A stretch of 60,654 nucleotides of DNA from a virus: the IMG/VR virus record IMGVR_UViG_3300046777_001314, positions 1 to 60,654 of that record, one strand, 5' to 3'. The notes beneath the pieces are model-generated. The model made no database searches. It was not told the origin of the DNA and was given only the letters and a program-made list of their open reading frames with translations. Shown here piece after piece: positions 1-60,654 of this stretch. Numbering within the stretch: position 1 is the stretch's first letter; every line of letters begins with the position of its first letter. Position numbers and translations under genes: made by a program.

Positions 1-1
1 A

Positions 2-280
2 CTTAATATTGGATCAATTATAACAATTCGTTATAATATAGAACTAACAACATATTTAAACAATACAGAGGTTTGGATAAAAACACTATTATCTGAAGAT
101 TCTTATTCTCCAATTACTTATGTGGGTAATTTAAAATACCAATATGACTATGAATTTTCGGTTGATCAAAAAATGTTTATACATAATAGTAAAGTTCAAA
201 ATTTTGGTGGTATCCCGCAAATAAGAACAGATAATGCTTGCGAGGCTATGCTAAAATCAGTATATATATCGGTTTCATGA
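2..280 (+). CDS. C-terminal part of an unrecognised structural-type protein (cut by window edge)
   Basis: An open frame enters from the left edge without a start and closes at TGA 278-280, giving 92 residues. The product is rich in Tyr, Asn, Ile and beta-branched residues (for example IGSIITIRYNIELTTY), like the large beta-rich tail proteins elsewhere in this window. It has no cysteine cluster apart from one Cys near the end and no motif I recognise. It lies directly upstream of tail-type genes, so a tail or fibre role is likely by position only. Its stop codon is also the start of an extended -10 box for the next gene. Confidence 0.6.
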   Translation, partial: LNIGSIITIRYNIELTTYLNNTEVWIKTLLSEDSYSPITYVGNLKYQYDYEFSVDQKMFIHNSKVQNFGGIPQIRTDNACEAMLKSVYISVS

Positions 281-286
281 TATAAT
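278..286 (+). promoter_or_regulatory. Extended -10 promoter TGATATAAT
   Basis: A perfect TGn-TATAAT box starts at the TGA stop of the preceding gene, 16 bases before the ATG at 303. An AGGAGG ribosome site (293-298) lies between. No -35 hexamer is evident. It is one of a family of similar boxes in this window. Confidence 0.7.
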
Positions 287-302
287 AAAATCAGGAGGAA
301 TA

Positions 303-662
303 ATGGCATTTCCAGGTACATATAATTTTAGTTACTATCGTGGTGACACTTTTGAGTTTGTCATTAGCCCAAAATCTGCAAATGGAACAACTTTTCCATT
401 GGCTGATTATACTGGTGAAGGTTCTGCAGCAAATTTTAAAATTGCAAATGTTAGAGGATCTGCTGGTGTTCAGACAACAGCAAGTGCAGTAGTTGACGAT
501 GTTTTAAATACAGTAACATGCACAATCTCACCTTCTGTTGGAAGAGAATTAACTGCAGGATCTTATGTCTATGACGTTGAAATAATTAGTACAACTGGCA
601 TAATTCATACCCTTGTAACTGGAACCATAACTGTAACAGATGATATCTCTGGAGCAGTTTAA
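303..662 (+). CDS. Small beta-sandwich tail/baseplate-type protein
   Basis: A 119-residue protein with alternating beta-type sequence and no cysteine. The segment RGDTFEFVIS near the N-terminus and the closing segment LVTGTITVTDDI resemble the N-terminal domain of phage upper-baseplate or fibre-anchor proteins. The same pattern (xGDTxxFxV, a central basic KI segment, a YD-I strand, then a final G-I-V-D strand) recurs in the gene at 5066-5488, so the two look like paralogues. It begins with AGGAGG five bases before ATG and is followed by the next gene after 2 bases. The role is inferred from context and the paralogue; family assignment is tentative. Confidence 0.65.
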   Translation: MAFPGTYNFSYYRGDTFEFVISPKSANGTTFPLADYTGEGSAANFKIANVRGSAGVQTTASAVVDDVLNTVTCTISPSVGRELTAGSYVYDVEIISTTGIIHTLVTGTITVTDDISGAV

Positions 663-664
663 CT

Positions 665-1237
665 ATGTCTCTTTCTATTCCAGTAAATACTGACGATTTA
701 GCAATTATTGCTCCACCAGATACTATTGAGGTATCTGTTGATATTGGTCCAACTGGACAAAGAGGAAGCAAGGTTTTTGTTGGTTCTGGAGATCCAAATA
801 CAAAAAGTTTTACAGAAACTATATACCTAAATGATCTTTATATAAATATTTCTCCAGGAACAGATTATTCATACATGTACCAGTATGTATCAGTACCTGG
901 TGCAGATCAATGGGAAACAATATTAAAAATTAATCCAGCCCTTCATTCAAGATTGGATACAACTATTGACTTTGCAAGCGGTACTGGCACAGCAACAATT
1001 CCAATTTCATCAATAGTTACAGTAACTGGATCACCTCTAGTTGCTTCAGACTTCAATGTTCAATACAGTATTCAGCATTCAAATGTTACATCATCTTCAA
1101 TTTCAAATGTTCAAGTATCAGGTTCAAATCTTGTTGTCACATTAAAGGCAATGGAATATTCAGGATCCTGGCAAACACTGACAGCAACAGATGTTCCTGT
1201 ACATCTATTTATATCAGTAAACACAACTGTGGTATAA
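665..1237 (+). CDS. Putative tail fibre or baseplate-associated protein
   Basis: A 190-residue beta-rich protein starting 2 bases after the previous stop. Residues 27-36 contain GPTGQRGS, a short glycine-proline element often seen in phage fibre anchors. The rest is Ser/Thr/Val-rich with no enzyme motif and no cysteine. Its last codons (gtg gta taa) overlap the promoter box for the next gene. Together with 303-662 it forms a two-gene unit resembling the pair 5066-5488 and 5488-5712. Function is inferred from composition and neighbours. Confidence 0.55.
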   Translation: MSLSIPVNTDDLAIIAPPDTIEVSVDIGPTGQRGSKVFVGSGDPNTKSFTETIYLNDLYINISPGTDYSYMYQYVSVPGADQWETILKINPALHSRLDTTIDFASGTGTATIPISSIVTVTGSPLVASDFNVQYSIQHSNVTSSSISNVQVSGSNLVVTLKAMEYSGSWQTLTATDVPVHLFISVNTTVV

Positions 1238-1238
1238 T
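1230..1238 (+). promoter_or_regulatory. Extended -10 promoter TGGTATAAT
   Basis: The box overlaps the TAA stop (1235-1237) of the preceding gene and lies 17 bases before ATG 1256, with GAGGTG as ribosome site. No -35 hexamer is evident. Confidence 0.7.
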
Positions 1239-1255
1239 CTTCAAGAGGTGAAAAT

Positions 1256-1786
1256 ATGGCAGTTGAAAGCATTGGCGAATTAGTCCCCACAAAAATACCA
1301 GGGTATGCTGACGCTGCTGATATTCAGGCAGCACTAAGAGTTTACCATTATGGTTCATATGACTATGATATTAATGAAACAAATACAACTAATCTTGTTA
1401 GTCCTTCTATAGCATATACCCTTAATGATCTTCAAAATCAAATTACTGCCCTTGACAGAATTGCTCCGTCAATTTTAACCGCTAAAGGTGCTCTTATAAG
1501 TGCTTCAGCAGCAAGCACTCCACTCATGCTTGCTGTAGGACAAAATGGAAAAGTACTAACAGCAAACTCTTCAACGGCAACAGGGCTTGAATGGGCTGCC
1601 CCAGAAGTTACACTAAGCAATGCAATTACATTTTCCAATAAAACAATAAGCGGTCTAACAAATATTTTGACCGATATTCCAAACTCATCATTAACAAATT
1701 CATCAATTAACATAAATAACTCACAGGTTGCCCTTGGAGGAAGTATAGACACTCTTCCAGACGTTATGTTATTGATGGGTGGTTAA
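1256..1786 (+). CDS. Tail fibre protein
   Basis: A 176-residue protein with features of phage fibres: a low-complexity Ser/Thr/Asn/Ala-rich body and the phrases GKVLTANS and GLEWA, typical of fibre C-terminal modules. The tail SSLTNSSININN closely matches DNSSLTNSSITVNG inside the large fibre at 6210-8597, showing shared modules. No catalytic motif or membrane segment is visible. It has its own promoter (1230-1238) and ribosome site. Specific role (side fibre or fibre tip) cannot be decided from sequence. Confidence 0.65.
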   Translation: MAVESIGELVPTKIPGYADAADIQAALRVYHYGSYDYDINETNTTNLVSPSIAYTLNDLQNQITALDRIAPSILTAKGALISASAASTPLMLAVGQNGKVLTANSSTATGLEWAAPEVTLSNAITFSNKTISGLTNILTDIPNSSLTNSSININNSQVALGGSIDTLPDVMLLMGG

Positions 1787-1794
1787 TAAATATA

Positions 1795-1803
1795 TGATAC
1801 AAT
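1795..1803 (+). promoter_or_regulatory. Extended -10 promoter TGATACAAT
   Basis: One mismatch from TGnTATAAT, 27 bases before ATG 1831, with a GGAG ribosome site (about 1820) between. Located 8 bases after the previous stop. Confidence 0.55.
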
Positions 1804-1830
1804 ATGAAAGTATACAGATAGGAGCCACTC

Positions 1831-2163
1831 ATGGCAACAGCATATAAAGTACTAGCACAATCTAACCCAAGTGCTACTACAGAAACAACACTATACACAG
1901 TTCCATCAAGTACATCTACAGTGGTTTCTACCATTTCAGTATGTAATCAATCTGGATCTGCACAGACATACCGAATTGCAGTTCGTCCAGCAGCAGACGG
2001 ATCAACAGCAGCAAAGCACTGGATCGTTTACGGAGCAACAGTAGCAGCATCAGACTCAATCATGTTGACTCTTGGTCTTACTCTTGCAGCAGGAGACCTA
2101 GTTCGTGTTTACGCATCATCTGCAGATCTTGCATTTGCAGCATTTGGTTCAGAAATTTCCTAA
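1831..2163 (+). CDS. Small beta-rich virion-type protein
   Basis: A 110-residue protein rich in Ala, Ser and Thr with a predicted all-beta pattern. The central stretch VSTISVCNQSG followed by YRIAVRPA, and later LAAGDLVRVYASS, resembles small single-domain proteins found among fibre and decoration genes of environmental phages. It carries one cysteine and no signal peptide or helix bundle. It stands as a separately promoted gene between a fibre gene and a FnIII-type tail protein, so it is probably a virion component. Exact location on the particle is unknown. Confidence 0.55.
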   Translation: MATAYKVLAQSNPSATTETTLYTVPSSTSTVVSTISVCNQSGSAQTYRIAVRPAADGSTAAKHWIVYGATVAASDSIMLTLGLTLAAGDLVRVYASSADLAFAAFGSEIS

Positions 2164-2183
2164 TTAGAGACTGAGGTAAAGAA

Positions 2184-3377
2184 ATGGCAGTAAGAAAAGC
2201 AAGTGATTCTAACCTAACAGGTAAGAAATATAATGATGGGTCAGCAGGAGGAACAAAGGTTATAGATGTTCCAGATGCACCAACAGTTGGAACACCAACA
2301 CTAAACTATCTTATTGCCTCTGTACCTTTTACACCATCTACAAAGGGTGGAGCAGCAACCTCATATACAGTAACTTCTAGTCCAGGTGGCATTACTGCAT
2401 CAGGTTCTTCTAGTCCAATCAGTGTAAGTGGTCTTAGTGATGCAACAGTGTACACTTTTACTGTAAAGGGAACAAATGTTAACTTACGATCTGGAAGTGC
2501 ATCACCAAGTTCTTCAGCAGTAACAACAGGAACATATTATTTGACAGATACAGACAACTTTAATAGAACCACTTCTGGCAATCTGGGCTCAACAAGCACA
2601 AATTCAATGACATGGAATAATGTTAAGGGCACATGGTATGCAGATGGCACATCTGGAAAATCTGATAACACTGCAACAGATAATAATATTGCAACTATCT
2701 TCCTTAAAGGAACAAACATTACAAACCTTCAGGTTGATACACTTAGTACAGGTGGTGTAGGTCCAGCATTTTGGGTAACAGACGCAAACAACTATTGGGC
2801 AGCAACAGTAAAGCATTCAACAACATCTGGATCAAATACAACATGTAGTGGAAATTGTTCACAAACTGGTGGATATTGTGCAACATGTTGTAGCGGTCAG
2901 TACACCAGCACATTCTACTCTTGCGTGTATAACTGCTGCGATGGATATAAACTATACTATGGAGATCCAAATAGCACAAACTATTACGCATTCTATTGTC
3001 AGGTATCTGGCAGAGGAGCCTGTGGTGGTGGATGTAACAGCGGTACTGCATATAACTGTACATCAAACCAAACTATTGCTTATACAAACTATATTTCTAA
3101 CTTTAGATTAATTAAGAATGGAACTGCAGTAGTAGATACACAGTATAATACAAACCAGAGCGCATATCAGAGCGCAGGATCAATTGGTATATCAACATCT
3201 GGAAATCAAATTAACTATGCTGTATATTCAGCAGCCAACAAGGGTGGAACAACATACCATAGTTCAAACTATACAGACAATAGTGCTGTAAAGACAAACT
3301 TCTATGGAGTATTCAAGGGCGATGGAGGAACAAACCAAGGATCAGCCGTTGACAACTTTACAGCGACAACTTCATAA
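2184..3377 (+). CDS. Tail protein: fibronectin III domain plus jelly-roll with a 12-cysteine insert
   Basis: A 397-residue protein. Residues about 28-115 read as a fibronectin type III module (VPDAPTVGTPTL start, SGLSDATVYTFTVKGTN near the end). Residues about 120-397 look like a concanavalin-type jelly roll (DNFNRTTSGNLG start, FYGVFKGD and VDNFTATTS end), a fold used for glycan binding on phage tails. Inserted in this domain at about residues 220-291 are 12 cysteines within roughly 72 residues; the rest of the protein has none. Such clustering suggests disulphides or metal binding, unusual for a protein assembled in the cytoplasm. Probable receptor or polysaccharide binding, by inference. 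Confidence 0.7.
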   Translation: MAVRKASDSNLTGKKYNDGSAGGTKVIDVPDAPTVGTPTLNYLIASVPFTPSTKGGAATSYTVTSSPGGITASGSSSPISVSGLSDATVYTFTVKGTNVNLRSGSASPSSSAVTTGTYYLTDTDNFNRTTSGNLGSTSTNSMTWNNVKGTWYADGTSGKSDNTATDNNIATIFLKGTNITNLQVDTLSTGGVGPAFWVTDANNYWAATVKHSTTSGSNTTCSGNCSQTGGYCATCCSGQYTSTFYSCVYNCCDGYKLYYGDPNSTNYYAFYCQVSGRGACGGGCNSGTAYNCTSNQTIAYTNYISNFRLIKNGTAVVDTQYNTNQSAYQSAGSIGISTSGNQINYAVYSAANKGGTTYHSSNYTDNSAVKTNFYGVFKGDGGTNQGSAVDNFTATTS

Positions 3378-3390
3378 TACGGGGGGTAAT

Positions 3391-3636
3391 ATGAAAGATG
3401 TAAATGATAGACCAGCAAGACCATGGGATTTATTCAATAAAAATGTAGGTAGAGTAAAGCCAGAGATTGCTGAAGAACGTTTATCAATTTGCAATGGTTG
3501 CGAACATTTGATTAAAACAACCAAATCTTGCAAAGAATGCGGATGTTTTATGTCAGCAAAAGTAAAATTACCAAATGCAGAATGTCCAATTGGCAAATGG
3601 CAAAGGGTACCAATAAGCATAACTAAGGAGATATAA
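3391..3636 (+). CDS. Small zinc-ribbon protein
   Basis: An 81-residue protein. ATG 3391 is preferred over an in-frame upstream start at 3304 because it follows a GGGGGGT ribosome site and does not overlap the previous gene. The C-terminal half has CNGC, then CKECGC and a further Cys before PIGKW, a likely zinc ribbon. The N-terminus has PARPWDLFNKN. Proteins of this shape sit beside fibre genes in many environmental phages, but I know no proven role. Its stop overlaps the next start (TAATG), implying translational coupling. Confidence 0.6.
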   Translation: MKDVNDRPARPWDLFNKNVGRVKPEIAEERLSICNGCEHLIKTTKSCKECGCFMSAKVKLPNAECPIGKWQRVPISITKEI

Positions 3637-4292
3637 TGACAGAGAATAACAACGAAAAGCCACCATTTGATATTGCATTAGTTATTGATAATGCAGTAGT
3701 GGATGTTTTGCACTCAGATGGAAGACTAGCAGATATTCTTCTTTCTAATCCAACAATTGTTGATGTAACAAGCGAAGACGGAACACAGTTAGCGTTTGTT
3801 GGTGATAAGTACAATCCAGAAGATGGATCATTTTCTAGAGATGGGGTACTCCCAGAGTCTATAGTAGATGAAACAGGAGATTTTATCTATAAACTTGCAC
3901 TTGTTTTAAATGAAGAAGTTGTGGATGTTTTGTTTATCAATGAAAGACTTGCAGCAATTCTATTGAGCGATCCAATTATTGTTAACGTAACAGGAGACGA
4001 TGGAAAGCAGTTGGCAGACTATGGAGATATTTTTGATCCTGCAACACAGACATTCTCTAAGGGCTCACAGATAGTTCCACAAGAAGAAATTGATGCACAG
4101 ATGAATAAAATTGCAGAAGAACTAAGCAAGATGAATGGCTGGGTATATAATGCAGAAGTTGGACACCATGTTCCTCCAGTTTCCTATCCACAGGATGGTA
4201 AGGTTTATAACTGGGATAATGATGTTGCAAACTGGGTTGAAGCAGATCAAAATCAATTTATCGGCGTAACCATTGATGGAGAAACAGTCTAA
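3636..4292 (+). CDS. Duplicated-module protein with a C-terminal tryptophan-rich tail-type motif
   Basis: A 218-residue acidic protein. Residues about 6-60 and 85-140 are an internal duplication: ALVIDNAVVDVL then RLADILLSNPTIVDVT in the first copy, ALVLNEEVVDVL then RLAAILLSDPIIVNVT in the second. The C-terminus has GWVYNAEVGHHVPPV, DGKVYNWDND and ANWVEA, a W/P/DG pattern common in small proteins encoded next to fibre genes of aquatic phages. It could be a fibre-assembly helper or a minor virion protein. It ends the first leftward block just before a bidirectional terminator. Confidence 0.55.
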   Translation: MTENNNEKPPFDIALVIDNAVVDVLHSDGRLADILLSNPTIVDVTSEDGTQLAFVGDKYNPEDGSFSRDGVLPESIVDETGDFIYKLALVLNEEVVDVLFINERLAAILLSDPIIVNVTGDDGKQLADYGDIFDPATQTFSKGSQIVPQEEIDAQMNKIAEELSKMNGWVYNAEVGHHVPPVSYPQDGKVYNWDNDVANWVEADQNQFIGVTIDGETV

Positions 4293-4308
4293 AAACAATA
4301 AAAAAATA

Positions 4309-4340
4309 CCCCCAAGGCATATAGCCAAGGGGGATTTTTT
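4309..4340. terminator. Bidirectional hairpin terminator between convergent genes
   Basis: CCCCC and GGGGG arms (4309-4313 and 4329-4333) with an inner GGC/GCC pairing and ATATA loop form the hairpin. TTTTTT follows on the + strand (4335-4340), and an A-rich run just before it gives a U-tract for the minus strand, so it can end both the + genes and the minus-strand lysin gene. Confidence 0.8.
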
Positions 4341-4348
4341 ATTTTATT

Positions 4349-4903
4349 TTAAATGTTTTGTGGGAACTTGCTTATCCACATCTTGGTTTTGGCTGTTATG
4401 CCTTTCCAAGCAGACCAGTTCTTACCACCATCGCTCATATGGTATGCAATTTTTGCATTGATGACTGGATTCAACAGGTCAAAGTTTGATCTAAGATTAA
4501 ACTTATCACGACGCTCTGGACCTAGATCACTAATCATGTTAATTTGAAATAGTCCGTAAGAACTATCTCCTGTACTTGTGTTGCCATTGAATCTAATTGG
4601 TTGTCCGTTAGACTCTTTCTTGGCTACCGCCCAGGCCTCTTTCAAGTCCTGACCTTCAAAGCCTACTGCCTTTAACATTAAAGCCAAATCTATGTCTGAA
4701 AGAACTGGCTTATTCTCATACTTTTTTAACACTTCTTCCCTAGAAACGAAAAAAACCGCTTTGTGGGCGGTATCCTGATTCTGGGCCGATTTATTAAGTA
4801 AATTATTCTTAGTCGTAACATTTTCTGCATTTGCATTATTTGCAAAAACAGCAGACGATACCACCAATAACATTACCCCAAACCACGCTTTTGTTTCTCT
4901 CAT
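4349..4903 (-). CDS. Secreted lysozyme-like / transglycosylase-fold lysin
   Basis: A 184-residue protein, the only confident minus-strand gene here. Residues 1-27 are a Sec signal peptide: basic start (MRETK), hydrophobic core (GVMLLVVSSAVFA) and an ANA cleavage site, so export does not need a holin. The C-terminal half is an SLT/goose-lysozyme-type fold: KKESNG supplies the likely catalytic Glu, SSYGLFQINM is the signature strand-helix, and NPVINAKIAYHMS with WSAW complete the family pattern. It should cut peptidoglycan glycan strands to release progeny, acting outside the membrane. The region between signal peptide and domain is a hydrophilic linker. It has its own promoter, a leader hairpin and AGGAGGT ribosome site. 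An alternative is a host-wall remodelling enzyme. Confidence 0.85.
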   Translation of the reverse strand: MRETKAWFGVMLLVVSSAVFANNANAENVTTKNNLLNKSAQNQDTAHKAVFFVSREEVLKKYENKPVLSDIDLALMLKAVGFEGQDLKEAWAVAKKESNGQPIRFNGNTSTGDSSYGLFQINMISDLGPERRDKFNLRSNFDLLNPVINAKIAYHMSDGGKNWSAWKGITAKTKMWISKFPQNI

Positions 4904-4926
4904 AGTTTTTACCTCCTAAGAAACGA

Positions 4927-4947
4927 ATGAGACCCTTTTGGTCTCAT
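4927..4947 (-). promoter_or_regulatory. Perfect inverted repeat at the predicted 5' end of the lysin message
   Basis: ATGAGACC and GGTCTCAT flank a 5-base loop. Measured from the minus-strand -10 box (4953-4961), the transcript should begin at about 4945-4947, so the hairpin would form the very 5' end of the mRNA. It could stabilise the message or serve as an operator over the start point. Confidence 0.6.
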
Positions 4948-4952
4948 AATCT

Positions 4953-4961
4953 AGTATAACA
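4953..4961 (-). promoter_or_regulatory. Extended -10 promoter TGTTATACT (minus strand)
   Basis: Reading the minus strand, TGTTATACT lies 49 bases before the lysin ATG. It matches the same TGn-extended -10 family used on the + strand, which supports a shared RNA polymerase signal. Confidence 0.65.
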
Positions 4962-5047
4962 TAATCTACTAATGAGTACAACTATAATGTCCGTTTTGTC
5001 CTATATCATTATAACAATCTGATAACAAAATGTATTATTGTTTATTG

Positions 5048-5056
5048 TGATATAAT
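5048..5056 (+). promoter_or_regulatory. Extended -10 promoter TGATATAAT, near-leaderless
   Basis: Only 9 bases separate the box from ATG 5066 and there is no ribosome site between them. A start point about 7 bases after the box leaves a leader of a few bases at most. Confidence 0.75.
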
Positions 5057-5065
5057 AAAAGAACT

Positions 5066-5488
5066 ATGGCTACATATAGAGATCAATTAGTCCAAAAAAG
5101 TAAATATGACGTTGGTGCAGTTCCACCAAAAGTTGAGTGGACCTTTGTAAAAGGTGATACAGCAGCATTTCGTGTTTATGTAACAGATGATAATTTAGAT
5201 CCATTAAATATTGCTGATTGGTCAATCAATATGAAAATTAAGAGACCAATAACAGATCCAGTTGTTCCTGGAGAAATTACAGATACAGCAACAACAATTA
5301 TGGCTAAGGTTCCAGCAGCAACAGTAGACGATGGTCCTGGCGAATTTACGGTTTCTTTAACAGCAGCAGAGACTCATAGTTTACAGACAAATGATATTTT
5401 TGATATTCAACTTTCTTTGCCACAAGATGATATTGTTTGGACAGTAGCACAAGGAAGAGTAATAGTTCTTGAGGATGTAACTGACTAA
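5066..5488 (+). CDS. Small beta-sandwich tail/baseplate-type protein, paralogue of 303-662
   Basis: A 140-residue protein. WTFVKGDTAAFRVYV, a central INMKIKRP segment, DIFDIQLSLP and the closing GRVIVLEDVTD follow the same order as in the 119-residue protein at 303-662, so the two are probably paralogues of an upper-baseplate or fibre-anchor domain. No cysteine, no signal peptide. It is likely translated from a near-leaderless message, and it overlaps the next gene by one base (TAATG). Role in tail decoration or fibre attachment is inferred. Confidence 0.65.
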   Translation: MATYRDQLVQKSKYDVGAVPPKVEWTFVKGDTAAFRVYVTDDNLDPLNIADWSINMKIKRPITDPVVPGEITDTATTIMAKVPAATVDDGPGEFTVSLTAAETHSLQTNDIFDIQLSLPQDDIVWTVAQGRVIVLEDVTD

Positions 5489-5712
5489 TGGCATCAGCAG
5501 TAATTACTAGTAAAAATCCTGTAATTACTAGAACAATAGAAAAGAAAAATGTTCCAACTGCAATAATTGTTGGACCTAAAAGGCTTTCAGTAATCAATGA
5601 GACTTTGCCATACAGACTTCGCTTTACTACAATTCAAATTCCAGGTTATGGTCCTAATAATCCCCCAGGAATTGGACTACAGGTAATTGGTTATTCAAAC
5701 TGGATTATTTAA
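5488..5712 (+). CDS. Small protein of unknown function in the fibre cluster
   Basis: A 74-residue basic protein starting at the TAATG junction with the previous gene. It is rich in Ile, Pro and Thr (for example IQIPGYGPNNPPGIG) and has no cysteine or catalytic motif. The order small beta-sandwich gene then this gene matches the arrangement at 303-1237, so it may be the reduced counterpart of the 190-residue protein there. Function unknown. Confidence 0.5.
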   Translation: MASAVITSKNPVITRTIEKKNVPTAIIVGPKRLSVINETLPYRLRFTTIQIPGYGPNNPPGIGLQVIGYSNWII

Positions 5713-5729
5713 ATATTTATAATTAATTA

Positions 5730-5738
5730 TGCTATAAT
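5730..5738 (+). promoter_or_regulatory. Extended -10 promoter TGCTATAAT, leaderless
   Basis: The box ends 6 bases before ATG 5745, so the expected transcription start coincides with the start codon. No ribosome site is possible within the transcript. Confidence 0.8.
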
Positions 5739-5744
5739 ACATGT

Positions 5745-6191
5745 ATGACCCAAGTATCCTTAGCCAACGTAAAGACCAAGTTTGAGACTGGTGATCGTCC
5801 ATCCCAGCAAGACTATGAAGATTTAATTGACTCTACCGCTGGCCAAGCGACCAACCTTGGTTCTTTTGGTAACAATGACAACACAATCAACGGTATTGAA
5901 AATGTAACCGTTATAGATAATTTTGATGCAACACAATGGAGAATGGTCAAGTACATGGTCTCCATATCAAAGACTTCTGCTGGTGATAATAAGTTTTACG
6001 CCACAGAATTAACCATTTTGGTTGATGGAGAAGATATCTCTGTTAGCGAATTTGGAACGATAGACAATGATGGGAATATTGGCACCATTAGCGTCTCCAG
6101 GGTTAGTAACACGGTTGCCCTCACTGTTACACCAGACCCAGCAATCAAGCCTATTACTGTACGTTATGCACGTATGGGACTTAGAGCATAA
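5745..6191 (+). CDS. Fibre-cluster protein sharing a C-terminal beta module with the large fibre
   Basis: A 148-residue protein. The N-terminal third (VKTKFETGDRPSQQDYEDLI) resembles the lead segment of phage structural proteins that begin with a short helical tag. The rest is beta-rich: WRMVKYMVSISKTS, then FYATELTILVDGED and FGTIDNDGNIGTISVS. The last ~100 residues of the 795-residue fibre follow the same order (RSAKFIVKCA, VAEVLLTLDTSD, YAIVGTNGSS), suggesting a shared terminal module. It appears to be made from a leaderless message. Base composition is a little richer in G+C than its neighbours. Confidence 0.6.
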   Translation: MTQVSLANVKTKFETGDRPSQQDYEDLIDSTAGQATNLGSFGNNDNTINGIENVTVIDNFDATQWRMVKYMVSISKTSAGDNKFYATELTILVDGEDISVSEFGTIDNDGNIGTISVSRVSNTVALTVTPDPAIKPITVRYARMGLRA

Positions 6192-6209
6192 AACTAAGGA
6201 GATAATAAA

Positions 6210-8597
6210 ATGGCAACAGTCAACAAAGACTTTAAAGTAAAGAATGGACTCATCGTTGAAGGTACAACTGGTACCATTAACAACTATGACATTCTAACAA
6301 AAGATCCAGACGATCAGACCTACATCATTGGTCTTATTGGTGGATCAGCATCATCAAATAATGATCCAGACACAGTAGTTCTTCGTGATGAAAATGGAGA
6401 TTTTGCTGCTAACGTAATCACAGCAGAAGATCATTTTGTTGGAAATCTTACTGGTGATGTAACTGGTACAGTATCAGACATTTCAAACCATAATACAGAT
6501 GACCTTTCAGAAGGTACAACAAATAAGTATTACACAGATGGTCGTGTTAAGGATGTTCTTACAGGATCTACACAAACCAATATTTCTATTACAGAGGTTG
6601 GCGGAGTTCTTCATATTACCGCTGAAAATGGCGTAGCAGACTCAACAACAGATAATCTTGCAGAGGGTACTACAAATAAGTACTTTACAGAACAGCGTGT
6701 TCGTGACACACTTTCTGGTGGAGATGGAATTGCATTCAATTCTACTACAGGAGATATTTCTGCAGATCTTGGTACAGGACTTAACATTGATGGTTCTGCA
6801 AAGATTGCAATTGATCGTACAACTGTTGATGCTTGGTATGATGCTGCAGGTTCAGCATCATCAGTAGCAGGAGATCTTACAACACACATTAATGATACAT
6901 CTACACACGGTGTAACTGGCGACATTGTTGGTACATCAGATTCACAAACACTTACAAATAAGACACTTGAAGGAACTGTATATCTTGGTTCTGCAAATAC
7001 AAACGATGCATACATTCAGACTGAAGTTGATGGTGCAGGAGACCTCACAGTTCATGCAGGTAACAACCTAACACTTTCAACATCTACTGGAGATATTGTT
7101 CTTAATCCAGATGGTACAGCATATGTTGGTTCTGCTTCAGCAGGCAATGAAATTGCAACTAATTCATATGTTGACAACGCAGTTTCTGGTCTTAACTGGA
7201 AGCAGGCAGTAAATCTTCTTGCTAATACAGATGTTAATATGACTGGCGCAACAAATACTCTTGTAATTGATGGCCACGCAGCACTAGACTCTTCTGATAT
7301 TGGATATCGTATTCTTCTTACTAATCAAGACATAGATTCTGAAAACGGTATTTATTCATATACAGAAACATCTGGAACATATACTCTTGTACGTACAGAT
7401 GATGCAGATGCATTTGGTGAATTGGTTGGAGCAGCAGTCTTCGTAATGGAGGGTACAACATATGGTCAAACATCATGGGTACAGTCTAACCACTATCTAA
7501 CTGACTTTGCATCACAAGATTGGACACAGTTCTCTGGTTCGGGTTCTGTTGTTGCAGGAACAGGTATTACAGTAGATGGTCTTGAAGTTTCTGTAGATCG
7601 TACAACTGTTGATACTTGGTATGATGCAGCAGGAACCGCTACTTCAGAAGTTTCTACACATAATAGCCTAACAACTGGTGTTCATGGTGTAACTGGAAAT
7701 GTTGTAGGAACATCTGATTCTCAGACTCTTACAAACAAAACAATTGATGCTTCAAGCAATACACTTTCTAATATTGATAATTCATCACTTACAAATTCAT
7801 CAATCACAGTTAATGGATACTCAACTGACCTTGGTTCATCTGTAACACTTGGAACAGACGATGTTTCTGAAGGTACAACAAATAAGTATTACACAGATCA
7901 GCGTGTAAGAGATGTTTTGACTGGTTCAACCCAGACAAATATTTCAATCACTGAAGTTTCTGGACAACTTATTGTTACAGCAGAAAACGGTGTTGATGAT
8001 TCAACTACTGACGATCTTGCAGAGGGTGTAACAAACCACTACTTTACAGATGGTCGTGCAAAAGATGCAGCAGCAGATCTCTTGACAAATGCAACCCTTA
8101 CAAATATCTCAATCACTGGTACAGGCGCAGGCCTTACAATTACTGCTGAGAATGGTGTTGCAGACTCTGATACTGACGATCTTGCAGAGGGCACAACAAA
8201 CCTTTACTTCACAGATCAGAGAGCAGTGGATGCTCTTGAGGCAGTTGTTCCAAACTTTACAGCAGTTGAGGTTAACTCACTTGCAAAGCAGATTGCAGCA
8301 ACAACTGGTCTAGTTGCTACAGCATCAACAGTAACTGCATACTCTTTCTTCAAAGACGAATATCGTTCAGCGAAGTTTATTGTTAAGTGTGCATATGGTT
8401 CACATACAGAAGTTGCAGAGGTTCTTTTGACCCTTGATACTTCAGACAATATCGCTCTTACAGAGTATGCAATTGTTGGAACTAATGGTTCATCAATGAC
8501 AATTTCTGCTGATGTAAGCGGTACTGATGTAAGACTTCGTGTAACAACAGTCAACAATAACTCAACAGTTAATGTTGTCGGAACACTACTAGCATAA
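6210..8597 (+). CDS. Large modular tail fibre protein
   Basis: A 795-residue fibre. The N-terminus MATVNKDFKVKNGLIV is shared with the 152-residue protein at 8618-9076 and is probably the virion-attachment tag. The body is built from repeats of the type EGTTNKYYTDxRVxDxL followed by TNISITE and AENGVADSTTDN; at least five copies are visible. Pairs such as RTTVDAWYDAAG and RTTVDTWYDAAG, and SDSQTLTNKT twice, are further repeats. The C-terminal ~100 residues form a beta module shared with 5745-6191. Such fibres are trimeric and contact the host surface. It has an AAGGAG site and is codirectional with the next two genes. Confidence 0.85.
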   Translation: MATVNKDFKVKNGLIVEGTTGTINNYDILTKDPDDQTYIIGLIGGSASSNNDPDTVVLRDENGDFAANVITAEDHFVGNLTGDVTGTVSDISNHNTDDLSEGTTNKYYTDGRVKDVLTGSTQTNISITEVGGVLHITAENGVADSTTDNLAEGTTNKYFTEQRVRDTLSGGDGIAFNSTTGDISADLGTGLNIDGSAKIAIDRTTVDAWYDAAGSASSVAGDLTTHINDTSTHGVTGDIVGTSDSQTLTNKTLEGTVYLGSANTNDAYIQTEVDGAGDLTVHAGNNLTLSTSTGDIVLNPDGTAYVGSASAGNEIATNSYVDNAVSGLNWKQAVNLLANTDVNMTGATNTLVIDGHAALDSSDIGYRILLTNQDIDSENGIYSYTETSGTYTLVRTDDADAFGELVGAAVFVMEGTTYGQTSWVQSNHYLTDFASQDWTQFSGSGSVVAGTGITVDGLEVSVDRTTVDTWYDAAGTATSEVSTHNSLTTGVHGVTGNVVGTSDSQTLTNKTIDASSNTLSNIDNSSLTNSSITVNGYSTDLGSSVTLGTDDVSEGTTNKYYTDQRVRDVLTGSTQTNISITEVSGQLIVTAENGVDDSTTDDLAEGVTNHYFTDGRAKDAAADLLTNATLTNISITGTGAGLTITAENGVADSDTDDLAEGTTNLYFTDQRAVDALEAVVPNFTAVEVNSLAKQIAATTGLVATASTVTAYSFFKDEYRSAKFIVKCAYGSHTEVAEVLLTLDTSDNIALTEYAIVGTNGSSMTISADVSGTDVRLRVTTVNNNSTVNVVGTLLA
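6510..6539 (+). repeat. 30-base exact direct repeat, copy 1
   Basis: This stretch inside the fibre gene is identical to 7869-7898. It encodes the EGTTNKYYTD core of the fibre repeat unit. Confidence 0.85.
6636..6659 (+). repeat. 24-base exact repeat shared between two fibre genes, copy 1
   Basis: Identical to 9766-9789 in the neighbouring fibre gene at 9121-11232. It encodes the ADSTTDNL segment, showing nucleotide-level module sharing between separate genes. Confidence 0.85.
7869..7898 (+). repeat. 30-base exact direct repeat, copy 2
   Basis: Identical to 6510-6539 in the same gene, about 1.36 kb upstream. Confidence 0.85.
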
Positions 8598-8617
8598 TTA
8601 CTAAAGAGGAGTAAGAG

Positions 8618-9076
8618 ATGGCAACAGTTGATAAAGACTTCAAAGTAAAGAATGGGCTTGTCGTTGCAAACGGCGGTTCATTTGGAGGAACAGTCACTGT
8701 TGCCACTCCTACCCTTGGTACTCATGCAACAACAAAAGATTATGTTGATGCTATTGCTGGCTCACCGTCAGTTCCAGTATCAAGTGAAGCACCAGTTTCC
8801 CCAATTGAAGGAAATCTTTGGTATGACACATTAACAAATAGACTTTATGTTTACTATAATTCAGAATGGATTGCACAGGCTTCACTCGCTGACTCAGAAG
8901 TTCTTCAAGATCACATTCATGATACTGCAATTGATGGTTCAGGACTTATAGTAAGTATTTTTAAAGATGCTGGATATTATAATGAAGCGGGTACCCCATT
9001 AGATGCTGGTTACTACAATACTAACTCATGGTCAGCAACATGGGATGGCGGAATTGCGATAGATAATTTTAATTAA
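8618..9076 (+). CDS. Short fibre-type protein with the same N-terminal tag as the large fibre
   Basis: A 152-residue protein. Its first 15 residues, MATVDKDFKVKNGLV, repeat those of the 795-residue fibre, so both probably dock to the same virion site. The next part (PTLGTHATTKDYVDAIAG) matches the ATxxYVD linker common in phage fibres, and EGNLWYDTLTNRLYVYYNSEW is a widespread fibre beta element. The C-terminus is acidic and Tyr-rich. It follows an AGAGGAG site. It may be an adaptor or a second short fibre. Confidence 0.7.
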   Translation: MATVDKDFKVKNGLVVANGGSFGGTVTVATPTLGTHATTKDYVDAIAGSPSVPVSSEAPVSPIEGNLWYDTLTNRLYVYYNSEWIAQASLADSEVLQDHIHDTAIDGSGLIVSIFKDAGYYNEAGTPLDAGYYNTNSWSATWDGGIAIDNFN

Positions 9077-9082
9077 TTATCT
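9061..9082. repeat. 8-base perfect inverted repeat just upstream of a promoter box
   Basis: AGATAATT and AATTATCT flank a 6-base spacer and the right arm abuts the TGTTATAAT box at 9082. It could be an operator, but in AT-rich DNA a chance palindrome is also plausible. Confidence 0.35.
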
Positions 9083-9090
9083 GTTATAAT
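9082..9090 (+). promoter_or_regulatory. Extended -10 promoter TGTTATAAT
   Basis: Lies 30 bases before ATG 9121, 5 bases after the previous stop, with GTGAGGAG as ribosome site in between. Confidence 0.7.
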
Positions 9091-9120
9091 ATAACTAAAT
9101 ATACGTGAGGAGTATATAAT

Positions 9121-11232
9121 ATGGCAACAAGAATGCAACAGCGCAGAGGAACCGCTTCACAGTGGACAGGTGCTAATCCAATCCTAAATGCAGGTGAAAT
9201 TGGATGGGAATCAGATACTAATAAATTTAAGATTGGTGACGGAGTAAATCACTGGGCTGATCTAAACTACTTCGTAGATGGAGCAGAACTATCAAATATT
9301 ATTGATGGTGCCCCTGCACTTCTTGATACACTTAATGAATTGGCAGCAGCAATTGGTGATGACCCAGCATTTTTCACAACAGTTGCCACAAATCTTTCTA
9401 ACCATGAATCAGATACAACAAATGTCCACGGAATTGCAAATACAGCAGATCTTGCAACACAAGAATATGTTGATTTAGCAGTCGGAAATGCAGAAGTTGA
9501 CCAGTCAACACTTGCAGGAACAGGTATTGATTGGAACGTTGGAACATCACAGTTTGACATTGATTCAACAGTAGCAACAAAGACATATGCAGATGATGCA
9601 GTGTCAACACACTCCTCAGATACCACTTCTGTTCACGGTATTTCTGATACAGCAGAATTAGCAACAAAGACATTTGCAGCAGAACTCCTCACAAATGCTA
9701 CAAAGTCTAATATTACAATTACAGGCGATAAGAATGGTCTTACAATTACTGCCGAAAATGGAGTCGCAGACTCAACAACAGATAATCTTACAGAAGGATC
9801 TACTAACAAGTATTTCACAGACGAAAGAGCACAAGATGCTGTTGGAAATGCAGTTGGAACTGGTCTTACTTATACAGATGCAACTGGAGAAATTAAAGTA
9901 ACTCCAAATACATACGATGCATATGGAGCAGCCTCAACAGCAGAGTCAAATGCAAATTCATATACTGATACTGCAGTAAGCGGTATTTTAGATGGATCAA
10001 CCTTTACTGGAGTAGTTTCAGTTTCAGATACAACAGAATCAACATCAACAACTACTGGTGCAGTAAAAACTGCGGGTGGTCTTGGTGTAGCAAAGAATGC
10101 CTATATTGGTGGAAACCTAGTAATCTCTGGAGACTTCACTGTAAATGGAACTACAACTACCGTTAGCACACAGGACTTAGTTGTTCAAGACCCACTTATT
10201 TATGTTGGAGAAAATAATGCAGCAAACTCTGTAGATCTTGGTATTGTTGCATCATTTGATAATGGAACATATCAGCACACAGGACTTGTTCGTGATTCAT
10301 CTGACAATGCTTGGAAACTTTTCAAGGGTGTAACAGATGAACCAACAACAACAGTAAACTTTGCACAAGGATCACTTGATGATCTTCAGGTTGGTGGATT
10401 AGCAGCATCATCAATGACATTGGGTGGAATTAATGTTGCCACAGAATCATATGTTGATGGCGCAGTCAGCAACGCAGAAGTTGACCAGTCAACACTTGCT
10501 GGATATGGAATTGACTGGAATGTTTCTACATCACAGTTTGACGTTGATACAACAACTATCCAGGCAAGAGTAGCAGACGTATCTGATACAGAAATTGGAT
10601 ACCTTAATGGTGTTACTTCTGCAATTCAGACACAAATTGATTCTAAGGCACCTTCTGCATCACCAACAATTACTGGACATGCAACAATTGAAGGTGTAAC
10701 AGCAACAGGTGCAACAGGAACAGGAAAATTTGTATTTGATAATTCTCCAACACTTGTGACACCTGTACTTGGTGTGGCTACTGCTACATCTATCAACGGT
10801 ACAACAATCCCATCATCTAAGACTATTGTAGTTACTACAGATAAGTTGAGCGTACACGCTGCTACTACATCTGCAGAACTAGCGGGTGTTATCTCTGATG
10901 AGACAGGTACTGGCGCTCTTGTATTTGCTAATTCTCCAACATTGGTAACACCAGCACTTGGAACACCATCATCTGCAACGTTAACAAATGCAACTGGCCT
11001 ACCACTTAGCACAGGTGTGACAGGAACTCTTCCAGTTGCAAATGGTGGTACTGGACTTACATCATACACATCTGGTGATTTTATCTATGCAACTGGTTCA
11101 ACAACACTTTCTAAACTTGGAAAGGGATCTGCAAACCAAGTAATGTACATGAAGGCTGATGGTTCGGGACCAGAGTGGAGAACTGCAGCAGCAGGAGCAG
11201 CATTCAGCGAATTAATGTTGATTGGTGCATAG
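9121..11232 (+). CDS. Large modular tail fibre protein
   Basis: A 703-residue fibre. The N-terminus (MQQRRGTASQWTGANPIL, then EIGWESDTNKFKIGDG) is the widespread phage fibre start that reads 'grid of samples' in hyaluronidase-type fibres. Two copies of NAEVDQSTLAG and GIDWNV with SQFDxD mark an internal repeat. EGSTNKYFTDERAQDAV matches the repeat of the 795-residue fibre. The C-terminal third has SPTLVTPxLG repeated, then LPVANGGTGLTSY, a classic fibre ending before a short tip (AFSELMLIGA). Likely trimeric and host-contacting. It ends the first promoter-to-terminator block. Confidence 0.85.
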   Translation: MATRMQQRRGTASQWTGANPILNAGEIGWESDTNKFKIGDGVNHWADLNYFVDGAELSNIIDGAPALLDTLNELAAAIGDDPAFFTTVATNLSNHESDTTNVHGIANTADLATQEYVDLAVGNAEVDQSTLAGTGIDWNVGTSQFDIDSTVATKTYADDAVSTHSSDTTSVHGISDTAELATKTFAAELLTNATKSNITITGDKNGLTITAENGVADSTTDNLTEGSTNKYFTDERAQDAVGNAVGTGLTYTDATGEIKVTPNTYDAYGAASTAESNANSYTDTAVSGILDGSTFTGVVSVSDTTESTSTTTGAVKTAGGLGVAKNAYIGGNLVISGDFTVNGTTTTVSTQDLVVQDPLIYVGENNAANSVDLGIVASFDNGTYQHTGLVRDSSDNAWKLFKGVTDEPTTTVNFAQGSLDDLQVGGLAASSMTLGGINVATESYVDGAVSNAEVDQSTLAGYGIDWNVSTSQFDVDTTTIQARVADVSDTEIGYLNGVTSAIQTQIDSKAPSASPTITGHATIEGVTATGATGTGKFVFDNSPTLVTPVLGVATATSINGTTIPSSKTIVVTTDKLSVHAATTSAELAGVISDETGTGALVFANSPTLVTPALGTPSSATLTNATGLPLSTGVTGTLPVANGGTGLTSYTSGDFIYATGSTTLSKLGKGSANQVMYMKADGSGPEWRTAAAGAAFSELMLIGA
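9766..9789 (+). repeat. 24-base exact repeat shared between two fibre genes, copy 2
   Basis: Identical to 6636-6659 in the fibre gene at 6210-8597. Confidence 0.85.
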
Positions 11233-11274
11233 TACTTCAAAATAATTAGAGTACTAACTCTAAACTAAAGATTG

Positions 11275-11305
11275 ACACGCTCTTATTGAGCGTGTTTTTC
11301 TTTTT
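11275..11305 (+). terminator. Rho-independent terminator after the fibre cluster
   Basis: ACACGCTC (11275-11282) pairs with GAGCGTGT (11288-11295) over a TTATT loop and is followed by TTTTTCTTTTT. A weaker TTAGAG/CTCTAA hairpin lies just upstream (11246-11263). Confidence 0.9.
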
Positions 11306-11312
11306 AATTCTA

Positions 11313-11321
11313 TGATATACT
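11313..11321 (+). promoter_or_regulatory. Extended -10 promoter TGATATACT for the reductase
   Basis: Placed directly after the terminator, 59 bases before ATG 11381. The predicted start point is about 11328. Confidence 0.7.
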
Positions 11322-11327
11322 TAACAC

Positions 11328-11348
11328 TACTTTGGAAATTACAAAGTA
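11328..11348 (+). promoter_or_regulatory. Leader hairpin at the predicted 5' end of the reductase message
   Basis: TACTTTG and CAAAGTA form a 7-base-pair stem with a 7-base loop beginning at the expected transcription start. The arrangement matches that of the lysin gene at 4927-4947. Confidence 0.5.
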
Positions 11349-11380
11349 CTCAACTTATTTTTGCTATGAAAGGTAAATAA

Positions 11381-13414
11381 ATGTCAGAAACCGTATTCTC
11401 TTTTCGTCTTTCAGATGAATTTGTAAATAAATATAATAATGTTCCAAGCCCTTTTGGGTTCTCAGATGCAGGGTCTAACTCGCTAGGAGAGATTACATTT
11501 ATTCGTACATATTCTCGTGTTAAAGAAGATGGAACTAAGGAGCGCTGGCATGAGGTTTGCCGTCGTGTAATTGAGGGTATGTACTCAGTACAGAAGAACC
11601 ATGCCAAGGATAACCGTCTACCATGGAATGACAATAAGGCACAGAAGTCTGCTCAAGAGGCATTCCAAAGAATGTTTGAATTAAAGTGGACCCCACCAGG
11701 TCGTGGTCTTTGGGCATTTGGAACACCTATGACTATGGAAAAGCGCAACTCTGCTTCTCTTCAAAACTGTGCAATGGTTTCTACTCGTGATATTGATCGT
11801 AATGATCCTGGTGCCCTTTTTGCTTGGGTAATGGATGCATTAATGTTGGGTATTGGAGTAGGCTTTGATACCCTTGGACAAGATAAGCAAATGTCTATTT
11901 ATGCTCCTACAGAACCAGCATCAATCTATGAAATTCCAGATACCCGTGAGGGATGGGTAGAATCTGTTCGTCTTTTGATTAATTCATTTTTGCGACAGAA
12001 CCAGCCAATTCAAGAGTTTAACTATGATCTTATCCGTCCTCTAGGAGCCCCTATTAAGGGCTTTGGAGGCGTTGCAAGCGGTCCACAGCCACTTATTGAT
12101 CTACATACACGCATTCGTAATGTAATCGGTTCTAGAGCAGGAGAAGCACTAGACAGTCGTGCCATCGTAGACATTGTAAATCTTATTGGTACTTGTGTTG
12201 TTTCTGGAAATGTTCGTCGTTCTGCTACTCTTGCTTTGGGTACACCAGAAGATGAAGGCTTTATTAATCTTAAGAATCCAGAAGTATTTCCAGAAAGAAA
12301 TTCATACGATCCAGAAAAACCAGGTTGGGCATGGATGAGTAATAACTCAATTGCTGCTGAGGTTGGAACAAAGTATGAAGATTATGTAGATTTAATTGCA
12401 GACAATGGAGAACCAGGTTTTATCTGGCTTGATGTTGCTCGTAATTATGGCCGTCTTGCGGATGCTCCTGATTATAAGGACACTCGCATTATGGGCTTCA
12501 ACCCTTGTGCGGAGCAGCCATTGGAAAGTTACGAATTATGTACACTTGTAGAAGTGCATCTTAATCGTCATGAATCCAAGGAGGACTTCCTCAAGACGTT
12601 GAAATTTGCTTATCTTTACGGAAAGACTGTAACATTAATGCCAACACATTGGCAACAGACAAACGGTATCATGCAGAGAAATCGCCGTATTGGAACATCT
12701 CTTACAGGTATTGCCGCATTTGCTGATGAGCATGGTCTTCCAACAACTCGTGAGTGGATGGATGAAGGCTATAACACAATTCGTAAGTATGATCATCAAT
12801 ATTCAGAGTGGCTTTGTGTTCGTGAATCAGTTCGTGTAACAACAGTGAAGCCATCAGGATCTGTATCACTTCTTTCTGGTGCTACCCCTGGAGTTCACTG
12901 GGGCCCTGGTGGAGAATTCTATCTTCGTGCCATTCGTTTTGGTAATCAAGATCCAATGCTTCATTTATTTAAGGCAGCAGGGTATAAAATTGAAGATGAC
13001 CTAGTTTCAGCAAATACATCAGTAGTTTACTTCCCAGTGGCATCAGGACATAAACGTTCTGAAAAGCAGGTTAGCCTATTTGAAAAGATTGGTTTGGCAG
13101 CAACTGCTCAAAAGTACTGGTCAGATAATGGTGTCTCTGTAACTCTATCTTTTGACAAGGAAGAGGAGAAGAAGTTTGTTGCTCCAGCACTAAATATGTA
13201 CGAGGGACAGTTAAAAGCAGTTTCATTCCTTCCAATGGGAAATAAGACATACCCTCAGCAGCCTTATACAGAAATCACAAGAGAAGAATATAACTCATAT
13301 GTAGGCAAGATTGGCAAGATTGACTGGTCTGCTATTTATGATGGTGTAGAAAATCTTGAGGCTGCTGGAGAAGCATATTGCTCAACTGATGCTTGTGAGA
13401 TTAAGTTTTATTAA
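11381..13414 (+). CDS. Adenosylcobalamin-dependent (class II) ribonucleoside-triphosphate reductase
   Basis: A 677-residue enzyme that reduces ribonucleotides to deoxyribonucleotides for phage DNA synthesis, using adenosylcobalamin to make a thiyl radical. It resembles the monomeric Lactobacillus leichmannii type. NPCAEQ at 374-379 holds the N-x-C-x-E active site: Cys376 is the likely radical Cys and Cys387, eleven residues on, a redox Cys; the other redox Cys is about 130 (SLQNCAMVS). The C-terminal CSTDAC pair (667, 672) is the swinging re-reduction pair. It is a single-gene unit with its own terminator upstream, promoter, leader hairpin and GAAAGG site, set among structural genes. No second subunit or thioredoxin is seen in the window. 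Confidence 0.92.
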   Translation: MSETVFSFRLSDEFVNKYNNVPSPFGFSDAGSNSLGEITFIRTYSRVKEDGTKERWHEVCRRVIEGMYSVQKNHAKDNRLPWNDNKAQKSAQEAFQRMFELKWTPPGRGLWAFGTPMTMEKRNSASLQNCAMVSTRDIDRNDPGALFAWVMDALMLGIGVGFDTLGQDKQMSIYAPTEPASIYEIPDTREGWVESVRLLINSFLRQNQPIQEFNYDLIRPLGAPIKGFGGVASGPQPLIDLHTRIRNVIGSRAGEALDSRAIVDIVNLIGTCVVSGNVRRSATLALGTPEDEGFINLKNPEVFPERNSYDPEKPGWAWMSNNSIAAEVGTKYEDYVDLIADNGEPGFIWLDVARNYGRLADAPDYKDTRIMGFNPCAEQPLESYELCTLVEVHLNRHESKEDFLKTLKFAYLYGKTVTLMPTHWQQTNGIMQRNRRIGTSLTGIAAFADEHGLPTTREWMDEGYNTIRKYDHQYSEWLCVRESVRVTTVKPSGSVSLLSGATPGVHWGPGGEFYLRAIRFGNQDPMLHLFKAAGYKIEDDLVSANTSVVYFPVASGHKRSEKQVSLFEKIGLAATAQKYWSDNGVSVTLSFDKEEEKKFVAPALNMYEGQLKAVSFLPMGNKTYPQQPYTEITREEYNSYVGKIGKIDWSAIYDGVENLEAAGEAYCSTDACEIKFY

Positions 13415-13423
13415 TCCTTAGCC

Positions 13424-13432
13424 TGCTATAAT
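13424..13432 (+). promoter_or_regulatory. Extended -10 promoter TGCTATAAT
   Basis: Lies 17 bases before ATG 13450, with AGGAGA as ribosome site, 9 bases after the reductase stop. Confidence 0.75.
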
Positions 13433-13449
13433 AGTGTGATAGGAGAATA

Positions 13450-16400
13450 ATGTCTAACGCATCCAATTTATATGCAGAAAAAGTGTTTGCAGAGCACCCA
13501 TTGGGTCTTTGGGCTTTAGACGACAAACTTGACTATATAAGTCTTATATCAGAAGCACAAAGAAACATTAGTTCTGCATGGGATGTTGAGAATGGTGGTA
13601 TTGAGGCAACTTTAACTCCACCATCGGGAGTACCTTTTCCAGATAGCACTACTACAACAGTATTTTCTCAGGTTTTTTTAACAGACACAAATGATGTAAA
13701 TTTTTGGAGTCCAGACCTAATTAACTTTACAAGTCTTGATCAGGACAAGGGAAGTTTTTGTGTAGGTTCTTATGTATATTGCGATAGCGCATACATGAAT
13801 TCTATTTCTATAGGATATGAATATACTGATCCAAATACTTTAGAGGTTACAAGAAACTATAAAACGTTTCAAACCTCTGTAACCCAGACTTGGCTTTTTA
13901 TTTCTGAGACATTTGAAATTCCAAACGTTAATGCACAACTAAGAGCATTTTTATCAATAAACGTTAGTTCTGGGGGATCAACAACAGAGGCGTATAGGTT
14001 TTATGTTAATGGAGTAACTGTTGGACAATGGTCAGAAGAATTTAACGCAAAATCTTTGGGTGTGTCTTATGAAACTATTCCTTTAGGTATTTCAACTTAT
14101 GGTGGACACAACGGAGTAAAAGCAAGTGCGTATGGATTAGAAGATAATCCAGGATATTATATTGCCTATCCAAATTTATTAGCAAGAAATACAAGCATCC
14201 CCATGGTATTTGGAGCATCAAACCTAACAAAACTTAGTCCTTCAAACACTGCATCTTTAATAGTCCCAGGAAAAGGTTTTTTAAATAAAAAGGGTCAGTT
14301 TCTTGATTACACCATAGAGTTTTGGGCAAAAATAAACTCAGACTCTGGAACAGATAAAAAAATATTTGGTCCCATATCTTCTACTGACGGACTTTATGTA
14401 AATCAAGGATTTTTAACTTTTGCTGTTGGAGATAATTTTGGTTCTCATTTTGTTGGTGAATGGTTTAGACCAATGCTTATACATATAAGAATAATTAAAG
14501 ATTCAGTTTCTGTTTTATTAAATGGAGAACAGGTTATAGCATTTAGCATAAATACAGATACCTTAGAATTACCAAATGAACTTGATCAAGATGGAAACAA
14601 TCAAGACTGGCTTGGTTTTTATTCGTATGAGGATGTTTTCCCATATGAAATTGACTGTGTTGCAATTTATCCTTATTCTGTACCGCTTAATATTGCAAAA
14701 AGAAGATGGGTTTATGGGCAAGCAGTAATATCTACAGAATCTATTAATTCTTCTTATAACGGAAGTTCTGCATTTATTGATTACCCATTTGCAAACTATA
14801 CATCAAATTATACTTATCCAAATTTTGCAAATTGGAATCAGGGAAGTTTTGATAACTTAAATACAACTGCAACATCTTTATCTACACCGTTATATAGGCT
14901 TCCAGAGATATTTACTGGATCAAAAACTTTACAAAATTTTTATGATGATAATCAGGCAATTCAGTCAGGTGCAAATAAGTTTATTACATTTAAACCAAAT
15001 TCAACATGGGAAGGTGTTCAGTCATACATAAACTTTCCATCTCTGAATATTCTAAACGATGAAGTGCATACGATTTATGGAATTTTTAGTTCAGATAGTT
15101 TGCTTTTAGAAGAAACTCTTTTTAAAATTTATAATACCTCAACAGGAAATTTTTTTGCTGTAAGAAAAGACTTAGATGAAATTCACTATTATTTAAATTA
15201 TAATGGACAAGAAGAAGAAATTTATAGATCTTCTGTTGTTCAAGAAGAAGAACTATTTGTTGCTGGTATTAATATAGATAGGCTTGTAAGTTCATTCGGT
15301 GGCAACGTTGCAACATTTTTTGGAAGCAAAAATAATTTAAGATTGTATGTTGCTGGAGAAGAAGATAATCAGTATTCATTTAATGGAAAAATGTATTCGT
15401 TTGGACTATCTACATCTTTTAATACTTCTACCATTAGTAATCATTTTTCAGAAAATGGTATTGCCTTACTTGATTCAACTGAAGAACTATTAGGGCATAC
15501 CGCAAGTTACACACTGCTTCCACTAGAAGAGTATGGGCTTTTCTACCTTGACATAGGTATTTCTGGATACTGGGAAGACTATTTGCCATTATCTTATTTT
15601 GGCAAGTATGTAAGTGGTAAGACTGGGAATTATTATTATGACTTAGACTTCTTACAGTTTAATATTGATTATCCAGCACCAGTTTCAGTAATTGAACATA
15701 TAACCGAGCCATACATAACATATAATACTGAAAATGCTTCAGTAAAAACATACATAACTTTTCAATATATTACAGACGGTGCTAATTCATTACAGGAAAA
15801 TTTTACAACAACCATACCAGTTTCTGAGTCAAATATTATAGATATTGATTTATATCCAAACTGGACAACAACAAAGTTTGAGGTTATTGATGGAACTCTT
15901 ATATATCCAAGTAAACTTATAGACTTCAATTCTTTAGCAATTGTTTATCATGTTGAGTTTGACTGTAAAGGAATTATTAAAAAACCAGTTCAAATTAAAA
16001 AATTAGAGTTAGCATCGCAAGCACTTAATGACAATTCTTTTAATCCAATTGGAACAAGATTTGGAATAAACTTATTTCCATATAAAAAGTCGGGAATTTA
16101 CTATGACTATAAATCAAAAAATCCATTCAGCATATATAAAGGAACAAGTCCATATTTATATTTAACTAGGGATTCTGGTATTAAGGTTCGTGGAGAATTT
16201 GATCCACAAACAAGCCGTGGCATTGCAATATCTATAAATGAATCAAAATCTAGTAGTTATCAGATTAACGCCATTCAGTTATGGATGAAATACGATAAGT
16301 CTATGTTTCCAGAAAATGAATTAGAACTTTTTGATATAAAGTATAAAAATGATACAATTAAGTTTTATTATGTATCAGACACCCTAAAAAGAAATCGTGC

Positions 16401-16905
16401 AAAAATAATTGCAAAAAGTTTAAATACGGGACAAGAATTTAATGGGTTGTCCTATTACCAAAATGGAATACTAGTTAGAGAGCCCAGAATCAGTTTAAAC
16501 GAATGGTTGTCCCTTGGAATTTCTTTTTCTAACTCTTTAAGTTTTAACTCTTATATAGGTTCAATTGACCTAAATGGAGAAATGCTATTTAATAATATAT
16601 CTTATTATCAGGCAAATAGTTTGCAGCAACTACAAAAATACATTACAAGACCATGGATTAGTGTTAAAAATGATGGATTGGTTGACCTTGATTGGCAGTA
16701 CTGGCTTAACGACTATGTTTGGCAGGGTGTTCTGGTTGTTGCATCAACTAACCTTTATTCTACTAATCCAGACGAAATTTATAAAACATATATAGGAACC
16801 AATAAAATCATTGTAGATGACTCACAGGGAATTTCGTTTGACCCAGAAAAGGTTAGCATATATAGCGAAAGATCTTGGCAGACAACCATCAAAACTCCAG
16901 TGTAA
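13450..16905 (+). CDS. Giant LamG/concanavalin-type tail protein
   Basis: A 1151-residue beta-rich protein. Around residues 285-425 there is a clear LamG-type jelly roll: DYTIEFWAKINSDSG, then SVSVLLNGEQVIAF and a VAIYPYSVPLNIAKRRW close. Further jelly-roll-like stretches follow at about 470-660 (NGKMYSFGLS) and 960-1110 (AIQLWMKYDKS, GSIDLNGEMLF). Only a few cysteines, no signal peptide. Large LamG proteins of this kind are tail or fibre components that may bind or process cell-surface glycans; no catalytic residues are evident. It sits between the reductase and the portal gene, apart from the other tail genes. Confidence 0.7.
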   Translation: MSNASNLYAEKVFAEHPLGLWALDDKLDYISLISEAQRNISSAWDVENGGIEATLTPPSGVPFPDSTTTTVFSQVFLTDTNDVNFWSPDLINFTSLDQDKGSFCVGSYVYCDSAYMNSISIGYEYTDPNTLEVTRNYKTFQTSVTQTWLFISETFEIPNVNAQLRAFLSINVSSGGSTTEAYRFYVNGVTVGQWSEEFNAKSLGVSYETIPLGISTYGGHNGVKASAYGLEDNPGYYIAYPNLLARNTSIPMVFGASNLTKLSPSNTASLIVPGKGFLNKKGQFLDYTIEFWAKINSDSGTDKKIFGPISSTDGLYVNQGFLTFAVGDNFGSHFVGEWFRPMLIHIRIIKDSVSVLLNGEQVIAFSINTDTLELPNELDQDGNNQDWLGFYSYEDVFPYEIDCVAIYPYSVPLNIAKRRWVYGQAVISTESINSSYNGSSAFIDYPFANYTSNYTYPNFANWNQGSFDNLNTTATSLSTPLYRLPEIFTGSKTLQNFYDDNQAIQSGANKFITFKPNSTWEGVQSYINFPSLNILNDEVHTIYGIFSSDSLLLEETLFKIYNTSTGNFFAVRKDLDEIHYYLNYNGQEEEIYRSSVVQEEELFVAGINIDRLVSSFGGNVATFFGSKNNLRLYVAGEEDNQYSFNGKMYSFGLSTSFNTSTISNHFSENGIALLDSTEELLGHTASYTLLPLEEYGLFYLDIGISGYWEDYLPLSYFGKYVSGKTGNYYYDLDFLQFNIDYPAPVSVIEHITEPYITYNTENASVKTYITFQYITDGANSLQENFTTTIPVSESNIIDIDLYPNWTTTKFEVIDGTLIYPSKLIDFNSLAIVYHVEFDCKGIIKKPVQIKKLELASQALNDNSFNPIGTRFGINLFPYKKSGIYYDYKSKNPFSIYKGTSPYLYLTRDSGIKVRGEFDPQTSRGIAISINESKSSSYQINAIQLWMKYDKSMFPENELELFDIKYKNDTIKFYYVSDTLKRNRAKIIAKSLNTGQEFNGLSYYQNGILVREPRISLNEWLSLGISFSNSLSFNSYIGSIDLNGEMLFNNISYYQANSLQQLQKYITRPWISVKNDGLVDLDWQYWLNDYVWQGVLVVASTNLYSTNPDEIYKTYIGTNKIIVDDSQGISFDPEKVSIYSERSWQTTIKTPV

Positions 16906-16907
16906 TA

Positions 16908-16916
16908 TGGTATACT
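16908..16916 (+). promoter_or_regulatory. Extended -10 promoter TGGTATACT, leaderless
   Basis: The box begins 3 bases after the previous stop. ATG 16918 is only 2 bases beyond the box and cannot be in the transcript; ATG 16924, in the same frame, is 8 bases beyond it and is the likely start. Confidence 0.7.
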
Positions 16917-16923
16917 GATGGTT

Positions 16924-17319
16924 ATGGATTCTTTAATTAACCCCGAAACTGGCGAACCTATCGTTAAAAATGTACGTAGGCAGGTCATTGAGAAGAAGTA
17001 TAACTGGGGCCTATACGTATATAAGAAGTCAAACGGGAAATGGTTTACAGATGGCAATGGCAATGTGCTTAATATTGAGTCTGTTCGTAATGATTTATCC
17101 AAAATTGCAGAATTAAGGGCAGCAGCCAAGCACTATGGCGATGATGGTGAGGGTGAGTGTGTCTTTGTTCCTGGGCTAACCAGAATTACTGACGAAGAGC
17201 ATTCAGAGCAGATTGATCGTATGAAGGCTGGGCTTATCCCATCTATGAACGATCTTGGTGCATGGCATGCAGCACAGCAAACACTTAATAAAGCAGGTAA
17301 GGACGCATTTGATGAGTAA
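16924..17319 (+). CDS. Conserved-type small protein upstream of the portal, function unknown
   Basis: A 131-residue protein. The start at 16924 is chosen because it fits a leaderless message from the -10 box at 16908-16916. The sequence is mixed alpha/beta with YNWGLYVYKKSNGKWF near the N-terminus, an acidic GDDGEGECVFVPG centre and a helical C-terminus. No known motif. It overlaps the portal gene by 8 bases, so it belongs to the head operon; a packaging or portal-assembly helper is possible but unproven. Confidence 0.6.
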   Translation: MDSLINPETGEPIVKNVRRQVIEKKYNWGLYVYKKSNGKWFTDGNGNVLNIESVRNDLSKIAELRAAAKHYGDDGEGECVFVPGLTRITDEEHSEQIDRMKAGLIPSMNDLGAWHAAQQTLNKAGKDAFDE

Positions 17320-18946
17320 CGATGATTATTTAGAGGCTAGACTTGGCACTACAGAAAAACCAGAAAGTCAATTTAAGAATAGCGACCCATTTAATAAGTC
17401 TTGGGAAGAATTAAAAAATCTTGGGGGACTTGAAGATAACTTTAAGCGTCGTATGACACGACAAGTAAATAAAGCAATGACCCAAGAAGGATATCTTGCT
17501 ACTAATTCAAACATTGATCTTTTAAGTACACCATATCTTAATTCAGCAAATGCTGATCCAAAGGGACTTAAAGATTCTGGCTCAAAAGCAATCAATCCTG
17601 GTTTGGTATATAGAAATGGTTATGGTCTTTTTGATGTTATTACACCGCCATATAATCTTTATGAACTAGCAAACTTTTACGATACATCTTTTGCTAACCA
17701 TGCTGCTATTGATGCAAAGGTAGAAAATGTTGTTGGTCTTGGTTATCGTTTTGATGTAACAGATCGTACAATGATGAGTCTTGAAAATAATTCAGATCAG
17801 GCTGCAACAGCCCGTGCCCGTAATCGTATTGAAAGAGCAAAACTAGAACTTCGTGATTGGCTTGAGTCATTAAATGATGACGATAGTTTTACACGCACAA
17901 TGGAAAAGATTTATACTGACTTACAGGCAACTGGAAATGGTTACATGGAAGTTGGTAGAACCGTAAGTGGTGAGATAGGATACCTTGGACATATTCCATC
18001 TACAACAATGCGTGTTCGTCGTATTCGTGATGGATTTGTTCAGATCATTGGACCAAAGGTTGTTTACTTCCGTAACTTTGGTGCAACCAACAGAAATCCA
18101 TTGACAGCAGATCCACGTCCAAATGAAATTATACACTTTAAAGATTATTCACCGCTAAATACATATTATGGTGTTCCAGATATTATTGCAGCACTTCCAT
18201 CACTTATTGGTGACCAACTTGCTTCACAGTATAATATTGATTACTTTGAAAACAAGGCAGTACCAAGATATGTAATTACGCTTAAAGGTGCTAAGTTGTC
18301 TGCTGACGCTGAAGACAAGATGTTCCGATTCCTACAGACAGGACTAAAGTCTCAGTCACACAGAACTTTATATATCCCACTTCCTGGAGATAATGATCAC
18401 TCTAAGGTTGAATTTGATATGAAGCCAATTGAAAATGGGATTCAGGATGGATCATTCAAGGAGTATCGTAAGCAAAACCGTGATGATATTTTGATTGCTC
18501 ATCAGGTTCCAATCTCTAAACTTGGCGGATCAGACTCTGGCGCTATCGCAGCAGCACTAGCACAAGACCGTACATTTAAAGAGCAGGTTTCTCGTCCAGA
18601 GCAACAGCATCTTGAGAAGGTAATCAGCAAGATTATTAAAGAAAAGACAGATATTCTTCAGTTTAAGTTTAATGAACTTACACTTACAGATGAGATTGCA
18701 CAGTCACAGATCCTTGAGCGCTATGTCAAGAATCAGATTATGCTTCCTAATGAAGCCCGTGAAATCCTTGATCTTCCGCAGGCAGACCATGGAGATACTC
18801 CACTTGAACTAAGCCCAAGACAGGCAGCGGATGCAAGAGCAAATGGTAATCGTTCTAGAGATGCAGAGAGAACAAACAATCAGTCAGATGGCTCTGCCAC
18901 CGTGTCTGGACGTAATCCGAAGGGTGAAGGTAGAGCGTCTCAATAA
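17312..18946 (+). CDS. Portal protein
   Basis: A 544-residue portal, the dodecameric ring through which DNA enters and leaves the head. ATG 17312 is preferred over an upstream in-frame start at 17255 because that would overlap the previous gene by 65 bases; it follows GGTAAGGA. Family features are YELANFYDTSFANHAAIDAKV near residue 110, DLQATGNGYMEVGRT, HIPSTTMRVRR, IHFKDYSPLNTYYGVPD and IDYFENKAVPRYVITL, then a helical C-terminal crown (ERYVKNQIMLPNEAREIL). The polar tail ends GKG-type. It precedes protease and capsid genes in the standard HK97-like order. Confidence 0.9.
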   Translation: MSNDDYLEARLGTTEKPESQFKNSDPFNKSWEELKNLGGLEDNFKRRMTRQVNKAMTQEGYLATNSNIDLLSTPYLNSANADPKGLKDSGSKAINPGLVYRNGYGLFDVITPPYNLYELANFYDTSFANHAAIDAKVENVVGLGYRFDVTDRTMMSLENNSDQAATARARNRIERAKLELRDWLESLNDDDSFTRTMEKIYTDLQATGNGYMEVGRTVSGEIGYLGHIPSTTMRVRRIRDGFVQIIGPKVVYFRNFGATNRNPLTADPRPNEIIHFKDYSPLNTYYGVPDIIAALPSLIGDQLASQYNIDYFENKAVPRYVITLKGAKLSADAEDKMFRFLQTGLKSQSHRTLYIPLPGDNDHSKVEFDMKPIENGIQDGSFKEYRKQNRDDILIAHQVPISKLGGSDSGAIAAALAQDRTFKEQVSRPEQQHLEKVISKIIKEKTDILQFKFNELTLTDEIAQSQILERYVKNQIMLPNEAREILDLPQADHGDTPLELSPRQAADARANGNRSRDAERTNNQSDGSATVSGRNPKGEGRASQ

Positions 18947-18968
18947 CTGAGAAACCTACATAAAAGTT

Positions 18969-18977
18969 TGGTATAAT
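18969..18977 (+). promoter_or_regulatory. Extended -10 promoter TGGTATAAT, near-leaderless
   Basis: An ATG at 18976 lies inside the box and cannot serve a transcript from this promoter. ATG 18988 in the same frame is 11 bases beyond the box and is the likely start. Confidence 0.7.
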
Positions 18978-18987
18978 GGATTACGAT

Positions 18988-20298
18988 ATGAACATAAATA
19001 AGGCTTTTTGGACCACTGATGGCGACAATGTTCGTCTATCAATGCCCTTTGGAAAAGTAGATGTAGAAAAAAGAATTGTATCTGGTTTTGCATCTCTTGA
19101 TAACGTTGACAAGCAGTATGATATTGTTACAACAGAAGCATCAATGAAGGCATTTGCAAAGTTTCGTGGTAATATTCGTGAAATGCATCAACCTTCAGCA
19201 GTTGGCAAGATGCTTAATTTTAAAGAAGAAAAGTATTTTGATCCAGAGACAAAGAAATTCTATAAGGGAGTTTATGTCTCTACATATATCTCAAAGGGTG
19301 CACAGGATGCATGGGAAAAGGTTCTTGACGGAACATACACTGGTTTTTCTATCGGCGGTAGAATGAATAAGTGGGATGATGCATATAACGAAGAACTAGA
19401 TAAATCAATTAGAATTATTAAGGACTATGATCTTGTTGAGTTGAGTCTTGTAGACTCCCCAGCAAATCAGTTCGCAAGTATTATGTCAGTAGAAAAAGTT
19501 GATGGCGTAGATGTTATTAAGGGAGAATTTGCTGACGTTGTTGTGGAAAATGTTTTCTATGACGAAGAAACAGGTATTGTCCTTACTTCTGATGAAGAAA
19601 CATATGTTAGCCCAGTAAGCGGTAATGAAATGAAAAACATTGGTTTTGTAGAAAAAGATGACTCAGAAAAAGCAAACATGATAAAGTTCTTAGTTGATAG
19701 TGCTAAAGGCATTAATACTTCTAAGATTAACAAGGAGGTAAACCCTATGTCAGAAGATACAACAGCAGTAGTTGATGCACCAGTTGCAGAAGCAGAAGCA
19801 GTATCCGCAGAGGTCACTCCAGAGGCACAACCAACAGAAGAAGCAGAAAAGGCTGAAGTAGTTGCAGAAGCAACTCCAGAAGCAGTAGAAAAGTCTGATT
19901 CAGAAGATAGTGCTACATCTTCAGTAGAAGATGCAATTCAGACTCCTGAAGCACCAGCAGCAGAAGATGCTGCAAAGGCTGACGAAGTAATTGCAAGTGC
20001 AATTGCAGAAATCAAGGAATCTGTTACTAATGCCTTTGGCGATCTAACAGCAACAATTAAGTCACTTGGTGATGAAGTTGCTAACCTAAAGAAGTCTCTT
20101 GATGCCACAACAACTGATGTGAATCAGATCAAGGGTACTTTTAATGAAATTGGAAAGAGAGTGGATTCCGTAGAAAAGGACACTGCTTTCCGCAAGTCTG
20201 GCGATCTAGGCGAGATCGTGCAGGAATTGGACTCAACCCCAGTTCAAAAATCCCTATGGGGCGGACGTTTCCTCAAATTCTCCGACCTATATAACTAA
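18988..20298 (+). CDS. Prohead protease fused to scaffold domain
   Basis: A 436-residue protein. Residues about 1-175 are an HK97-type (S78) prohead serine protease: VSGFASLDNVDKQYDIV, IREMHQPSAVGKM with the catalytic His, YTGFSIGGRM with the catalytic Ser, and LVELSLVDSPAN. Residues about 254-436 form an acidic, Ala/Glu-rich, helical scaffold-like domain with coiled-coil segments (AIAEIKESVTNAFGDL, EVANLKKSLDATTTDV). The protease would cut scaffold and capsid arm after assembly. The start at 18988 is set by the promoter box; a strong internal ribosome site allows the scaffold part to be made alone. Confidence 0.88.
   Translation: MNINKAFWTTDGDNVRLSMPFGKVDVEKRIVSGFASLDNVDKQYDIVTTEASMKAFAKFRGNIREMHQPSAVGKMLNFKEEKYFDPETKKFYKGVYVSTYISKGAQDAWEKVLDGTYTGFSIGGRMNKWDDAYNEELDKSIRIIKDYDLVELSLVDSPANQFASIMSVEKVDGVDVIKGEFADVVVENVFYDEETGIVLTSDEETYVSPVSGNEMKNIGFVEKDDSEKANMIKFLVDSAKGINTSKINKEVNPMSEDTTAVVDAPVAEAEAVSAEVTPEAQPTEEAEKAEVVAEATPEAVEKSDSEDSATSSVEDAIQTPEAPAAEDAAKADEVIASAIAEIKESVTNAFGDLTATIKSLGDEVANLKKSLDATTTDVNQIKGTFNEIGKRVDSVEKDTAFRKSGDLGEIVQELDSTPVQKSLWGGRFLKFSDLYN
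19733..19738 (+). promoter_or_regulatory. Internal Shine-Dalgarno site AGGAGG for the nested scaffold
   Basis: AGGAGG lies 8 bases before in-frame ATG 19747, the same spacing as AGGAGG (20312-20317) to the capsid ATG at 20326. The 30 bases spanning site and start match the capsid region at 25 positions. Confidence 0.75.
19747..20298 (+). CDS. Nested scaffolding protein (internal in-frame start)
   Basis: A 183-residue product starting MSEDTTAVVDAP within the protease-scaffold gene and sharing its stop. It is very acidic and Ala/Pro-rich for about 90 residues, then helical with heptad-like Leu/Val spacing, ending SLWGGRFLKFSDLYN. This fits scaffolding proteins that guide capsid shell assembly and are later removed. 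Nested scaffolds are known in other phages, such as lambda Nu3 within gene C. Evidence here is the canonical ribosome site and the near copy of the capsid initiation region. Whether both forms are made is an inference. Confidence 0.65.
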   Translation: MSEDTTAVVDAPVAEAEAVSAEVTPEAQPTEEAEKAEVVAEATPEAVEKSDSEDSATSSVEDAIQTPEAPAAEDAAKADEVIASAIAEIKESVTNAFGDLTATIKSLGDEVANLKKSLDATTTDVNQIKGTFNEIGKRVDSVEKDTAFRKSGDLGEIVQELDSTPVQKSLWGGRFLKFSDLYN

Positions 20299-20325
20299 CA
20301 TAAAAATCACTAGGAGGTGAACAAT

Positions 20326-21441
20326 ATGTCAGAAGATATCGTAAAAAACTATCCAGGAACTACACAGGGCCACACCCATACAGGTGAAGGCGCAGTAGCA
20401 TCTGGTTCTACCGCAGACGCAGCAGCCATTGTTAATGGTCGTGAAGGCGTTATGGGTAACATTGATGGTGCAAATTACGGAACATCAGGAAGCCTTGGAG
20501 TAAATCCAGTAGGTACACCTGGCGGTATCCTATTGCCTGAACAAGCACGTCGCTTCATTGATTATGTGTGGGATGCTACAGTTCTCGCTAAGGATGGACG
20601 TAGAGTTACTATGAGAGCCAACACAATGGAACTTGAAAAGGTTAACGTTGGTGAGCGTGTAATTCGTGCAGCAGCACAAGCAGACCCTACATTTACAAAT
20701 GCAGGCGCAACTTTCTCAAAGGTTGAATTGACTACTAAGAAGATTCGTCTTGACTGGGAAGTATCAACAGAAGCACTAGAAGATAACGTAGAAGGTGGCG
20801 CTCTTGAAGACCATCTAGTACGTTTGATGACAACTGCTTTTGCAAACGACATTGAAGATCTTGCAATTAATGGTACAGGTACAGGCGGAGACGCTTTCCT
20901 TAACATTATGGAAGGCTTTGTTTCAAAGGTACAGGGCGGAGACTCACACGAGTCTTTCGTAACAGTTGAAAATAACAACTGGACAACACCAGTACTTCAG
21001 GATATCATCCTTGCAATGCCACGTAAGTATCGTGCAATCAAGAACAACCTAAAGTTCTATGCAGGTACAGACGCATTCCAGGGTATCGTCAAGAACAACG
21101 GTACACTTGCTGATGCAATTGCAGAAGCATTTACACCACGTCTTGGTGGTACTGAGGCTAACCGTCAGGCATACTATGATGGTAATGCTCAGACATTCGG
21201 TGGAGCACGTACAACACGTGTTCTTGGTGTTGAAGTTCAGGAAGTTCCTTACTACCCTGCAGGCTATGTAGATCTTACATTCCCTCAGAACCGTGTATGG
21301 GGATTCCAGCGTGATATCACTGTAAACCGTTTCTACCAGCCAAAGAAGGACACAATTGAGTACACAGTATTCGTCCGCTTTGGTATTCAGTGGGAAGAAC
21401 TTGACGCAGTTGCATTCGCAACAGCAGCAAATAACTCATAA
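20326..21441 (+). CDS. Major capsid protein (HK97 fold)
   Basis: A 371-residue capsid protein. ATG 20326 is used rather than GTG 20317, which lies within the AGGAGG site. The N-terminal ~65 residues form a Gly-rich arm (YPGTTQGHTHTGEG, GSLGVNPVGTPGG). Then LLPEQARRFIDYVWD opens the HK97 core, with VELTTKKIRLDWEVSTEALEDN as E-loop/spine region, NDIEDLAINGTGTG, and the closing NRFYQPKKDTIEYTVFVRFG. It follows the protease-scaffold gene and precedes a hairpin terminator. The arm is duplicated in the small gene at 21510-21749. Confidence 0.92.
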   Translation: MSEDIVKNYPGTTQGHTHTGEGAVASGSTADAAAIVNGREGVMGNIDGANYGTSGSLGVNPVGTPGGILLPEQARRFIDYVWDATVLAKDGRRVTMRANTMELEKVNVGERVIRAAAQADPTFTNAGATFSKVELTTKKIRLDWEVSTEALEDNVEGGALEDHLVRLMTTAFANDIEDLAINGTGTGGDAFLNIMEGFVSKVQGGDSHESFVTVENNNWTTPVLQDIILAMPRKYRAIKNNLKFYAGTDAFQGIVKNNGTLADAIAEAFTPRLGGTEANRQAYYDGNAQTFGGARTTRVLGVEVQEVPYYPAGYVDLTFPQNRVWGFQRDITVNRFYQPKKDTIEYTVFVRFGIQWEELDAVAFATAANNS

Positions 21442-21461
21442 TCGCAAAACGATTGACTTTG

Positions 21462-21485
21462 GGGAACGGTGTCAAAGCCGTTCCC
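21462..21485 (+). terminator. Hairpin terminator or attenuator after the capsid gene
   Basis: GGGAACGG (21462-21469) and CCGTTCCC (21478-21485) pair over an 8-base loop and are followed by TTTAGTCATTT. The U-tract is imperfect, so partial read-through to the next genes is likely. Confidence 0.7.
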
Positions 21486-21509
21486 TTTAGTCATTTATAA
21501 GGAGATTAA

Positions 21510-21749
21510 ATGTCATATCCAGGAACACCGCAAGAACACACACACGTTGCAGAAGGTGCAATTGTTACACTTGGTAATCCAGGAGTAATAATTATGGGTC
21601 CAGGGGGTCTGCAAGTTAATACAATGGGTGTATTAGGTGAAGCAAATATGGGTGATACATCGGGACCAAATGCAGTTAATCCATCAGGAACACAAAGCGG
21701 GATTCGCTTGCCATCACAAAATAATTTTGGCATAAGAAGACAACGCTAA
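21510..21749 (+). CDS. Stand-alone paralogue of the capsid N-terminal arm
   Basis: A 79-residue Gly-rich protein after an AAGGAG site. Along its whole length it parallels residues about 9-75 of the major capsid protein: YPGTPQEHTHVAEGA against YPGTTQGHTHTGEGA, then MGVLGEANMGDTSG against MGNIDGANYGTSG, and AVNPSGTQSGIRLPSQ against GVNPVGTPGGILLPEQ. It ends in a basic tail (GIRRQR) where the capsid protein continues into its core. I know of no described family with this form. It may be a decoration, minor capsid or assembly-control protein. Confidence 0.75.
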   Translation: MSYPGTPQEHTHVAEGAIVTLGNPGVIIMGPGGLQVNTMGVLGEANMGDTSGPNAVNPSGTQSGIRLPSQNNFGIRRQR

Positions 21750-21752
21750 TTC

Positions 21753-21761
21753 TGGTATAAT
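21753..21761 (+). promoter_or_regulatory. Extended -10 promoter TGGTATAAT
   Basis: Three bases after the previous stop and 16 bases before ATG 21778, with AGGAGG between. Confidence 0.75.
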
Positions 21762-21777
21762 GACATAGGAGGAATTA

Positions 21778-22119
21778 ATGTCTATTGTTGAAGATTTGTC
21801 TAAGAAGACTGTTATGGAAATAAAGTCTTATGCAAAGAAAAATAACATTGATTTATTTGGGGTAAGCACAAAGGCTCACATGCTTGAGGTAATTGCTAAT
21901 TGGACTCCCAAAGAAGATTCAGTAGCAAAACCAAAGGTTGAAAAGTCAGTAGATGAAAAAATAGCACTTTTTTCAGGCAGAAATATATTCTGGAATGGAG
22001 TTGGAGAACTCGTAAAAGGATATAATATTGTAACCAAGGAGGTTTCCGAAAAGTGGCTTACCCACAAGTTGGTTCGCATAGCGACACCACAAGAGGTAGC
22101 AAAGCACTACGGTAAATAA
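21778..22119 (+). CDS. Small head-module protein with N-terminal SAP/Rho-N-like helices
   Basis: A 113-residue protein. Residues about 5-38 (LSKKTVMEIKSYAKKNNIDL, then STKAHMLEVI) match the helix-extended-loop-helix pattern of SAP or Rho N-terminal-like domains, which phages often place in small proteins after the capsid gene. The C-terminal half has RNIFWNGVGELVKGYNIV and KWLTHKLVRIATPQEVAKHYG, like short virion or connector proteins. A role near the capsid-connector interface is inferred from position. Confidence 0.6.
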   Translation: MSIVEDLSKKTVMEIKSYAKKNNIDLFGVSTKAHMLEVIANWTPKEDSVAKPKVEKSVDEKIALFSGRNIFWNGVGELVKGYNIVTKEVSEKWLTHKLVRIATPQEVAKHYGK

Positions 22120-22121
22120 TT

Positions 22122-23102
22122 ATGATAGTTTTAAGACTCCCACCATATCCAATTGACGTTAAATATGACGTTCCAGAACCAAACACAGATTATCTTTTTA
22201 CTATTGAGAATGCTCCTAAAACAATTGAGGCATCTGAAATTCTAACATCAGATAGCAATTCTCAAATTACTTTTACACTTACAGGTGATTTTGTAACATA
22301 CGATCATGACTATGCTGTTGCTATCTATGAATTAGTTGATGGTGCTCCAGAACATATTTTTGTTGAAGATATTCTTAGTATTGTTCGTCCATATGTTGAT
22401 CCAAGAACACTTGGTACAACTGCTACAGAAATAGCAGAAGCAACATATAATGAACGTATTGCTAGAGCAATTATTGATTCTTTGATTAGTCGTGGTTTTA
22501 CATTTGAAAAGAAAGTTCTTGAGGTTGTTGGTCAAGGTAATGACTATATGCCAGTGTGGGAAACAATTTATAAGATTGACAAGGTTTATGAAAATGGTGT
22601 TTTAGTTTATGATTATCAGGCAGAAACACCCGCACTTGCAGGTTTTAATTATGTGATTACTCAAGATAGAACTGCAATTGTAAAGGTTCCAACTGACTCT
22701 AGTCAGTATGAGCCAAAAAATCGTAATGAGCGCAAACCACTAAAGTATAGAGATGCAGGATCGGACTCATTCTATACATATGCTCCATATGAAAACTTTG
22801 ATAACATGTGGATTAATACAAGAAATCCTGCAGTCTCTTTCCCTGAAGGGTTTGATTATATTTTTATTTATGAGGCAGGATACAAGGTTATTCCAAATGA
22901 TGTTCGTGATGCAGTAAACATGCTTATTAATGATATTAAGTGTGGAAAAATGGATCACTATAAATCATATGTAAGCGAATATGAAACAGATCAGTTTAAA
23001 CTTAAGTATGATTCATCTAAGTTCTTTGGTACTGGAAATATTTTAGTTGATATTATTCTTGATAAGTATATAACAGACTTGCGTACACCAGGGATTCTAT
23101 AA
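22122..23102 (+). CDS. Putative head-tail connector (adaptor) protein
   Basis: A 326-residue protein starting 2 bases after the previous stop. The N-terminal ~90 residues look like an Ig-type domain (ITFTLTGDFVTYDHDYAVAIYEL). The C-terminal region is helical (NDVRDAVNMLINDIKCGKMDHY, then YETDQFKLKYD), the pattern of gp6-like adaptors that dock on the portal, where a helical bundle is preceded by beta structure. It ends at a TAATG junction with the next gene. Assignment rests on gene order and this pattern. Confidence 0.6.
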   Translation: MIVLRLPPYPIDVKYDVPEPNTDYLFTIENAPKTIEASEILTSDSNSQITFTLTGDFVTYDHDYAVAIYELVDGAPEHIFVEDILSIVRPYVDPRTLGTTATEIAEATYNERIARAIIDSLISRGFTFEKKVLEVVGQGNDYMPVWETIYKIDKVYENGVLVYDYQAETPALAGFNYVITQDRTAIVKVPTDSSQYEPKNRNERKPLKYRDAGSDSFYTYAPYENFDNMWINTRNPAVSFPEGFDYIFIYEAGYKVIPNDVRDAVNMLINDIKCGKMDHYKSYVSEYETDQFKLKYDSSKFFGTGNILVDIILDKYITDLRTPGIL

Positions 23103-23566
23103 TGCATGGGTCATCATCAAATCCATGTGATACAACAGACTTTATGTATCCAATGCTTGCTGATGTTTATTATTCTATAATTAGCCAAGATGAGTATGGA
23201 AAGGCAATAAAAGACTGGGTATTTGATAGGACAATTACTTGTAATGCTCAGGCAATGACAAAAAGAACACAAGAAGAAATGAGCCCTAATGTATTTTTAC
23301 AATTAGATGGCAAATTAGTAGCAAGATCTAGAATAGACGTTAGAACATCTTCTAAAAATGAAAACCATGCACTAACCAATATACTTATAACAAATGTAAG
23401 ACTTCCAAATGACAATGTGGTTTATAGAGAAACCGCAGGGCCAAGAAACGGAAGACCAACAATTTTTGAAGTGGCAACTACAGAGCCCTTTGTTGGAGGT
23501 CTTCAGTCAATTGAATATTACTATATGATGTGGCGTAGATCAGAAAATCAGACAGTAGGCAACTAA
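23102..23566 (+). CDS. Putative head-closure (connector) protein
   Basis: A 154-residue protein in the position where head-closure or stopper proteins occur. It is mainly beta with TITCNAQAMTKRTQEEM, NPxVFLQLDGKLVARSRIDV-like strands, and ends MWRRSENQTVGN. Two cysteines. The start overlaps the previous stop by one base and its stop overlaps the next start, so it is translationally coupled. The family cannot be confirmed from sequence alone. Confidence 0.5.
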   Translation: MHGSSSNPCDTTDFMYPMLADVYYSIISQDEYGKAIKDWVFDRTITCNAQAMTKRTQEEMSPNVFLQLDGKLVARSRIDVRTSSKNENHALTNILITNVRLPNDNVVYRETAGPRNGRPTIFEVATTEPFVGGLQSIEYYYMMWRRSENQTVGN

Positions 23567-24243
23567 TGAGAGTAGTAACTAATTTTAAAGATTTTGAAAG
23601 AAAACTTAATAATATAGTTGATTACTCTATTGGTTTTTTAGATGGTGCTCAAAAAGGTAAAATTGTATTTTTAAATAATTTAGGTAAAAGTGTTATTACA
23701 GTATTAAAACAATATGTTGACTCTGAGGCAAGATCAAATCCAAGAGCACTTCACCACGTATATGAATGGTATAAAACTGGAAGCCCATCCGCAAGACTTT
23801 ATGATTTTGACTATACAGTAAGCAACCTAGGATTATCCATAAAATCAAACTTTAAACAATCAACATCTATAGCAAATGGATCATCAACTCCATTTTATAA
23901 TAAAGCAAAAATTATGGAAGAGGGTGTACCAATTACTATTTCTCCTAAAAAATCTAATGTACTGGTTTTTGAGGCCGATGGTGAAACTGTTTTTACAACC
24001 ACAGATGTAACAATTGAAAATCCAGGTGGTCAAAATGTTGCTGGCTCTTTTGAAAAAATAGTTGATGAGTTTTTTAATGTATATTTTAGGCAGTCATTTT
24101 TAATGTCATCTGGACTAAACTCCTATATTAAAAATCCAATAATGTATAAAAGAAATTTTGTTGCGGGATCATTGGGTGGAAAGTCGGTTGGAGTCACAAC
24201 TGGATTTAAGTGGATAACAAATATGAAAATTGGGGTAGAATAA
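23566..24243 (+). CDS. Putative neck or minor tail protein
   Basis: A 225-residue basic protein between the closure and tail-terminator candidates, where HK97-gp10-like neck proteins usually lie. Helices at the N-terminus (FKDFERKLNNIVDYSIG) are followed by a beta-rich region (ILVFEADGETVFTTT-like strands with the sequence VLVFEADGETVF) and FKWITNMKIGVE at the end. The HK97 gp10 family has a similar helix-then-strand pattern. Role inferred from gene order. Confidence 0.5.
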   Translation: MRVVTNFKDFERKLNNIVDYSIGFLDGAQKGKIVFLNNLGKSVITVLKQYVDSEARSNPRALHHVYEWYKTGSPSARLYDFDYTVSNLGLSIKSNFKQSTSIANGSSTPFYNKAKIMEEGVPITISPKKSNVLVFEADGETVFTTTDVTIENPGGQNVAGSFEKIVDEFFNVYFRQSFLMSSGLNSYIKNPIMYKRNFVAGSLGGKSVGVTTGFKWITNMKIGVE

Positions 24244-24247
24244 TAAA

Positions 24248-24850
24248 ATGACTACTAGTTTAAATGTACTTTCTGGATCTGCATATCCTCCACTATTTAT
24301 TAATCAATATGTTATTGATCAATTAAAGAAGTTTACAAGAACAGAAAAAGGTTCAAACGGAGATTTTATAGAGGTACCTCTTTATAGTAAAGTACCTGGA
24401 AAAATAGATCCCATTGTTCCAGTACAGGCAACCAATATTGATGATTTATATTCAGAAATAACAGTAACTGATAACCCATTTTTAATTGCTTATGATAGGC
24501 TTATTAGATATAATCAAGAAACAGCATATTGGTCTAAAAGAGAGCAACTTGTTTATACTATCCACTCAACTGATAGCGAAAAGGGATTTGACATTTCAAG
24601 AGTAATTGTTGAGACCCTAGATAGAGAAGATGCTGCAGCCCAAGACGTAAATGCTTGGATAGCCCAAAATGATATTTTTGATAAGTTTGGAAGGCCTATT
24701 TCTTGTAATGTATTTTTTCATAATTTTAGGGTTTTTCAGATTGATGAAACCAGAGACATTGTTGAACTGGGCTCAGTCAAATTCAACTGGAGGGGCAAGA
24801 TAATAATTGAGTACGACTATCATGCCAACACCTCCTCTTCGTATAATTAA
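24248..24850 (+). CDS. Putative tail terminator / completion protein
   Basis: A 200-residue protein located immediately before the tail-tube gene. SAYPPLFINQYVIDQL and LVYTIHSTDSEKGFDISRVIVETLDREDAAAQDVN fit the alpha/beta pattern of tail terminators that cap the tube (a helix pairing with strands). The end has VELGSVKFNWRGKIIIEYDY. Only context and general pattern support the name. Confidence 0.5.
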   Translation: MTTSLNVLSGSAYPPLFINQYVIDQLKKFTRTEKGSNGDFIEVPLYSKVPGKIDPIVPVQATNIDDLYSEITVTDNPFLIAYDRLIRYNQETAYWSKREQLVYTIHSTDSEKGFDISRVIVETLDREDAAAQDVNAWIAQNDIFDKFGRPISCNVFFHNFRVFQIDETRDIVELGSVKFNWRGKIIIEYDYHANTSSSYN

Positions 24851-24856
24851 AAATGC

Positions 24857-24865
24857 TGTTATACT
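24857..24865 (+). promoter_or_regulatory. Extended -10 promoter TGTTATACT for the tail-tube gene
   Basis: Lies 62 bases before ATG 24928, leaving a leader of about 55 bases with GAGGTG as ribosome site. This is one of the longer leaders in the window. Confidence 0.7.
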
Positions 24866-24927
24866 GATATCTGAGGAAACACAGCGCCAAAAACTTAATA
24901 ACCCTATTTAGAAAAAGAGGTGAAAAT

Positions 24928-25566
24928 ATGGCTAACTATAGTCGTGGTACATCAACCAACATCATCGTTGGTGCAGCAGCACTTTTTGTTGCAGATACAA
25001 CTCTTGATGCAGCAAGCCTTACAGCGTTTGAAAATACAAAGTCTTTTAAGGATACCCTTACAAATGATGCAGATTATACAAACGTAGGCTACACAATGAA
25101 CGGCCTTGAATTGCAGTTCCAACCAGATTTCGGTGAAGTCCAGGTAGACCAGATTCTTGACGTTGCAAAACTTTACAAGCAGGGAATGCAGGTTAACCTT
25201 GCAACTGCTTTCGCTGAAGCAACACTTGAGAATCTTCTTCTTGCACTTGCATACAGCGATTCAAAACTAACAGGTGATAAGGCCACATCAAGTGGTCGTG
25301 CACTTGATCTTTCAGCAGGTGACATTGGAGAATGTCCAGTTGAACGTGGAATCGTTGCAATCGGTCCAGGAACTGGTGATTGCGTTGATTCAGCAACAGT
25401 AGAACGTGTATACACAGCATACCGTGCACTTTCAATTGAAAATGTTACAGTATCTGCAAAGCGTAACGAGGCTTCAATGTTTGAAGTTTCATTCCGCCTT
25501 CTTCCAGAAGACGTTTCAGGCTCATACGGTAAGATCGTAGATCGTACCTTTACACCTGCTTCATAA
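24928..25566 (+). CDS. Major tail tube protein
   Basis: A 212-residue protein preceded by a promoter and strong ribosome site and followed by a terminator, as expected for an abundant subunit. GLELQFQPDFGEVQVDQ, LENLLLALAYSD, and VERVYTAYRALSIENVTVSAKRNEAS with EVSFRLLPED near the end fit siphovirus tail-tube proteins. Codon choice is more G+C-rich than in nearby genes, consistent with high expression. It stacks as hexameric rings around the tape measure. Confidence 0.8.
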   Translation: MANYSRGTSTNIIVGAAALFVADTTLDAASLTAFENTKSFKDTLTNDADYTNVGYTMNGLELQFQPDFGEVQVDQILDVAKLYKQGMQVNLATAFAEATLENLLLALAYSDSKLTGDKATSSGRALDLSAGDIGECPVERGIVAIGPGTGDCVDSATVERVYTAYRALSIENVTVSAKRNEASMFEVSFRLLPEDVSGSYGKIVDRTFTPAS

Positions 25567-25588
25567 TTTAATAAGATATACGACTTAG

Positions 25589-25624
25589 CCCACTACGTAA
25601 AAGGTAGTGGGTTTAGTTGTTTTT
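25589..25624 (+). terminator. Rho-independent terminator after the tail-tube gene
   Basis: CCCACTAC (25589-25596) pairs with GTAGTGGG (25604-25611) over a 7-base loop, followed by TTTAGTTGTTTTT. The next promoter box begins 2 bases later. Confidence 0.88.
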
Positions 25625-25625
25625 A

Positions 25626-25634
25626 TGGTAGAAT
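25626..25634 (+). promoter_or_regulatory. Extended -10 promoter TGGTAGAAT, near-leaderless
   Basis: One mismatch from the consensus. It lies between the terminator and ATG 25643, which is 9 bases beyond the box. The earlier in-frame GTG at 25607 falls inside the terminator stem and is rejected as a start. Confidence 0.6.
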
Positions 25635-25642
25635 TAAAAGAT

Positions 25643-26353
25643 ATGGCTACAACAGTTTATAATAATAAAGTTATTAATCTTATTGATGGCACAGAAATAG
25701 ATGCTATCCCATTAAAGATAAAGTATCTTCGTGAATTCATGGAGGCATTTGAGCATATTAAAAATGCTAAAAATGACGATGATGCTATACAGTTATTGTG
25801 TGAGTGTGCAAGAATATCTATGAAACAATACTATCCTAAAATCTCAAAAACAATTGAAGATGTTCAAGACAACCTTGACTTACCCACAATATATGCAATA
25901 CTTGATATATCTGCTGGCATAAAAATAGATAAAAATTCAGAAGAATCAGTAAAAAATCAGGCCACAGAAAGCGGTATGACCTGGGATGAACTAGATTTAG
26001 CAAAACTAGAATCAGAGGTATTTTTGCTGGGTATATGGAAAGATTATCATGAACTAGAATTATCTTTATCTATGCCAGAATTGCTGGCGACCCTAGCAAG
26101 CAAAAGAGAATTAGATTATGAAGAAAAGAAATTTTTAGCAGCAATACAGGGTGTTGATCTAGACGCAGAAAATGGAAGTGGAAAAGGTCAAAAAGAATGG
26201 GAAGATATGAAGGCTAGAGTATTTAGCCGTGGTGCCACATCTGACAGTAATGATGTTCTTGCATTGCAAGGTGTTAATGCACAAAAAGCAGGGTTTGGTA
26301 TTGGTTTTGGTCTTGATTATGAAGACGTTAGAGACCCCTCTGCTATGCTATAA
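25643..26353 (+). CDS. Long tail-assembly chaperone (fused G-T-like form)
   Basis: A 236-residue protein. The start at 25643 aligns with that of the next gene (MATTVYNNKVINLIDGTEI against MATKVHESNKLTLIDGTEI). Residues 1-105 are the paralogous G-like part (PLKIKYLREFMEAFEHI, LDLPTIYAILDISAGI). Residues about 110-236 are a T-like part absent from the neighbour: DELDLAKLESEVFLLG, HELELSLSMPELLATL, REldyEEKKFLAAIQGV-type helices. Tail chaperones bind the tape measure before tube assembly. The usual phages make this long form by a frameshift; here it is one uninterrupted gene. Confidence 0.75.
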   Translation: MATTVYNNKVINLIDGTEIDAIPLKIKYLREFMEAFEHIKNAKNDDDAIQLLCECARISMKQYYPKISKTIEDVQDNLDLPTIYAILDISAGIKIDKNSEESVKNQATESGMTWDELDLAKLESEVFLLGIWKDYHELELSLSMPELLATLASKRELDYEEKKFLAAIQGVDLDAENGSGKGQKEWEDMKARVFSRGATSDSNDVLALQGVNAQKAGFGIGFGLDYEDVRDPSAML

Positions 26354-26354
26354 T
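26346..26354 (+). promoter_or_regulatory. Extended -10 promoter TGCTATAAT
   Basis: Overlaps the stop codon (26351-26353) of the long chaperone and lies 27 bases before ATG 26382, with AGGAGG between. Confidence 0.72.
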
Positions 26355-26381
26355 TAACTAAGCCTATATAGGAGGAAATTA

Positions 26382-26702
26382 ATGGCAACAAAGGTACATG
26401 AGAGCAACAAACTTACTCTCATTGATGGGACAGAGATTGAGGTAAGACCTCTTAAGATTTCTCTTCTTCGCCCATTTATGAAGAAGTTTGAGGGCGTAGC
26501 AGCGGTGGCAGATAACAATGAAAAGTCAATGACTCTTCTGGTTGAATGCGTACAAATTGCTATGGAGCAGTATAAGCCAGAATTGGCAAAAGACTTAGAT
26601 GCATTGGAAGAACTTCTTGACCTTCCAACTGTCTATAAGATTGTTGAAGCAGCATCAGGTATTGAACTTGGGTCTGTAGCAAACGTTCTTGCATCTGAAT
26701 AA
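26382..26702 (+). CDS. Short tail-assembly chaperone (G-like form)
   Basis: A 106-residue protein homologous to the first ~105 residues of the preceding gene: LIDGTEIEVRPLKISLLRPFM against LIDGTEIDAIPLKIKYLREFM, and LDLPTVYKIVEAASGI against LDLPTIYAILDISAGI. It stops at 26702, and the tape-measure gene starts 22 bases later, so there is no room for a frameshifted T extension. I saw no slippery heptamer at its end. It has a separate promoter and strong ribosome site, which could set a higher dose than the long form, as in the lambda G:GT ratio. Confidence 0.78.
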   Translation: MATKVHESNKLTLIDGTEIEVRPLKISLLRPFMKKFEGVAAVADNNEKSMTLLVECVQIAMEQYKPELAKDLDALEELLDLPTVYKIVEAASGIELGSVANVLASE

Positions 26703-26724
26703 TAAAACTTAAAAGAGGTGATGC

Positions 26725-29700
26725 ATGGCTGATGTAAATGCTAATATTGGCGTAAATATTGATACGTCTGAAGCATTGGCCCAACTTAAGAGCCTTCAAC
26801 GTCAGATCTCGCAGTTTCACTCTTCAATCGCTAAATCTAGCGAAGCAGCAGCACTTGCACAGAGGGATCTGCAGAGAAATTTTCTCAATAGCGTAAATGC
26901 TCTTGGGGCTTTCTCTGCAGAACTCCGCACTGTAAAAACAACATCTGAATCTTTTACTACTTCTCTTGAGAAGAATAAGTTCTCAATGCGAGAATACTTC
27001 CGTTATGCGGGAGCATCTACAAAAACATTTGGTCGTTTATTTAGATCAGAGTATGACACAATTGCCAAGGTAGCAGAAGATCGTGTCAAGACACTTCAGA
27101 CTCAATACATTAAGATGGGCAGAGATGCCTCTGGAGCAATGAAGGCAATTGCTATTAGACCAGATCAACTTGATATGGGAAGTTATTCCACACAGGTTCA
27201 AATTGCTGCACAAAAACAGGCATTATTTAATCAATTAATGAAACAAGGTTCCACAAACCTTTTGAATTTTGGTAAGAATACACAATGGGCTGGCCGTCAG
27301 TTGATGGTAGGTTTTACACTTCCACTTATGGCAGTTGGTTCTGTTGCTTCAAAAACATTTATGGAAATGGAAGCACAAGCGCTTAAGTTTAAAAAGGTAT
27401 ATGGAGATTTATTTACTCCGCAAGCAGAAACAGATCAAGCATTAGCAGACATACAGGCTCTTGGAAGAGAGTTTACCAAGTATGGTATTGCTGTATCTGA
27501 AACAGTTGGATTAGCAGCAGACGCTGCTGCAGCAGGTTTTAGTGGCATAGATTTACAGCGTCAAACAACCGAAGCAACAAGACTTTCTGTACTTGGACAA
27601 ATTGATAATCAGCAGGCGCTTCAGACCACAATTTCTTTGCAGAATGCATTTGCTATTTCTAGCGATAAACTTGCAGATAGCATTAACTTCCTTAACGCAG
27701 TTGAAAACCAGACCGTAACATCTCTTGATGATATCACTGTTGCAATTCCAAAGGTTGCACCAGTTATTCAACAACTTGGTGGAGATGTTAAAGACTTAGC
27801 ATTCTTCCTTACAGCAATGAAAGAGGGCGGAGTCAATGCGTCAGAAGGCGCTAACGCACTAAAGTCTGGTCTTGCATCATTAATTAACCCAACTAACTCA
27901 GCACGTAAGATGCTTAAGGGAATGAACATTGATATTGATGCTATAGTCAATAATAATAAGGGTGATCTTAAAGCAACTGTGATTGGATTTGCTCAAGCAC
28001 TTGATACACTTGCACCTCTTGCAAGAGCAAGAGCAATTGAAACAATGTTTGGTAAGTTCCAGTTTGCTCGTCTTTCAACCTTGTTCCAAAATGTTACAAA
28101 AGATGGAACACAGGCATCCAGAGTTCTTCAGTTGGCTGGTTCTTCAGTAGAAGATCTTGCTGCTTTGTCAGAAAAAGAATTAGGAATGACTGCTGATTCA
28201 GCAATGAATAAGTTTAGAAAAGCAGTTGAAGATCTTAAATTTGCAATCATTCCAGTTGGAGAAGCATTCTTAAAAACAATAACACCAATCATTGATGCAG
28301 TAACAAACATTGCAGAAAAATTCTCTAATCTTTCTGATGGAACAAAAAAGGCAATAACAGTAATGGTTACTGTGGTTGGTGGCCTTGGACCAGTATTACT
28401 TATGACATTTGGTTTGCTTGCTAACGGCGTAGCAAATATTATTAAACTTTTTGTTACACTACGCACTGGATATCAAAAATTAACTGGGCAATCAAAAAAT
28501 CTTGGTGAACAAACTCAGTACATGACAATGGAGCAGTTGGACGCTGCAGCAGCAGCACACTCTCTTAATCAAGCACACGCAACTCTTACACAACAATTTA
28601 CTGTAGAAGCATCAGCAGTAGAGGCACTTAGAAGAGCATATGAGGGAGCAATTGCAGCAGGAGCAAGATTTGCTTCAATAAACCCTGGAATGATGATGCC
28701 TCCAAAGAAGATGGCAGATGGTGGCCTTGTTGTTGGTCCAGGGACAGGAACATCAGATTCTGTTCCTACCATGCTTTCAAACGGTGAGTCTGTAATACCA
28801 GCGGACAAAACTAAAAAATATGGTGGACTAATTCGTGGAATTATTGCTGGAAATATTCCAGGATTTGCTCGTGGAGTTGTTAACTTTGGCGGTAGAGATT
28901 TTAATATTCCAATGTCATCAAGAACAACACAAGGAGCAATTGAGGGTGTTCTTGCTAGATTTAGTAAAGACATAGAGGGTCTTTCGCTTGCACTTGATGC
29001 ACTAGAAGCAAATGCACAACAACTTGGAATGTCTTTCCAAGAAATGAAGGCAGATGACCTAAAGACATTTTTAGATGAATTTGGTGTTGCAAGAAATAGA
29101 GCAAAGGGAACCTCATCATCTGGAGGATTTGTATTTGCACATGCACAAGAACGTGGCTCAGATATAAGAGATATTCAGGAACTAGAAAGATTAGTAAGTC
29201 TAGCATCCGATACAACTAAGGGTATTGGTAAGTATCTTAAGGCATCACTAGAGGCACTAAAGGCTGGAGAAGCAGCAAAGATACAGTTAGCAGCAGCAGA
29301 AAAAGAGCAAGCATCTCTTATAGAAAGACTAAATAGTGCTAAGACTGATGCAGAAAAATCAGCAATACAGTCTCAACTTGCAGCGATAGAAGAAACTAAG
29401 TCTTTGGCTCTAGGAATTATAAAAGCAGCAGATGCTGCAAAGGTTTATACTCTTAGTAACTTTGGATTTGTTCTTCCAGAAGAAGCAAATAAAGGCAAGA
29501 TGGCTCCAAAAAATGTTGCAGAACAATTTACTGGAGACAACGTATCAAGAACAATGGCTCCTATTTATGCAGAATATGCAAGAAAGTTAGGAATGTCTCT
29601 TGACCAGGCACTAGCAGATCCTTCTATTGCTGCACAAATGCATGCTGATATGGCGCAATTTGGTCAATTAATTTCTAATGAAATTGGAACCGTCACAACA

Positions 29701-32700
29701 GAGTTTTTATCTGATCCAGATTTTTATGCTGCTGTTGAAAGAGCAAGGCAGGGATTGGCTGGAGTAGTTTCTGATGTATTAATTGATGCTGTTAATGATC
29801 TCAAGAGAACCTCAACTGTAGTAACTCAAGGTGGTGCAGTTAATAGAGGAGCAGAAGGACAAAGAATTGGTGTTGCTCAAAAAGAAACAGCCCTGCGTGA
29901 TTATTTGGGTGTTGCCCAAGGTGGTAGTTCTTATAGAGATATTGGAACTGCTGGATATGTCGCAATAGGAGAAACAATTGGATCTACAACAGTAGCAGGG
30001 GTTGCAAGAGGTGCAGGAACAGCGTCTCCATCAAAGAAAACAATTCCAGTTGGAGAAGATATTGTTCGTGGTGTTGAGGTTGGAATGGGCCAGGAAGCAC
30101 CAATGGCTGTAAAGGTTGCAGAACAAGTAGCAAACGATATTGTTGCTGGAGCACAACGTGGAGCAAGAACAACTGGAAACATAACACCAGGAGCACCAAC
30201 AACAATTGAAAAAACTAAAGATGGAAAAACTATCTCTGTAATTCAAAAAAATGTTGCAGAGCAAAGAATTGCAGGTAGGGCAGTAGAAGCATCAGAAAAA
30301 CTTGCTAAGATGAATAGTGCAGTGATGGGGGCATCATTTGCTCTTACTGGCGTTGCGGGCGTTGCTCAAATGTTTGGCGGTACTATTGGAAAACTTTCAA
30401 ATATAGTATTCAGCCTATCTGGAGTGTTATTTGCATTAATGTCAGTAACACAAGCATTGACTCAAACACAAGCACTAAAACTAGCCGTAGATAGAGCATC
30501 CCTTATTGCTGGAAGAATGCAAGGTTTAGGAAAAACTGCAGAAGGAGCACAGATAGGCGGAAAGATTTCATCCCTATTTACAAAGGGTGGAGGCTTCGTT
30601 GGTTTCATGAAAAATATTGTTACCGCTGGAAAGTTTGCATTAAGGTTTGCTGGCGGAATAGGCTTGGCAATTACCGTAATATCCTCAGCAATTGCAGCAT
30701 TCCAATTTTGGAAGAAAAAGAATGAAGAAGCAAGGGTTGCTATTGAAGGACTTGGTGACGCAGCACTTCTTTCTACAGAAAAAGTTAAAACACTTGGTGA
30801 TTTTTTTGGAGTTAAGACACAAACAACAAGACTTGAAAGAACAGGTGCACAACTTGTACTTGACCAGCAAACAAGATCTAAGGTTGATGAATTAAGAGGT
30901 TCAGAAGGTTTTAAGAAGAATTTTAAAAATGATATTAATGCATTAAAAGGTGCAACTGATGGCCAGGCAGAACTTATATTTAAATCTTTAGCAATTCAGT
31001 TAAAGGGTAAAGGTTTTGCAAAAGAAAACATTGATACCATAATAAAAGCATTACAAGAAGAATCTGGAAAAGCAAATGTTAAGATTGATTTTGACAAAAT
31101 AGATTTATCAACTAAAGAAGGACAAAAAGATCTTCAAAAAACTGCATTAAAACTTGGCAATTCATTTGGAAAACAATTTGGTGTTGGATATTCAGAACAA
31201 ACAAAAACTGCAATAAATGCCTCAACTGGACAAGTTGTTACATGGACAGAACAAAAACTAACAAAAGGATTACAAAAAAATCTATCGTTAGTATCAAAAT
31301 CATTTGCTGGAATGATTAATGGACTTTCTGGACAACTTGAAAATGGAAGTATTACTGCACAAAAATTTAATCAATCTTTTGATACTATATCAACAACTAT
31401 AGAAAAAATGCCAAAGCCACAGGCTTTGCTTTTAATGGATAATATTATTAAAAGTATGCCTGGACCACTTGCTAAGTCAGCACTTGGAATTAAAAATGTG
31501 GCAGATCAAATGCTTATTGCTAAGGCTGCTGCTCTTGGAATTGCTACAATTACTCCAGCAATGATTAAGGCACTTCAAACTGCTGCAACAAGCACAGATG
31601 CTCGTGCTGGATTGGCTGCTTCAAGAGTTAGAGCAAAAATTAAAGAAGATATGAAGGCAATACAAGAAGTTATGGCTCTTGTATCAGGAAACAATAAGCC
31701 TGAAGGAACAAACGAAGGCACTGGAGAAAAAAGCAAACTCCAACTTGCTATTGAGCAATTACAAAAACAAAGATCAGAACTTCAAAATACAGCAAAAGCA
31801 TATTCTTTATTAACAAAGGCTGGATTAGATGCTGCTGTTGCAATGGAGTATGCAAAAGATCCTGTAATTGCACTAGGACTTGCAACTAAAGGTCTTAGCA
31901 TTGATCAGGTTAAAAAATTAGCGGAAATAATGAAGGATATTGAAAAATCTGCATCAAGTCAAGCAATCAAAGAATTTTTCCTTAATGTTAATAAAGAAAA
32001 CAAAATTAAGGAAAGTCTTTCTGGTGTTGCCTCTACAATTTCACAAATGGGTGGAAGCCTAGAAGACATTAATAATATTTTGGGTAACCCTGAACTTGCA
32101 TCTTATTTATTAGACCCACTGCTTACATCAGAACAAAGTGCAGAAAGAATTAAGAGATATCTTGACGGAATTAAAACTGGAAAAGAACTTGACCTAAAGA
32201 TTAAACTTTCTACCCCAGAAGGAGTTGCAGAGGCATTTTCTGATTTGTCTTCAAAAGCATCAGGTTATTTTGATATTCTTGAAAGAAGCATCCAGGATAG
32301 ATTTGCTGATCCAATTAAGGCTGCAGAAGTTGCAGCAGAAAAAGCAGCAGACGCAGTAAAGGCTATTCAGTTAGAAATTGACGGATTAACTAATCAATCT
32401 TCAATAATCCAAAGACAGATGGATATAACAATTAATAGACCGCTTGATCTTTTGCAACAAAGAAATGCAGTTCTCTCTGAAAATATGGCTCTTATTGATA
32501 ATGCTGCAGAAAAGGTTAATGCAAAATATGATGAACAAGCAAACGCTTTAGCAAAGATATCAGAAATTAATCAAGAAATTGCAAATCAACAAAAACAACA
32601 GATTGATCTTGCAAGCGCTATAACTTCTGGAGATATTGCAGCAGCAGCAAGAGCAGAACAAGAAATGAGAGCACAGGCTGCAGCAGCAGCAAGTGGTCGT

Positions 32701-33735
32701 GCTGGCGGAGTGCTTGATGTTGCAAGACAAAGAGAATTGGCTGGACTTACTGCAAATGGAATGACTGCAGAACAAATTAAGGCTGAACAGTATCAAATTG
32801 AAAGAAAAACATTTGCTCTTGAACAACAAAGACTTCCTTTGACACAAGCAATTCAGGCAATAGAAGATAAAATTTATTCAATTCAAAATGGTAAATTAGC
32901 AACAGCACAAAAAACTCAAGAAGAAGCAGACGCAGCACTCATCGCAAAGAAAAATGAATTGCAAGCAGAACTTAATGCAATTGATGTACAACGTACAAGA
33001 TGGAATCAAGCACAACTTGCTATTGATAATGCAAAGATTGCTGCAGGAGAGTTTGATGATGTTATCAATGCAACAAACGATAAAGTTGCAAAACTTGCTG
33101 ATATGTGGAAGAGTCTTAGCACATCTAAAAATATCAATATTGGCGGTAGTGCAGTAAATGATATGGTTAAGGCAGTTGTAGAGGAAACCAGTAAAACTGC
33201 AACAACCGCAGCAACAGATACTGCAAAAACAGCAGCAGAGGTTGTAAAGGGATTTGTACCAACTTTAGTTGGGCCAACAGCAAATCCAGGGGCAAAGGGC
33301 TTTATTGGTCCTGTTGCACCCAAAGCCACAACCTCAGCACCTTCCTCAAACTTTACCCCTACAGGACTTTCCAATAAACTAAGGGCCATGGGCGTTAGTC
33401 TCTTGTCTGGCGGTGGAATGGTTCCAAAGTATTTTGCTACTGGAGGTTATTCAATGGGAACAGATACTGTTCCAGCAATGCTTACCCCAGGAGAATTTGT
33501 TGTTAAAAGATTTGCAGTGGATAAGTTTGGTGTAAATAATCTCAAGGCAATTAATGATGGAACATTTACTCCAAAATCAACAGTTGCATCAGTAAACAAC
33601 AATTCCAATTCAGTGTATAATTATGGTATAAGTGTTAATGTTTCTAACTCTAATGCAAGTACTGATGATATTGCAAGAGCGGTAATAACACAAATTAGAA
33701 ATATTGATAATCAAAGAATTCGGGGACAAAGGTAA
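26725..33735 (+). CDS. Tail tape measure protein
   Basis: A 2336-residue protein, the largest here, directly after the chaperones. NTQWAGRQLMVGFTLPLMAVG and ISETVGLAADAAAAGFSG-like sequence near residues 190-270 is the TIGR01760-type tape-measure core. Hydrophobic segments occur near residues 540-580, 1195-1250 and 1300-1335. Long helical stretches fill the remainder. The motif SDSVPTMLSNGESVIP near 675 recurs as TDTVPAMLTPGEFVV near 2245. At about 0.15 nm per residue the tail would be near 350 nm (rule-of-thumb inference). No peptidase motif was recognised. It ends at a TAATG junction. Confidence 0.93.
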   Translation: MADVNANIGVNIDTSEALAQLKSLQRQISQFHSSIAKSSEAAALAQRDLQRNFLNSVNALGAFSAELRTVKTTSESFTTSLEKNKFSMREYFRYAGASTKTFGRLFRSEYDTIAKVAEDRVKTLQTQYIKMGRDASGAMKAIAIRPDQLDMGSYSTQVQIAAQKQALFNQLMKQGSTNLLNFGKNTQWAGRQLMVGFTLPLMAVGSVASKTFMEMEAQALKFKKVYGDLFTPQAETDQALADIQALGREFTKYGIAVSETVGLAADAAAAGFSGIDLQRQTTEATRLSVLGQIDNQQALQTTISLQNAFAISSDKLADSINFLNAVENQTVTSLDDITVAIPKVAPVIQQLGGDVKDLAFFLTAMKEGGVNASEGANALKSGLASLINPTNSARKMLKGMNIDIDAIVNNNKGDLKATVIGFAQALDTLAPLARARAIETMFGKFQFARLSTLFQNVTKDGTQASRVLQLAGSSVEDLAALSEKELGMTADSAMNKFRKAVEDLKFAIIPVGEAFLKTITPIIDAVTNIAEKFSNLSDGTKKAITVMVTVVGGLGPVLLMTFGLLANGVANIIKLFVTLRTGYQKLTGQSKNLGEQTQYMTMEQLDAAAAAHSLNQAHATLTQQFTVEASAVEALRRAYEGAIAAGARFASINPGMMMPPKKMADGGLVVGPGTGTSDSVPTMLSNGESVIPADKTKKYGGLIRGIIAGNIPGFARGVVNFGGRDFNIPMSSRTTQGAIEGVLARFSKDIEGLSLALDALEANAQQLGMSFQEMKADDLKTFLDEFGVARNRAKGTSSSGGFVFAHAQERGSDIRDIQELERLVSLASDTTKGIGKYLKASLEALKAGEAAKIQLAAAEKEQASLIERLNSAKTDAEKSAIQSQLAAIEETKSLALGIIKAADAAKVYTLSNFGFVLPEEANKGKMAPKNVAEQFTGDNVSRTMAPIYAEYARKLGMSLDQALADPSIAAQMHADMAQFGQLISNEIGTVTTEFLSDPDFYAAVERARQGLAGVVSDVLIDAVNDLKRTSTVVTQGGAVNRGAEGQRIGVAQKETALRDYLGVAQGGSSYRDIGTAGYVAIGETIGSTTVAGVARGAGTASPSKKTIPVGEDIVRGVEVGMGQEAPMAVKVAEQVANDIVAGAQRGARTTGNITPGAPTTIEKTKDGKTISVIQKNVAEQRIAGRAVEASEKLAKMNSAVMGASFALTGVAGVAQMFGGTIGKLSNIVFSLSGVLFALMSVTQALTQTQALKLAVDRASLIAGRMQGLGKTAEGAQIGGKISSLFTKGGGFVGFMKNIVTAGKFALRFAGGIGLAITVISSAIAAFQFWKKKNEEARVAIEGLGDAALLSTEKVKTLGDFFGVKTQTTRLERTGAQLVLDQQTRSKVDELRGSEGFKKNFKNDINALKGATDGQAELIFKSLAIQLKGKGFAKENIDTIIKALQEESGKANVKIDFDKIDLSTKEGQKDLQKTALKLGNSFGKQFGVGYSEQTKTAINASTGQVVTWTEQKLTKGLQKNLSLVSKSFAGMINGLSGQLENGSITAQKFNQSFDTISTTIEKMPKPQALLLMDNIIKSMPGPLAKSALGIKNVADQMLIAKAAALGIATITPAMIKALQTAATSTDARAGLAASRVRAKIKEDMKAIQEVMALVSGNNKPEGTNEGTGEKSKLQLAIEQLQKQRSELQNTAKAYSLLTKAGLDAAVAMEYAKDPVIALGLATKGLSIDQVKKLAEIMKDIEKSASSQAIKEFFLNVNKENKIKESLSGVASTISQMGGSLEDINNILGNPELASYLLDPLLTSEQSAERIKRYLDGIKTGKELDLKIKLSTPEGVAEAFSDLSSKASGYFDILERSIQDRFADPIKAAEVAAEKAADAVKAIQLEIDGLTNQSSIIQRQMDITINRPLDLLQQRNAVLSENMALIDNAAEKVNAKYDEQANALAKISEINQEIANQQKQQIDLASAITSGDIAAAARAEQEMRAQAAAAASGRAGGVLDVARQRELAGLTANGMTAEQIKAEQYQIERKTFALEQQRLPLTQAIQAIEDKIYSIQNGKLATAQKTQEEADAALIAKKNELQAELNAIDVQRTRWNQAQLAIDNAKIAAGEFDDVINATNDKVAKLADMWKSLSTSKNINIGGSAVNDMVKAVVEETSKTATTAATDTAKTAAEVVKGFVPTLVGPTANPGAKGFIGPVAPKATTSAPSSNFTPTGLSNKLRAMGVSLLSGGGMVPKYFATGGYSMGTDTVPAMLTPGEFVVKRFAVDKFGVNNLKAINDGTFTPKSTVASVNNNSNSVYNYGISVNVSNSNASTDDIARAVITQIRNIDNQRIRGQR

Positions 33736-34361
33736 TGGCAACTCCTACTTATATGAATAGTAGAAAACAGTACGGAAGACCTCAAGCCATATTATGGTCG
33801 GAAAATGCTGGAACGCTTTCAAATGGACTGTATGTTCCAAATGGATATGAGATTGGATCAACATATCCAGAAAATACTAGTCCTGATTTAATTGATCAAT
33901 TTTTAATATTATCAGATCATAATCGTGGAGATCTATCATTTTCTAATCAAAGAATTGAACAAAGACAACGAACAATAAATGGTCGTATGAGGTCTTATCA
34001 TATTGCAGATAAACTACAAATGTCAGTATCTTGGAATAATTTGCCATCAAGATCTCATAATGCAAATCCACAAATTGATTACTCAACGGCAGTTCCTGCA
34101 GCAACCGAATATACTGCAGACGGTGGTGCAGGCGGAGCAGAACTACTTGATTGGTACGAAAATCATCAAGGACCATTTTGGATGTTTTTGTCTTATGATA
34201 AATATACTAACTTTGGAAAAGATGATGCAGCATATAACCATTTAAACCAATATAGTCAGGTAATACAGGTTTATTTTGCCGATTTTAATTATTCTGTTGT
34301 AAAGCGTGGGTCAACCAATCATGATCTATGGAATATATCCGTAAGTTTAGAAGAGGTATAA
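33735..34361 (+). CDS. Putative distal tail or minor tail protein
   Basis: A 208-residue protein in the slot just after the tape measure. RKQYGRPQAILWSENAG, YHIADKLQMSVSWNNLPSRS and WYENHQGPFWMFLSYDKY suggest a beta-barrel distal-tail (Dit-like) protein, and WNISVSLEEV ends it. The position matches distal-tail genes in siphoviruses. The next gene's GTG start follows one base later with an AAGAGG site inside this gene's end. Confidence 0.6.
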   Translation: MATPTYMNSRKQYGRPQAILWSENAGTLSNGLYVPNGYEIGSTYPENTSPDLIDQFLILSDHNRGDLSFSNQRIEQRQRTINGRMRSYHIADKLQMSVSWNNLPSRSHNANPQIDYSTAVPAATEYTADGGAGGAELLDWYENHQGPFWMFLSYDKYTNFGKDDAAYNHLNQYSQVIQVYFADFNYSVVKRGSTNHDLWNISVSLEEV

Positions 34362-34362
34362 A

Positions 34363-37300
34363 GTGTTTGTTAATGAAACATTAAAAACACACTTTGAAAC
34401 ATCATCAACAGTAAGACTTGAGTCACTAGTCATTGCTGAGTGGAACATGAATATGCCAGATAATATTTTTAAGGTTGGAAACTATAGATATAGACCAACA
34501 GAACTGGGAAGTCCATATTCTGTTTTGGTTGAAAGTTTTGATAATAATGATTTTGGAAACTATTATACCAATGCATTGGAGTCAGATATAATTGTTTCAA
34601 ATGGTTACACTAATAATGATGTTCCTCAATTATTTCTTTCAAATAAAGAAAAAAATAAATTATTTTACTCTTTACAAGACTGCTTAAAACCATTTAGACC
34701 AAGATCAGGAATTAATAAACCACTATATTTTGCAGGTAAATATTTAGCAAACTCTGGTAAAAATATTGCAGAACGTCCAAGATATTACATGCCATCAAGA
34801 TATGACCAGTTTAAGTATTGGAGTTCTTATAGAACTGAGTCAAATAAAGAATATGGAATATCAAACAATAAAGTAGAAAATGAGTTTTATATTCATGACG
34901 CAGCACCATTTGTTGTATACAAAAATGCTGTTCCAACAAATAGAATTGTAGTAAAGATGCAAACAAATGTTGGAACTGTTGACCTTGGGCCGTTTCAAAC
35001 TTCAACAGTGTCACTGCCAGATCCATTGTATGGTGATGTAAATAAAACAACTCCTAAAAAGTGGAAAATCCAATATTTAAATAATAATAATTGGGTTAAT
35101 GCATATAGTTTTGACGAGAACACACTAAGGGATAATGGATCTTCAGCAATAAGTTCTGATGGATATGTAGAGTTGGAATATGGAGCAATAATTCCAGAAC
35201 AATATAGAAATATATTTTTTCATGCTCAGATTATTTCTGATACCTCATTGCTTCCATCTCAGTCTATTGTTGGATATACATATCAAGTAATTGAAAACGA
35301 AGGCGATGCTGGGACATTTTATATTTGGACTGGAGAAAACTATGAATCTTTTCCAGTTGTTTATGGTTGGAGGCTTGGCTCAGAATCAATAAATAATAAT
35401 ACAGATTTTGTAACAGATTTTACTTCACCATCTACATATGTTAATTATGAAAATAACTCAACACTATACAGAGAGTTTGTTTATATAGAGGGATTAAGAA
35501 TTGTTATTGATACAATGAATAAGTTTGATTGCACGTTTGATCTTATTGAAATGTCCCCAAGATTAGTTGCCAATATATCTGATAAGGTTGTTGATTATAG
35601 AGTTACAAAAGTTTTATCTGATATTGGATCAACATCGTTGCCAGTTGGTCAACTTCTTGCTTCCACTGGAGAAATTAATATATTTGATGAAGATCAGGCA
35701 TTTAATTATGAGAATAGAAATAGCATAATATCTGAATATGTAAAAAAGAATATTAAGTTTAATTTTTATGAGAATATACTAGATGTAGATAACGCAAATT
35801 ATTATGTACCAATTAAAACACTATACTCTGACGGAATTCCACAAGCAAATAATACTGGTGCGTCTGTTTCTATACAGTTGCGTGATTTTTATTTTTATTT
35901 TGAATCAATAACCGCTCCAAGACTTTTACTTACAAATGTATCGTTAAGTTATGCAATTTCTTTATTGCTTGATTATGTTGGATTTACAAATTATTCTTTT
36001 AAAAGATTAGACACAGAAAACGATCCAATAATTCCATACTTTTTTGTTGCTCCAGACCAAAATCTGGCAGAAGTTTTAAATCAACTTGCAGTTTCAACAC
36101 AAAGTGCAATGTTTTTTGATGAATATAATAATTTTATTGTAATGAGTAAAAATTATTTAATGCCTTCATTAGATGAAAGATTAACAGATTTTACTTTAGG
36201 TGGAACAAATAATCAGGTTGATTCTGGAATTGTTGAAAATCAAACATCTGGCAAACTACCAAATATATTGCAAATTTCTTCAAAAGATAAAAAGATATAT
36301 AATGATGGAAAAATTAACTATACGACTAGATACATTCAAAGATCATATGGTTCTATTCGTCAATCATCATTAATTGATCAAGAAAAAACTTGGATATATA
36401 AACCAGTATTGTTGTGGGAAGTTGCAGGAACAGAAAATACAAAAACAGTTAATGAACTTGCAGCAAAGCAAGGCAATTATGTTTTGGGTGCAATACCAAT
36501 CAATTCTGAACTATCAGATCAATTACCAACTGTGGTTAAAAATGAATTAACAAATAATATACTTGATCTTGGAGAAAACGTTTATTGGCTTACAAGATAT
36601 CAGGGATACTTTTATTCTAACGGAGAGATAATTAGATACGATGCAGCACAATTTAACATAACTGGTGTTGGCAATGTTTGGATTTCAGATAACCAAGAAT
36701 ATCAAAGTTATTTCTCTTCTTTACCATTTAATGGAAAAATTTATCCAACTGGATTGGTAAGAATTTATGCAACACCATACTATGAAACAGTTGGTGGTAT
36801 AACAAGACTAAAAAATGGAGAAGTTGAATCACACGGAAGAGGTCAGTTTGGGACAAATGTAACAACCCATAGTTCTGGACTTTCTTCTTATTGGTCAGAT
36901 AATGCTAATGTTCGTGGTTGTGATATGAAAGCACAATATTTGTTTACAACTGAATTAGACCCGACAATTCCTGCAACAGAAATTGGCCAAGCAGGTATAA
37001 ATAATACAACATCTAGATTAACATCAAGAAATGGTGTTATTAAAAACTTTATGGCCGTTTCTAATAAAACTGAAACAGACATTAATTCATTTAAATCAAC
37101 ACAGACAGGAACAATTCAGTCTTCTGCTCTTGTAATTAATGGACCATCTTTTAAAACCAATGAAGTTCCACTAAACTTTGTTTCATATGTGTATAAAGAT
37201 CTTGATAATGCATATAAGCATTTTGGAACAAGAATGCGTATAGTTGGAAAAGTTGAAAACAATACAGATCGTTTTCAAACACCAACAGGAAGTACATCTT

Positions 37301-38667
37301 ACTATCAGGTAAACTCTGCAACACCAAGCCAAAGCGTAACAATTGGTGGAGGTTCTGGAGGACTGGCAGTACTTTTAAATCCAGAAACAAATAATGGGTA
37401 TTATTTTGAAATCATTGCTTTGACTGAAAACAACATTGAATCATACTTAAATCTTGACTCACAGCAAAAATCAAATATATCTATTAACAATATTGTTTTT
37501 TATAAAGTTAAAAAAGAAACTTCTTCTTCTAGTGCAATACCAATAAAACTTTGGGGAGGACTTTCTTCAATACTCGTTGATGATGGAAAATTTACTGGCC
37601 AATATAGGATGAACGGGGAATCAAATCCTACGGTCTATGATTTGTCTGTTGAATATGAAAATATTGGAAAAATAAGAAGATTCTATTTATACATTAATAA
37701 CAAATTAATTAAGGTAGTTGACGATAATGATCCTTTGCCAGTTTACAATAACATGGCTTTATTTACTCGTGGTTCATCAAGATGTATGTTTGAGAATGTT
37801 TATGCCTTATGTGCAAATTATTCTCAAAATACTGTATCAACTGTAGCAGAAAAAATTGCTGATGTATTTGGTCAAAATCAGGTTGGTCTTGATGAGTCTT
37901 TTAGAAGATATGCAATGAGCGGTGTTGTACAGTCAACGTACCTATCTGGAATTAGTGCACAACAGCCTCCAAAATATAGTATGTATTTTGAGGAGTTCGG
38001 AACAATTATGCGTGAGTGTGCATATTTTGATATTAAATATGATCGTGCATATCCTGCCTTATATGCAAAACTTTCACCAACATTCAATAGAATAAAAGGA
38101 TATTCTGTTTCGGGATTTTATGCAGACTCATACGGAGCAGAATTTTTAATTTTTAATGCAACGGATAAAGCGCTTGTTCTTGATGAAACAAGCGGTAATT
38201 ATTTAAGAATTCAAGGTATAACTTTTACTCAGGATACTACCCATCAGTTAACTGTGGATGAATACTTTAAGAAACGTGGCAATCTATCCGACCCAGAACT
38301 AAAGGGTACTTCAGTTGTTTACTCACCATTAGTTGAACAACAAAAATATGATGAAATTAAATTAAGTAGATTAACTTATGGTAAAAATGAATTTACAATT
38401 GATACACCTTATATTCAAACAGAAGATGATGCAAATGCGTTAATGAAGTGGATTATTGAAAAATTAATGAAACCTAAAAAATCTGTTGGTTTAAATATTT
38501 TTGCAATACCAACGATTCAACTTGGTGACATTGTTACTGTTGACTATAAAGATAACAATAATGTTGATATGGTTGCTTCAGATACTTCAAGGTTTGTTGT
38601 TTATAATATAGAATATTCAAGAGGTTCAGATGGACCCTCAATGACATTATATTTGAGTGAGGTATAA
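34363..38667 (+). CDS. Large tail-tip protein (tail-associated, Tal-like candidate)
   Basis: A 1434-residue protein starting with GTG 34363 after AAGAGG. N-terminal residues (STVRLESLVIAEWNMN) fit tail-hub proteins. Around residue 550-640 the pattern PIIPYFFVAPDQNLAEVLNQL followed by SAMFFDEYNNF is typical of hub/baseplate domains. A concanavalin-like part lies near 1080-1160 (IRRFYLYINNKLIKVVDD, RCMFENVYAL). The C-terminus (IQLGDIVTVDY then SRFVVYNIEY) resembles the closing domain of gp27-like hubs. It probably forms the tip that contacts the cell. Catalytic motifs were not identified. Confidence 0.65.
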   Translation: MFVNETLKTHFETSSTVRLESLVIAEWNMNMPDNIFKVGNYRYRPTELGSPYSVLVESFDNNDFGNYYTNALESDIIVSNGYTNNDVPQLFLSNKEKNKLFYSLQDCLKPFRPRSGINKPLYFAGKYLANSGKNIAERPRYYMPSRYDQFKYWSSYRTESNKEYGISNNKVENEFYIHDAAPFVVYKNAVPTNRIVVKMQTNVGTVDLGPFQTSTVSLPDPLYGDVNKTTPKKWKIQYLNNNNWVNAYSFDENTLRDNGSSAISSDGYVELEYGAIIPEQYRNIFFHAQIISDTSLLPSQSIVGYTYQVIENEGDAGTFYIWTGENYESFPVVYGWRLGSESINNNTDFVTDFTSPSTYVNYENNSTLYREFVYIEGLRIVIDTMNKFDCTFDLIEMSPRLVANISDKVVDYRVTKVLSDIGSTSLPVGQLLASTGEINIFDEDQAFNYENRNSIISEYVKKNIKFNFYENILDVDNANYYVPIKTLYSDGIPQANNTGASVSIQLRDFYFYFESITAPRLLLTNVSLSYAISLLLDYVGFTNYSFKRLDTENDPIIPYFFVAPDQNLAEVLNQLAVSTQSAMFFDEYNNFIVMSKNYLMPSLDERLTDFTLGGTNNQVDSGIVENQTSGKLPNILQISSKDKKIYNDGKINYTTRYIQRSYGSIRQSSLIDQEKTWIYKPVLLWEVAGTENTKTVNELAAKQGNYVLGAIPINSELSDQLPTVVKNELTNNILDLGENVYWLTRYQGYFYSNGEIIRYDAAQFNITGVGNVWISDNQEYQSYFSSLPFNGKIYPTGLVRIYATPYYETVGGITRLKNGEVESHGRGQFGTNVTTHSSGLSSYWSDNANVRGCDMKAQYLFTTELDPTIPATEIGQAGINNTTSRLTSRNGVIKNFMAVSNKTETDINSFKSTQTGTIQSSALVINGPSFKTNEVPLNFVSYVYKDLDNAYKHFGTRMRIVGKVENNTDRFQTPTGSTSYYQVNSATPSQSVTIGGGSGGLAVLLNPETNNGYYFEIIALTENNIESYLNLDSQQKSNISINNIVFYKVKKETSSSSAIPIKLWGGLSSILVDDGKFTGQYRMNGESNPTVYDLSVEYENIGKIRRFYLYINNKLIKVVDDNDPLPVYNNMALFTRGSSRCMFENVYALCANYSQNTVSTVAEKIADVFGQNQVGLDESFRRYAMSGVVQSTYLSGISAQQPPKYSMYFEEFGTIMRECAYFDIKYDRAYPALYAKLSPTFNRIKGYSVSGFYADSYGAEFLIFNATDKALVLDETSGNYLRIQGITFTQDTTHQLTVDEYFKKRGNLSDPELKGTSVVYSPLVEQQKYDEIKLSRLTYGKNEFTIDTPYIQTEDDANALMKWIIEKLMKPKKSVGLNIFAIPTIQLGDIVTVDYKDNNNVDMVASDTSRFVVYNIEYSRGSDGPSMTLYLSEV

Positions 38668-38671
38668 TTAT

Positions 38672-39466
38672 ATGTATAGTTCAAGAATGATGACAGACGG
38701 AGGAGACGATTCAGACGCAAGAATGCTTAGAAGGGTTAAAGGTGTTTCTGCAGAAGAAACGGCAGTTAAAAATGCACTTGCTGCAGTTGAAGCGGATACT
38801 GGAGTAGAAAAAGCATTAAGTATTGCAAGAGCATATTCTGTTGCAGACTGGAGAAAAGCAGAAGAAGCATCAAATAAAACTGGACCAATACAGTCACCAC
38901 CATCTACAATTAATCCAGTTCCAGTAAAAAATATAGTTGCACAAAATCAATATACTCAGTCTCCATCAGTATCAGTTGCAGCAACTCCATTAACTCCTGC
39001 CCCAGTAAATAACTTTGCTTCATCAATAGCAAAAACAGTTACAAATCCAATTAAAACAGCAACACCAGATATTGTATTATTTGATGATTCTGCCGTACCA
39101 GTAGAAATTATGGCAGATCTTGTATTTGAAGATATAGGTGGACAAGAACTAATTAATATTGCAAGAAACGATACTATTAATGGTCAAAAAATTATTTATC
39201 AGCCAATTAAAAACATTGACTCAATTAACCAACAGTATAACCCAAACAATATTATTGGTATTCAAAAAACATCAGATAAATACTTTAGTGGTTTTGCAAT
39301 AAAGTTTGATCAGACTGTTCCGATCAATCCAAGTTCTTTAGACAACAATCCAGTCTACATGGACGCATCTGGCAATATTGTGGTTGAAAGCATTAACCTA
39401 AAGGCCGATGAGCAGTTAGAAATACAAATAGCCATAGATGGTACAATATATGAGACGGAGATATAA
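38672..39466 (+). CDS. Proline- and serine-rich tail-region protein, function unknown
   Basis: A 264-residue protein. ATG 38672 is preferred over GTG 38657, which overlaps the previous gene; GTGAGG (38657-38662) serves as its ribosome site. The first ~80 residues are charged and helical (MMTDGGDDSDARMLRRVKG). Residues about 75-135 are low-complexity Pro/Ser/Val (linker-like). The rest is beta-rich and ends ELIQIAIDG-like with LEIQIAIDGTIYETEI. No cysteine. Tail-tip accessory by position only. Confidence 0.5.
   Translation: MYSSRMMTDGGDDSDARMLRRVKGVSAEETAVKNALAAVEADTGVEKALSIARAYSVADWRKAEEASNKTGPIQSPPSTINPVPVKNIVAQNQYTQSPSVSVAATPLTPAPVNNFASSIAKTVTNPIKTATPDIVLFDDSAVPVEIMADLVFEDIGGQELINIARNDTINGQKIIYQPIKNIDSINQQYNPNNIIGIQKTSDKYFSGFAIKFDQTVPINPSSLDNNPVYMDASGNIVVESINLKADEQLEIQIAIDGTIYETEI
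39439..39447 (+). promoter_or_regulatory. Weak candidate extended -10 box TGGTACAAT
   Basis: Resembles the 1795 box and lies 18 bases before ATG 39466, but it is inside a coding region and could be chance. Confidence 0.25.
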
Positions 39467-40806
39467 TGATAACTAATACTGGAAAAAATATTATTGCAAA
39501 GTACCTACTTGGACAAGCACCCTCTTTTGCCTCTTATATAGCCATTGGTAGCGGTTCTAAGCCACTTTTATCAACAGACCCATATGGAGACTACTCCTCA
39601 TATAAAACTCTTGATTTTGAAATGTTTAGGGTTCCTATATCCTCAAGAGGATTTGTTAATGAGGACAATGTTTCTAAGTTGGTTTTGACGGCAGAACTTC
39701 CAACAGAAGAAAGGTATGAGATTTCTGAGATTGGTATTTTTTCTGCGGGATCAAATTCAGCAGCAGGAGCATATGACAGCAGAACTATACTTTCATTTAC
39801 TCAGGCAGAAAATTGGCAGTATCACACATCAACAGAAACAACTGCTATTAGCACAGTAACTCAAGCACTAGATTCTCCAAATGACGATAATGTTATTTCA
39901 GTTATTGATCCCGTTTTTCAAGCAAATTCTGATAACAGTATTTTTTATAAAGAGTCTCGTGCAAATCGTTATGAAAGATGCAGGTTTTTAAATAATACAA
40001 TTATAATCAATGGCGCAGATGCAAACTTAACAAAAGAAACAAACATAACTGACGCATCTGGTGATGGAACAAGAATTTTGTACACAACAGAAAGAAACCA
40101 CAATTTAAAGGTTGGCGACACAGTAACTGTTACTGGAATAGATCCAGTTAATTATAATATAACTGGACTAGTAAACACTGTTCCTTCAGCAACAACATTT
40201 TCTTTATTGAGTGATCAAATAGGATCTTTTGTTTCTGGGGGATCAACTACAGTAAATCACTTTTATGTGGAGGATGGATCAAACCACATTCATTTAAGTG
40301 GAATACAGACAGACTTTTCTAAAAATTCACCAATTGATGAATTAAAGTTAGCATTTTCTGTTATTAATAAAAATGGTTCTTCTGCATCATCACCAGATAC
40401 CGTTAGAGTTTTAGTTGAGTTTGCTGAGGCTGATTCTCCAAATGTAGAGTACGCTAGATTTGAAGCAGATCTTATAAAAGGAACAGACCCAGGTGAGTAT
40501 GATCTTGTAAATAATCGTTATTGGGTAATCACAAAACAACTTCAAGAACTTTTTACTACTTCTAATTTTTCTTGGAACCTAGTTAATGTAGTAAAAATTT
40601 ATGTGACAACAATTGTTGGAGGAGCCCCATCATCTGATTATTATGTTTCTCTTGATGCAATGAGACTAGAAAATGTTGCTACGGAAAATGCACTATACGG
40701 GCTAACTGGTTATTCAGTAATAAAAAATACAGATGCGGTTACAATCATTAAATCTCCAAACACAACAAACTATATAGAGTTTAGGTTTTCAATAGGTGTT
40801 TCATAA
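39466..40806 (+). CDS. Tail fibre or baseplate-type protein
   Basis: A 446-residue protein. The N-terminal MITNTGKNIIAKYLLGQAP and YIAIGSGSKPLL resemble the start of baseplate J-adjacent or fibre-anchor proteins, with EISEIGIFSAGSNSAAG nearby. The centre holds the element GDTVTVTGIDPVNYN with a later GSFVSGGSTTV, as in phage Ig-like repeats. Residues about 260-445 form a carbohydrate-binding-module-like jelly roll (HLSGIQTDFSKN to FRFSIGVS). Likely receptor-binding assembly. It begins and ends at TAATG-type overlaps. Confidence 0.65.
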   Translation: MITNTGKNIIAKYLLGQAPSFASYIAIGSGSKPLLSTDPYGDYSSYKTLDFEMFRVPISSRGFVNEDNVSKLVLTAELPTEERYEISEIGIFSAGSNSAAGAYDSRTILSFTQAENWQYHTSTETTAISTVTQALDSPNDDNVISVIDPVFQANSDNSIFYKESRANRYERCRFLNNTIIINGADANLTKETNITDASGDGTRILYTTERNHNLKVGDTVTVTGIDPVNYNITGLVNTVPSATTFSLLSDQIGSFVSGGSTTVNHFYVEDGSNHIHLSGIQTDFSKNSPIDELKLAFSVINKNGSSASSPDTVRVLVEFAEADSPNVEYARFEADLIKGTDPGEYDLVNNRYWVITKQLQELFTTSNFSWNLVNVVKIYVTTIVGGAPSSDYYVSLDAMRLENVATENALYGLTGYSVIKNTDAVTIIKSPNTTNYIEFRFSIGVS

Positions 40807-41306
40807 TGGTAGACCCTGGAATAAAAAAATCTATAGTATTAAACTCTGAGTTACCATCAATAAACTCTGAACTAAACGGGTATGAGGTAAGATATAGGGT
40901 TATATCTGAAGATAAAAACAGAACTTCTCATTGGTCTCCAGTATACTTAGTTTTGCCAAATTTTACATATCAGCCAGGCGCAATTAGTTTTAATAAAAAT
41001 GGGTCAATAGCATCATTTTCTTGGGACAATGTTCCAATATATAAAGATTCAGTTTATATAAGACAGGCACACGAATATGATATTTGGGTTCAATGGGATA
41101 AAAATGATGGCGGAGATTGGTCATATAAGCAAAGAATTGATGGAACAAGCATTTCTTTTCCAATTCCAGATACATATACAATAAATGGGGTTGTGCAGAG
41201 TTCACAACCAAATCAAGTCTCATTAGAGGTATACCTAAAGGGAAGCCCAATAACAAGAGATTTTTCTAATTTGTTGGTTTATCAAAGCGGACCACACACG
41301 ATCTAA
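40806..41306 (+). CDS. Fibronectin III-like tail protein
   Basis: A 166-residue beta-rich protein with GYEVRYRVISEDKNRTSHWSP and a second stretch DIWVQWDKNDGGDW, both typical of fibronectin type III strands. No cysteine or catalytic motif. It lies in the tail-tip gene chain and is coupled to the preceding gene by TAATG. It probably contributes to the tail tip or acts as a fibre spacer. Confidence 0.6.
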   Translation: MVDPGIKKSIVLNSELPSINSELNGYEVRYRVISEDKNRTSHWSPVYLVLPNFTYQPGAISFNKNGSIASFSWDNVPIYKDSVYIRQAHEYDIWVQWDKNDGGDWSYKQRIDGTSISFPIPDTYTINGVVQSSQPNQVSLEVYLKGSPITRDFSNLLVYQSGPHTI

Positions 41307-41315
41307 TGATATAAT
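41307..41315 (+). promoter_or_regulatory. Extended -10 promoter TGATATAAT, near-leaderless
   Basis: Begins immediately after the stop (41304-41306). ATG 41325 is 10 bases beyond the box; the only purine-rich element (GGAGAG, 41316-41321) lies before the expected start point or at it. Confidence 0.72.
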
Positions 41316-41324
41316 GGAGAGATA

Positions 41325-41765
41325 ATGGCTAAAGTACCACTACCCGAAAGAGGGCAACCGCTAGATGTAACATACATCTATCAAATGGCAGAAACAATTA
41401 ATGAGTTGGCAACTCAGGTATCTTCTGCTACATATAACTATACAACCATCAACAATGGTATATCTGGACCTCAAAGCGTAAAAACATCAGAAACCAAGAT
41501 TGTTGGTGGATATGTACAGGTTGCAAACAATGCTACTGTAACTGCAGCATCTGAAGTTTCATTTTCTTATACCTTTGATGACTTTAAGTATTCTCCAATT
41601 GTTTCGGCAACACCGTACAACATTGGAAATACACCTGCTGGACAAAATGTATCTGTTATTTTAAAAACAGTAACTACTAGCAAGGTTGAAGGCGTTGTAA
41701 GATTTGGTGCGTCTGGAGATCTTTCTTTAGCGGTACACCTAATTATTATTGGCATACCAAACTAA
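41325..41765 (+). CDS. Short fibre-type protein
   Basis: A 146-residue protein. PLPERGQPLDVTYIYQMAETINEL at the N-terminus is a helical attachment segment often seen in short phage fibres, followed by a beta domain (FSYTFDDFKYSPIVSATPYN, VEGVVRFGASGDLSLAVHLIIIGIPN). The last gene of the tail module before small regulatory and replication genes. Likely made from a near-leaderless message. A host-contact role is inferred. Confidence 0.6.
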   Translation: MAKVPLPERGQPLDVTYIYQMAETINELATQVSSATYNYTTINNGISGPQSVKTSETKIVGGYVQVANNATVTAASEVSFSYTFDDFKYSPIVSATPYNIGNTPAGQNVSVILKTVTTSKVEGVVRFGASGDLSLAVHLIIIGIPN

Positions 41766-41783
41766 AGAATAAAAGGGTAGAGA

Positions 41784-41975
41784 ATGATTAATTGCAAAAG
41801 ATGCAAGGGTAGAATTTTTATTGATAGACAATATAATTCTCAAATGCACATTGAGACTTACTGTGTACGTTGTGGGGAAAGAAAATTTTATCATCCCCCG
41901 CAAGAAAGCAGGGAGGGCAGATGGCTACTGCTAAACGAAAAATACAGAGCGAAGAATACAATAACGAGTCTGTAA
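41784..41975 (+). CDS. Small zinc-ribbon protein
   Basis: A 63-residue protein with CKRC and, 24 residues on, CVRCG, giving a four-cysteine zinc ribbon. The C-terminus is basic. Its 3' end overlaps the next gene by 55 bases in a different frame. It stands at the junction of tail and replication modules, a common place for small regulators; DNA or RNA polymerase binding is possible but not shown. Confidence 0.6.
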   Translation: MINCKRCKGRIFIDRQYNSQMHIETYCVRCGERKFYHPPQESREGRWLLLNEKYRAKNTITSL

Positions 41976-42463
41976 TAAAGGGAAACCAAAATGTTTGGTT
42001 TTTGAATGGTGATTTAGTTAGAATACATCATAGTTCAAGATCAACAGGAATGGTTTCTGTTTATAATATTACAAAGGATAGATTTGAAACTTGCCTACGC
42101 ACTGATTTTAGACGTAATAGAGAAAGAGCATATACTATAGCAGAAACGGCTATTCTTGTCAATAGGCATAGAAAGTATTTACCAAGATTAATTAAGTCAG
42201 GAACAATCCCTGCACCAACTGGATCAAGAAAAGGCGGGGAACCAGGATGGCAAGTAAGAGCATATTACTCAGAGTCGCAAGTAAAAGAGATACGTGCTAT
42301 ACTTGCAAGTATACATATTGGACAACCAAGAAAAGACAAATTAATAACAAATAACATGACTCCTACTAGTCAAGAATTGACAAGACGAATGGGAGACGGT
42401 ATACTTACATATACGAAGACAGAAGATGGAAGATTTATTCCAACTTGGTCAGAGAGCATTTAA
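41921..42463 (+). CDS. Helix-turn-helix DNA-binding protein (MerR-like)
   Basis: A 180-residue basic protein. ATG 41921 follows GGGAGG and is chosen over a start at 41870, which lies deep in the preceding gene. The central region YTIAETAILVNRHRKYLPRLI is a helix-turn-helix of MerR/excisionase type, followed by SGTIPAPTGS and a W-containing wing (WQVRAYYSESQVKEI). The N-terminal half has VWFLNGDLVRIHHS and YNITKDRFETCLR. A transcription regulator controlling the switch from early to late genes is an inference from position. No recombinase is present, so an excisionase role is unlikely. Confidence 0.65.
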   Translation: MATAKRKIQSEEYNNESVIKGNQNVWFLNGDLVRIHHSSRSTGMVSVYNITKDRFETCLRTDFRRNRERAYTIAETAILVNRHRKYLPRLIKSGTIPAPTGSRKGGEPGWQVRAYYSESQVKEIRAILASIHIGQPRKDKLITNNMTPTSQELTRRMGDGILTYTKTEDGRFIPTWSESI

Positions 42464-42481
42464 AATAGGAATGGGTGGGGA

Positions 42482-42691
42482 ATGGAAAACGATTCAACAA
42501 AGGTAAACGTAACACTTGGATATACTCTTAATCTGGGAAACTTCCAGTCACTAAGACTTGATCTAGGGATTATTGATTCAAAGCGTGATGGCGAAAATAT
42601 TGAACAGGCTTTTGATCGTGTCTATAAGTTTGTAGAAGATAAACTTACAGAGAAGATTAAGGAAGCACAAGAAGAGGCTTCTGAAGGATAA
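42482..42691 (+). CDS. Small acidic protein, function unknown
   Basis: A 69-residue protein with VNVTLGYTLNLGNFQSLRLDLG as likely beta hairpins and a helical acidic C-terminus (FDRVYKFVEDKLTEKIKEA). It starts the replication gene chain and shares a TAATG junction with the next gene. The strand-then-helix pattern could bind nucleic acid or a replisome protein, but I do not recognise the family. Confidence 0.5.
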   Translation: MENDSTKVNVTLGYTLNLGNFQSLRLDLGIIDSKRDGENIEQAFDRVYKFVEDKLTEKIKEAQEEASEG

Positions 42692-42999
42692 TGGCAGAAC
42701 GCAAAGACCGAATGGCTTTGCTCAGTCGCTATAACAAATTTTACACGCAACGATATGAGCGTAAGTCCAACATCAATCTAAATGTTGAACAGTGGGCAGC
42801 AGATGCCTTAGTAGAATCATATGGTATTTCGCAATGCTATGATTTGCTAGAGTATTATTTTAGTATTGCACAAGAACCCTCATGGAATTATTTTGCTTAC
42901 AATGCAGAGAAAATTCTTAATGGTAAACTAGAAGTAGAAGAAGATATCAAACAAAGAGCAGAACTAAGAAAGAAAGCAAAGGAGTGGCTGAGTGAATAA
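42691..42999 (+). CDS. Small helical protein, possible helicase loader
   Basis: A 102-residue, mainly helical protein (RMALLSRYNKFYTQRY, then YDLLEYYFSIAQEPSWNYFAY). It overlaps the DnaB-type helicase gene by 8 bases. Short helical loaders commonly lie just before phage helicase genes, so a loader role is a reasonable guess by context; no motif proves it. Confidence 0.5.
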   Translation: MAERKDRMALLSRYNKFYTQRYERKSNINLNVEQWAADALVESYGISQCYDLLEYYFSIAQEPSWNYFAYNAEKILNGKLEVEEDIKQRAELRKKAKEWLSE

Positions 43000-44212
43000 T
43001 ACAGAAGCAAAGGTTATCTCCGCAGTTTTAGCAGATAAGCAACTACATGTTTTGTTGCAGGCAAATGTAGAAACATTGCTTCGTACACATAATGACGTGT
43101 GGAATTTTATTAGACTGTATGCTGAAAATAATGGAACAGTTCCTCCAACTTCCCTGGTTGTAGAAAAGTTTAGAGACTTTCAACCAGTACAAAACGTCGG
43201 CGCAACTAAGCATCATCTTGAAGAACTTCAAACAGAATATCTAAATGATAGTCTTAAAGATATTCTTAGGTCTGCAGCAGGTGAAGTTCAAAATGGTCAA
43301 GGATCAGTAGCGCTTGAAGAACTTATTACAAAAACATCACAGTTAAAGAAAAATACTTCAGCAATTCGTGATATTGATGCAACAGATATTGATTCTGCTA
43401 TTTCATACTTTGAGCAAGTAAAAGAACAGCAGGCATTGGGTCATAGAGGAATTAAAACAGGTTTGCCAGGATTTGACAACTACCTACCATCTGGAATTAT
43501 GCCAGGGCAGTTAGGAGTTTTTCTAGCATACCCAGGTATCGGAAAGTCATGGATGGCCCTATACTTTGCTGTGCAAGCATGGAAACAGGGTAAGACACCA
43601 CTTATTATTTCTCTTGAAATGAGTGAAACAGAAGTTCGTAACCGTGTGTTTACAATTATGGGTGAAGGTCTTTGGTCACATCGTAAACTTTCAAATGGTG
43701 AAGTAGAACTTGACATGATGAAGAAATGGCATACAGACAGAATTGAGGGTCGTCCACAGTTCCACATCATATCTAACGATTCTGGCGGTGAGGTAACACC
43801 TTCTGTAATTCGTGGAAAGATTGATCAATATAAACCAGACTTTGTTGTAGTAGATTACCTTCAGTTGATGAATCCAAATCAAAAGGCTGATAATGAAACG
43901 GTAAAGATGAAGAATCTTTCTCGTGAACTTAAACTTATGGCTATTAGTGAAGAAGTACCTATTATTGCTATCTCTTCTGCAACACCAGATGATGTTAAAG
44001 ATCTTTCTACAGTTCCTACTCTTGCACAAACTGCGTGGTCAAGACAGATTGCATATGATGCTGACTGGGTACTAGCCCTTGGTCGTGCTACCAATAGTGA
44101 CATTATTGAATGTGCATTTAGAAAAAATCGTAATGGTTTTATGGGTGATTTTTTGGTTCAATGTGACTTTGATAAAGGTTACTACAGATATAAAGATTTT
44201 GAGGATAAATAA
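42992..44212 (+). CDS. DnaB-like replicative helicase
   Basis: A 406-residue RecA-fold helicase that would unwind DNA at the phage fork. AYPGIGKS near residue 180 is the Walker A motif, LIISLEMSETEVRNRV the catalytic Glu region, and FVVVDYLQLMNP near residue 285 the Walker B motif. The N-terminal ~150 residues are helical, as in DnaB N-domains that bind primase. It is followed by a one-base TAATG overlap with the next gene and lies one gene before the primase. Confidence 0.88.
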   Translation: MNNTEAKVISAVLADKQLHVLLQANVETLLRTHNDVWNFIRLYAENNGTVPPTSLVVEKFRDFQPVQNVGATKHHLEELQTEYLNDSLKDILRSAAGEVQNGQGSVALEELITKTSQLKKNTSAIRDIDATDIDSAISYFEQVKEQQALGHRGIKTGLPGFDNYLPSGIMPGQLGVFLAYPGIGKSWMALYFAVQAWKQGKTPLIISLEMSETEVRNRVFTIMGEGLWSHRKLSNGEVELDMMKKWHTDRIEGRPQFHIISNDSGGEVTPSVIRGKIDQYKPDFVVVDYLQLMNPNQKADNETVKMKNLSRELKLMAISEEVPIIAISSATPDDVKDLSTVPTLAQTAWSRQIAYDADWVLALGRATNSDIIECAFRKNRNGFMGDFLVQCDFDKGYYRYKDFEDK

Positions 44213-44943
44213 TGAAACCAAAAAAAATAATCTTTACTCCAACTCAAAAGGTTGTAGAACAAAATTTAGACATTCCAAAGCCATCTACAAACCATGTTCC
44301 AGAATGGTACAGAAATCAAAAACTATTTTCTAATAAAACAAATAATTTTGTAGATGCCTATGGATCAAATGATTATTTTGGTACATATAAACTTTGCGTA
44401 CCTTTTGTTGACACAGTGATTTCTGGATACACCATCTCTTTAGATTGTGATGTTATTATTAATAATGGTGTAAATCAAGGATATCTTCCAAGACCATCTT
44501 GGATGGGATTGTTGCCACCACTAGATGTTCCAGATGGTGATAGAATTAAAAGTATTGGAAACTACCCTGTTCCACTGGGATATAGCCCAATGCTTCTTAG
44601 GTGGCATTGCCATTGGCAAATAAAGACACCAAAGGATTATAGTTTATGGATAACTCATCCATCTCATAGACATGATCTTCCATTCTTTACAATAAATGGT
44701 TTTGTTGATACAGATAAACATGAAAATAGTTTAAACTTACCGTTTTTTATTAAAGCAGGATTTGAGGGTGTAATTGAAAAAGGAACTCCTATTGCTCAAA
44801 TTATTCCAATAAAAAGAGATAACTGGGAATCAGAAAAAGGAACATACAATCAACAAGAAGTTGAAAATAGTTTTTATAGACTTAAAAGATATGCAGTAAG
44901 ATCATATAAAAATCAATGGTGGACAAGAAAGAGTTATAAGTGA
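44212..44943 (+). CDS. Conserved-type protein with a possible beta-barrel fold, between helicase and primase
   Basis: A 243-residue protein I cannot place with certainty. IPKPSTNHVPEWYRN opens it; the middle LRWHCHWQIKTPKDYSLWI is Trp/His-rich, and the C-terminal FIKAGFEGVIEKGTPIAQIIPI resembles the closing strand pattern of cupin or dUTPase/dCTP-deaminase-like beta folds. It may be a DUF6065-type protein. It lies inside the replication operon, overlapping both neighbours, so a role in nucleotide or replication chemistry is plausible but unproven. Confidence 0.5.
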   Translation: MKPKKIIFTPTQKVVEQNLDIPKPSTNHVPEWYRNQKLFSNKTNNFVDAYGSNDYFGTYKLCVPFVDTVISGYTISLDCDVIINNGVNQGYLPRPSWMGLLPPLDVPDGDRIKSIGNYPVPLGYSPMLLRWHCHWQIKTPKDYSLWITHPSHRHDLPFFTINGFVDTDKHENSLNLPFFIKAGFEGVIEKGTPIAQIIPIKRDNWESEKGTYNQQEVENSFYRLKRYAVRSYKNQWWTRKSYK

Positions 44944-45854
44944 CATATTCAGAAGAGCAGATACGTCGTGTTCTTAATGGAGCAGGCATTGATATTGAGG
45001 CAGAGTTTGGTTCAGACTTTATTATTTTTTGCCCGTATCACAATAATAACAGAACGCCTGCAGGTGAAGTATCTAAAGATTCTGGATTATTCTTTTGCTT
45101 TGGTTGTCAAGTAACTAAGAACCTAACTGAGTTGATTATGTTTATGTCAAATAGAACATACTTTGAAGCAGTACGATACATTAAAAGCAAAGAGCAGGAG
45201 TCAAATATATCTTCTGTGGTTGATAAAGCATTATATGCTCCTGCTGATTTTGTTCAGTATGACGAACTACTGATTAAGAGATTAAATAATCAAGCACTTG
45301 AATCACCAAGAGCAATGAGGTATTTTGAAGGTCGTAGCATCACAAAAGAATCTGTGATAAAATTTAACTTGGGATATTCTGAAAAGCAAGACTCTGTAAC
45401 TATACCAATGGCAACCCCTGATGGAATGTGCATTGGATTTGTTGCTAGAACTGTTGAAGGTAAAGAATTTAAGAATACACCAGGGTTACCAAAAAGTAAG
45501 ATTTTGTTTAACTTGCATAGAGTTAAAACATCAACAACAGTCTATGTAGTTGAATCATCATTTGATGCTATTAGACTTGATCAAGTAGGTTTCCCAGCAG
45601 TTGCAACACTGGGGGCTAATGTATCTGTATCACAGATTAAACTATTAGCAAAGTACTTCAATAATGTTGTACTTGTTGCAGACAACGATGAGGCTGGCTC
45701 TATCATGAAAGATAAACTGCTTGAAAAACTAGGCCATCTCGTCACAGTAATACAGTTAGACAAAAAATATAAAGATATAGGCGATATGGATGATGAAGCG
45801 ATTAAAAAGTTGGAGTTCCAATTTGACAATTCAATCATCGCCATGCTAAAATAA
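44940..45854 (+). CDS. DnaG-type primase
   Basis: A 304-residue primase starting with GTG that overlaps the previous stop (GTGA). The N-terminal zinc ribbon has CPYH and CFGC (about residues 33-60). A short catalytic region has YFEGRSITKESVIKFNLGYS. A Toprim domain follows: VYVVESSFDAIRLDQVGFPAVATLGAN gives the Glu and the VVLVADNDEAGS strand the DxD metal site. It makes RNA primers for the fork together with the helicase. Shorter than bacterial DnaG (~600), lacking a helicase-binding C-domain. Confidence 0.88.
   Translation: MTYSEEQIRRVLNGAGIDIEAEFGSDFIIFCPYHNNNRTPAGEVSKDSGLFFCFGCQVTKNLTELIMFMSNRTYFEAVRYIKSKEQESNISSVVDKALYAPADFVQYDELLIKRLNNQALESPRAMRYFEGRSITKESVIKFNLGYSEKQDSVTIPMATPDGMCIGFVARTVEGKEFKNTPGLPKSKILFNLHRVKTSTTVYVVESSFDAIRLDQVGFPAVATLGANVSVSQIKLLAKYFNNVVLVADNDEAGSIMKDKLLEKLGHLVTVIQLDKKYKDIGDMDDEAIKKLEFQFDNSIIAMLK
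45844..45852 (+). promoter_or_regulatory. Extended -10 promoter TGCTAAAAT
   Basis: Overlaps the stop codon (45852-45854) of the primase and lies 29 bases before ATG 45882, with AGGAGA between. One mismatch to the consensus. Confidence 0.6.
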
Positions 45855-45881
45855 AAACATAACAAAAATATAGGAGAAAAA

Positions 45882-46535
45882 ATGGCTATCGTAAAGGGAC
45901 TAAAAAATATCAACGCATTGGTAGATAAGCCCAAGTATGAAGGTAACGGAACAAAGGTTCGCTGGCTTAAGTTGGCTGACGGACAATCAGTAAAGATCCG
46001 CTTTATTGAAGAACTAGACGAAGATTCAGCAAACTATAATGCAGACCGTGGTCTTGCACTTGTAGTTTCAGAACATACAAATCCAAAGGACTATAAGCGT
46101 AAGGCTGTAGATACAATGGATACAGAGGGCCGTGACTGGGCTGAAGAAATGCACCGCAAGGATCCAAAGGCTGGTTGGAGAGCACGTCTTCGTTTCTATT
46201 GCAATGTACTTGTAGATGATGGCATTGAGGCACCATATGTGGCTATCTGGTCAATGGGTGTTAGCAAGCAGTCTGCATTTAATACTATTCGTGAATACGC
46301 TCTTGAAACAGGAAGTATTTCAAATCTTACTTGGAAGGTAAAGCGAAATGGTCAGGGAACTGAAACATCTTATACTCTTATTCCAGGTACTCCAGATAAG
46401 GAACCATTTGATTGGTCATCTGTTGAACCATTCCCACTAGAGAAGGCACTCAACAAGATTCCTTATGCTGAACAAGAAGCCTTTTATCTAGGCTTTGATA
46501 CACCTAATGCTGCTTCATCAAACATGGACTGGTAA
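45882..46535 (+). CDS. Putative single-stranded DNA-binding protein
   Basis: A 217-residue protein. It begins with a KGLKNINALVDKPKYEG lead, then GTKVRWLKLADGQSVKIRFIEEL, and ends with an acidic-aromatic tip (ASSNMDW), like the protein-binding tail of SSB or gp32-type proteins. The middle has RARLRFYCNVLVDDG and YVAIWSMGVSKQSAF, reminiscent of OB-fold gp32-like proteins. It has a promoter and strong ribosome site of its own and precedes DnaE, consistent with an abundant replication protein. No zinc ligands are evident. Confidence 0.65.
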   Translation: MAIVKGLKNINALVDKPKYEGNGTKVRWLKLADGQSVKIRFIEELDEDSANYNADRGLALVVSEHTNPKDYKRKAVDTMDTEGRDWAEEMHRKDPKAGWRARLRFYCNVLVDDGIEAPYVAIWSMGVSKQSAFNTIREYALETGSISNLTWKVKRNGQGTETSYTLIPGTPDKEPFDWSSVEPFPLEKALNKIPYAEQEAFYLGFDTPNAASSNMDW

Positions 46536-46542
46536 TTAATAG

Positions 46543-49500
46543 GTGAATTACGTAGGTTTGCATGTCCATACACACTATTCTCTAATGGATGGTGTTGCTA
46601 CTCCAGAAGAATATATTGACCGAGCAGTTGAACTTGGTATGCCAGCACTGGCTATCACAGATCACGGAACCTTATCTGGGCATCGGGAACTGTACCGCAT
46701 TGCAAAAGCAAAGGGCATCAAACCAATTCTTGGCATAGAAGGCTATTTGGCATTAGATAGACACGATAAAAGGGATAAGTCCGAAAGGGTAGGTCCACTT
46801 GATGTTAACTATTTCCATATAGTCCTTCTTGCTAAGAATCAACAAGGTCTAGAAAACCTTAATAAGTTAAATGAAATTTCATGGACAGATGGTTTTTATC
46901 GTAAGCCACGTATTGACTTTGAGGTGCTTGATAAGTATGGTGATGGACTAATTGTTTTGTCTGCTTGTCAAGGTGGACTAATTGCAAAGGCTATTGAAAA
47001 TGAAGAATATGCATTTGCAAAAGAAAAAGTTCAGTGGTTTAAGAATCGCTTTAAGGATGACTTCTATATTGAATTAATGCCACACAACCCAAAGAATATT
47101 AACGATGAACTTGTTGCATTGGCAAAAGCATTTGACGTAAAAGTTGTTGTAACACCAGATTGTCATCATGCTGACACAAGTCAAAAAGAAATTCAGGAGA
47201 TGATGCTCCTATTAAATACACACGGCAAAGTTCTAAAGGAATCAACTTTTGATAAATCAAAGAAGATTGATAACATGATGGAACGTTTGGATTACCTATA
47301 TGGAGAAGACCGTCAAATGTCTTTCCGTACTTTTGATATTCACCTTCTTTCTTATGAAGAGATGAAGGTTGCAATGGCAGAACAGGGACACACAGATGAA
47401 GAGATGTTCACAAGTTCTTTAGAGATTGCAGACAAAGTTGAAGACTATGATATTAAGTCTGGCCTTGACTTGCTTCCAGTTCAGTACAAGAAGCCTATGG
47501 AAGAACTAAAAAATCTTGCTATTGAGGGTTTGACTGAGCGTGGACTAGAAAATAATCAAGAATACCTTGATCGCCTTGAAGAAGAATTAACTATTATTGG
47601 CGAAAAAAACTTTGGTCCTTACTTCCTAGTTGTGCGTAACATGCTTAACTGGGCAAAGAAGGAAGGAATTATGGTAGGTCCAGGTCGTGGATCTGCAGCA
47701 GGTTCTTTGCTTTGCTATGCACTTGGCATTACAGACATTGATCCAATCAAGCATGGCCTTTTGTTCTTCCGATTTATTAATCCAGACCGTAATGACTTTC
47801 CAGATATTGACTCTGATATTCAGGATACACGTCGTGATGAAGTAAAAGATTATCTTGTTAGACAGTATCGCCATGTTGCCTCTATTGCAACATTTATGCA
47901 GTTTAAAGATAAGAATATTGTTAAAGATGTTTCTCGTGTTTTAAACATTCCTCTTGCAGATGCCAATAAGGTTAATAAACAAATTGATACATGGGATGAA
48001 TATTGTACATCTAAAAATGCACAGTGGTTTAGAGAAAAATATCCAGAGGTGGAGGTATATGGTGAACAACTTCGTGGTCGTATTAAAGGTACTGGCATTC
48101 ATGCTGCTGGTGTGGTCACTAGCAAAGACCCTATATTCAGATATGCGCCAATGGAAACTCGTTCTGTTACTGGTAGTGACGAACGCATTCCTGTCGTTGC
48201 TGTAGATATGGGTGAGGCTGAAAATATTGGCCTCATTAAGATTGATGCTCTTGGTCTAAAAACTTTGACGGTACTTAAAGATTGTATTGACATAATTAAA
48301 GAGCGTGAAGGAACAAAGATTGATCTATTAAAGATTAATATGGATGATGCTAATGTTTATAACATGTTGTCAGATGGTTATACAAAAGGTGTGTTTCAGT
48401 GTGAAGCAGCACCTTATACCAACCTTTTGGTTAAGATGCGTGTAAAAAATCTTGAAGAACTTGCTGCATCTAATGCTCTAGTTCGCCCTGGTGCAATGAA
48501 TACTATCGGAAAAGACTATATTGCCATTAAACATGGTCGTCAAAATCCAGACTACAAGCACCAAATTCTTAAATCATTTACGGAGGAAACCTATGGCTGT
48601 ATTCTTTACCAAGAACAAGTTATGCAAGCATGCGTACACCTTGGCGGTATGTCCATGTCGGAAGCAGATAAAGTTAGAAAGATCATTGGAAAGAAAAAAG
48701 ATGCTAAAGAGTTTGACGTTTTCAAGGATCAGTTTGTTAAGGGTGCTTCGCAATATGTTTCGCCAAACCAAGCCCTAGACTTGTGGCATGACTTTGAGGC
48801 CCACGCAGGGTACTCATTTAACAAGTCACACGCAGTAGCATACTCAACACTATCTTACTGGACAGCATGGTTGAAGTATCACTATCCACTAGAATTTATG
48901 TATTCACTATTAAAGAATGAGAAGGATAAAGATGCACGTACTGAGTACCTTATTGAAGCAAAAAGAATGGGAATCAGCATTAAATTACCTCACGTTAATG
49001 AGTCAGATATTGATTTTAAAATTGAAGGTAAGGGTATACGGTTTGGTTTGTCAGGTATTAAGTTTATCTCGGATAAGATTGCTGAAAGATACATTGCTGC
49101 TAGACCTTTTAAGTCATATGCTGAACTTGAGAAGTTTACTTTTACTAAAGGAAACGGAGTTAACTCTCGTGCTCTTCAAGCACTACGAATCATTGGTGCA
49201 GCAACATTTGAAGACAGCCAACGTAATGATCAAGAGATTAAAGAAAATCTCTACGAATATCTAAATCTTCCTGAGTTTAACATGCCAGTTCCTCAGCATT
49301 ACTATGCTTATATCCAAGAAGCAGAAGACTATGAAGAAACTGGATCATTTGTTATGCTTGGTATGATTAAGTCAATTAAACGTGGTAAGGGTTGGTCAAG
49401 AGTTGAGTTTCTTGATAAGACTGGCAGTGTTGGAATATTTGATGATGAAAACACAACAATTGAAACTGGTAAAACTTATTTGATTCTTGTTAGTGATAAT

Positions 49501-49818
49501 AGGATTGTTAACTCAATTCCAGCAGATCAAATTAAAGACTCTAAAGATCCTTTAGTTAAGTTCTTAAACTATAAGCAGTTGCCTTATAAGGGTGAAGAAC
49601 AATTTGTTGTATCTTTCAAGCCTAGAATGACAAAGGCTGGCAAGAAGATGGCAAATCTTGTAGTAGCAGATGCTGCTAGAGAACTTCATTCTGTTCTTGT
49701 ATTCCCTACAGCATTTTCTAAGGCATACATGACAATTGAAGAAGGAAATGTATACAAAGTTTCTTTGGGTAAGACTAAAGACGGAACAGTTATATTGGAG
49801 GACGTAGTAAATGTTTGA
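46543..49818 (+). CDS. dnaE: DNA polymerase III alpha subunit (DnaE-type)
   Basis: A 1091-residue replicative polymerase. The GTG start at 46543 is forced by a TAG in frame just upstream, and the PHP motif LHVHTHYS begins at residue 6. PHP ligands are intact (DHGTLSG, later DCHHAD), so it may proofread. The active centre is GPGRGSAAGS with FPDIDSDI and IKGTGIHAAGVV. AASNALVRPGAMN and YEEQV-type segments (LYQEQVMQACVHLGG) follow. The C-terminus has an OB-type region (SFVMLGMIKSIKRG). No beta-clamp motif was verified. It overlaps the MazG gene by 8 bases. Slightly shorter than bacterial DnaE (~1160). Confidence 0.93.
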   Translation: MNYVGLHVHTHYSLMDGVATPEEYIDRAVELGMPALAITDHGTLSGHRELYRIAKAKGIKPILGIEGYLALDRHDKRDKSERVGPLDVNYFHIVLLAKNQQGLENLNKLNEISWTDGFYRKPRIDFEVLDKYGDGLIVLSACQGGLIAKAIENEEYAFAKEKVQWFKNRFKDDFYIELMPHNPKNINDELVALAKAFDVKVVVTPDCHHADTSQKEIQEMMLLLNTHGKVLKESTFDKSKKIDNMMERLDYLYGEDRQMSFRTFDIHLLSYEEMKVAMAEQGHTDEEMFTSSLEIADKVEDYDIKSGLDLLPVQYKKPMEELKNLAIEGLTERGLENNQEYLDRLEEELTIIGEKNFGPYFLVVRNMLNWAKKEGIMVGPGRGSAAGSLLCYALGITDIDPIKHGLLFFRFINPDRNDFPDIDSDIQDTRRDEVKDYLVRQYRHVASIATFMQFKDKNIVKDVSRVLNIPLADANKVNKQIDTWDEYCTSKNAQWFREKYPEVEVYGEQLRGRIKGTGIHAAGVVTSKDPIFRYAPMETRSVTGSDERIPVVAVDMGEAENIGLIKIDALGLKTLTVLKDCIDIIKEREGTKIDLLKINMDDANVYNMLSDGYTKGVFQCEAAPYTNLLVKMRVKNLEELAASNALVRPGAMNTIGKDYIAIKHGRQNPDYKHQILKSFTEETYGCILYQEQVMQACVHLGGMSMSEADKVRKIIGKKKDAKEFDVFKDQFVKGASQYVSPNQALDLWHDFEAHAGYSFNKSHAVAYSTLSYWTAWLKYHYPLEFMYSLLKNEKDKDARTEYLIEAKRMGISIKLPHVNESDIDFKIEGKGIRFGLSGIKFISDKIAERYIAARPFKSYAELEKFTFTKGNGVNSRALQALRIIGAATFEDSQRNDQEIKENLYEYLNLPEFNMPVPQHYYAYIQEAEDYEETGSFVMLGMIKSIKRGKGWSRVEFLDKTGSVGIFDDENTTIETGKTYLILVSDNRIVNSIPADQIKDSKDPLVKFLNYKQLPYKGEEQFVVSFKPRMTKAGKKMANLVVADAARELHSVLVFPTAFSKAYMTIEEGNVYKVSLGKTKDGTVILEDVVNV

Positions 49819-50128
49819 TCAGTTAGCAATTGATTTGCACAAAGTAGCAGTTGAAAAAGGTTTTTGGCCAGAAGATATTGATGATATTTTTGTTGCTAAA
49901 CAACTTATGATGATTGTCTCTGAAGTTGTTGAAGTAATGGAAGCGGTTCGCAAAGACAAAGGTGAAGAAGAGATTGCTAAAGAGTTTGCAGATATTATTA
50001 TTCGTACACTAGATCTTTATGCAGGAATGGTAGAAGCAGGGTATACTAGAGAATCACTTGATTATATTCTAAAACAAAAAACAGAATTTAATAAGACTAG
50101 ACCAGAGAAGCATGGGGTAAGATTTTAA
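49811..50128 (+). CDS. MazG-like nucleotide pyrophosphohydrolase
   Basis: A 105-residue protein. MMIVSEVVEVMEAVRKDKG provides the ExxE pair, and EFADIIIRTLDLYAG the ExxD pair, which together bind Mg and hydrolyse NTPs or dNTPs to monophosphates. Single-domain MazG proteins are frequent in phages and may adjust nucleotide pools or (p)ppGpp. It overlaps DnaE and is coupled to the RecA-like gene by TAATG. Confidence 0.85.
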   Translation: MFDQLAIDLHKVAVEKGFWPEDIDDIFVAKQLMMIVSEVVEVMEAVRKDKGEEEIAKEFADIIIRTLDLYAGMVEAGYTRESLDYILKQKTEFNKTRPEKHGVRF

Positions 50129-51141
50129 TGTCAGTAACAATGGAAGAAGTATTAGCACAGTTAGATCCACGTATTCGTAAACGTCTTGGCGATGCTACGA
50201 ATCAAAAGGTTGAGTGTGCAGCAACACCTAGTTTTGGCCTTAATAGAGCCTTAAAGGGTGGTTTGCCGTATGGCCGTCAGGTTCTTATATGGGGTTCTAA
50301 GTCTTCCGCTAAATCTTCTCTATGTCTTCAGATGATTGGTGAGGCACAAAAAGAAGGAAAGATATGTGCTTGGATTGATGCAGAAATGTCATACGATTCA
50401 GCATGGGCTGAAAAACTTGGGGTAGATTCAACAAAACTTATTTACTCACAAGCAAGAACTATTAATGAGATGGTAGATGTAGGCACAAGCCTAATGAATG
50501 CTGGTGTTGATATAATTGTTGTAGACAGTATTACATCTCTACTGCCTGCTATTTATTTTGAGAAGGACACAGATGAACTTAAGCAACTTGAGAACACCAA
50601 ACAAATCGGTGCTGAGTCTAGAGACTTTAGTAATGCGTGGAAAATGCTTAACTATGCAAACAATAAAGTTAAGCCAACTTTGCTTGTTCTTATTTCTCAG
50701 TCTCGCAACAATATCAGTGCTATGTATACTAGCCAGCAGCCTTCTGGTGGTCAGGCTACTAAGTTTTATTCCTCAACTGTTATTAAGTTATTTTCTTCTG
50801 AGTCCGATAACCAAGCGATTAAGGGAAAGATTCAAGTAGGAGATAAATTAATTGAAGAAAAGATTGGTCGCAAGGTTAAATGGGAGTTACAATTTTCTAA
50901 AACATCTGCTGGTTTTCAAAGCGGTGAATATGATTTTTATTTTAGAGGCGATAACGTGGGCATTGACGGTATTGGTGATCTTGTTGATACCGCAGAACTT
51001 GCTGGCCTTGTAGAGCGCACAGGTGCTTGGTATAAACTTGAAGATGGAACAAAGGTTCAAGGTCGTGAAGGGTTTATTAACCGTGTTAGAGAAGATCTTG
51101 ACCTACAAGAGTCTCTGAGAAGTAAGTTGTTGAATGGCTAG
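50128..51141 (+). CDS. RecA-like recombinase
   Basis: A 337-residue RecA/UvsX-type protein. Residues about 45-65 include QVLIWGSKSSAKSS, a Walker A with Ala in place of the last Gly. ICAWIDAEMSYDSAWAEKLGVD follows, then VDIIVVDSITSLLP as Walker B, and LLVLISQSRNNI with GGQATKFYSSTVIKL as the DNA-binding loop region. It catalyses strand pairing for recombination-dependent replication and repair. It follows the polymerase and precedes a small nuclease, forming a recombination cassette. Confidence 0.88.
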   Translation: MSVTMEEVLAQLDPRIRKRLGDATNQKVECAATPSFGLNRALKGGLPYGRQVLIWGSKSSAKSSLCLQMIGEAQKEGKICAWIDAEMSYDSAWAEKLGVDSTKLIYSQARTINEMVDVGTSLMNAGVDIIVVDSITSLLPAIYFEKDTDELKQLENTKQIGAESRDFSNAWKMLNYANNKVKPTLLVLISQSRNNISAMYTSQQPSGGQATKFYSSTVIKLFSSESDNQAIKGKIQVGDKLIEEKIGRKVKWELQFSKTSAGFQSGEYDFYFRGDNVGIDGIGDLVDTAELAGLVERTGAWYKLEDGTKVQGREGFINRVREDLDLQESLRSKLLNG

Positions 51142-51316
51142 AGATTTTTCTATCTATTCGGGTAAATGGCCATGTAAAACATGTTCAGAAACCGTATTGA
51201 CATTAAGGCTCTGGCCTGATTCTGGAGATGCTACCTGGATGTGCTCCAATAAACATTTGTCAAAGGTTAACTTAATACCAACAAAAAAAACAAAGAAAGA
51301 TTTCAAAAATGAGTGA
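51134..51316 (+). CDS. Small zinc-binding-type protein
   Basis: A 60-residue basic protein with CKTC and a later MCSNKH, a possible C3H zinc site. It overlaps both neighbours by 8 bases, so translation is coupled. Function unknown; its place next to the recombinase suggests a DNA-transaction role. Confidence 0.55.
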   Translation: MARDFSIYSGKWPCKTCSETVLTLRLWPDSGDATWMCSNKHLSKVNLIPTKKTKKDFKNE

Positions 51317-51593
51317 AAGATCAGAGTCAAAAAGAATTAATGCCAAGCAACATAAAAATTCTGGACGTAATATGAAAAAGGGTGATGCTACTTGGAAAAA
51401 TTTTACTGTTGATTTTAAAGAGTATCCCAAAGGAATAACAATCAATAAAGATATATGGGCTAAGGCTGTAACTGATGCAATAAAAAATCATAATGATCCA
51501 GCAATCTTTATTGTTTTAGGAGAGGCAGACTCAAAGGTACGACTTGCTGTGATAGAATTAGATATGCTAGAACAATTAATGGGGGAAAAATGA
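51309..51593 (+). CDS. Putative PD-(D/E)xK nuclease / Holliday junction resolvase-like protein
   Basis: A 94-residue basic protein. KNSGRNMKKGDATWKN is the lead seen in small phage nucleases, where GDA holds an acidic residue and TVDFKEY gives the D-x-K pair of the PD-(D/E)xK centre. AIFIVLGEADSKVRLAVIEL forms the following strands. It would cut recombination intermediates alongside RecA. The fold name rests on these short motifs only. It overlaps both neighbours. Confidence 0.55.
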   Translation: MSERSESKRINAKQHKNSGRNMKKGDATWKNFTVDFKEYPKGITINKDIWAKAVTDAIKNHNDPAIFIVLGEADSKVRLAVIELDMLEQLMGEK

Positions 51594-52501
51594 AATATTT
51601 GGTAACTGGCGGAGCAGGCTTTATTGGATCACATTTGGTTGACAGACTAATAGAATTAGGCCATGAAGTTATTGTTATTGATAATGAATCATCAACAACT
51701 ACAGAAACATACTATGGAAATGATAAAGCAGAATATTATTTTGCAGATGTTACAGATTACTTTAAAACTACAGGACTGTATGCTGGAGTAGACTGTGTTT
51801 TTCATTTTGCTGGACAAGCCAGCATCCTTGGAAGTATGGGGCATACAGTAAAAACAGCATATTCTGATATTTATGCAACAAGTGTTGCCTTGCAGTGTGC
51901 TAAAGACAATAATGTAAAAAAGTTTGTTTATGCATCCTCTGGTGCAGTTTATGGAAATAATGAATTACCTCATACAGAAACACAGAAAGAAGATTCTTTA
52001 AGCGTATACTCAGCATCAAAAATTGCTGGTGAACAACTTTGTGAAACATATCGGAAATTATTTGATATAGATACAATAATACTTAGATATTTTAATGTTT
52101 ACGGAGAAAGACAGCCAAAAAATGGAGAATTTCCTTCAGTGCTTGGTTTATTTGAGCGCCAAAAAGAAAAACAGTCACCATTGACGGTTTATAATGGCGG
52201 AGAACAAAGAAGAGATTTTATACATGTTTCAGATGCTATTGATGCAACCATTCTTGCAAGTACTACATTAATACCAGAAGAATATGCGGGAACTCCATTT
52301 AATATTGGATATGGGAAAAATTATTCAGTTCAAGAAATAGCAAAAATGTATAAGCATTATTTTATAAATGTTGAAAAAGAAAACATTCCACTATACACTA
52401 TTGAGGCAGATATAAAAGAAAGTCTAGCAAACATAGAAAAAGTAAAACAAGTATTTAATTGGCAACCAAAGATAGATCTAGAACAGTGGTTAAATAAATA
52501 A
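51590..52501 (+). CDS. Sugar-nucleotide epimerase/dehydratase (extended SDR), copy 1
   Basis: A 303-residue NAD-binding enzyme. GGAGFIG (residues 7-13) binds NAD, VIDNESS ends the second strand, FHFAGQAS marks the cofactor loop, YASSGAVYG gives the catalytic Ser/Thr region, and YSASK (140-144) the catalytic Tyr and Lys. RYFNVYG and GEQRRDFIHVSD are the sugar-binding parts. It acts on UDP- or dTDP-sugars, possibly for virion, cell-surface or DNA glycan modification. The exact substrate is unknown. Arranged in tandem with a paralogue within the recombination cassette. Confidence 0.87.
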   Translation: MKYLVTGGAGFIGSHLVDRLIELGHEVIVIDNESSTTTETYYGNDKAEYYFADVTDYFKTTGLYAGVDCVFHFAGQASILGSMGHTVKTAYSDIYATSVALQCAKDNNVKKFVYASSGAVYGNNELPHTETQKEDSLSVYSASKIAGEQLCETYRKLFDIDTIILRYFNVYGERQPKNGEFPSVLGLFERQKEKQSPLTVYNGGEQRRDFIHVSDAIDATILASTTLIPEEYAGTPFNIGYGKNYSVQEIAKMYKHYFINVEKENIPLYTIEADIKESLANIEKVKQVFNWQPKIDLEQWLNK

Positions 52502-53400
52502 TGAAAGCATTAGTTACTGGCGGTGCAGGATTTATTGGTTCTAATTTAGTAAATAAACTAATAGAACTTGGTAATGATGTAGTTGTAATTGATAATGAAT
52601 CGTCTGATGCACATGATCAGCCCTACTGGAATATAAATGCAAAAAACTATAATATGGATATTTGTGATTATGATAATACAAAAAATTTATATGATGGAAT
52701 TGATTATGTATTTCATTTAGCAGCAGAAGCAAGAATACAACCAACAATTAATAATCCAGTTAAAGCAACTATGACAAATACCCTTGGAACAAATGTTGTT
52801 CTTCAATGCTCTCGTGAGGCTGGGGTAAAAAGAGTTATGTACTCTTCAACATCTGCAGCCTATGGAAGAAATGAACTGCCAAATATAGAAACACAACCAG
52901 ATGATTGTTTAAATCCATACTCAGTGTCAAAGGTAAGTGGAGAAAAACTATGCTCAATGTATACAGAACTATTTGGACTAGAAACTATTATTTTTAGATA
53001 TTTTAATGTATATGGAAATAATCAGCCAATTCGTGGTCAGTATGCTCCAGTTATGGGTATATTTGGAAGACAAAAATCTGATGGAGATTTATTAACTATT
53101 GTTGGCGATGGTGAACAGCGTAGAGACTTTATTAATGTAATGGATGTTGCCGATATAAATATATTGGCTGCAACAGCAAATATTGAAAAACAATATATTG
53201 GAACAGTATTTAATGTTGGTTCAGAAACTAATTATTCAATTAATCAAATTGCAAAAATGTATAACCATCCTACAACAAATATACCAGTTAGAGTTGGAGA
53301 AATGAGAGAAACTTTAGCAGATATAACTAAAACAAAAAATATTCTTGGGTGGAATCCAAAAATAAAACTTGAATCATGGATTGGAAAAAATAATGGCTGA
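52501..53400 (+). CDS. Sugar-nucleotide epimerase (extended SDR), copy 2
   Basis: A 299-residue paralogue of the previous enzyme, colinear to the residue: GGAGFIG at 7-13, VIDNESS at 29-35, YSSTSAAYG, YSVSK at 140-144, RYFNVYG and GEQRRDFINVMD. FHLAAEARIQPTINNP is closer to UDP-glucose 4-epimerase and UDP-GlcNAc epimerase patterns than copy 1. The two may act in series or form a heterodimer. It starts by TAATG coupling from copy 1 and overlaps the next gene by 8 bases. Confidence 0.87.
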   Translation: MKALVTGGAGFIGSNLVNKLIELGNDVVVIDNESSDAHDQPYWNINAKNYNMDICDYDNTKNLYDGIDYVFHLAAEARIQPTINNPVKATMTNTLGTNVVLQCSREAGVKRVMYSSTSAAYGRNELPNIETQPDDCLNPYSVSKVSGEKLCSMYTELFGLETIIFRYFNVYGNNQPIRGQYAPVMGIFGRQKSDGDLLTIVGDGEQRRDFINVMDVADINILAATANIEKQYIGTVFNVGSETNYSINQIAKMYNHPTTNIPVRVGEMRETLADITKTKNILGWNPKIKLESWIGKNNG

Positions 53401-53710
53401 ACAAATTGAACCAGGCAAGACAACACTAGAAATGGTAAATGGCTTGACAGAGATTGCAGATTATATGCAGGACGAGGAATTGACTACTGCTTTAACATTT
53501 ATTGCAAAGGTAATTATTAAGCCAGACATTCCAACCCAAGTAGCAAGCATTGAGATTGTTAGACTACAGGCTATTGCAGCAAAGATGGCTTTTAAGGCTA
53601 CTTGGATGGCTAATGTAGACAAGAATGATCGTGCAAAGAAGAACATTTATTACACAGCAGCGGAATCTATCAATAACTTGGTGTCAGCACTCAAGTATAT
53701 AATGCGCTAA
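53393..53710 (+). CDS. Helical protein of unknown function
   Basis: A 105-residue protein. ATG 53393 is preferred over an in-frame start at 53369 inside the epimerase gene. It is helical, Ala/Ile-rich, with an acidic start (EIADYMQDEELTTALTFIAKV) and a basic middle (WMANVDKNDRAKKNIYYTAAE). No motif recognised. It may be a small chaperone or replication-fork accessory, but there is no direct evidence. Confidence 0.5.
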   Translation: MAEQIEPGKTTLEMVNGLTEIADYMQDEELTTALTFIAKVIIKPDIPTQVASIEIVRLQAIAAKMAFKATWMANVDKNDRAKKNIYYTAAESINNLVSALKYIMR

Positions 53711-53712
53711 CC

Positions 53713-53721
53713 TGCTATACT
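53713..53721 (+). promoter_or_regulatory. Extended -10 promoter TGCTATACT
   Basis: Two bases after the previous stop, 24 bases before ATG 53746, with AAGGGA as weak ribosome site. Confidence 0.7.
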
Positions 53722-53745
53722 TATATAAAACAAAAGGGAATAAAA

Positions 53746-54579
53746 ATGACAAAAAGTTTACTAAAGCAGGTTATGTTAAAAGAAGCAGAAAAGAAAGAAG
53801 CAATTAATAAGCAAAACACAATCTTCAATGCTGAAGATATGATTGCCAAGATTAATGCTGGATACACTGTTAGCCGTGGTCCAAAAATGACAACAAAGAA
53901 AACATTTGCCCCATCAACAATTGCATATCAACATGGCCAATGTCCACGTTATTGGTATCTTGCATTTGATGGAAATATTTTTGATGATTACACAGATGCT
54001 TATGGTGTTGCAAATATGAGTTCTGGAACTATGGGGCATGATAGAATCCAAGGAGCAATGCTTGCTTCAGGAGTTGCAGTTCCTTATATTAATGATAAGG
54101 GAGAGAAGACAACAGAGTTTAAAGTGGTATCAAATGATCCACCAATTTTTGGTTATGGCGATGTAATGCTTAATTGGGAAGGCGAAGAAATCATTGGAGA
54201 AATCAAGACAATGATGAGTGAAGCATTTGAGTATCGCAAGAAAACAAACAAACCAAAGGGAGCACACTTAATTCAGTTGCTCATTTACATGAAGATTCTT
54301 GGTAAGCAAAAGGGCGCTCTCATATATGAAAATAAAAACAATCATGACTTAATGATTATTCCAGTTGAAGTAAATGATGGCTACCGCCAATGGATTGATT
54401 ATGCATTTAACTGGATGCGTGAAGTTCGCAAGGCATGGGAAAATCAAACAATACCAACCAAAAATTATCGTGGTAATTCAAAGATTTGCAAGACATGTCC
54501 AGTAAAAGCCGCATGCGCTGAAGCAGGAGAGGGAACTGTTAAAATTGCTTCCCTGGAGGAACTGAGTGAAACTTTGTAG
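53746..54579 (+). CDS. Cas4/RecB-like PD-(D/E)xK exonuclease
   Basis: A 277-residue nuclease. QCPRYWYLAFDG contains the first Cys and helix of Cas4-like enzymes. FGYGDVMLNW supplies the motif II Asp, IIGEIKT the ExK, and HLIQLLIYMKIL the QxxxY motif. KICKTCPVKAAC at the end adds three Cys for a likely Fe-S cluster. Phage Cas4-like exonucleases resect DNA ends for recombination or repair. It has its own promoter and overlaps the next gene. There is no CRISPR locus in the window, so a CRISPR adaptation role is not indicated. Confidence 0.82.
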   Translation: MTKSLLKQVMLKEAEKKEAINKQNTIFNAEDMIAKINAGYTVSRGPKMTTKKTFAPSTIAYQHGQCPRYWYLAFDGNIFDDYTDAYGVANMSSGTMGHDRIQGAMLASGVAVPYINDKGEKTTEFKVVSNDPPIFGYGDVMLNWEGEEIIGEIKTMMSEAFEYRKKTNKPKGAHLIQLLIYMKILGKQKGALIYENKNNHDLMIIPVEVNDGYRQWIDYAFNWMREVRKAWENQTIPTKNYRGNSKICKTCPVKAACAEAGEGTVKIASLEELSETL

Positions 54580-54856
54580 TAGATGTGACAACTATTTCAC
54601 ACCAAAAGTCTCTTATCAGATTTACTGCAGTGAATCCTGTAGAGACGATGCTACAAAAGAAAAGATAGCAGAACGTTATCAAGCAACTCGTAGACAAAAA
54701 AGAATAGGCAAGGTTAGAAAGTGTTTGGGTGGTTGTGGAGTTGATCTTTCAATCTACAATGATTCAGGGTTTTGTTCTAATTGCAACATAAGCAAAAAAG
54801 CAGTTGATAAAATGTTAAAACAATTAAAAGGTTTTATTGAATATGAACAAGACTAA
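54566..54856 (+). CDS. Small zinc-finger protein
   Basis: A 96-residue basic protein starting with GTG 54566 inside the end of the previous gene. CSRC and CSESC make one zinc site; CLGGCG and CSNC make a second. A basic helical region (IAERYQATRRQKRIGKVRK) lies between. The pattern suits nucleic-acid binding. Overlaps the nuclease upstream by 14 bases. Confidence 0.6.
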   Translation: MKLCSRCDNYFTPKVSYQIYCSESCRDDATKEKIAERYQATRRQKRIGKVRKCLGGCGVDLSIYNDSGFCSNCNISKKAVDKMLKQLKGFIEYEQD

Positions 54857-54872
54857 ATGGGGAGTTCCAATT

Positions 54873-55439
54873 ATGCCAAACACAATTTGTGCTATTGACG
54901 CTAGTACAAATAGTCTTGCCTTTGCTCTTTTTGATACTACCCAAAAAAATCTAGGTGCTATTGGTAAAATAAATTTTGAAGGACATGATACATACGAAAA
55001 GGTTATGGATGCTGGTAAAAAGGTCAAGGCTTTTTTTGATTTTTATGGTGGGTTTAAGGCAATCATAATTGAGCATACTGTATTCATGAATAGTCCAAAA
55101 ACTGCTGCTGATCTTGCTTTAGTTCAAGGGGCTATTCTTGGAGCAGCAGGACAAGCAGGAACAGAAATCATTGGCAAAGTTTCACCAATTACATGGCAAA
55201 ACTTTATTGGTAACAAAAAGATATCTAAAGAAGAGCAGTTGCTTATTCGCTCTAAAAACCCTGGCAAATCTGTATCTTGGTATAAAACCTATGAAAGAAA
55301 CCTAAGAAAAGAAAGAACTATTAAGTTTATTAATACTATTTATGATAGAACTATTACAGACAATGACGTTGCAGATGCCTGCGGTATTGGGCATTGGGCA
55401 TTAAGCAATTGGACAAAGGCTATAGGAGTTGACAAATAA
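54873..55439 (+). CDS. RuvC-like Holliday junction resolvase
   Basis: A 188-residue RNase-H-fold nuclease. ATG 54873 is chosen because GGGGAG lies 8 bases upstream; earlier in-frame starts (54837, 54843) overlap the previous gene. ICAIDASTNSLAFALFD carries the first acidic residue, AIIIEHTVFM the Glu, and NDVADACGIGHWAL the last Asp pair. It resolves four-way junctions formed in recombination and concatemer processing. Part of a nuclease cluster with the Cas4-like gene. Confidence 0.82.
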   Translation: MPNTICAIDASTNSLAFALFDTTQKNLGAIGKINFEGHDTYEKVMDAGKKVKAFFDFYGGFKAIIIEHTVFMNSPKTAADLALVQGAILGAAGQAGTEIIGKVSPITWQNFIGNKKISKEEQLLIRSKNPGKSVSWYKTYERNLRKERTIKFINTIYDRTITDNDVADACGIGHWALSNWTKAIGVDK

Positions 55440-55443
55440 CATT

Positions 55444-55599
55444 ATGGCTGCTAAACTATATACTAGTGAGACTTGGCTTCGTAAGAGATTTCTTATGGAT
55501 AAAAAGTCTCCACAAGATATTGCAAAAGAGTGCGGAACAAGCGTAGAAACCATCTATGTATATCTTGCTAAATTTGGATTAAGGAAGTCAAAAAGATGA
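55444..55599 (+). CDS. 51-residue helix-turn-helix protein
   Basis: ATG GCT at 55444 to TGA at 55599. FLMDKKSPQDIAKECGTSVETIYVYLAKFG is a compact helix-turn-helix with the usual spacing (the A/C pair in helix 2 and a hydrophobic YV-L in helix 3), like small phage regulators or HNH-associated domains. No strong ribosome site is visible; GGAG lies about 16 bases upstream. It overlaps the next small gene by 4 bases (ATGA). Confidence 0.6.
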   Translation: MAAKLYTSETWLRKRFLMDKKSPQDIAKECGTSVETIYVYLAKFGLRKSKR

Positions 55600-55721
55600 G
55601 TAAGTTTCATAAGTTTGTAACATTTATTGCAGCAGTCTGCGCTGTTGGATTGACCTATGCTGTTTTTACATTAAGGGGGATGCCAGAAGCATTTGATTGG
55701 GAGGATGAAGATGAGCGATAA
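55596..55721 (+). CDS. 41-residue small membrane protein
   Basis: ATG 55596 overlaps the previous stop (ATGA). One hydrophobic segment (FVTFIAAVCAVGLTYAVFTL, residues 7-26) is preceded by basic residues and followed by an acidic tail (FDWEDEDER). A single-pass inner-membrane protein of N-in type is likely. A holin-like or host-takeover role is possible, but nothing proves it. It overlaps the next gene by 11 bases. Confidence 0.5.
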   Translation: MSKFHKFVTFIAAVCAVGLTYAVFTLRGMPEAFDWEDEDER

Positions 55722-55953
55722 TCTAAATATAACAGTAGACCAAGTAAACCATCCAACCCACTACACAACAGATCCTTCTGGAGTTGAGTGTATTCAGATT
55801 ACTCGTCACCGTAATTTTAATATTGGTAATGCATTTAAATATCTTTGGAGAGCAGGTCTAAAGGATGAATCAAAGACTATTCAGGATCTTGAAAAAGCAA
55901 TCTTTTATATTAAAGATGAAATCAATAGGTTAGAGGGAAAGTATGTCAACTGA
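55711..55953 (+). CDS. DUF3310-type small protein
   Basis: An 80-residue protein. ATG 55711 follows GGGAGG at 55700 and is preferred to an in-frame start at 55693. VNHPTHYTTDPSGVECIQITRH, FNIGNAFKYLWRAGLKD and DLEKAIFYIKDEI match the DUF3310 (phage nucleotide-kinase-like accessory) family. Its biochemical role is not established. It is coupled to neighbours by overlaps. Confidence 0.75.
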   Translation: MSDNLNITVDQVNHPTHYTTDPSGVECIQITRHRNFNIGNAFKYLWRAGLKDESKTIQDLEKAIFYIKDEINRLEGKYVN

Positions 55954-56479
55954 AGAAGATTTAGTAAAACATCTTGATCAAGTAAATCAAGTTGTTTCTG
56001 AGTATCTAAAAGGCTCTGACCCAACAAGAATTTCTAAAGAACTTTCTATACCAAGAGTTCGTGTTGTAGAACTTATTAATGAGTGGAAGGTTATGGCTTC
56101 TGCTAATGATGCCATACGTGCCCGTGCAAAGGAAGCACTTGCAGCGATGGATGCACACTATAGCAAACTAATTACAAAATCATATGAGGTTATTGACGAA
56201 GCAACTATGACTAATAATCTTAGCGCAAAAACTCAAGCAATTAAACTTGTTGTTGATATTGAAAAAGCAAGAATTGATATGCTTCAAAAAGCAGGACTTC
56301 TTGAAAACAAAGAACTTGCAGAAGAAATGGTTGAGATTGAAAAACGTCAAGAAACACTTGTTGCAATATTAAGAGATATAGCATCATCTCATCCAGAAAT
56401 TCGTGACCTAATTATGCACAGACTTTCTTCTGTTGCAAAAGATGGAGAAGTGATTACAGTTGTCCACAATGTTCAATGA
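55943..56479 (+). CDS. Terminase small subunit (candidate)
   Basis: A 178-residue, fully helical protein. ISKELSIPRVRVVELINEW looks like a helix-turn-helix for binding the packaging site, followed by long helices (IRARAKEALAAMDAHYSKL, EKARIDMLQKAGLLEN) for oligomerisation. It lies immediately before the large terminase and overlaps it by 11 bases. Small terminases recognise viral DNA and stimulate the motor. Assignment rests on this architecture and position. Confidence 0.72.
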   Translation: MSTEEDLVKHLDQVNQVVSEYLKGSDPTRISKELSIPRVRVVELINEWKVMASANDAIRARAKEALAAMDAHYSKLITKSYEVIDEATMTNNLSAKTQAIKLVVDIEKARIDMLQKAGLLENKELAEEMVEIEKRQETLVAILRDIASSHPEIRDLIMHRLSSVAKDGEVITVVHNVQ

Positions 56480-58247
56480 TTTTTTTGAGGCGTTAAAAAA
56501 TAATAACTTTGAGGAAATTCCCGTAGATGCTAAGACATTTGTTGAAGGTGAATCATATCTAAATCAACCTCCACTCTCTGATATACAATATGACATTGTT
56601 GAGGCAATGAGTCAAATTTATAGAGAAGAAGATCTTGTAGATATCATGGGGGCAGAAGAAGGTCATCGCTATTATAAGAAGTATACAAAGAATGAGGTCA
56701 TTCTGCAACTTGGCAAGGGATCTGGAAAAGACTTTACATCAACCGTAGCATGTGCATATATCGTATATAAACTACTATGCCTAAAAGATCCTGCTAGATA
56801 CTTTGGTAAGCCCGCAGGAGATGCAATTGATATTATTAACGTGGCTATTAACGCTCAACAGGCTAAGAATGTGTTCTTTAAAGGATTCAAGACTAAGATT
56901 GAAAAGTCTGAATGGTTTGCAGGAAAATACAATGCAAAGGCAGAAAGCATTGAGTTTGATAAAGCAATCACGGTTTACTCTGGTCACTCAGAAAGAGAAT
57001 CACACGAAGGTTTGAACCTTATTCTTGCAGTACTTGATGAAATTTCTGGTTTTGCAACTGAAGTAGGAACTGGTAATGATCAAGGTAAGACTGCAGATAA
57101 TATCTATAAGGCATTCCGTGCATCTGTAGATTCTCGTTTCCCTGACCTTGGTAAGGTTGCACTGCTCTCATTCCCTCGTTTTCCAGGTGACTTTATCTCG
57201 CAAAAGTATGAAGATGCAATTATGGAAAAAGAAGTCATTACAAAGACACATCGTTTTATCATGAATCCAGACTTTCCAGAAGATGCTGAAGGAAACTATT
57301 TAGATATTGCTTGGGACGAAGATCAGATTATTGCATATAAATATCCTGGGGTATTTGGATTAAAAAGGCCAACATGGGTAGTAAATCCAACCCGTAAGAT
57401 TGATGATTTTAAATTAGCATTCTTTACAGATATGGGTGATGCAATGCAACGCTTTGCCTGTGTACCAACCTTTGCTTCTGACGCATTCTTTAAGCAAAAG
57501 GATAAACTTGAAAAGTGTATGACGCTTAGAAATCCAATTGATAATAATAAAAGGTTTGATGAATCATTTACTCCAGATCCAGATAAAGTTTATTATGTCC
57601 ATGCTGACCTTGCACAAAAGCATGACAAGTGTGCAGTAGCAATTGCACATGTTGATAAGTGGGTTAATCTTCAAGTAGTTAAAGATTATGAACAGGTTGC
57701 CCCAATTATTATTGTTGATGCTGTTGTATGGTGGGAGCCAAAGGTTGAAGGTCCAGTAAACCTTTCGGAAGTAAAACAGTGGATTCAAAATCTTCGTAGG
57801 CAGGGATTTAACCTTGGCATGGTTACATTTGACCGTTGGCAGTCATTTGATATTCAACAAGAACTTCAAGCAGTAGGAATAAGAACTGATACTGTTTCTG
57901 TTGGTAAAAAACACTATGAAGATCTTGCAATGATGGTTTATGAAGAGCGTATTGCTATGCCAAGAATACCTTTATTGCTTGACGAAATGTCTGAACTTAA
58001 GATTATTAATGATAAAAAGGTTGATCACCCACGTAAAAAATCTAAAGACCTTTCAGATGCAGTTACTGGGGCTGTCTTCGGCGCATTGTCTCACACCCCA
58101 AAGAATACTAATATAGAGATTGATATTCATACGTGGTCAACTTCAGCAAAGAAACTTGCTGAGAGCGAACAACGTATGGTAGAATTGGATAGTCGGGAAA
58201 TGCCTGAAGAAGTTCGGGAATATCTTGGCAACTTCAATTTATTGTAA
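56469..58247 (+). CDS. Terminase large subunit
   Basis: A 592-residue packaging motor. ATG 56469 is preferred over TTG 56460. LQLGKGSGKDFTS near residues 80-92 is the Walker A motif, and LILAVLDEISGF near 190 is Walker B with the catalytic Glu. The C-terminal nuclease has YYVHADLAQKHDKCAVAI (first Asp), GMVTFDRWQS, and KSKDLSDAVTGAVFG (last Asp). It uses ATP to drive DNA into the prohead and cuts concatemers. Being late in the order and far from the portal is common in permuted maps. Confidence 0.92.
   Translation: MFNDFFEALKNNNFEEIPVDAKTFVEGESYLNQPPLSDIQYDIVEAMSQIYREEDLVDIMGAEEGHRYYKKYTKNEVILQLGKGSGKDFTSTVACAYIVYKLLCLKDPARYFGKPAGDAIDIINVAINAQQAKNVFFKGFKTKIEKSEWFAGKYNAKAESIEFDKAITVYSGHSERESHEGLNLILAVLDEISGFATEVGTGNDQGKTADNIYKAFRASVDSRFPDLGKVALLSFPRFPGDFISQKYEDAIMEKEVITKTHRFIMNPDFPEDAEGNYLDIAWDEDQIIAYKYPGVFGLKRPTWVVNPTRKIDDFKLAFFTDMGDAMQRFACVPTFASDAFFKQKDKLEKCMTLRNPIDNNKRFDESFTPDPDKVYYVHADLAQKHDKCAVAIAHVDKWVNLQVVKDYEQVAPIIIVDAVVWWEPKVEGPVNLSEVKQWIQNLRRQGFNLGMVTFDRWQSFDIQQELQAVGIRTDTVSVGKKHYEDLAMMVYEERIAMPRIPLLLDEMSELKIINDKKVDHPRKKSKDLSDAVTGAVFGALSHTPKNTNIEIDIHTWSTSAKKLAESEQRMVELDSREMPEEVREYLGNFNLL
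58177..58185 (+). promoter_or_regulatory. Weak candidate extended -10 box TGGTAGAAT
   Basis: Same sequence as the box at 25626. Lies in the end of the terminase gene, 83 bases before ATG 58269. It could supply the surface-protein gene, but chance within coding sequence is possible. Confidence 0.3.
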
Positions 58248-58268
58248 AAAATACTAACAAGGAGAAAA

Positions 58269-59981
58269 ATGAATTCATTTAAGAAAATTGCCCTAGGTCT
58301 TGCTGCAGCGATGACTTTTGGCGTTATGTCAGCACTTCCGACAAGTGCTGCTGTAATCGGTCCAACACTAACGATTGACTCTGCTACAGATACAATCACT
58401 GCTGGTGAAACCGCAACTGCAGTAGTAACATTGTCGTTTATTTCAGAAACAGCAGCAGATACAGCAACAGTGCTTTCTGCTATGTTCTCACAACCAACAG
58501 GTGCATCAAAGAATGCAACACTTACATTGCTTGAGACAACAACTGCTACAGTTGCAGTTGCAGCAGGAAATCTTTCTGCTGATGTTAACTCAACAGTTGG
58601 AACACCAGGATATGTAACTGCAAAGTTTACAGTATCATTGGTTGCACCAACGGTTGCAGGAACATACGAAGCAAGAATTATTACAACTAAGCCAGCAACT
58701 GGTCCATCAGTAGCATGGACAGTTACAGTTAAGGCAGCAGATGTTACACCTTCTGCAGCAACAACAACTTCAATCCTAAATGCTGGTGAAGTAACAACTG
58801 CAACAGCAGATGCTTCAGTTTATGCACCAAAGGCTACTTCTACAGATGCAGCAGCAGTAATTGTGGTTACACCCAAGAATGCAGCAGGTGGAGCAGCAAC
58901 TGAATCAATTCTTGCAACAGTAACAGGATCAGGTCTTGTTGGCTATGGCACAAATGCTACAACAATGACAGCAATGGGTCGTGCACTAGTAATTCCTACA
59001 GGCAACTACGTTGGTGTATTTTCTGACGGTACAGCAGGAGTTGGAACAGTTACTCTTACAACACTTACAGGTACAGTACTTGCAACAGAGCAGGTAACAT
59101 TCTATGGAGATATCGCTACAATCGTAGCAACTACAGTTAAGTCTGTTATTGCAGTTGGTGCAAATACAACTACAGTTAAGGCAGTTGCAAAGGATGCTTC
59201 TGGCGTAACAGTTGGCGCAGGCACACTATATGCATATTCATCAGATATTGCAACAGTTTCTGATTCAGGAACAGCAGCAACTATCGTAGATGGTGCAGCA
59301 ACATTTACTCTTACTGGCGTTAAGGCTGGTGGAGTTGCCATCACAGTAAAGAACTCAGCAGGAACAATTGTCTCTGCTCCAGTTGCTACTCGTGTAGAAG
59401 CAGCAGCAGCAACAGTTAAGTTGTCATTTGATAAGGCTGTATATCTTCCAGGAGAAGCAGCAACCATTAAGGTTCAGGTTCTTGATGCAGCAGGTCTTCC
59501 AGTATCTGGAAAGACACACTCTGCTCTATTTGCAACAGGTGGAATTGTTTCTAACTATGCATTTGGTTCAGGATCAGATGTTCTTACAGCAACATCAGTT
59601 ACAACTGATACAGAAACTGTAAAGTCATATAAGGTATTCATGCCATTGACTGAAAACACTGTAACAATCACAGCAACTGGTGGATCATCTCTTCCAGTAG
59701 CAGGTCAGGTTGCAGTTACAGCATCAGCAGTTGTTTCTAATGAAGCAGCAAAGGCTGCTACAAAGGCTTCTGAAGAGGCAGCAAAGGCAGCACAGGCTGC
59801 TACAGATGCAGCACTTGCTGCAGCAAAGGCTGCTGACGAAGCAACACTTGCTGCTAAGGCATCATCAGATGCAGTAGCAAAACTTTCAAAGTCTGTTGCT
59901 TCAATGATTGCTTCACTTAAGAAGCAAATCACAGCACTTACCGCTCTAGTCTTAAAGATTCAGACAAAGGTAAAGGCTTAA
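58269..59981 (+). CDS. Secreted Ig-like surface protein with Ala-rich coiled-coil tail
   Basis: A 570-residue protein. Residues 1-28 are a Sec signal peptide (NSFKKIALGLAAAMTFGV, with an SA cleavage region). Residues about 30-160 and 270-470 are Thr/Ala/Val-rich Ig-type beta modules (VKAVAKDASGVTVGAGTL, a Big_2-like ending SAGTIVSAP). Residues about 490-570 form an Ala/Lys/Glu coiled coil (AAKAATKASEEAAKAAQAA, ending LVLKIQTKVKA). No LPxTG or hydrophobic anchor is visible. It resembles abundant surface-layer proteins of aquatic bacteria. Codon use is Ala/Thr-heavy and more G+C-rich than neighbouring genes, hinting at host origin. A superinfection or surface-remodelling role is possible. Confidence 0.75.
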   Translation: MNSFKKIALGLAAAMTFGVMSALPTSAAVIGPTLTIDSATDTITAGETATAVVTLSFISETAADTATVLSAMFSQPTGASKNATLTLLETTTATVAVAAGNLSADVNSTVGTPGYVTAKFTVSLVAPTVAGTYEARIITTKPATGPSVAWTVTVKAADVTPSAATTTSILNAGEVTTATADASVYAPKATSTDAAAVIVVTPKNAAGGAATESILATVTGSGLVGYGTNATTMTAMGRALVIPTGNYVGVFSDGTAGVGTVTLTTLTGTVLATEQVTFYGDIATIVATTVKSVIAVGANTTTVKAVAKDASGVTVGAGTLYAYSSDIATVSDSGTAATIVDGAATFTLTGVKAGGVAITVKNSAGTIVSAPVATRVEAAAATVKLSFDKAVYLPGEAATIKVQVLDAAGLPVSGKTHSALFATGGIVSNYAFGSGSDVLTATSVTTDTETVKSYKVFMPLTENTVTITATGGSSLPVAGQVAVTASAVVSNEAAKAATKASEEAAKAAQAATDAALAAAKAADEATLAAKASSDAVAKLSKSVASMIASLKKQITALTALVLKIQTKVKA

Positions 59982-59997
59982 ATAATCCAACAATTAG

Positions 59998-60025
59998 GGG
60001 AGTCAGGAAACTGGCTCCCTTTTTT
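59998..60025 (+). terminator. Rho-independent terminator after the surface-protein gene
   Basis: GGGAGTCAG (59998-60006) pairs with CTGGCTCCC (60011-60019), one G-U wobble, over a GAAA tetraloop, followed by TTTTTT (60020-60025). Confidence 0.92.
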
Positions 60026-60037
60026 GTTTGTATAAAA

Positions 60038-60046
60038 TGATATAAT
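60038..60046 (+). promoter_or_regulatory. Extended -10 promoter TGATATAAT
   Basis: Twelve bases after the terminator U-tract. The expected start point near 60053 leaves a leader of about 19 bases before GTG 60072. Confidence 0.7.
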
Positions 60047-60071
60047 AGGGTTATTAAACATCGGAAAGGAT

Positions 60072-60654
60072 GTGCCCCCTATCAAAAATCTCCTACTAAA
60101 AAGTGGGTTGGTGGCATTTTTAGTGGGATTGTGGTTCATTCTATGTCCAACCGATCAGGCACATGCTGATGAAATAGTAACAAACCAAGTATCCTCATCA
60201 GACACATCAACTGCAACAATAGATTCTTCTTCAATAATAATAGTACATACATCAATAGAAAGTGCTACAGCCATCATTGAGGTAGCCCAGGCTACAATTA
60301 CTCAGGCTGAAACTACCACGGCAGTTATACAAACCCAAGCAACAGCCATTACAAGCCCTACAGATACCATTACAGCCACTATCACACAGGCACAGGAATC
60401 AATTGTCCAGGCTCAAACAGTAGTAGATAGTGCTACTGTGGCTGTCAATAATGTAATTTCTAATCAGAATTTTCTGGATCAAGCAATAGAAACTCAAACA
60501 GCCATGGCACAAATAGTAGCCACAGAATCAGCAACAGTCCTATCTTTAATAGACAGTATGACAGTTCTTAATAACCAGATTGATAGCCAGACAGCAACTG
60601 TTAATACAGATAGTGCTACTGTTACAACTCTTCAGGGCGATGTAACATTAATTG
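60072..60654 (+). CDS. Secreted Thr/Ala/Gln-rich protein, start complete, cut by window edge
   Basis: An open frame from GTG 60072 runs to the right edge without a stop (at least 194 residues). It opens with a clear signal peptide: PPIKNLLLKSG, a hydrophobic core (LVAFLVGLWFILC) and an AHA cleavage site before DEIV. The mature part is low-complexity, with repeated QA and T-A-T runs (TITQAETTTAVIQTQATAI, ATITQAQESIVQAQ), suggesting a long helical or coiled-coil surface filament. GTG follows GGAAAGGA at very short spacing. ATG 60070 is out of frame and stops after nine codons, so GTG is the best start. It is the second secreted product beside the terminase. Confidence 0.7.
   Translation, partial: MPPIKNLLLKSGLVAFLVGLWFILCPTDQAHADEIVTNQVSSSDTSTATIDSSSIIIVHTSIESATAIIEVAQATITQAETTTAVIQTQATAITSPTDTITATITQAQESIVQAQTVVDSATVAVNNVISNQNFLDQAIETQTAMAQIVATESATVLSLIDSMTVLNNQIDSQTATVNTDSATVTTLQGDVTLI

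What the first reader, a model, noticed from the sequence alone, without database searches (positions are those of the whole stretch)
58269..60654. Two secreted surface-type proteins directly after the terminase
A 570-residue Ig-like protein with a coiled-coil tail and, after a terminator and new promoter, a second secreted Thr/Gln-rich protein are encoded next to packaging genes. Both carry signal peptides, and neither looks like a virion protein. The first has a composition like host surface-layer proteins. They could coat the host during infection to block rival phages, alter adhesion or act as decoys, a role rarely described outside of immunity membrane proteins.
Basis: inference. Interest (0 to 1): 0.7.

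Follow-up and report, generated by a model that had tools for sequence, protein, structure and literature searches.

The report
Phage-exported surface proteins behind terminase
These lake viruses, which probably infect actinobacteria, carry right behind their DNA-packaging gene a slot for exported proteins, with interchangeable outer parts and a shared tail, that probably coat the infected cell; this was not found described before and could be how such viruses fend off competitors.

Summary
P1 (58269-59981) is a 570-aa protein with a signal peptide, tandem Ig-like domains and a coiled-coil tail. A terminator and an extended -10 promoter follow, then P2 (60072 to window end), of which the window holds only the first 194 aa (relatives 657-1114 aa). 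P1 sits right after terL in 154 of 164 scorable viral loci, and P2-like genes follow in 67 of 74. In a set chosen by TerL alone, the gene after terL is a signal-peptide protein in 56 of 64 loci, against 7 of 70 for more distant TerLs. Several unrelated middle regions share the signal-peptide style and basic C-terminal tails, so this is a cargo slot for exported proteins with interchangeable ectodomains. P1 alleles are exchanged between phages and evolve faster than TerL (dN/dS 0.28 vs 0.105). P2 relatives are built as signal peptide, head (often PA14), roughly 30-nm coil and C-terminal hydrophobic helix with basic end; P2 shares its promoter class with late virion genes. Best reading: late envelope-displayed coat and stalked lectin that interfere with adsorption or re-adsorption. 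Export is well supported; the blocking function is inference. No cellular homologue was found, but the host search was limited.

The parts
56460..58247 (+). terL, large terminase subunit; the gene that fixes the position of the slot
   Evidence: 53% identity over the full length to Stanwilliamsviridae Streptomyces phages; PHROG terminase large subunit
58259..58264 (+). AAGGAG ribosome-binding site of P1
   Evidence: read directly; AAGGAG or close variant in relatives
58269..59981 (+). P1: 570-aa exported protein (signal peptide, tandem Ig-like domains, coiled-coil tail type A)
   Evidence: P1 directly after terL in 154 of 164 loci
58269..58349 (+). P1 signal peptide MNSFKKIALGLAAAMTFGVMSALPTSA
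   Evidence: sequence; N-terminal MNSFKK style kept across slot families whose mature parts differ
58356..59738 (+). P1 ectodomain, residues 30-490, beta/Ig-like
   Evidence: AlphaFold model; VIA-align Z 12.0 to adhesin FdeC (280 aligned, rmsd 10.4)
59112..59402 (+). Big_1-like Ig domain, residues 282-378
   Evidence: intimin D0-D1 Z 10.6, rmsd 2.5, 95 aligned, 22% id; Pfam Big_1 E 0.0012, below curated cut-off
59742..59975 (+). P1 C-terminal coiled-coil tail, type A; end of protein basic
   Evidence: single helix 492-569; tails of types A, B and C exchange between proteins; last 20 aa +4 to +8 in all types
59996..60031 (+). intrinsic terminator after P1
   Evidence: terminator in 90 of 97 distinct P1-downstream gaps with different stems
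60038..60046 (+). extended -10 promoter TGATATAAT of P2, same class as late virion-gene promoters
   Evidence: 15 TGNTATAAT in the window vs 5.5 expected; 10 of 12 on the + strand lie 7-31 nt before gene starts
60072..60654 (+). P2, N-terminal 194 aa (cut by window end): signal peptide and Thr/Gln-rich coil
   Evidence: relatives 53-91% identical over the shared part; full length in L082:207-2666 and L088:8001-10463

Best explanation
P1 and P2 are phage-encoded proteins that the infected cell exports through Sec and that act on the cell envelope, not in the virion. P1 occupies a fixed cargo slot behind terL. Its signal peptide and basic coiled-coil tail are standard parts, and the Ig-like ectodomain between them is exchanged and diversifies. 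The tail probably holds the protein on the anionic cell wall so that many copies coat the cell. P2 is made late, from the same promoter class as virion genes: an N-terminal head (often a PA14 domain, a fold that often binds sugars) on a roughly 30-nm coil, tied to the membrane by a C-terminal hydrophobic helix, long enough to reach through a Gram-positive wall. Together they most likely mask or occupy the phage receptor, so that competing phages, and the phage's own progeny at lysis, do not adsorb to the producer cell or its debris. Supported here: export signals, architecture, the slot, allele exchange, P2's promoter class. Inferred: wall attachment, membrane anchoring, blocking.
For: Slot: signal-peptide protein after terL in 56 of 64 TerL-selected loci vs 7 of 70 for distant TerLs (Fisher p about 6e-21). 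Different middle regions with a common tail: best BLASTP hit between the P1 family and the short (298-379 aa) families is E 0.027, yet an HMM of P1 type-B tails finds only slot proteins among 4,768 ORFs, including these families (E 5e-17 to 5e-4). Allele exchange: TerL-P1 distance r 0.09 vs TerL-TerS 0.67; same P1 (88% id) in a different phage without a TerL match (L078). Faster evolution: dN/dS 0.28 vs 0.105. Adhesin-like Ig domains. P2: PA14 above Pfam cut-off in five of ten tested relatives; C-terminal hydrophobic 19-mer plus basic end in 57 of 58; stalk median 213 residues, about 32 nm if fully helical. P2 shares its promoter class with virion genes.
Against: No functional data. Signal peptides and the C-terminal anchor come from simple hydropathy rules, not SignalP or a TM predictor; the P2 C-terminal helix is Ala-rich and only moderately hydrophobic. 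Swapping heads and stalks are also typical of receptor-binding fibres, and P2's late promoter is shared with virion genes. Classical superinfection exclusion is usually expressed early. No known defence family matched. The TGNTATAAT count (15 vs 5.5) is an enrichment, not proof of a regulon.
Confidence: 0.42

Rival explanations
1. Envelope remodelling without competition: the exported proteins replace or reinforce the host surface late in infection, keeping swollen cells intact, hiding them from grazers or other agents, or preparing lysis together with the exported S8 protease and endolysin encoded next door.
For: The genes after P2 in L088 include a membrane protein, an exported S8 subtilase, Hsp20 and a CHAP/peptidoglycan-binding endolysin. 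P1's domains resemble structural surface proteins; S-layer SbsC is among Foldseek hits (rank 46, E 9e-9).
Against: A purely structural coat would not need exchange of ectodomains between close relatives or a PA14 head on P2.
Confidence: 0.22
2. Adhesin: P1 and P2 make infected cells stick to neighbours or particles through Ig and PA14 domains, so that progeny are released next to new hosts.
For: Top structural matches of P1 are bacterial adhesins (FdeC, intimin, InvD, InvE); PA14 heads in P2 relatives.
Against: Ig-like tandem domains are shared by many proteins without adhesin function. Adhesion of free-living plankton cells would have to be shown.
Confidence: 0.14
3. Virion proteins after all: P2 (and perhaps P1) are receptor-binding fibres that are exported and join the particle at or after lysis, or the N-terminal hydrophobic segments have another role.
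For: Exchangeable heads on coiled coils resemble tail fibres; weak PHROG tail-fibre matches (E 0.0017-0.016) that fall mostly on coil regions; late promoter shared with virion genes.
Against: Tailed phages assemble in the cytoplasm; signal peptides are kept while mature parts change; separate tail-fibre-like genes exist at 5745-11232; P2 C-termini have a hydrophobic helix followed by basic residues.
Confidence: 0.15
4. Recently captured host surface-protein genes without a selected phage role.
For: Surface-protein architecture.
Against: No relative in two genome scans; conserved in most clade members with purifying selection (dN/dS 0.28), conserved terminator and promoter.
Confidence: 0.03

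Closest known systems
CwpV of Clostridioides difficile (PMC4737114)
   Same: Large signal-peptide surface protein whose export is needed and whose surface domain interferes with infecting phages; the paper tested several CwpV types
   Different: Host-encoded and phase-variable; blocks a step after adsorption (probably DNA injection), not adsorption; no sequence relation tested here; P1/P2 are phage-encoded, in a fixed slot after terL
Phage-encoded superinfection-exclusion envelope proteins (T5 Llp, phi80 Cor, TP-J34 Ltp, HK97 gp15; named from general knowledge, gp15 also in PMC4737114)
   Same: Phage gene product placed in the host envelope; proposed to protect the infected cell
   Different: Those are small lipoproteins or membrane proteins; P1 and P2 are large multidomain exported proteins with exchangeable ectodomains; activity not shown
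Intimin/invasin-type bacterial adhesins (Big_1 Ig domains: FdeC, intimin, InvD, InvE)
   Same: Tandem Ig-like fold; residues 282-378 superpose on intimin D0-D1 at rmsd 2.5
   Different: Those are outer-membrane beta-barrel-anchored proteins of diderms; P1 has a signal peptide and a coiled-coil tail with a basic end, and its Big_1 match is below the Pfam cut-off
Stanwilliamsviridae (Streptomyces phages LukeCage, Karimac)
   Same: TerL 53% identical; similar order of replication genes before terL
   Different: LukeCage has an HNH endonuclease and hypothetical genes after terL, no P1 or P2; no P1 or P2 match in 50,697 phage records
SEC10/PgrA surface exclusion domain (TIGR04320)
   Same: Coiled-coil surface protein that blocks entry of competing DNA, by conjugation (general knowledge)
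   Different: Match to P2 (L082) is E 0.00056, 19.3 bits against a cut-off of 70, over the coil only: not a member

Membership tests
Phage superinfection-exclusion proteins | encoded by the phage | tested here: met
   P1 directly after terL in 154 of 164 viral loci; window lies in an IMG/VR virus record
Phage superinfection-exclusion proteins | product placed in or on the host envelope | tested here: inconclusive
   signal peptides by hydropathy rule and C-terminal hydrophobic helix of P2 relatives; no experiment
Phage superinfection-exclusion proteins | protects the cell against infection by related phages | not testable with these tools
   needs an adsorption and plating assay
Known anti-phage defence families (PADLOC) | HMM match to a defence protein | tested here: not met
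   no match for P1; only a coil match to ZorA at 14.5 bits for one P2 relative
Bacterial Ig-like Big_1 (PF02369) | score above the curated cut-off | tested here: not met
   19.4 bits against a cut-off of 34.9; the fold is similar
PA14 (PF07691), for P2 relatives | score above the curated cut-off | tested here: met
   L008, L049, L055, L118, L120 at 26.1-37.1 bits against 24; the window clade's own head (L082) has no Pfam match and no clear PDB fold match
Bacterial S-layer protein | homologue in a bacterial surface layer | tested here: inconclusive
   no relative by pattern scans of 84,980 species genomes; distant homologues not reached
Bacterial S-layer protein | forms a regular lattice | not testable with these tools
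   needs microscopy
Phage virion structural protein | match to a virion family or presence in particles | tested here: inconclusive
   no PHROG virion match for P1 (only phrog_825 of unknown function at E 0.079); weak tail-fibre matches of P2 relatives, mostly on coils; particles not testable

The most novel reading that the evidence does not exclude
A clade of abundant freshwater phages keeps a dedicated disguise locus behind terL: a slot in which an exported surface protein with standard signal peptide and wall-binding tail is fitted with changing ectodomains, paired with a late membrane-anchored stalked lectin. The phage would thus rebuild the outer surface of its host in an allele-specific way to exclude competitors and free its progeny, a surface counterpart of allele-specific immunity.
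Probability: 0.3. Interest if true: 0.82.

Novelty: new variant of a known kind. Interest (0 to 1): 0.6.

Why it matters
Large phage-encoded exported surface proteins with exchangeable ectodomains in a fixed genomic slot were not found in the papers searched. If they exclude competitors, they give a sequence handle on phage-phage competition among plankton. The slot, tail types and alleles make clear predictions that can be tested one protein at a time.

Tried and rejected
Host homologues: two pattern scans of genome contigs found no relative; no further route to host genomes was open (caps). Pfam, NCBIfam, PADLOC and PHROG gave nothing above cut-off for P1. The PDB sequence profile gave only a chance hit to glutamate racemase. 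Foldseek and VIA for the P2 head of the window clade (A4, pLDDT 78): no match with E below 0.001, best Z 5.8, not interpretable. Foldseek hits of P1 to complement/alpha-2-macroglobulin have TM about 0.2 and reflect repeated Ig folds only. Single-linkage clustering of slot proteins at E 1e-3 merged everything and was replaced by stricter clustering with low-complexity filtering; families I and II share one region (E 1e-9), so 'unrelated' holds for family I vs the short families, not for all pairs. A guess from memory that the tails resemble host surface proteins could not be tested and is not used. P1's own promoter: a TGGTAGAAT-like site lies in the end of terL but that stretch is coding; only L152 (TTGACA-18-TATAAT) and L036 (TTGACA-18-TACAAT), two of the loci read, show a clear one. 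A Pfam call with wrong coordinates failed and was repeated with letters.

Full report
What is there. The window is a 60,654-base virus record. Its right end reads terS-like gene, terL (56460-58247), P1 (58269-59981), terminator, promoter, P2 (60072 to the end). TerL is 53% identical over its full length to Streptomyces phage terminases of the Stanwilliamsviridae, and LukeCage has a similar order of replication genes before terL but an HNH gene after it. The host is therefore probably an actinobacterium; that is inference. P1 (570 aa) has a signal peptide, beta domains at 33-489 and one C-terminal helix at 492-569 (mean pLDDT 75.8). VIA-align gives bacterial Ig-like adhesins first (FdeC Z 12.0, 280 aligned, rmsd 10.4; intimin D0-D1 Z 10.6, rmsd 2.5 over residues 282-378). 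This is a shared fold, not a function.

Conservation. P1 follows terL in 154 of 164 scorable loci and a P2-like gene follows within 3.5 kb in 67 of 74. The gap after P1 holds a terminator in 90 of 97 distinct sequences, nearly all with a TGNTATAAT-type -10. P1 also occurs elsewhere: L078, a 136-kb phage contig without a match to this TerL, carries a P1 88% identical next to glycine-rich fibre-like genes, and L125, L134 and L145 carry it near proteasome-like, S8 protease and lysin genes.

The slot. Because the P1 loci were chosen by P1, I collected loci by TerL alone. Among 64 with enough sequence, 56 have a signal-peptide protein directly after terL; the eight others have NrdI or ribonucleotide reductase genes there (named by eye). 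Among 70 loci with more distant TerLs, only 7 pass the same rule, four of them P2-like proteins and three small membrane proteins (Fisher p about 6e-21). At a strict cut-off the slot proteins fall into 15 groups, at looser ones into 4-5. The large P1 group (532-587 aa) and the short groups (298-379 aa) have no significant similarity in their middle parts (best E 0.027). Yet an HMM built from P1 type-B tails finds, among 4,768 ORFs of all loci, only slot proteins, including the short groups (E down to 4e-11) and a 542-aa group (5e-17). P1 itself has two tails, type A and type B (75 and 29 of 104 in the main group), and a third, cysteine-containing type occurs in two proteins of another group. 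All types end basic: +4 to +8 in the last 20 residues. The simplest reading is a standard exported carrier (signal peptide plus tail) with an exchangeable ectodomain.

Evolution. In 52 loci with complete Cas4, RuvC, TerS-like, TerL and P1, distances of neighbouring TerS and TerL correlate (r 0.67), those of neighbouring TerL and P1 do not (r 0.09). These loci were fetched through P1 or P2, which narrows P1 diversity, so the exact value is not general; single cases such as L018 and L106 (TerL 1.3% apart, P1 43% apart) and L036 and L152 (TerL 23%, P1 1.4%) show exchange directly. Median dN/dS is 0.28 for P1 and 0.105 for TerL: faster, but still under purifying selection. P1's codon bias (ENC 35.1) resembles virion genes more than TerL (42.8), a weak hint of high expression.

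P2. The window holds 194 residues. Complete relatives in 58 distinct forms have, with few exceptions of start choice, a signal peptide, a variable N-terminal part, an Ala/Glu-rich coil (median 213 residues, about 32 nm if fully helical) and a conserved C-terminal block ending in a hydrophobic 19-mer followed by a basic end in 57 of 58. Heads vary: PA14 above the Pfam cut-off in five of ten tested, another beta domain without a recognisable fold in the window's own clade. The window has 15 TGNTATAAT sites against 5.5 expected. Of the 12 on the + strand, 10 lie 7-31 nt before gene starts, among them tail-fibre-like genes (9121 and the tail-connector-like 5745) and P2, and another lies in the last bases before the head protease gene at 18976. 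P2 is therefore probably late.

How it may work. Export and surface placement are the best-supported steps. Attachment of P1 by its basic tail and of P2 by its C-terminal helix are inferences from sequence. The function I consider most likely is interference with adsorption: of rivals during infection, and of progeny to the dying cell and debris at lysis. CwpV of Clostridioides difficile shows that a large exported surface protein can stop phages, although there after adsorption (PMC4737114). Rivals are envelope remodelling, adhesion, and a virion role. None can be separated by sequence alone.

Novelty. No P1 or P2 match exists in 50,697 phage records, no relative of P1 was found in two genome scans, and the paper searches found no description; the library holds open-licence papers only. 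I file it as a new variant of a known kind, phage-encoded surface-altering proteins, because the function is not shown.

Noticed in passing
window, + strand sites 278, 1230, 5048, 5730, 9082, 13424, 18969, 21753, 26346, 41307, 60038: TGNTATAAT extended -10 sites precede mostly virion genes, none before the replication genes: a likely late promoter class of this phage group.
   Followed up: partly
L088:11960-12901 and L145:4333-5265: Signal-peptide S8 subtilase encoded near P1/P2 and the endolysin in different phage lineages; a third exported protein that could trim the host surface.
   Followed up: no
L049:11235-12479: 414-aa exported protein with an HEFAH motif (possible metallopeptidase) in a phage contig carrying P1; no family above cut-off.
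   Followed up: no
L088:11280-11804, L049:6225-6779, L145:3337-3906: Proteasome-like Ntn hydrolase conserved in phages that carry P1; L088 copy above Pfam cut-off.
   Followed up: no
L254, L255, L257 downstream of terL: In phages with distant TerL a P2-like protein, not a P1-like one, sits directly after terL.
   Followed up: no
L184, L187, L210, L211, L231, L239, L242, L244: Clade members without a slot protein have NrdI-like or ribonucleotide reductase genes directly after terL.
   Followed up: partly
window 303-662 and 5066-5488: Two proteins of the same PHROG family (phrog_1084), each behind a TGATATAAT site: probable paralogues in the tail-fibre region.
   Followed up: no
L145:8148-11635: Several small proteins resembling 2-oxoglutarate dioxygenases in a row next to P1 in an 81-kb phage contig; seen by eye, not tested.
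   Followed up: no
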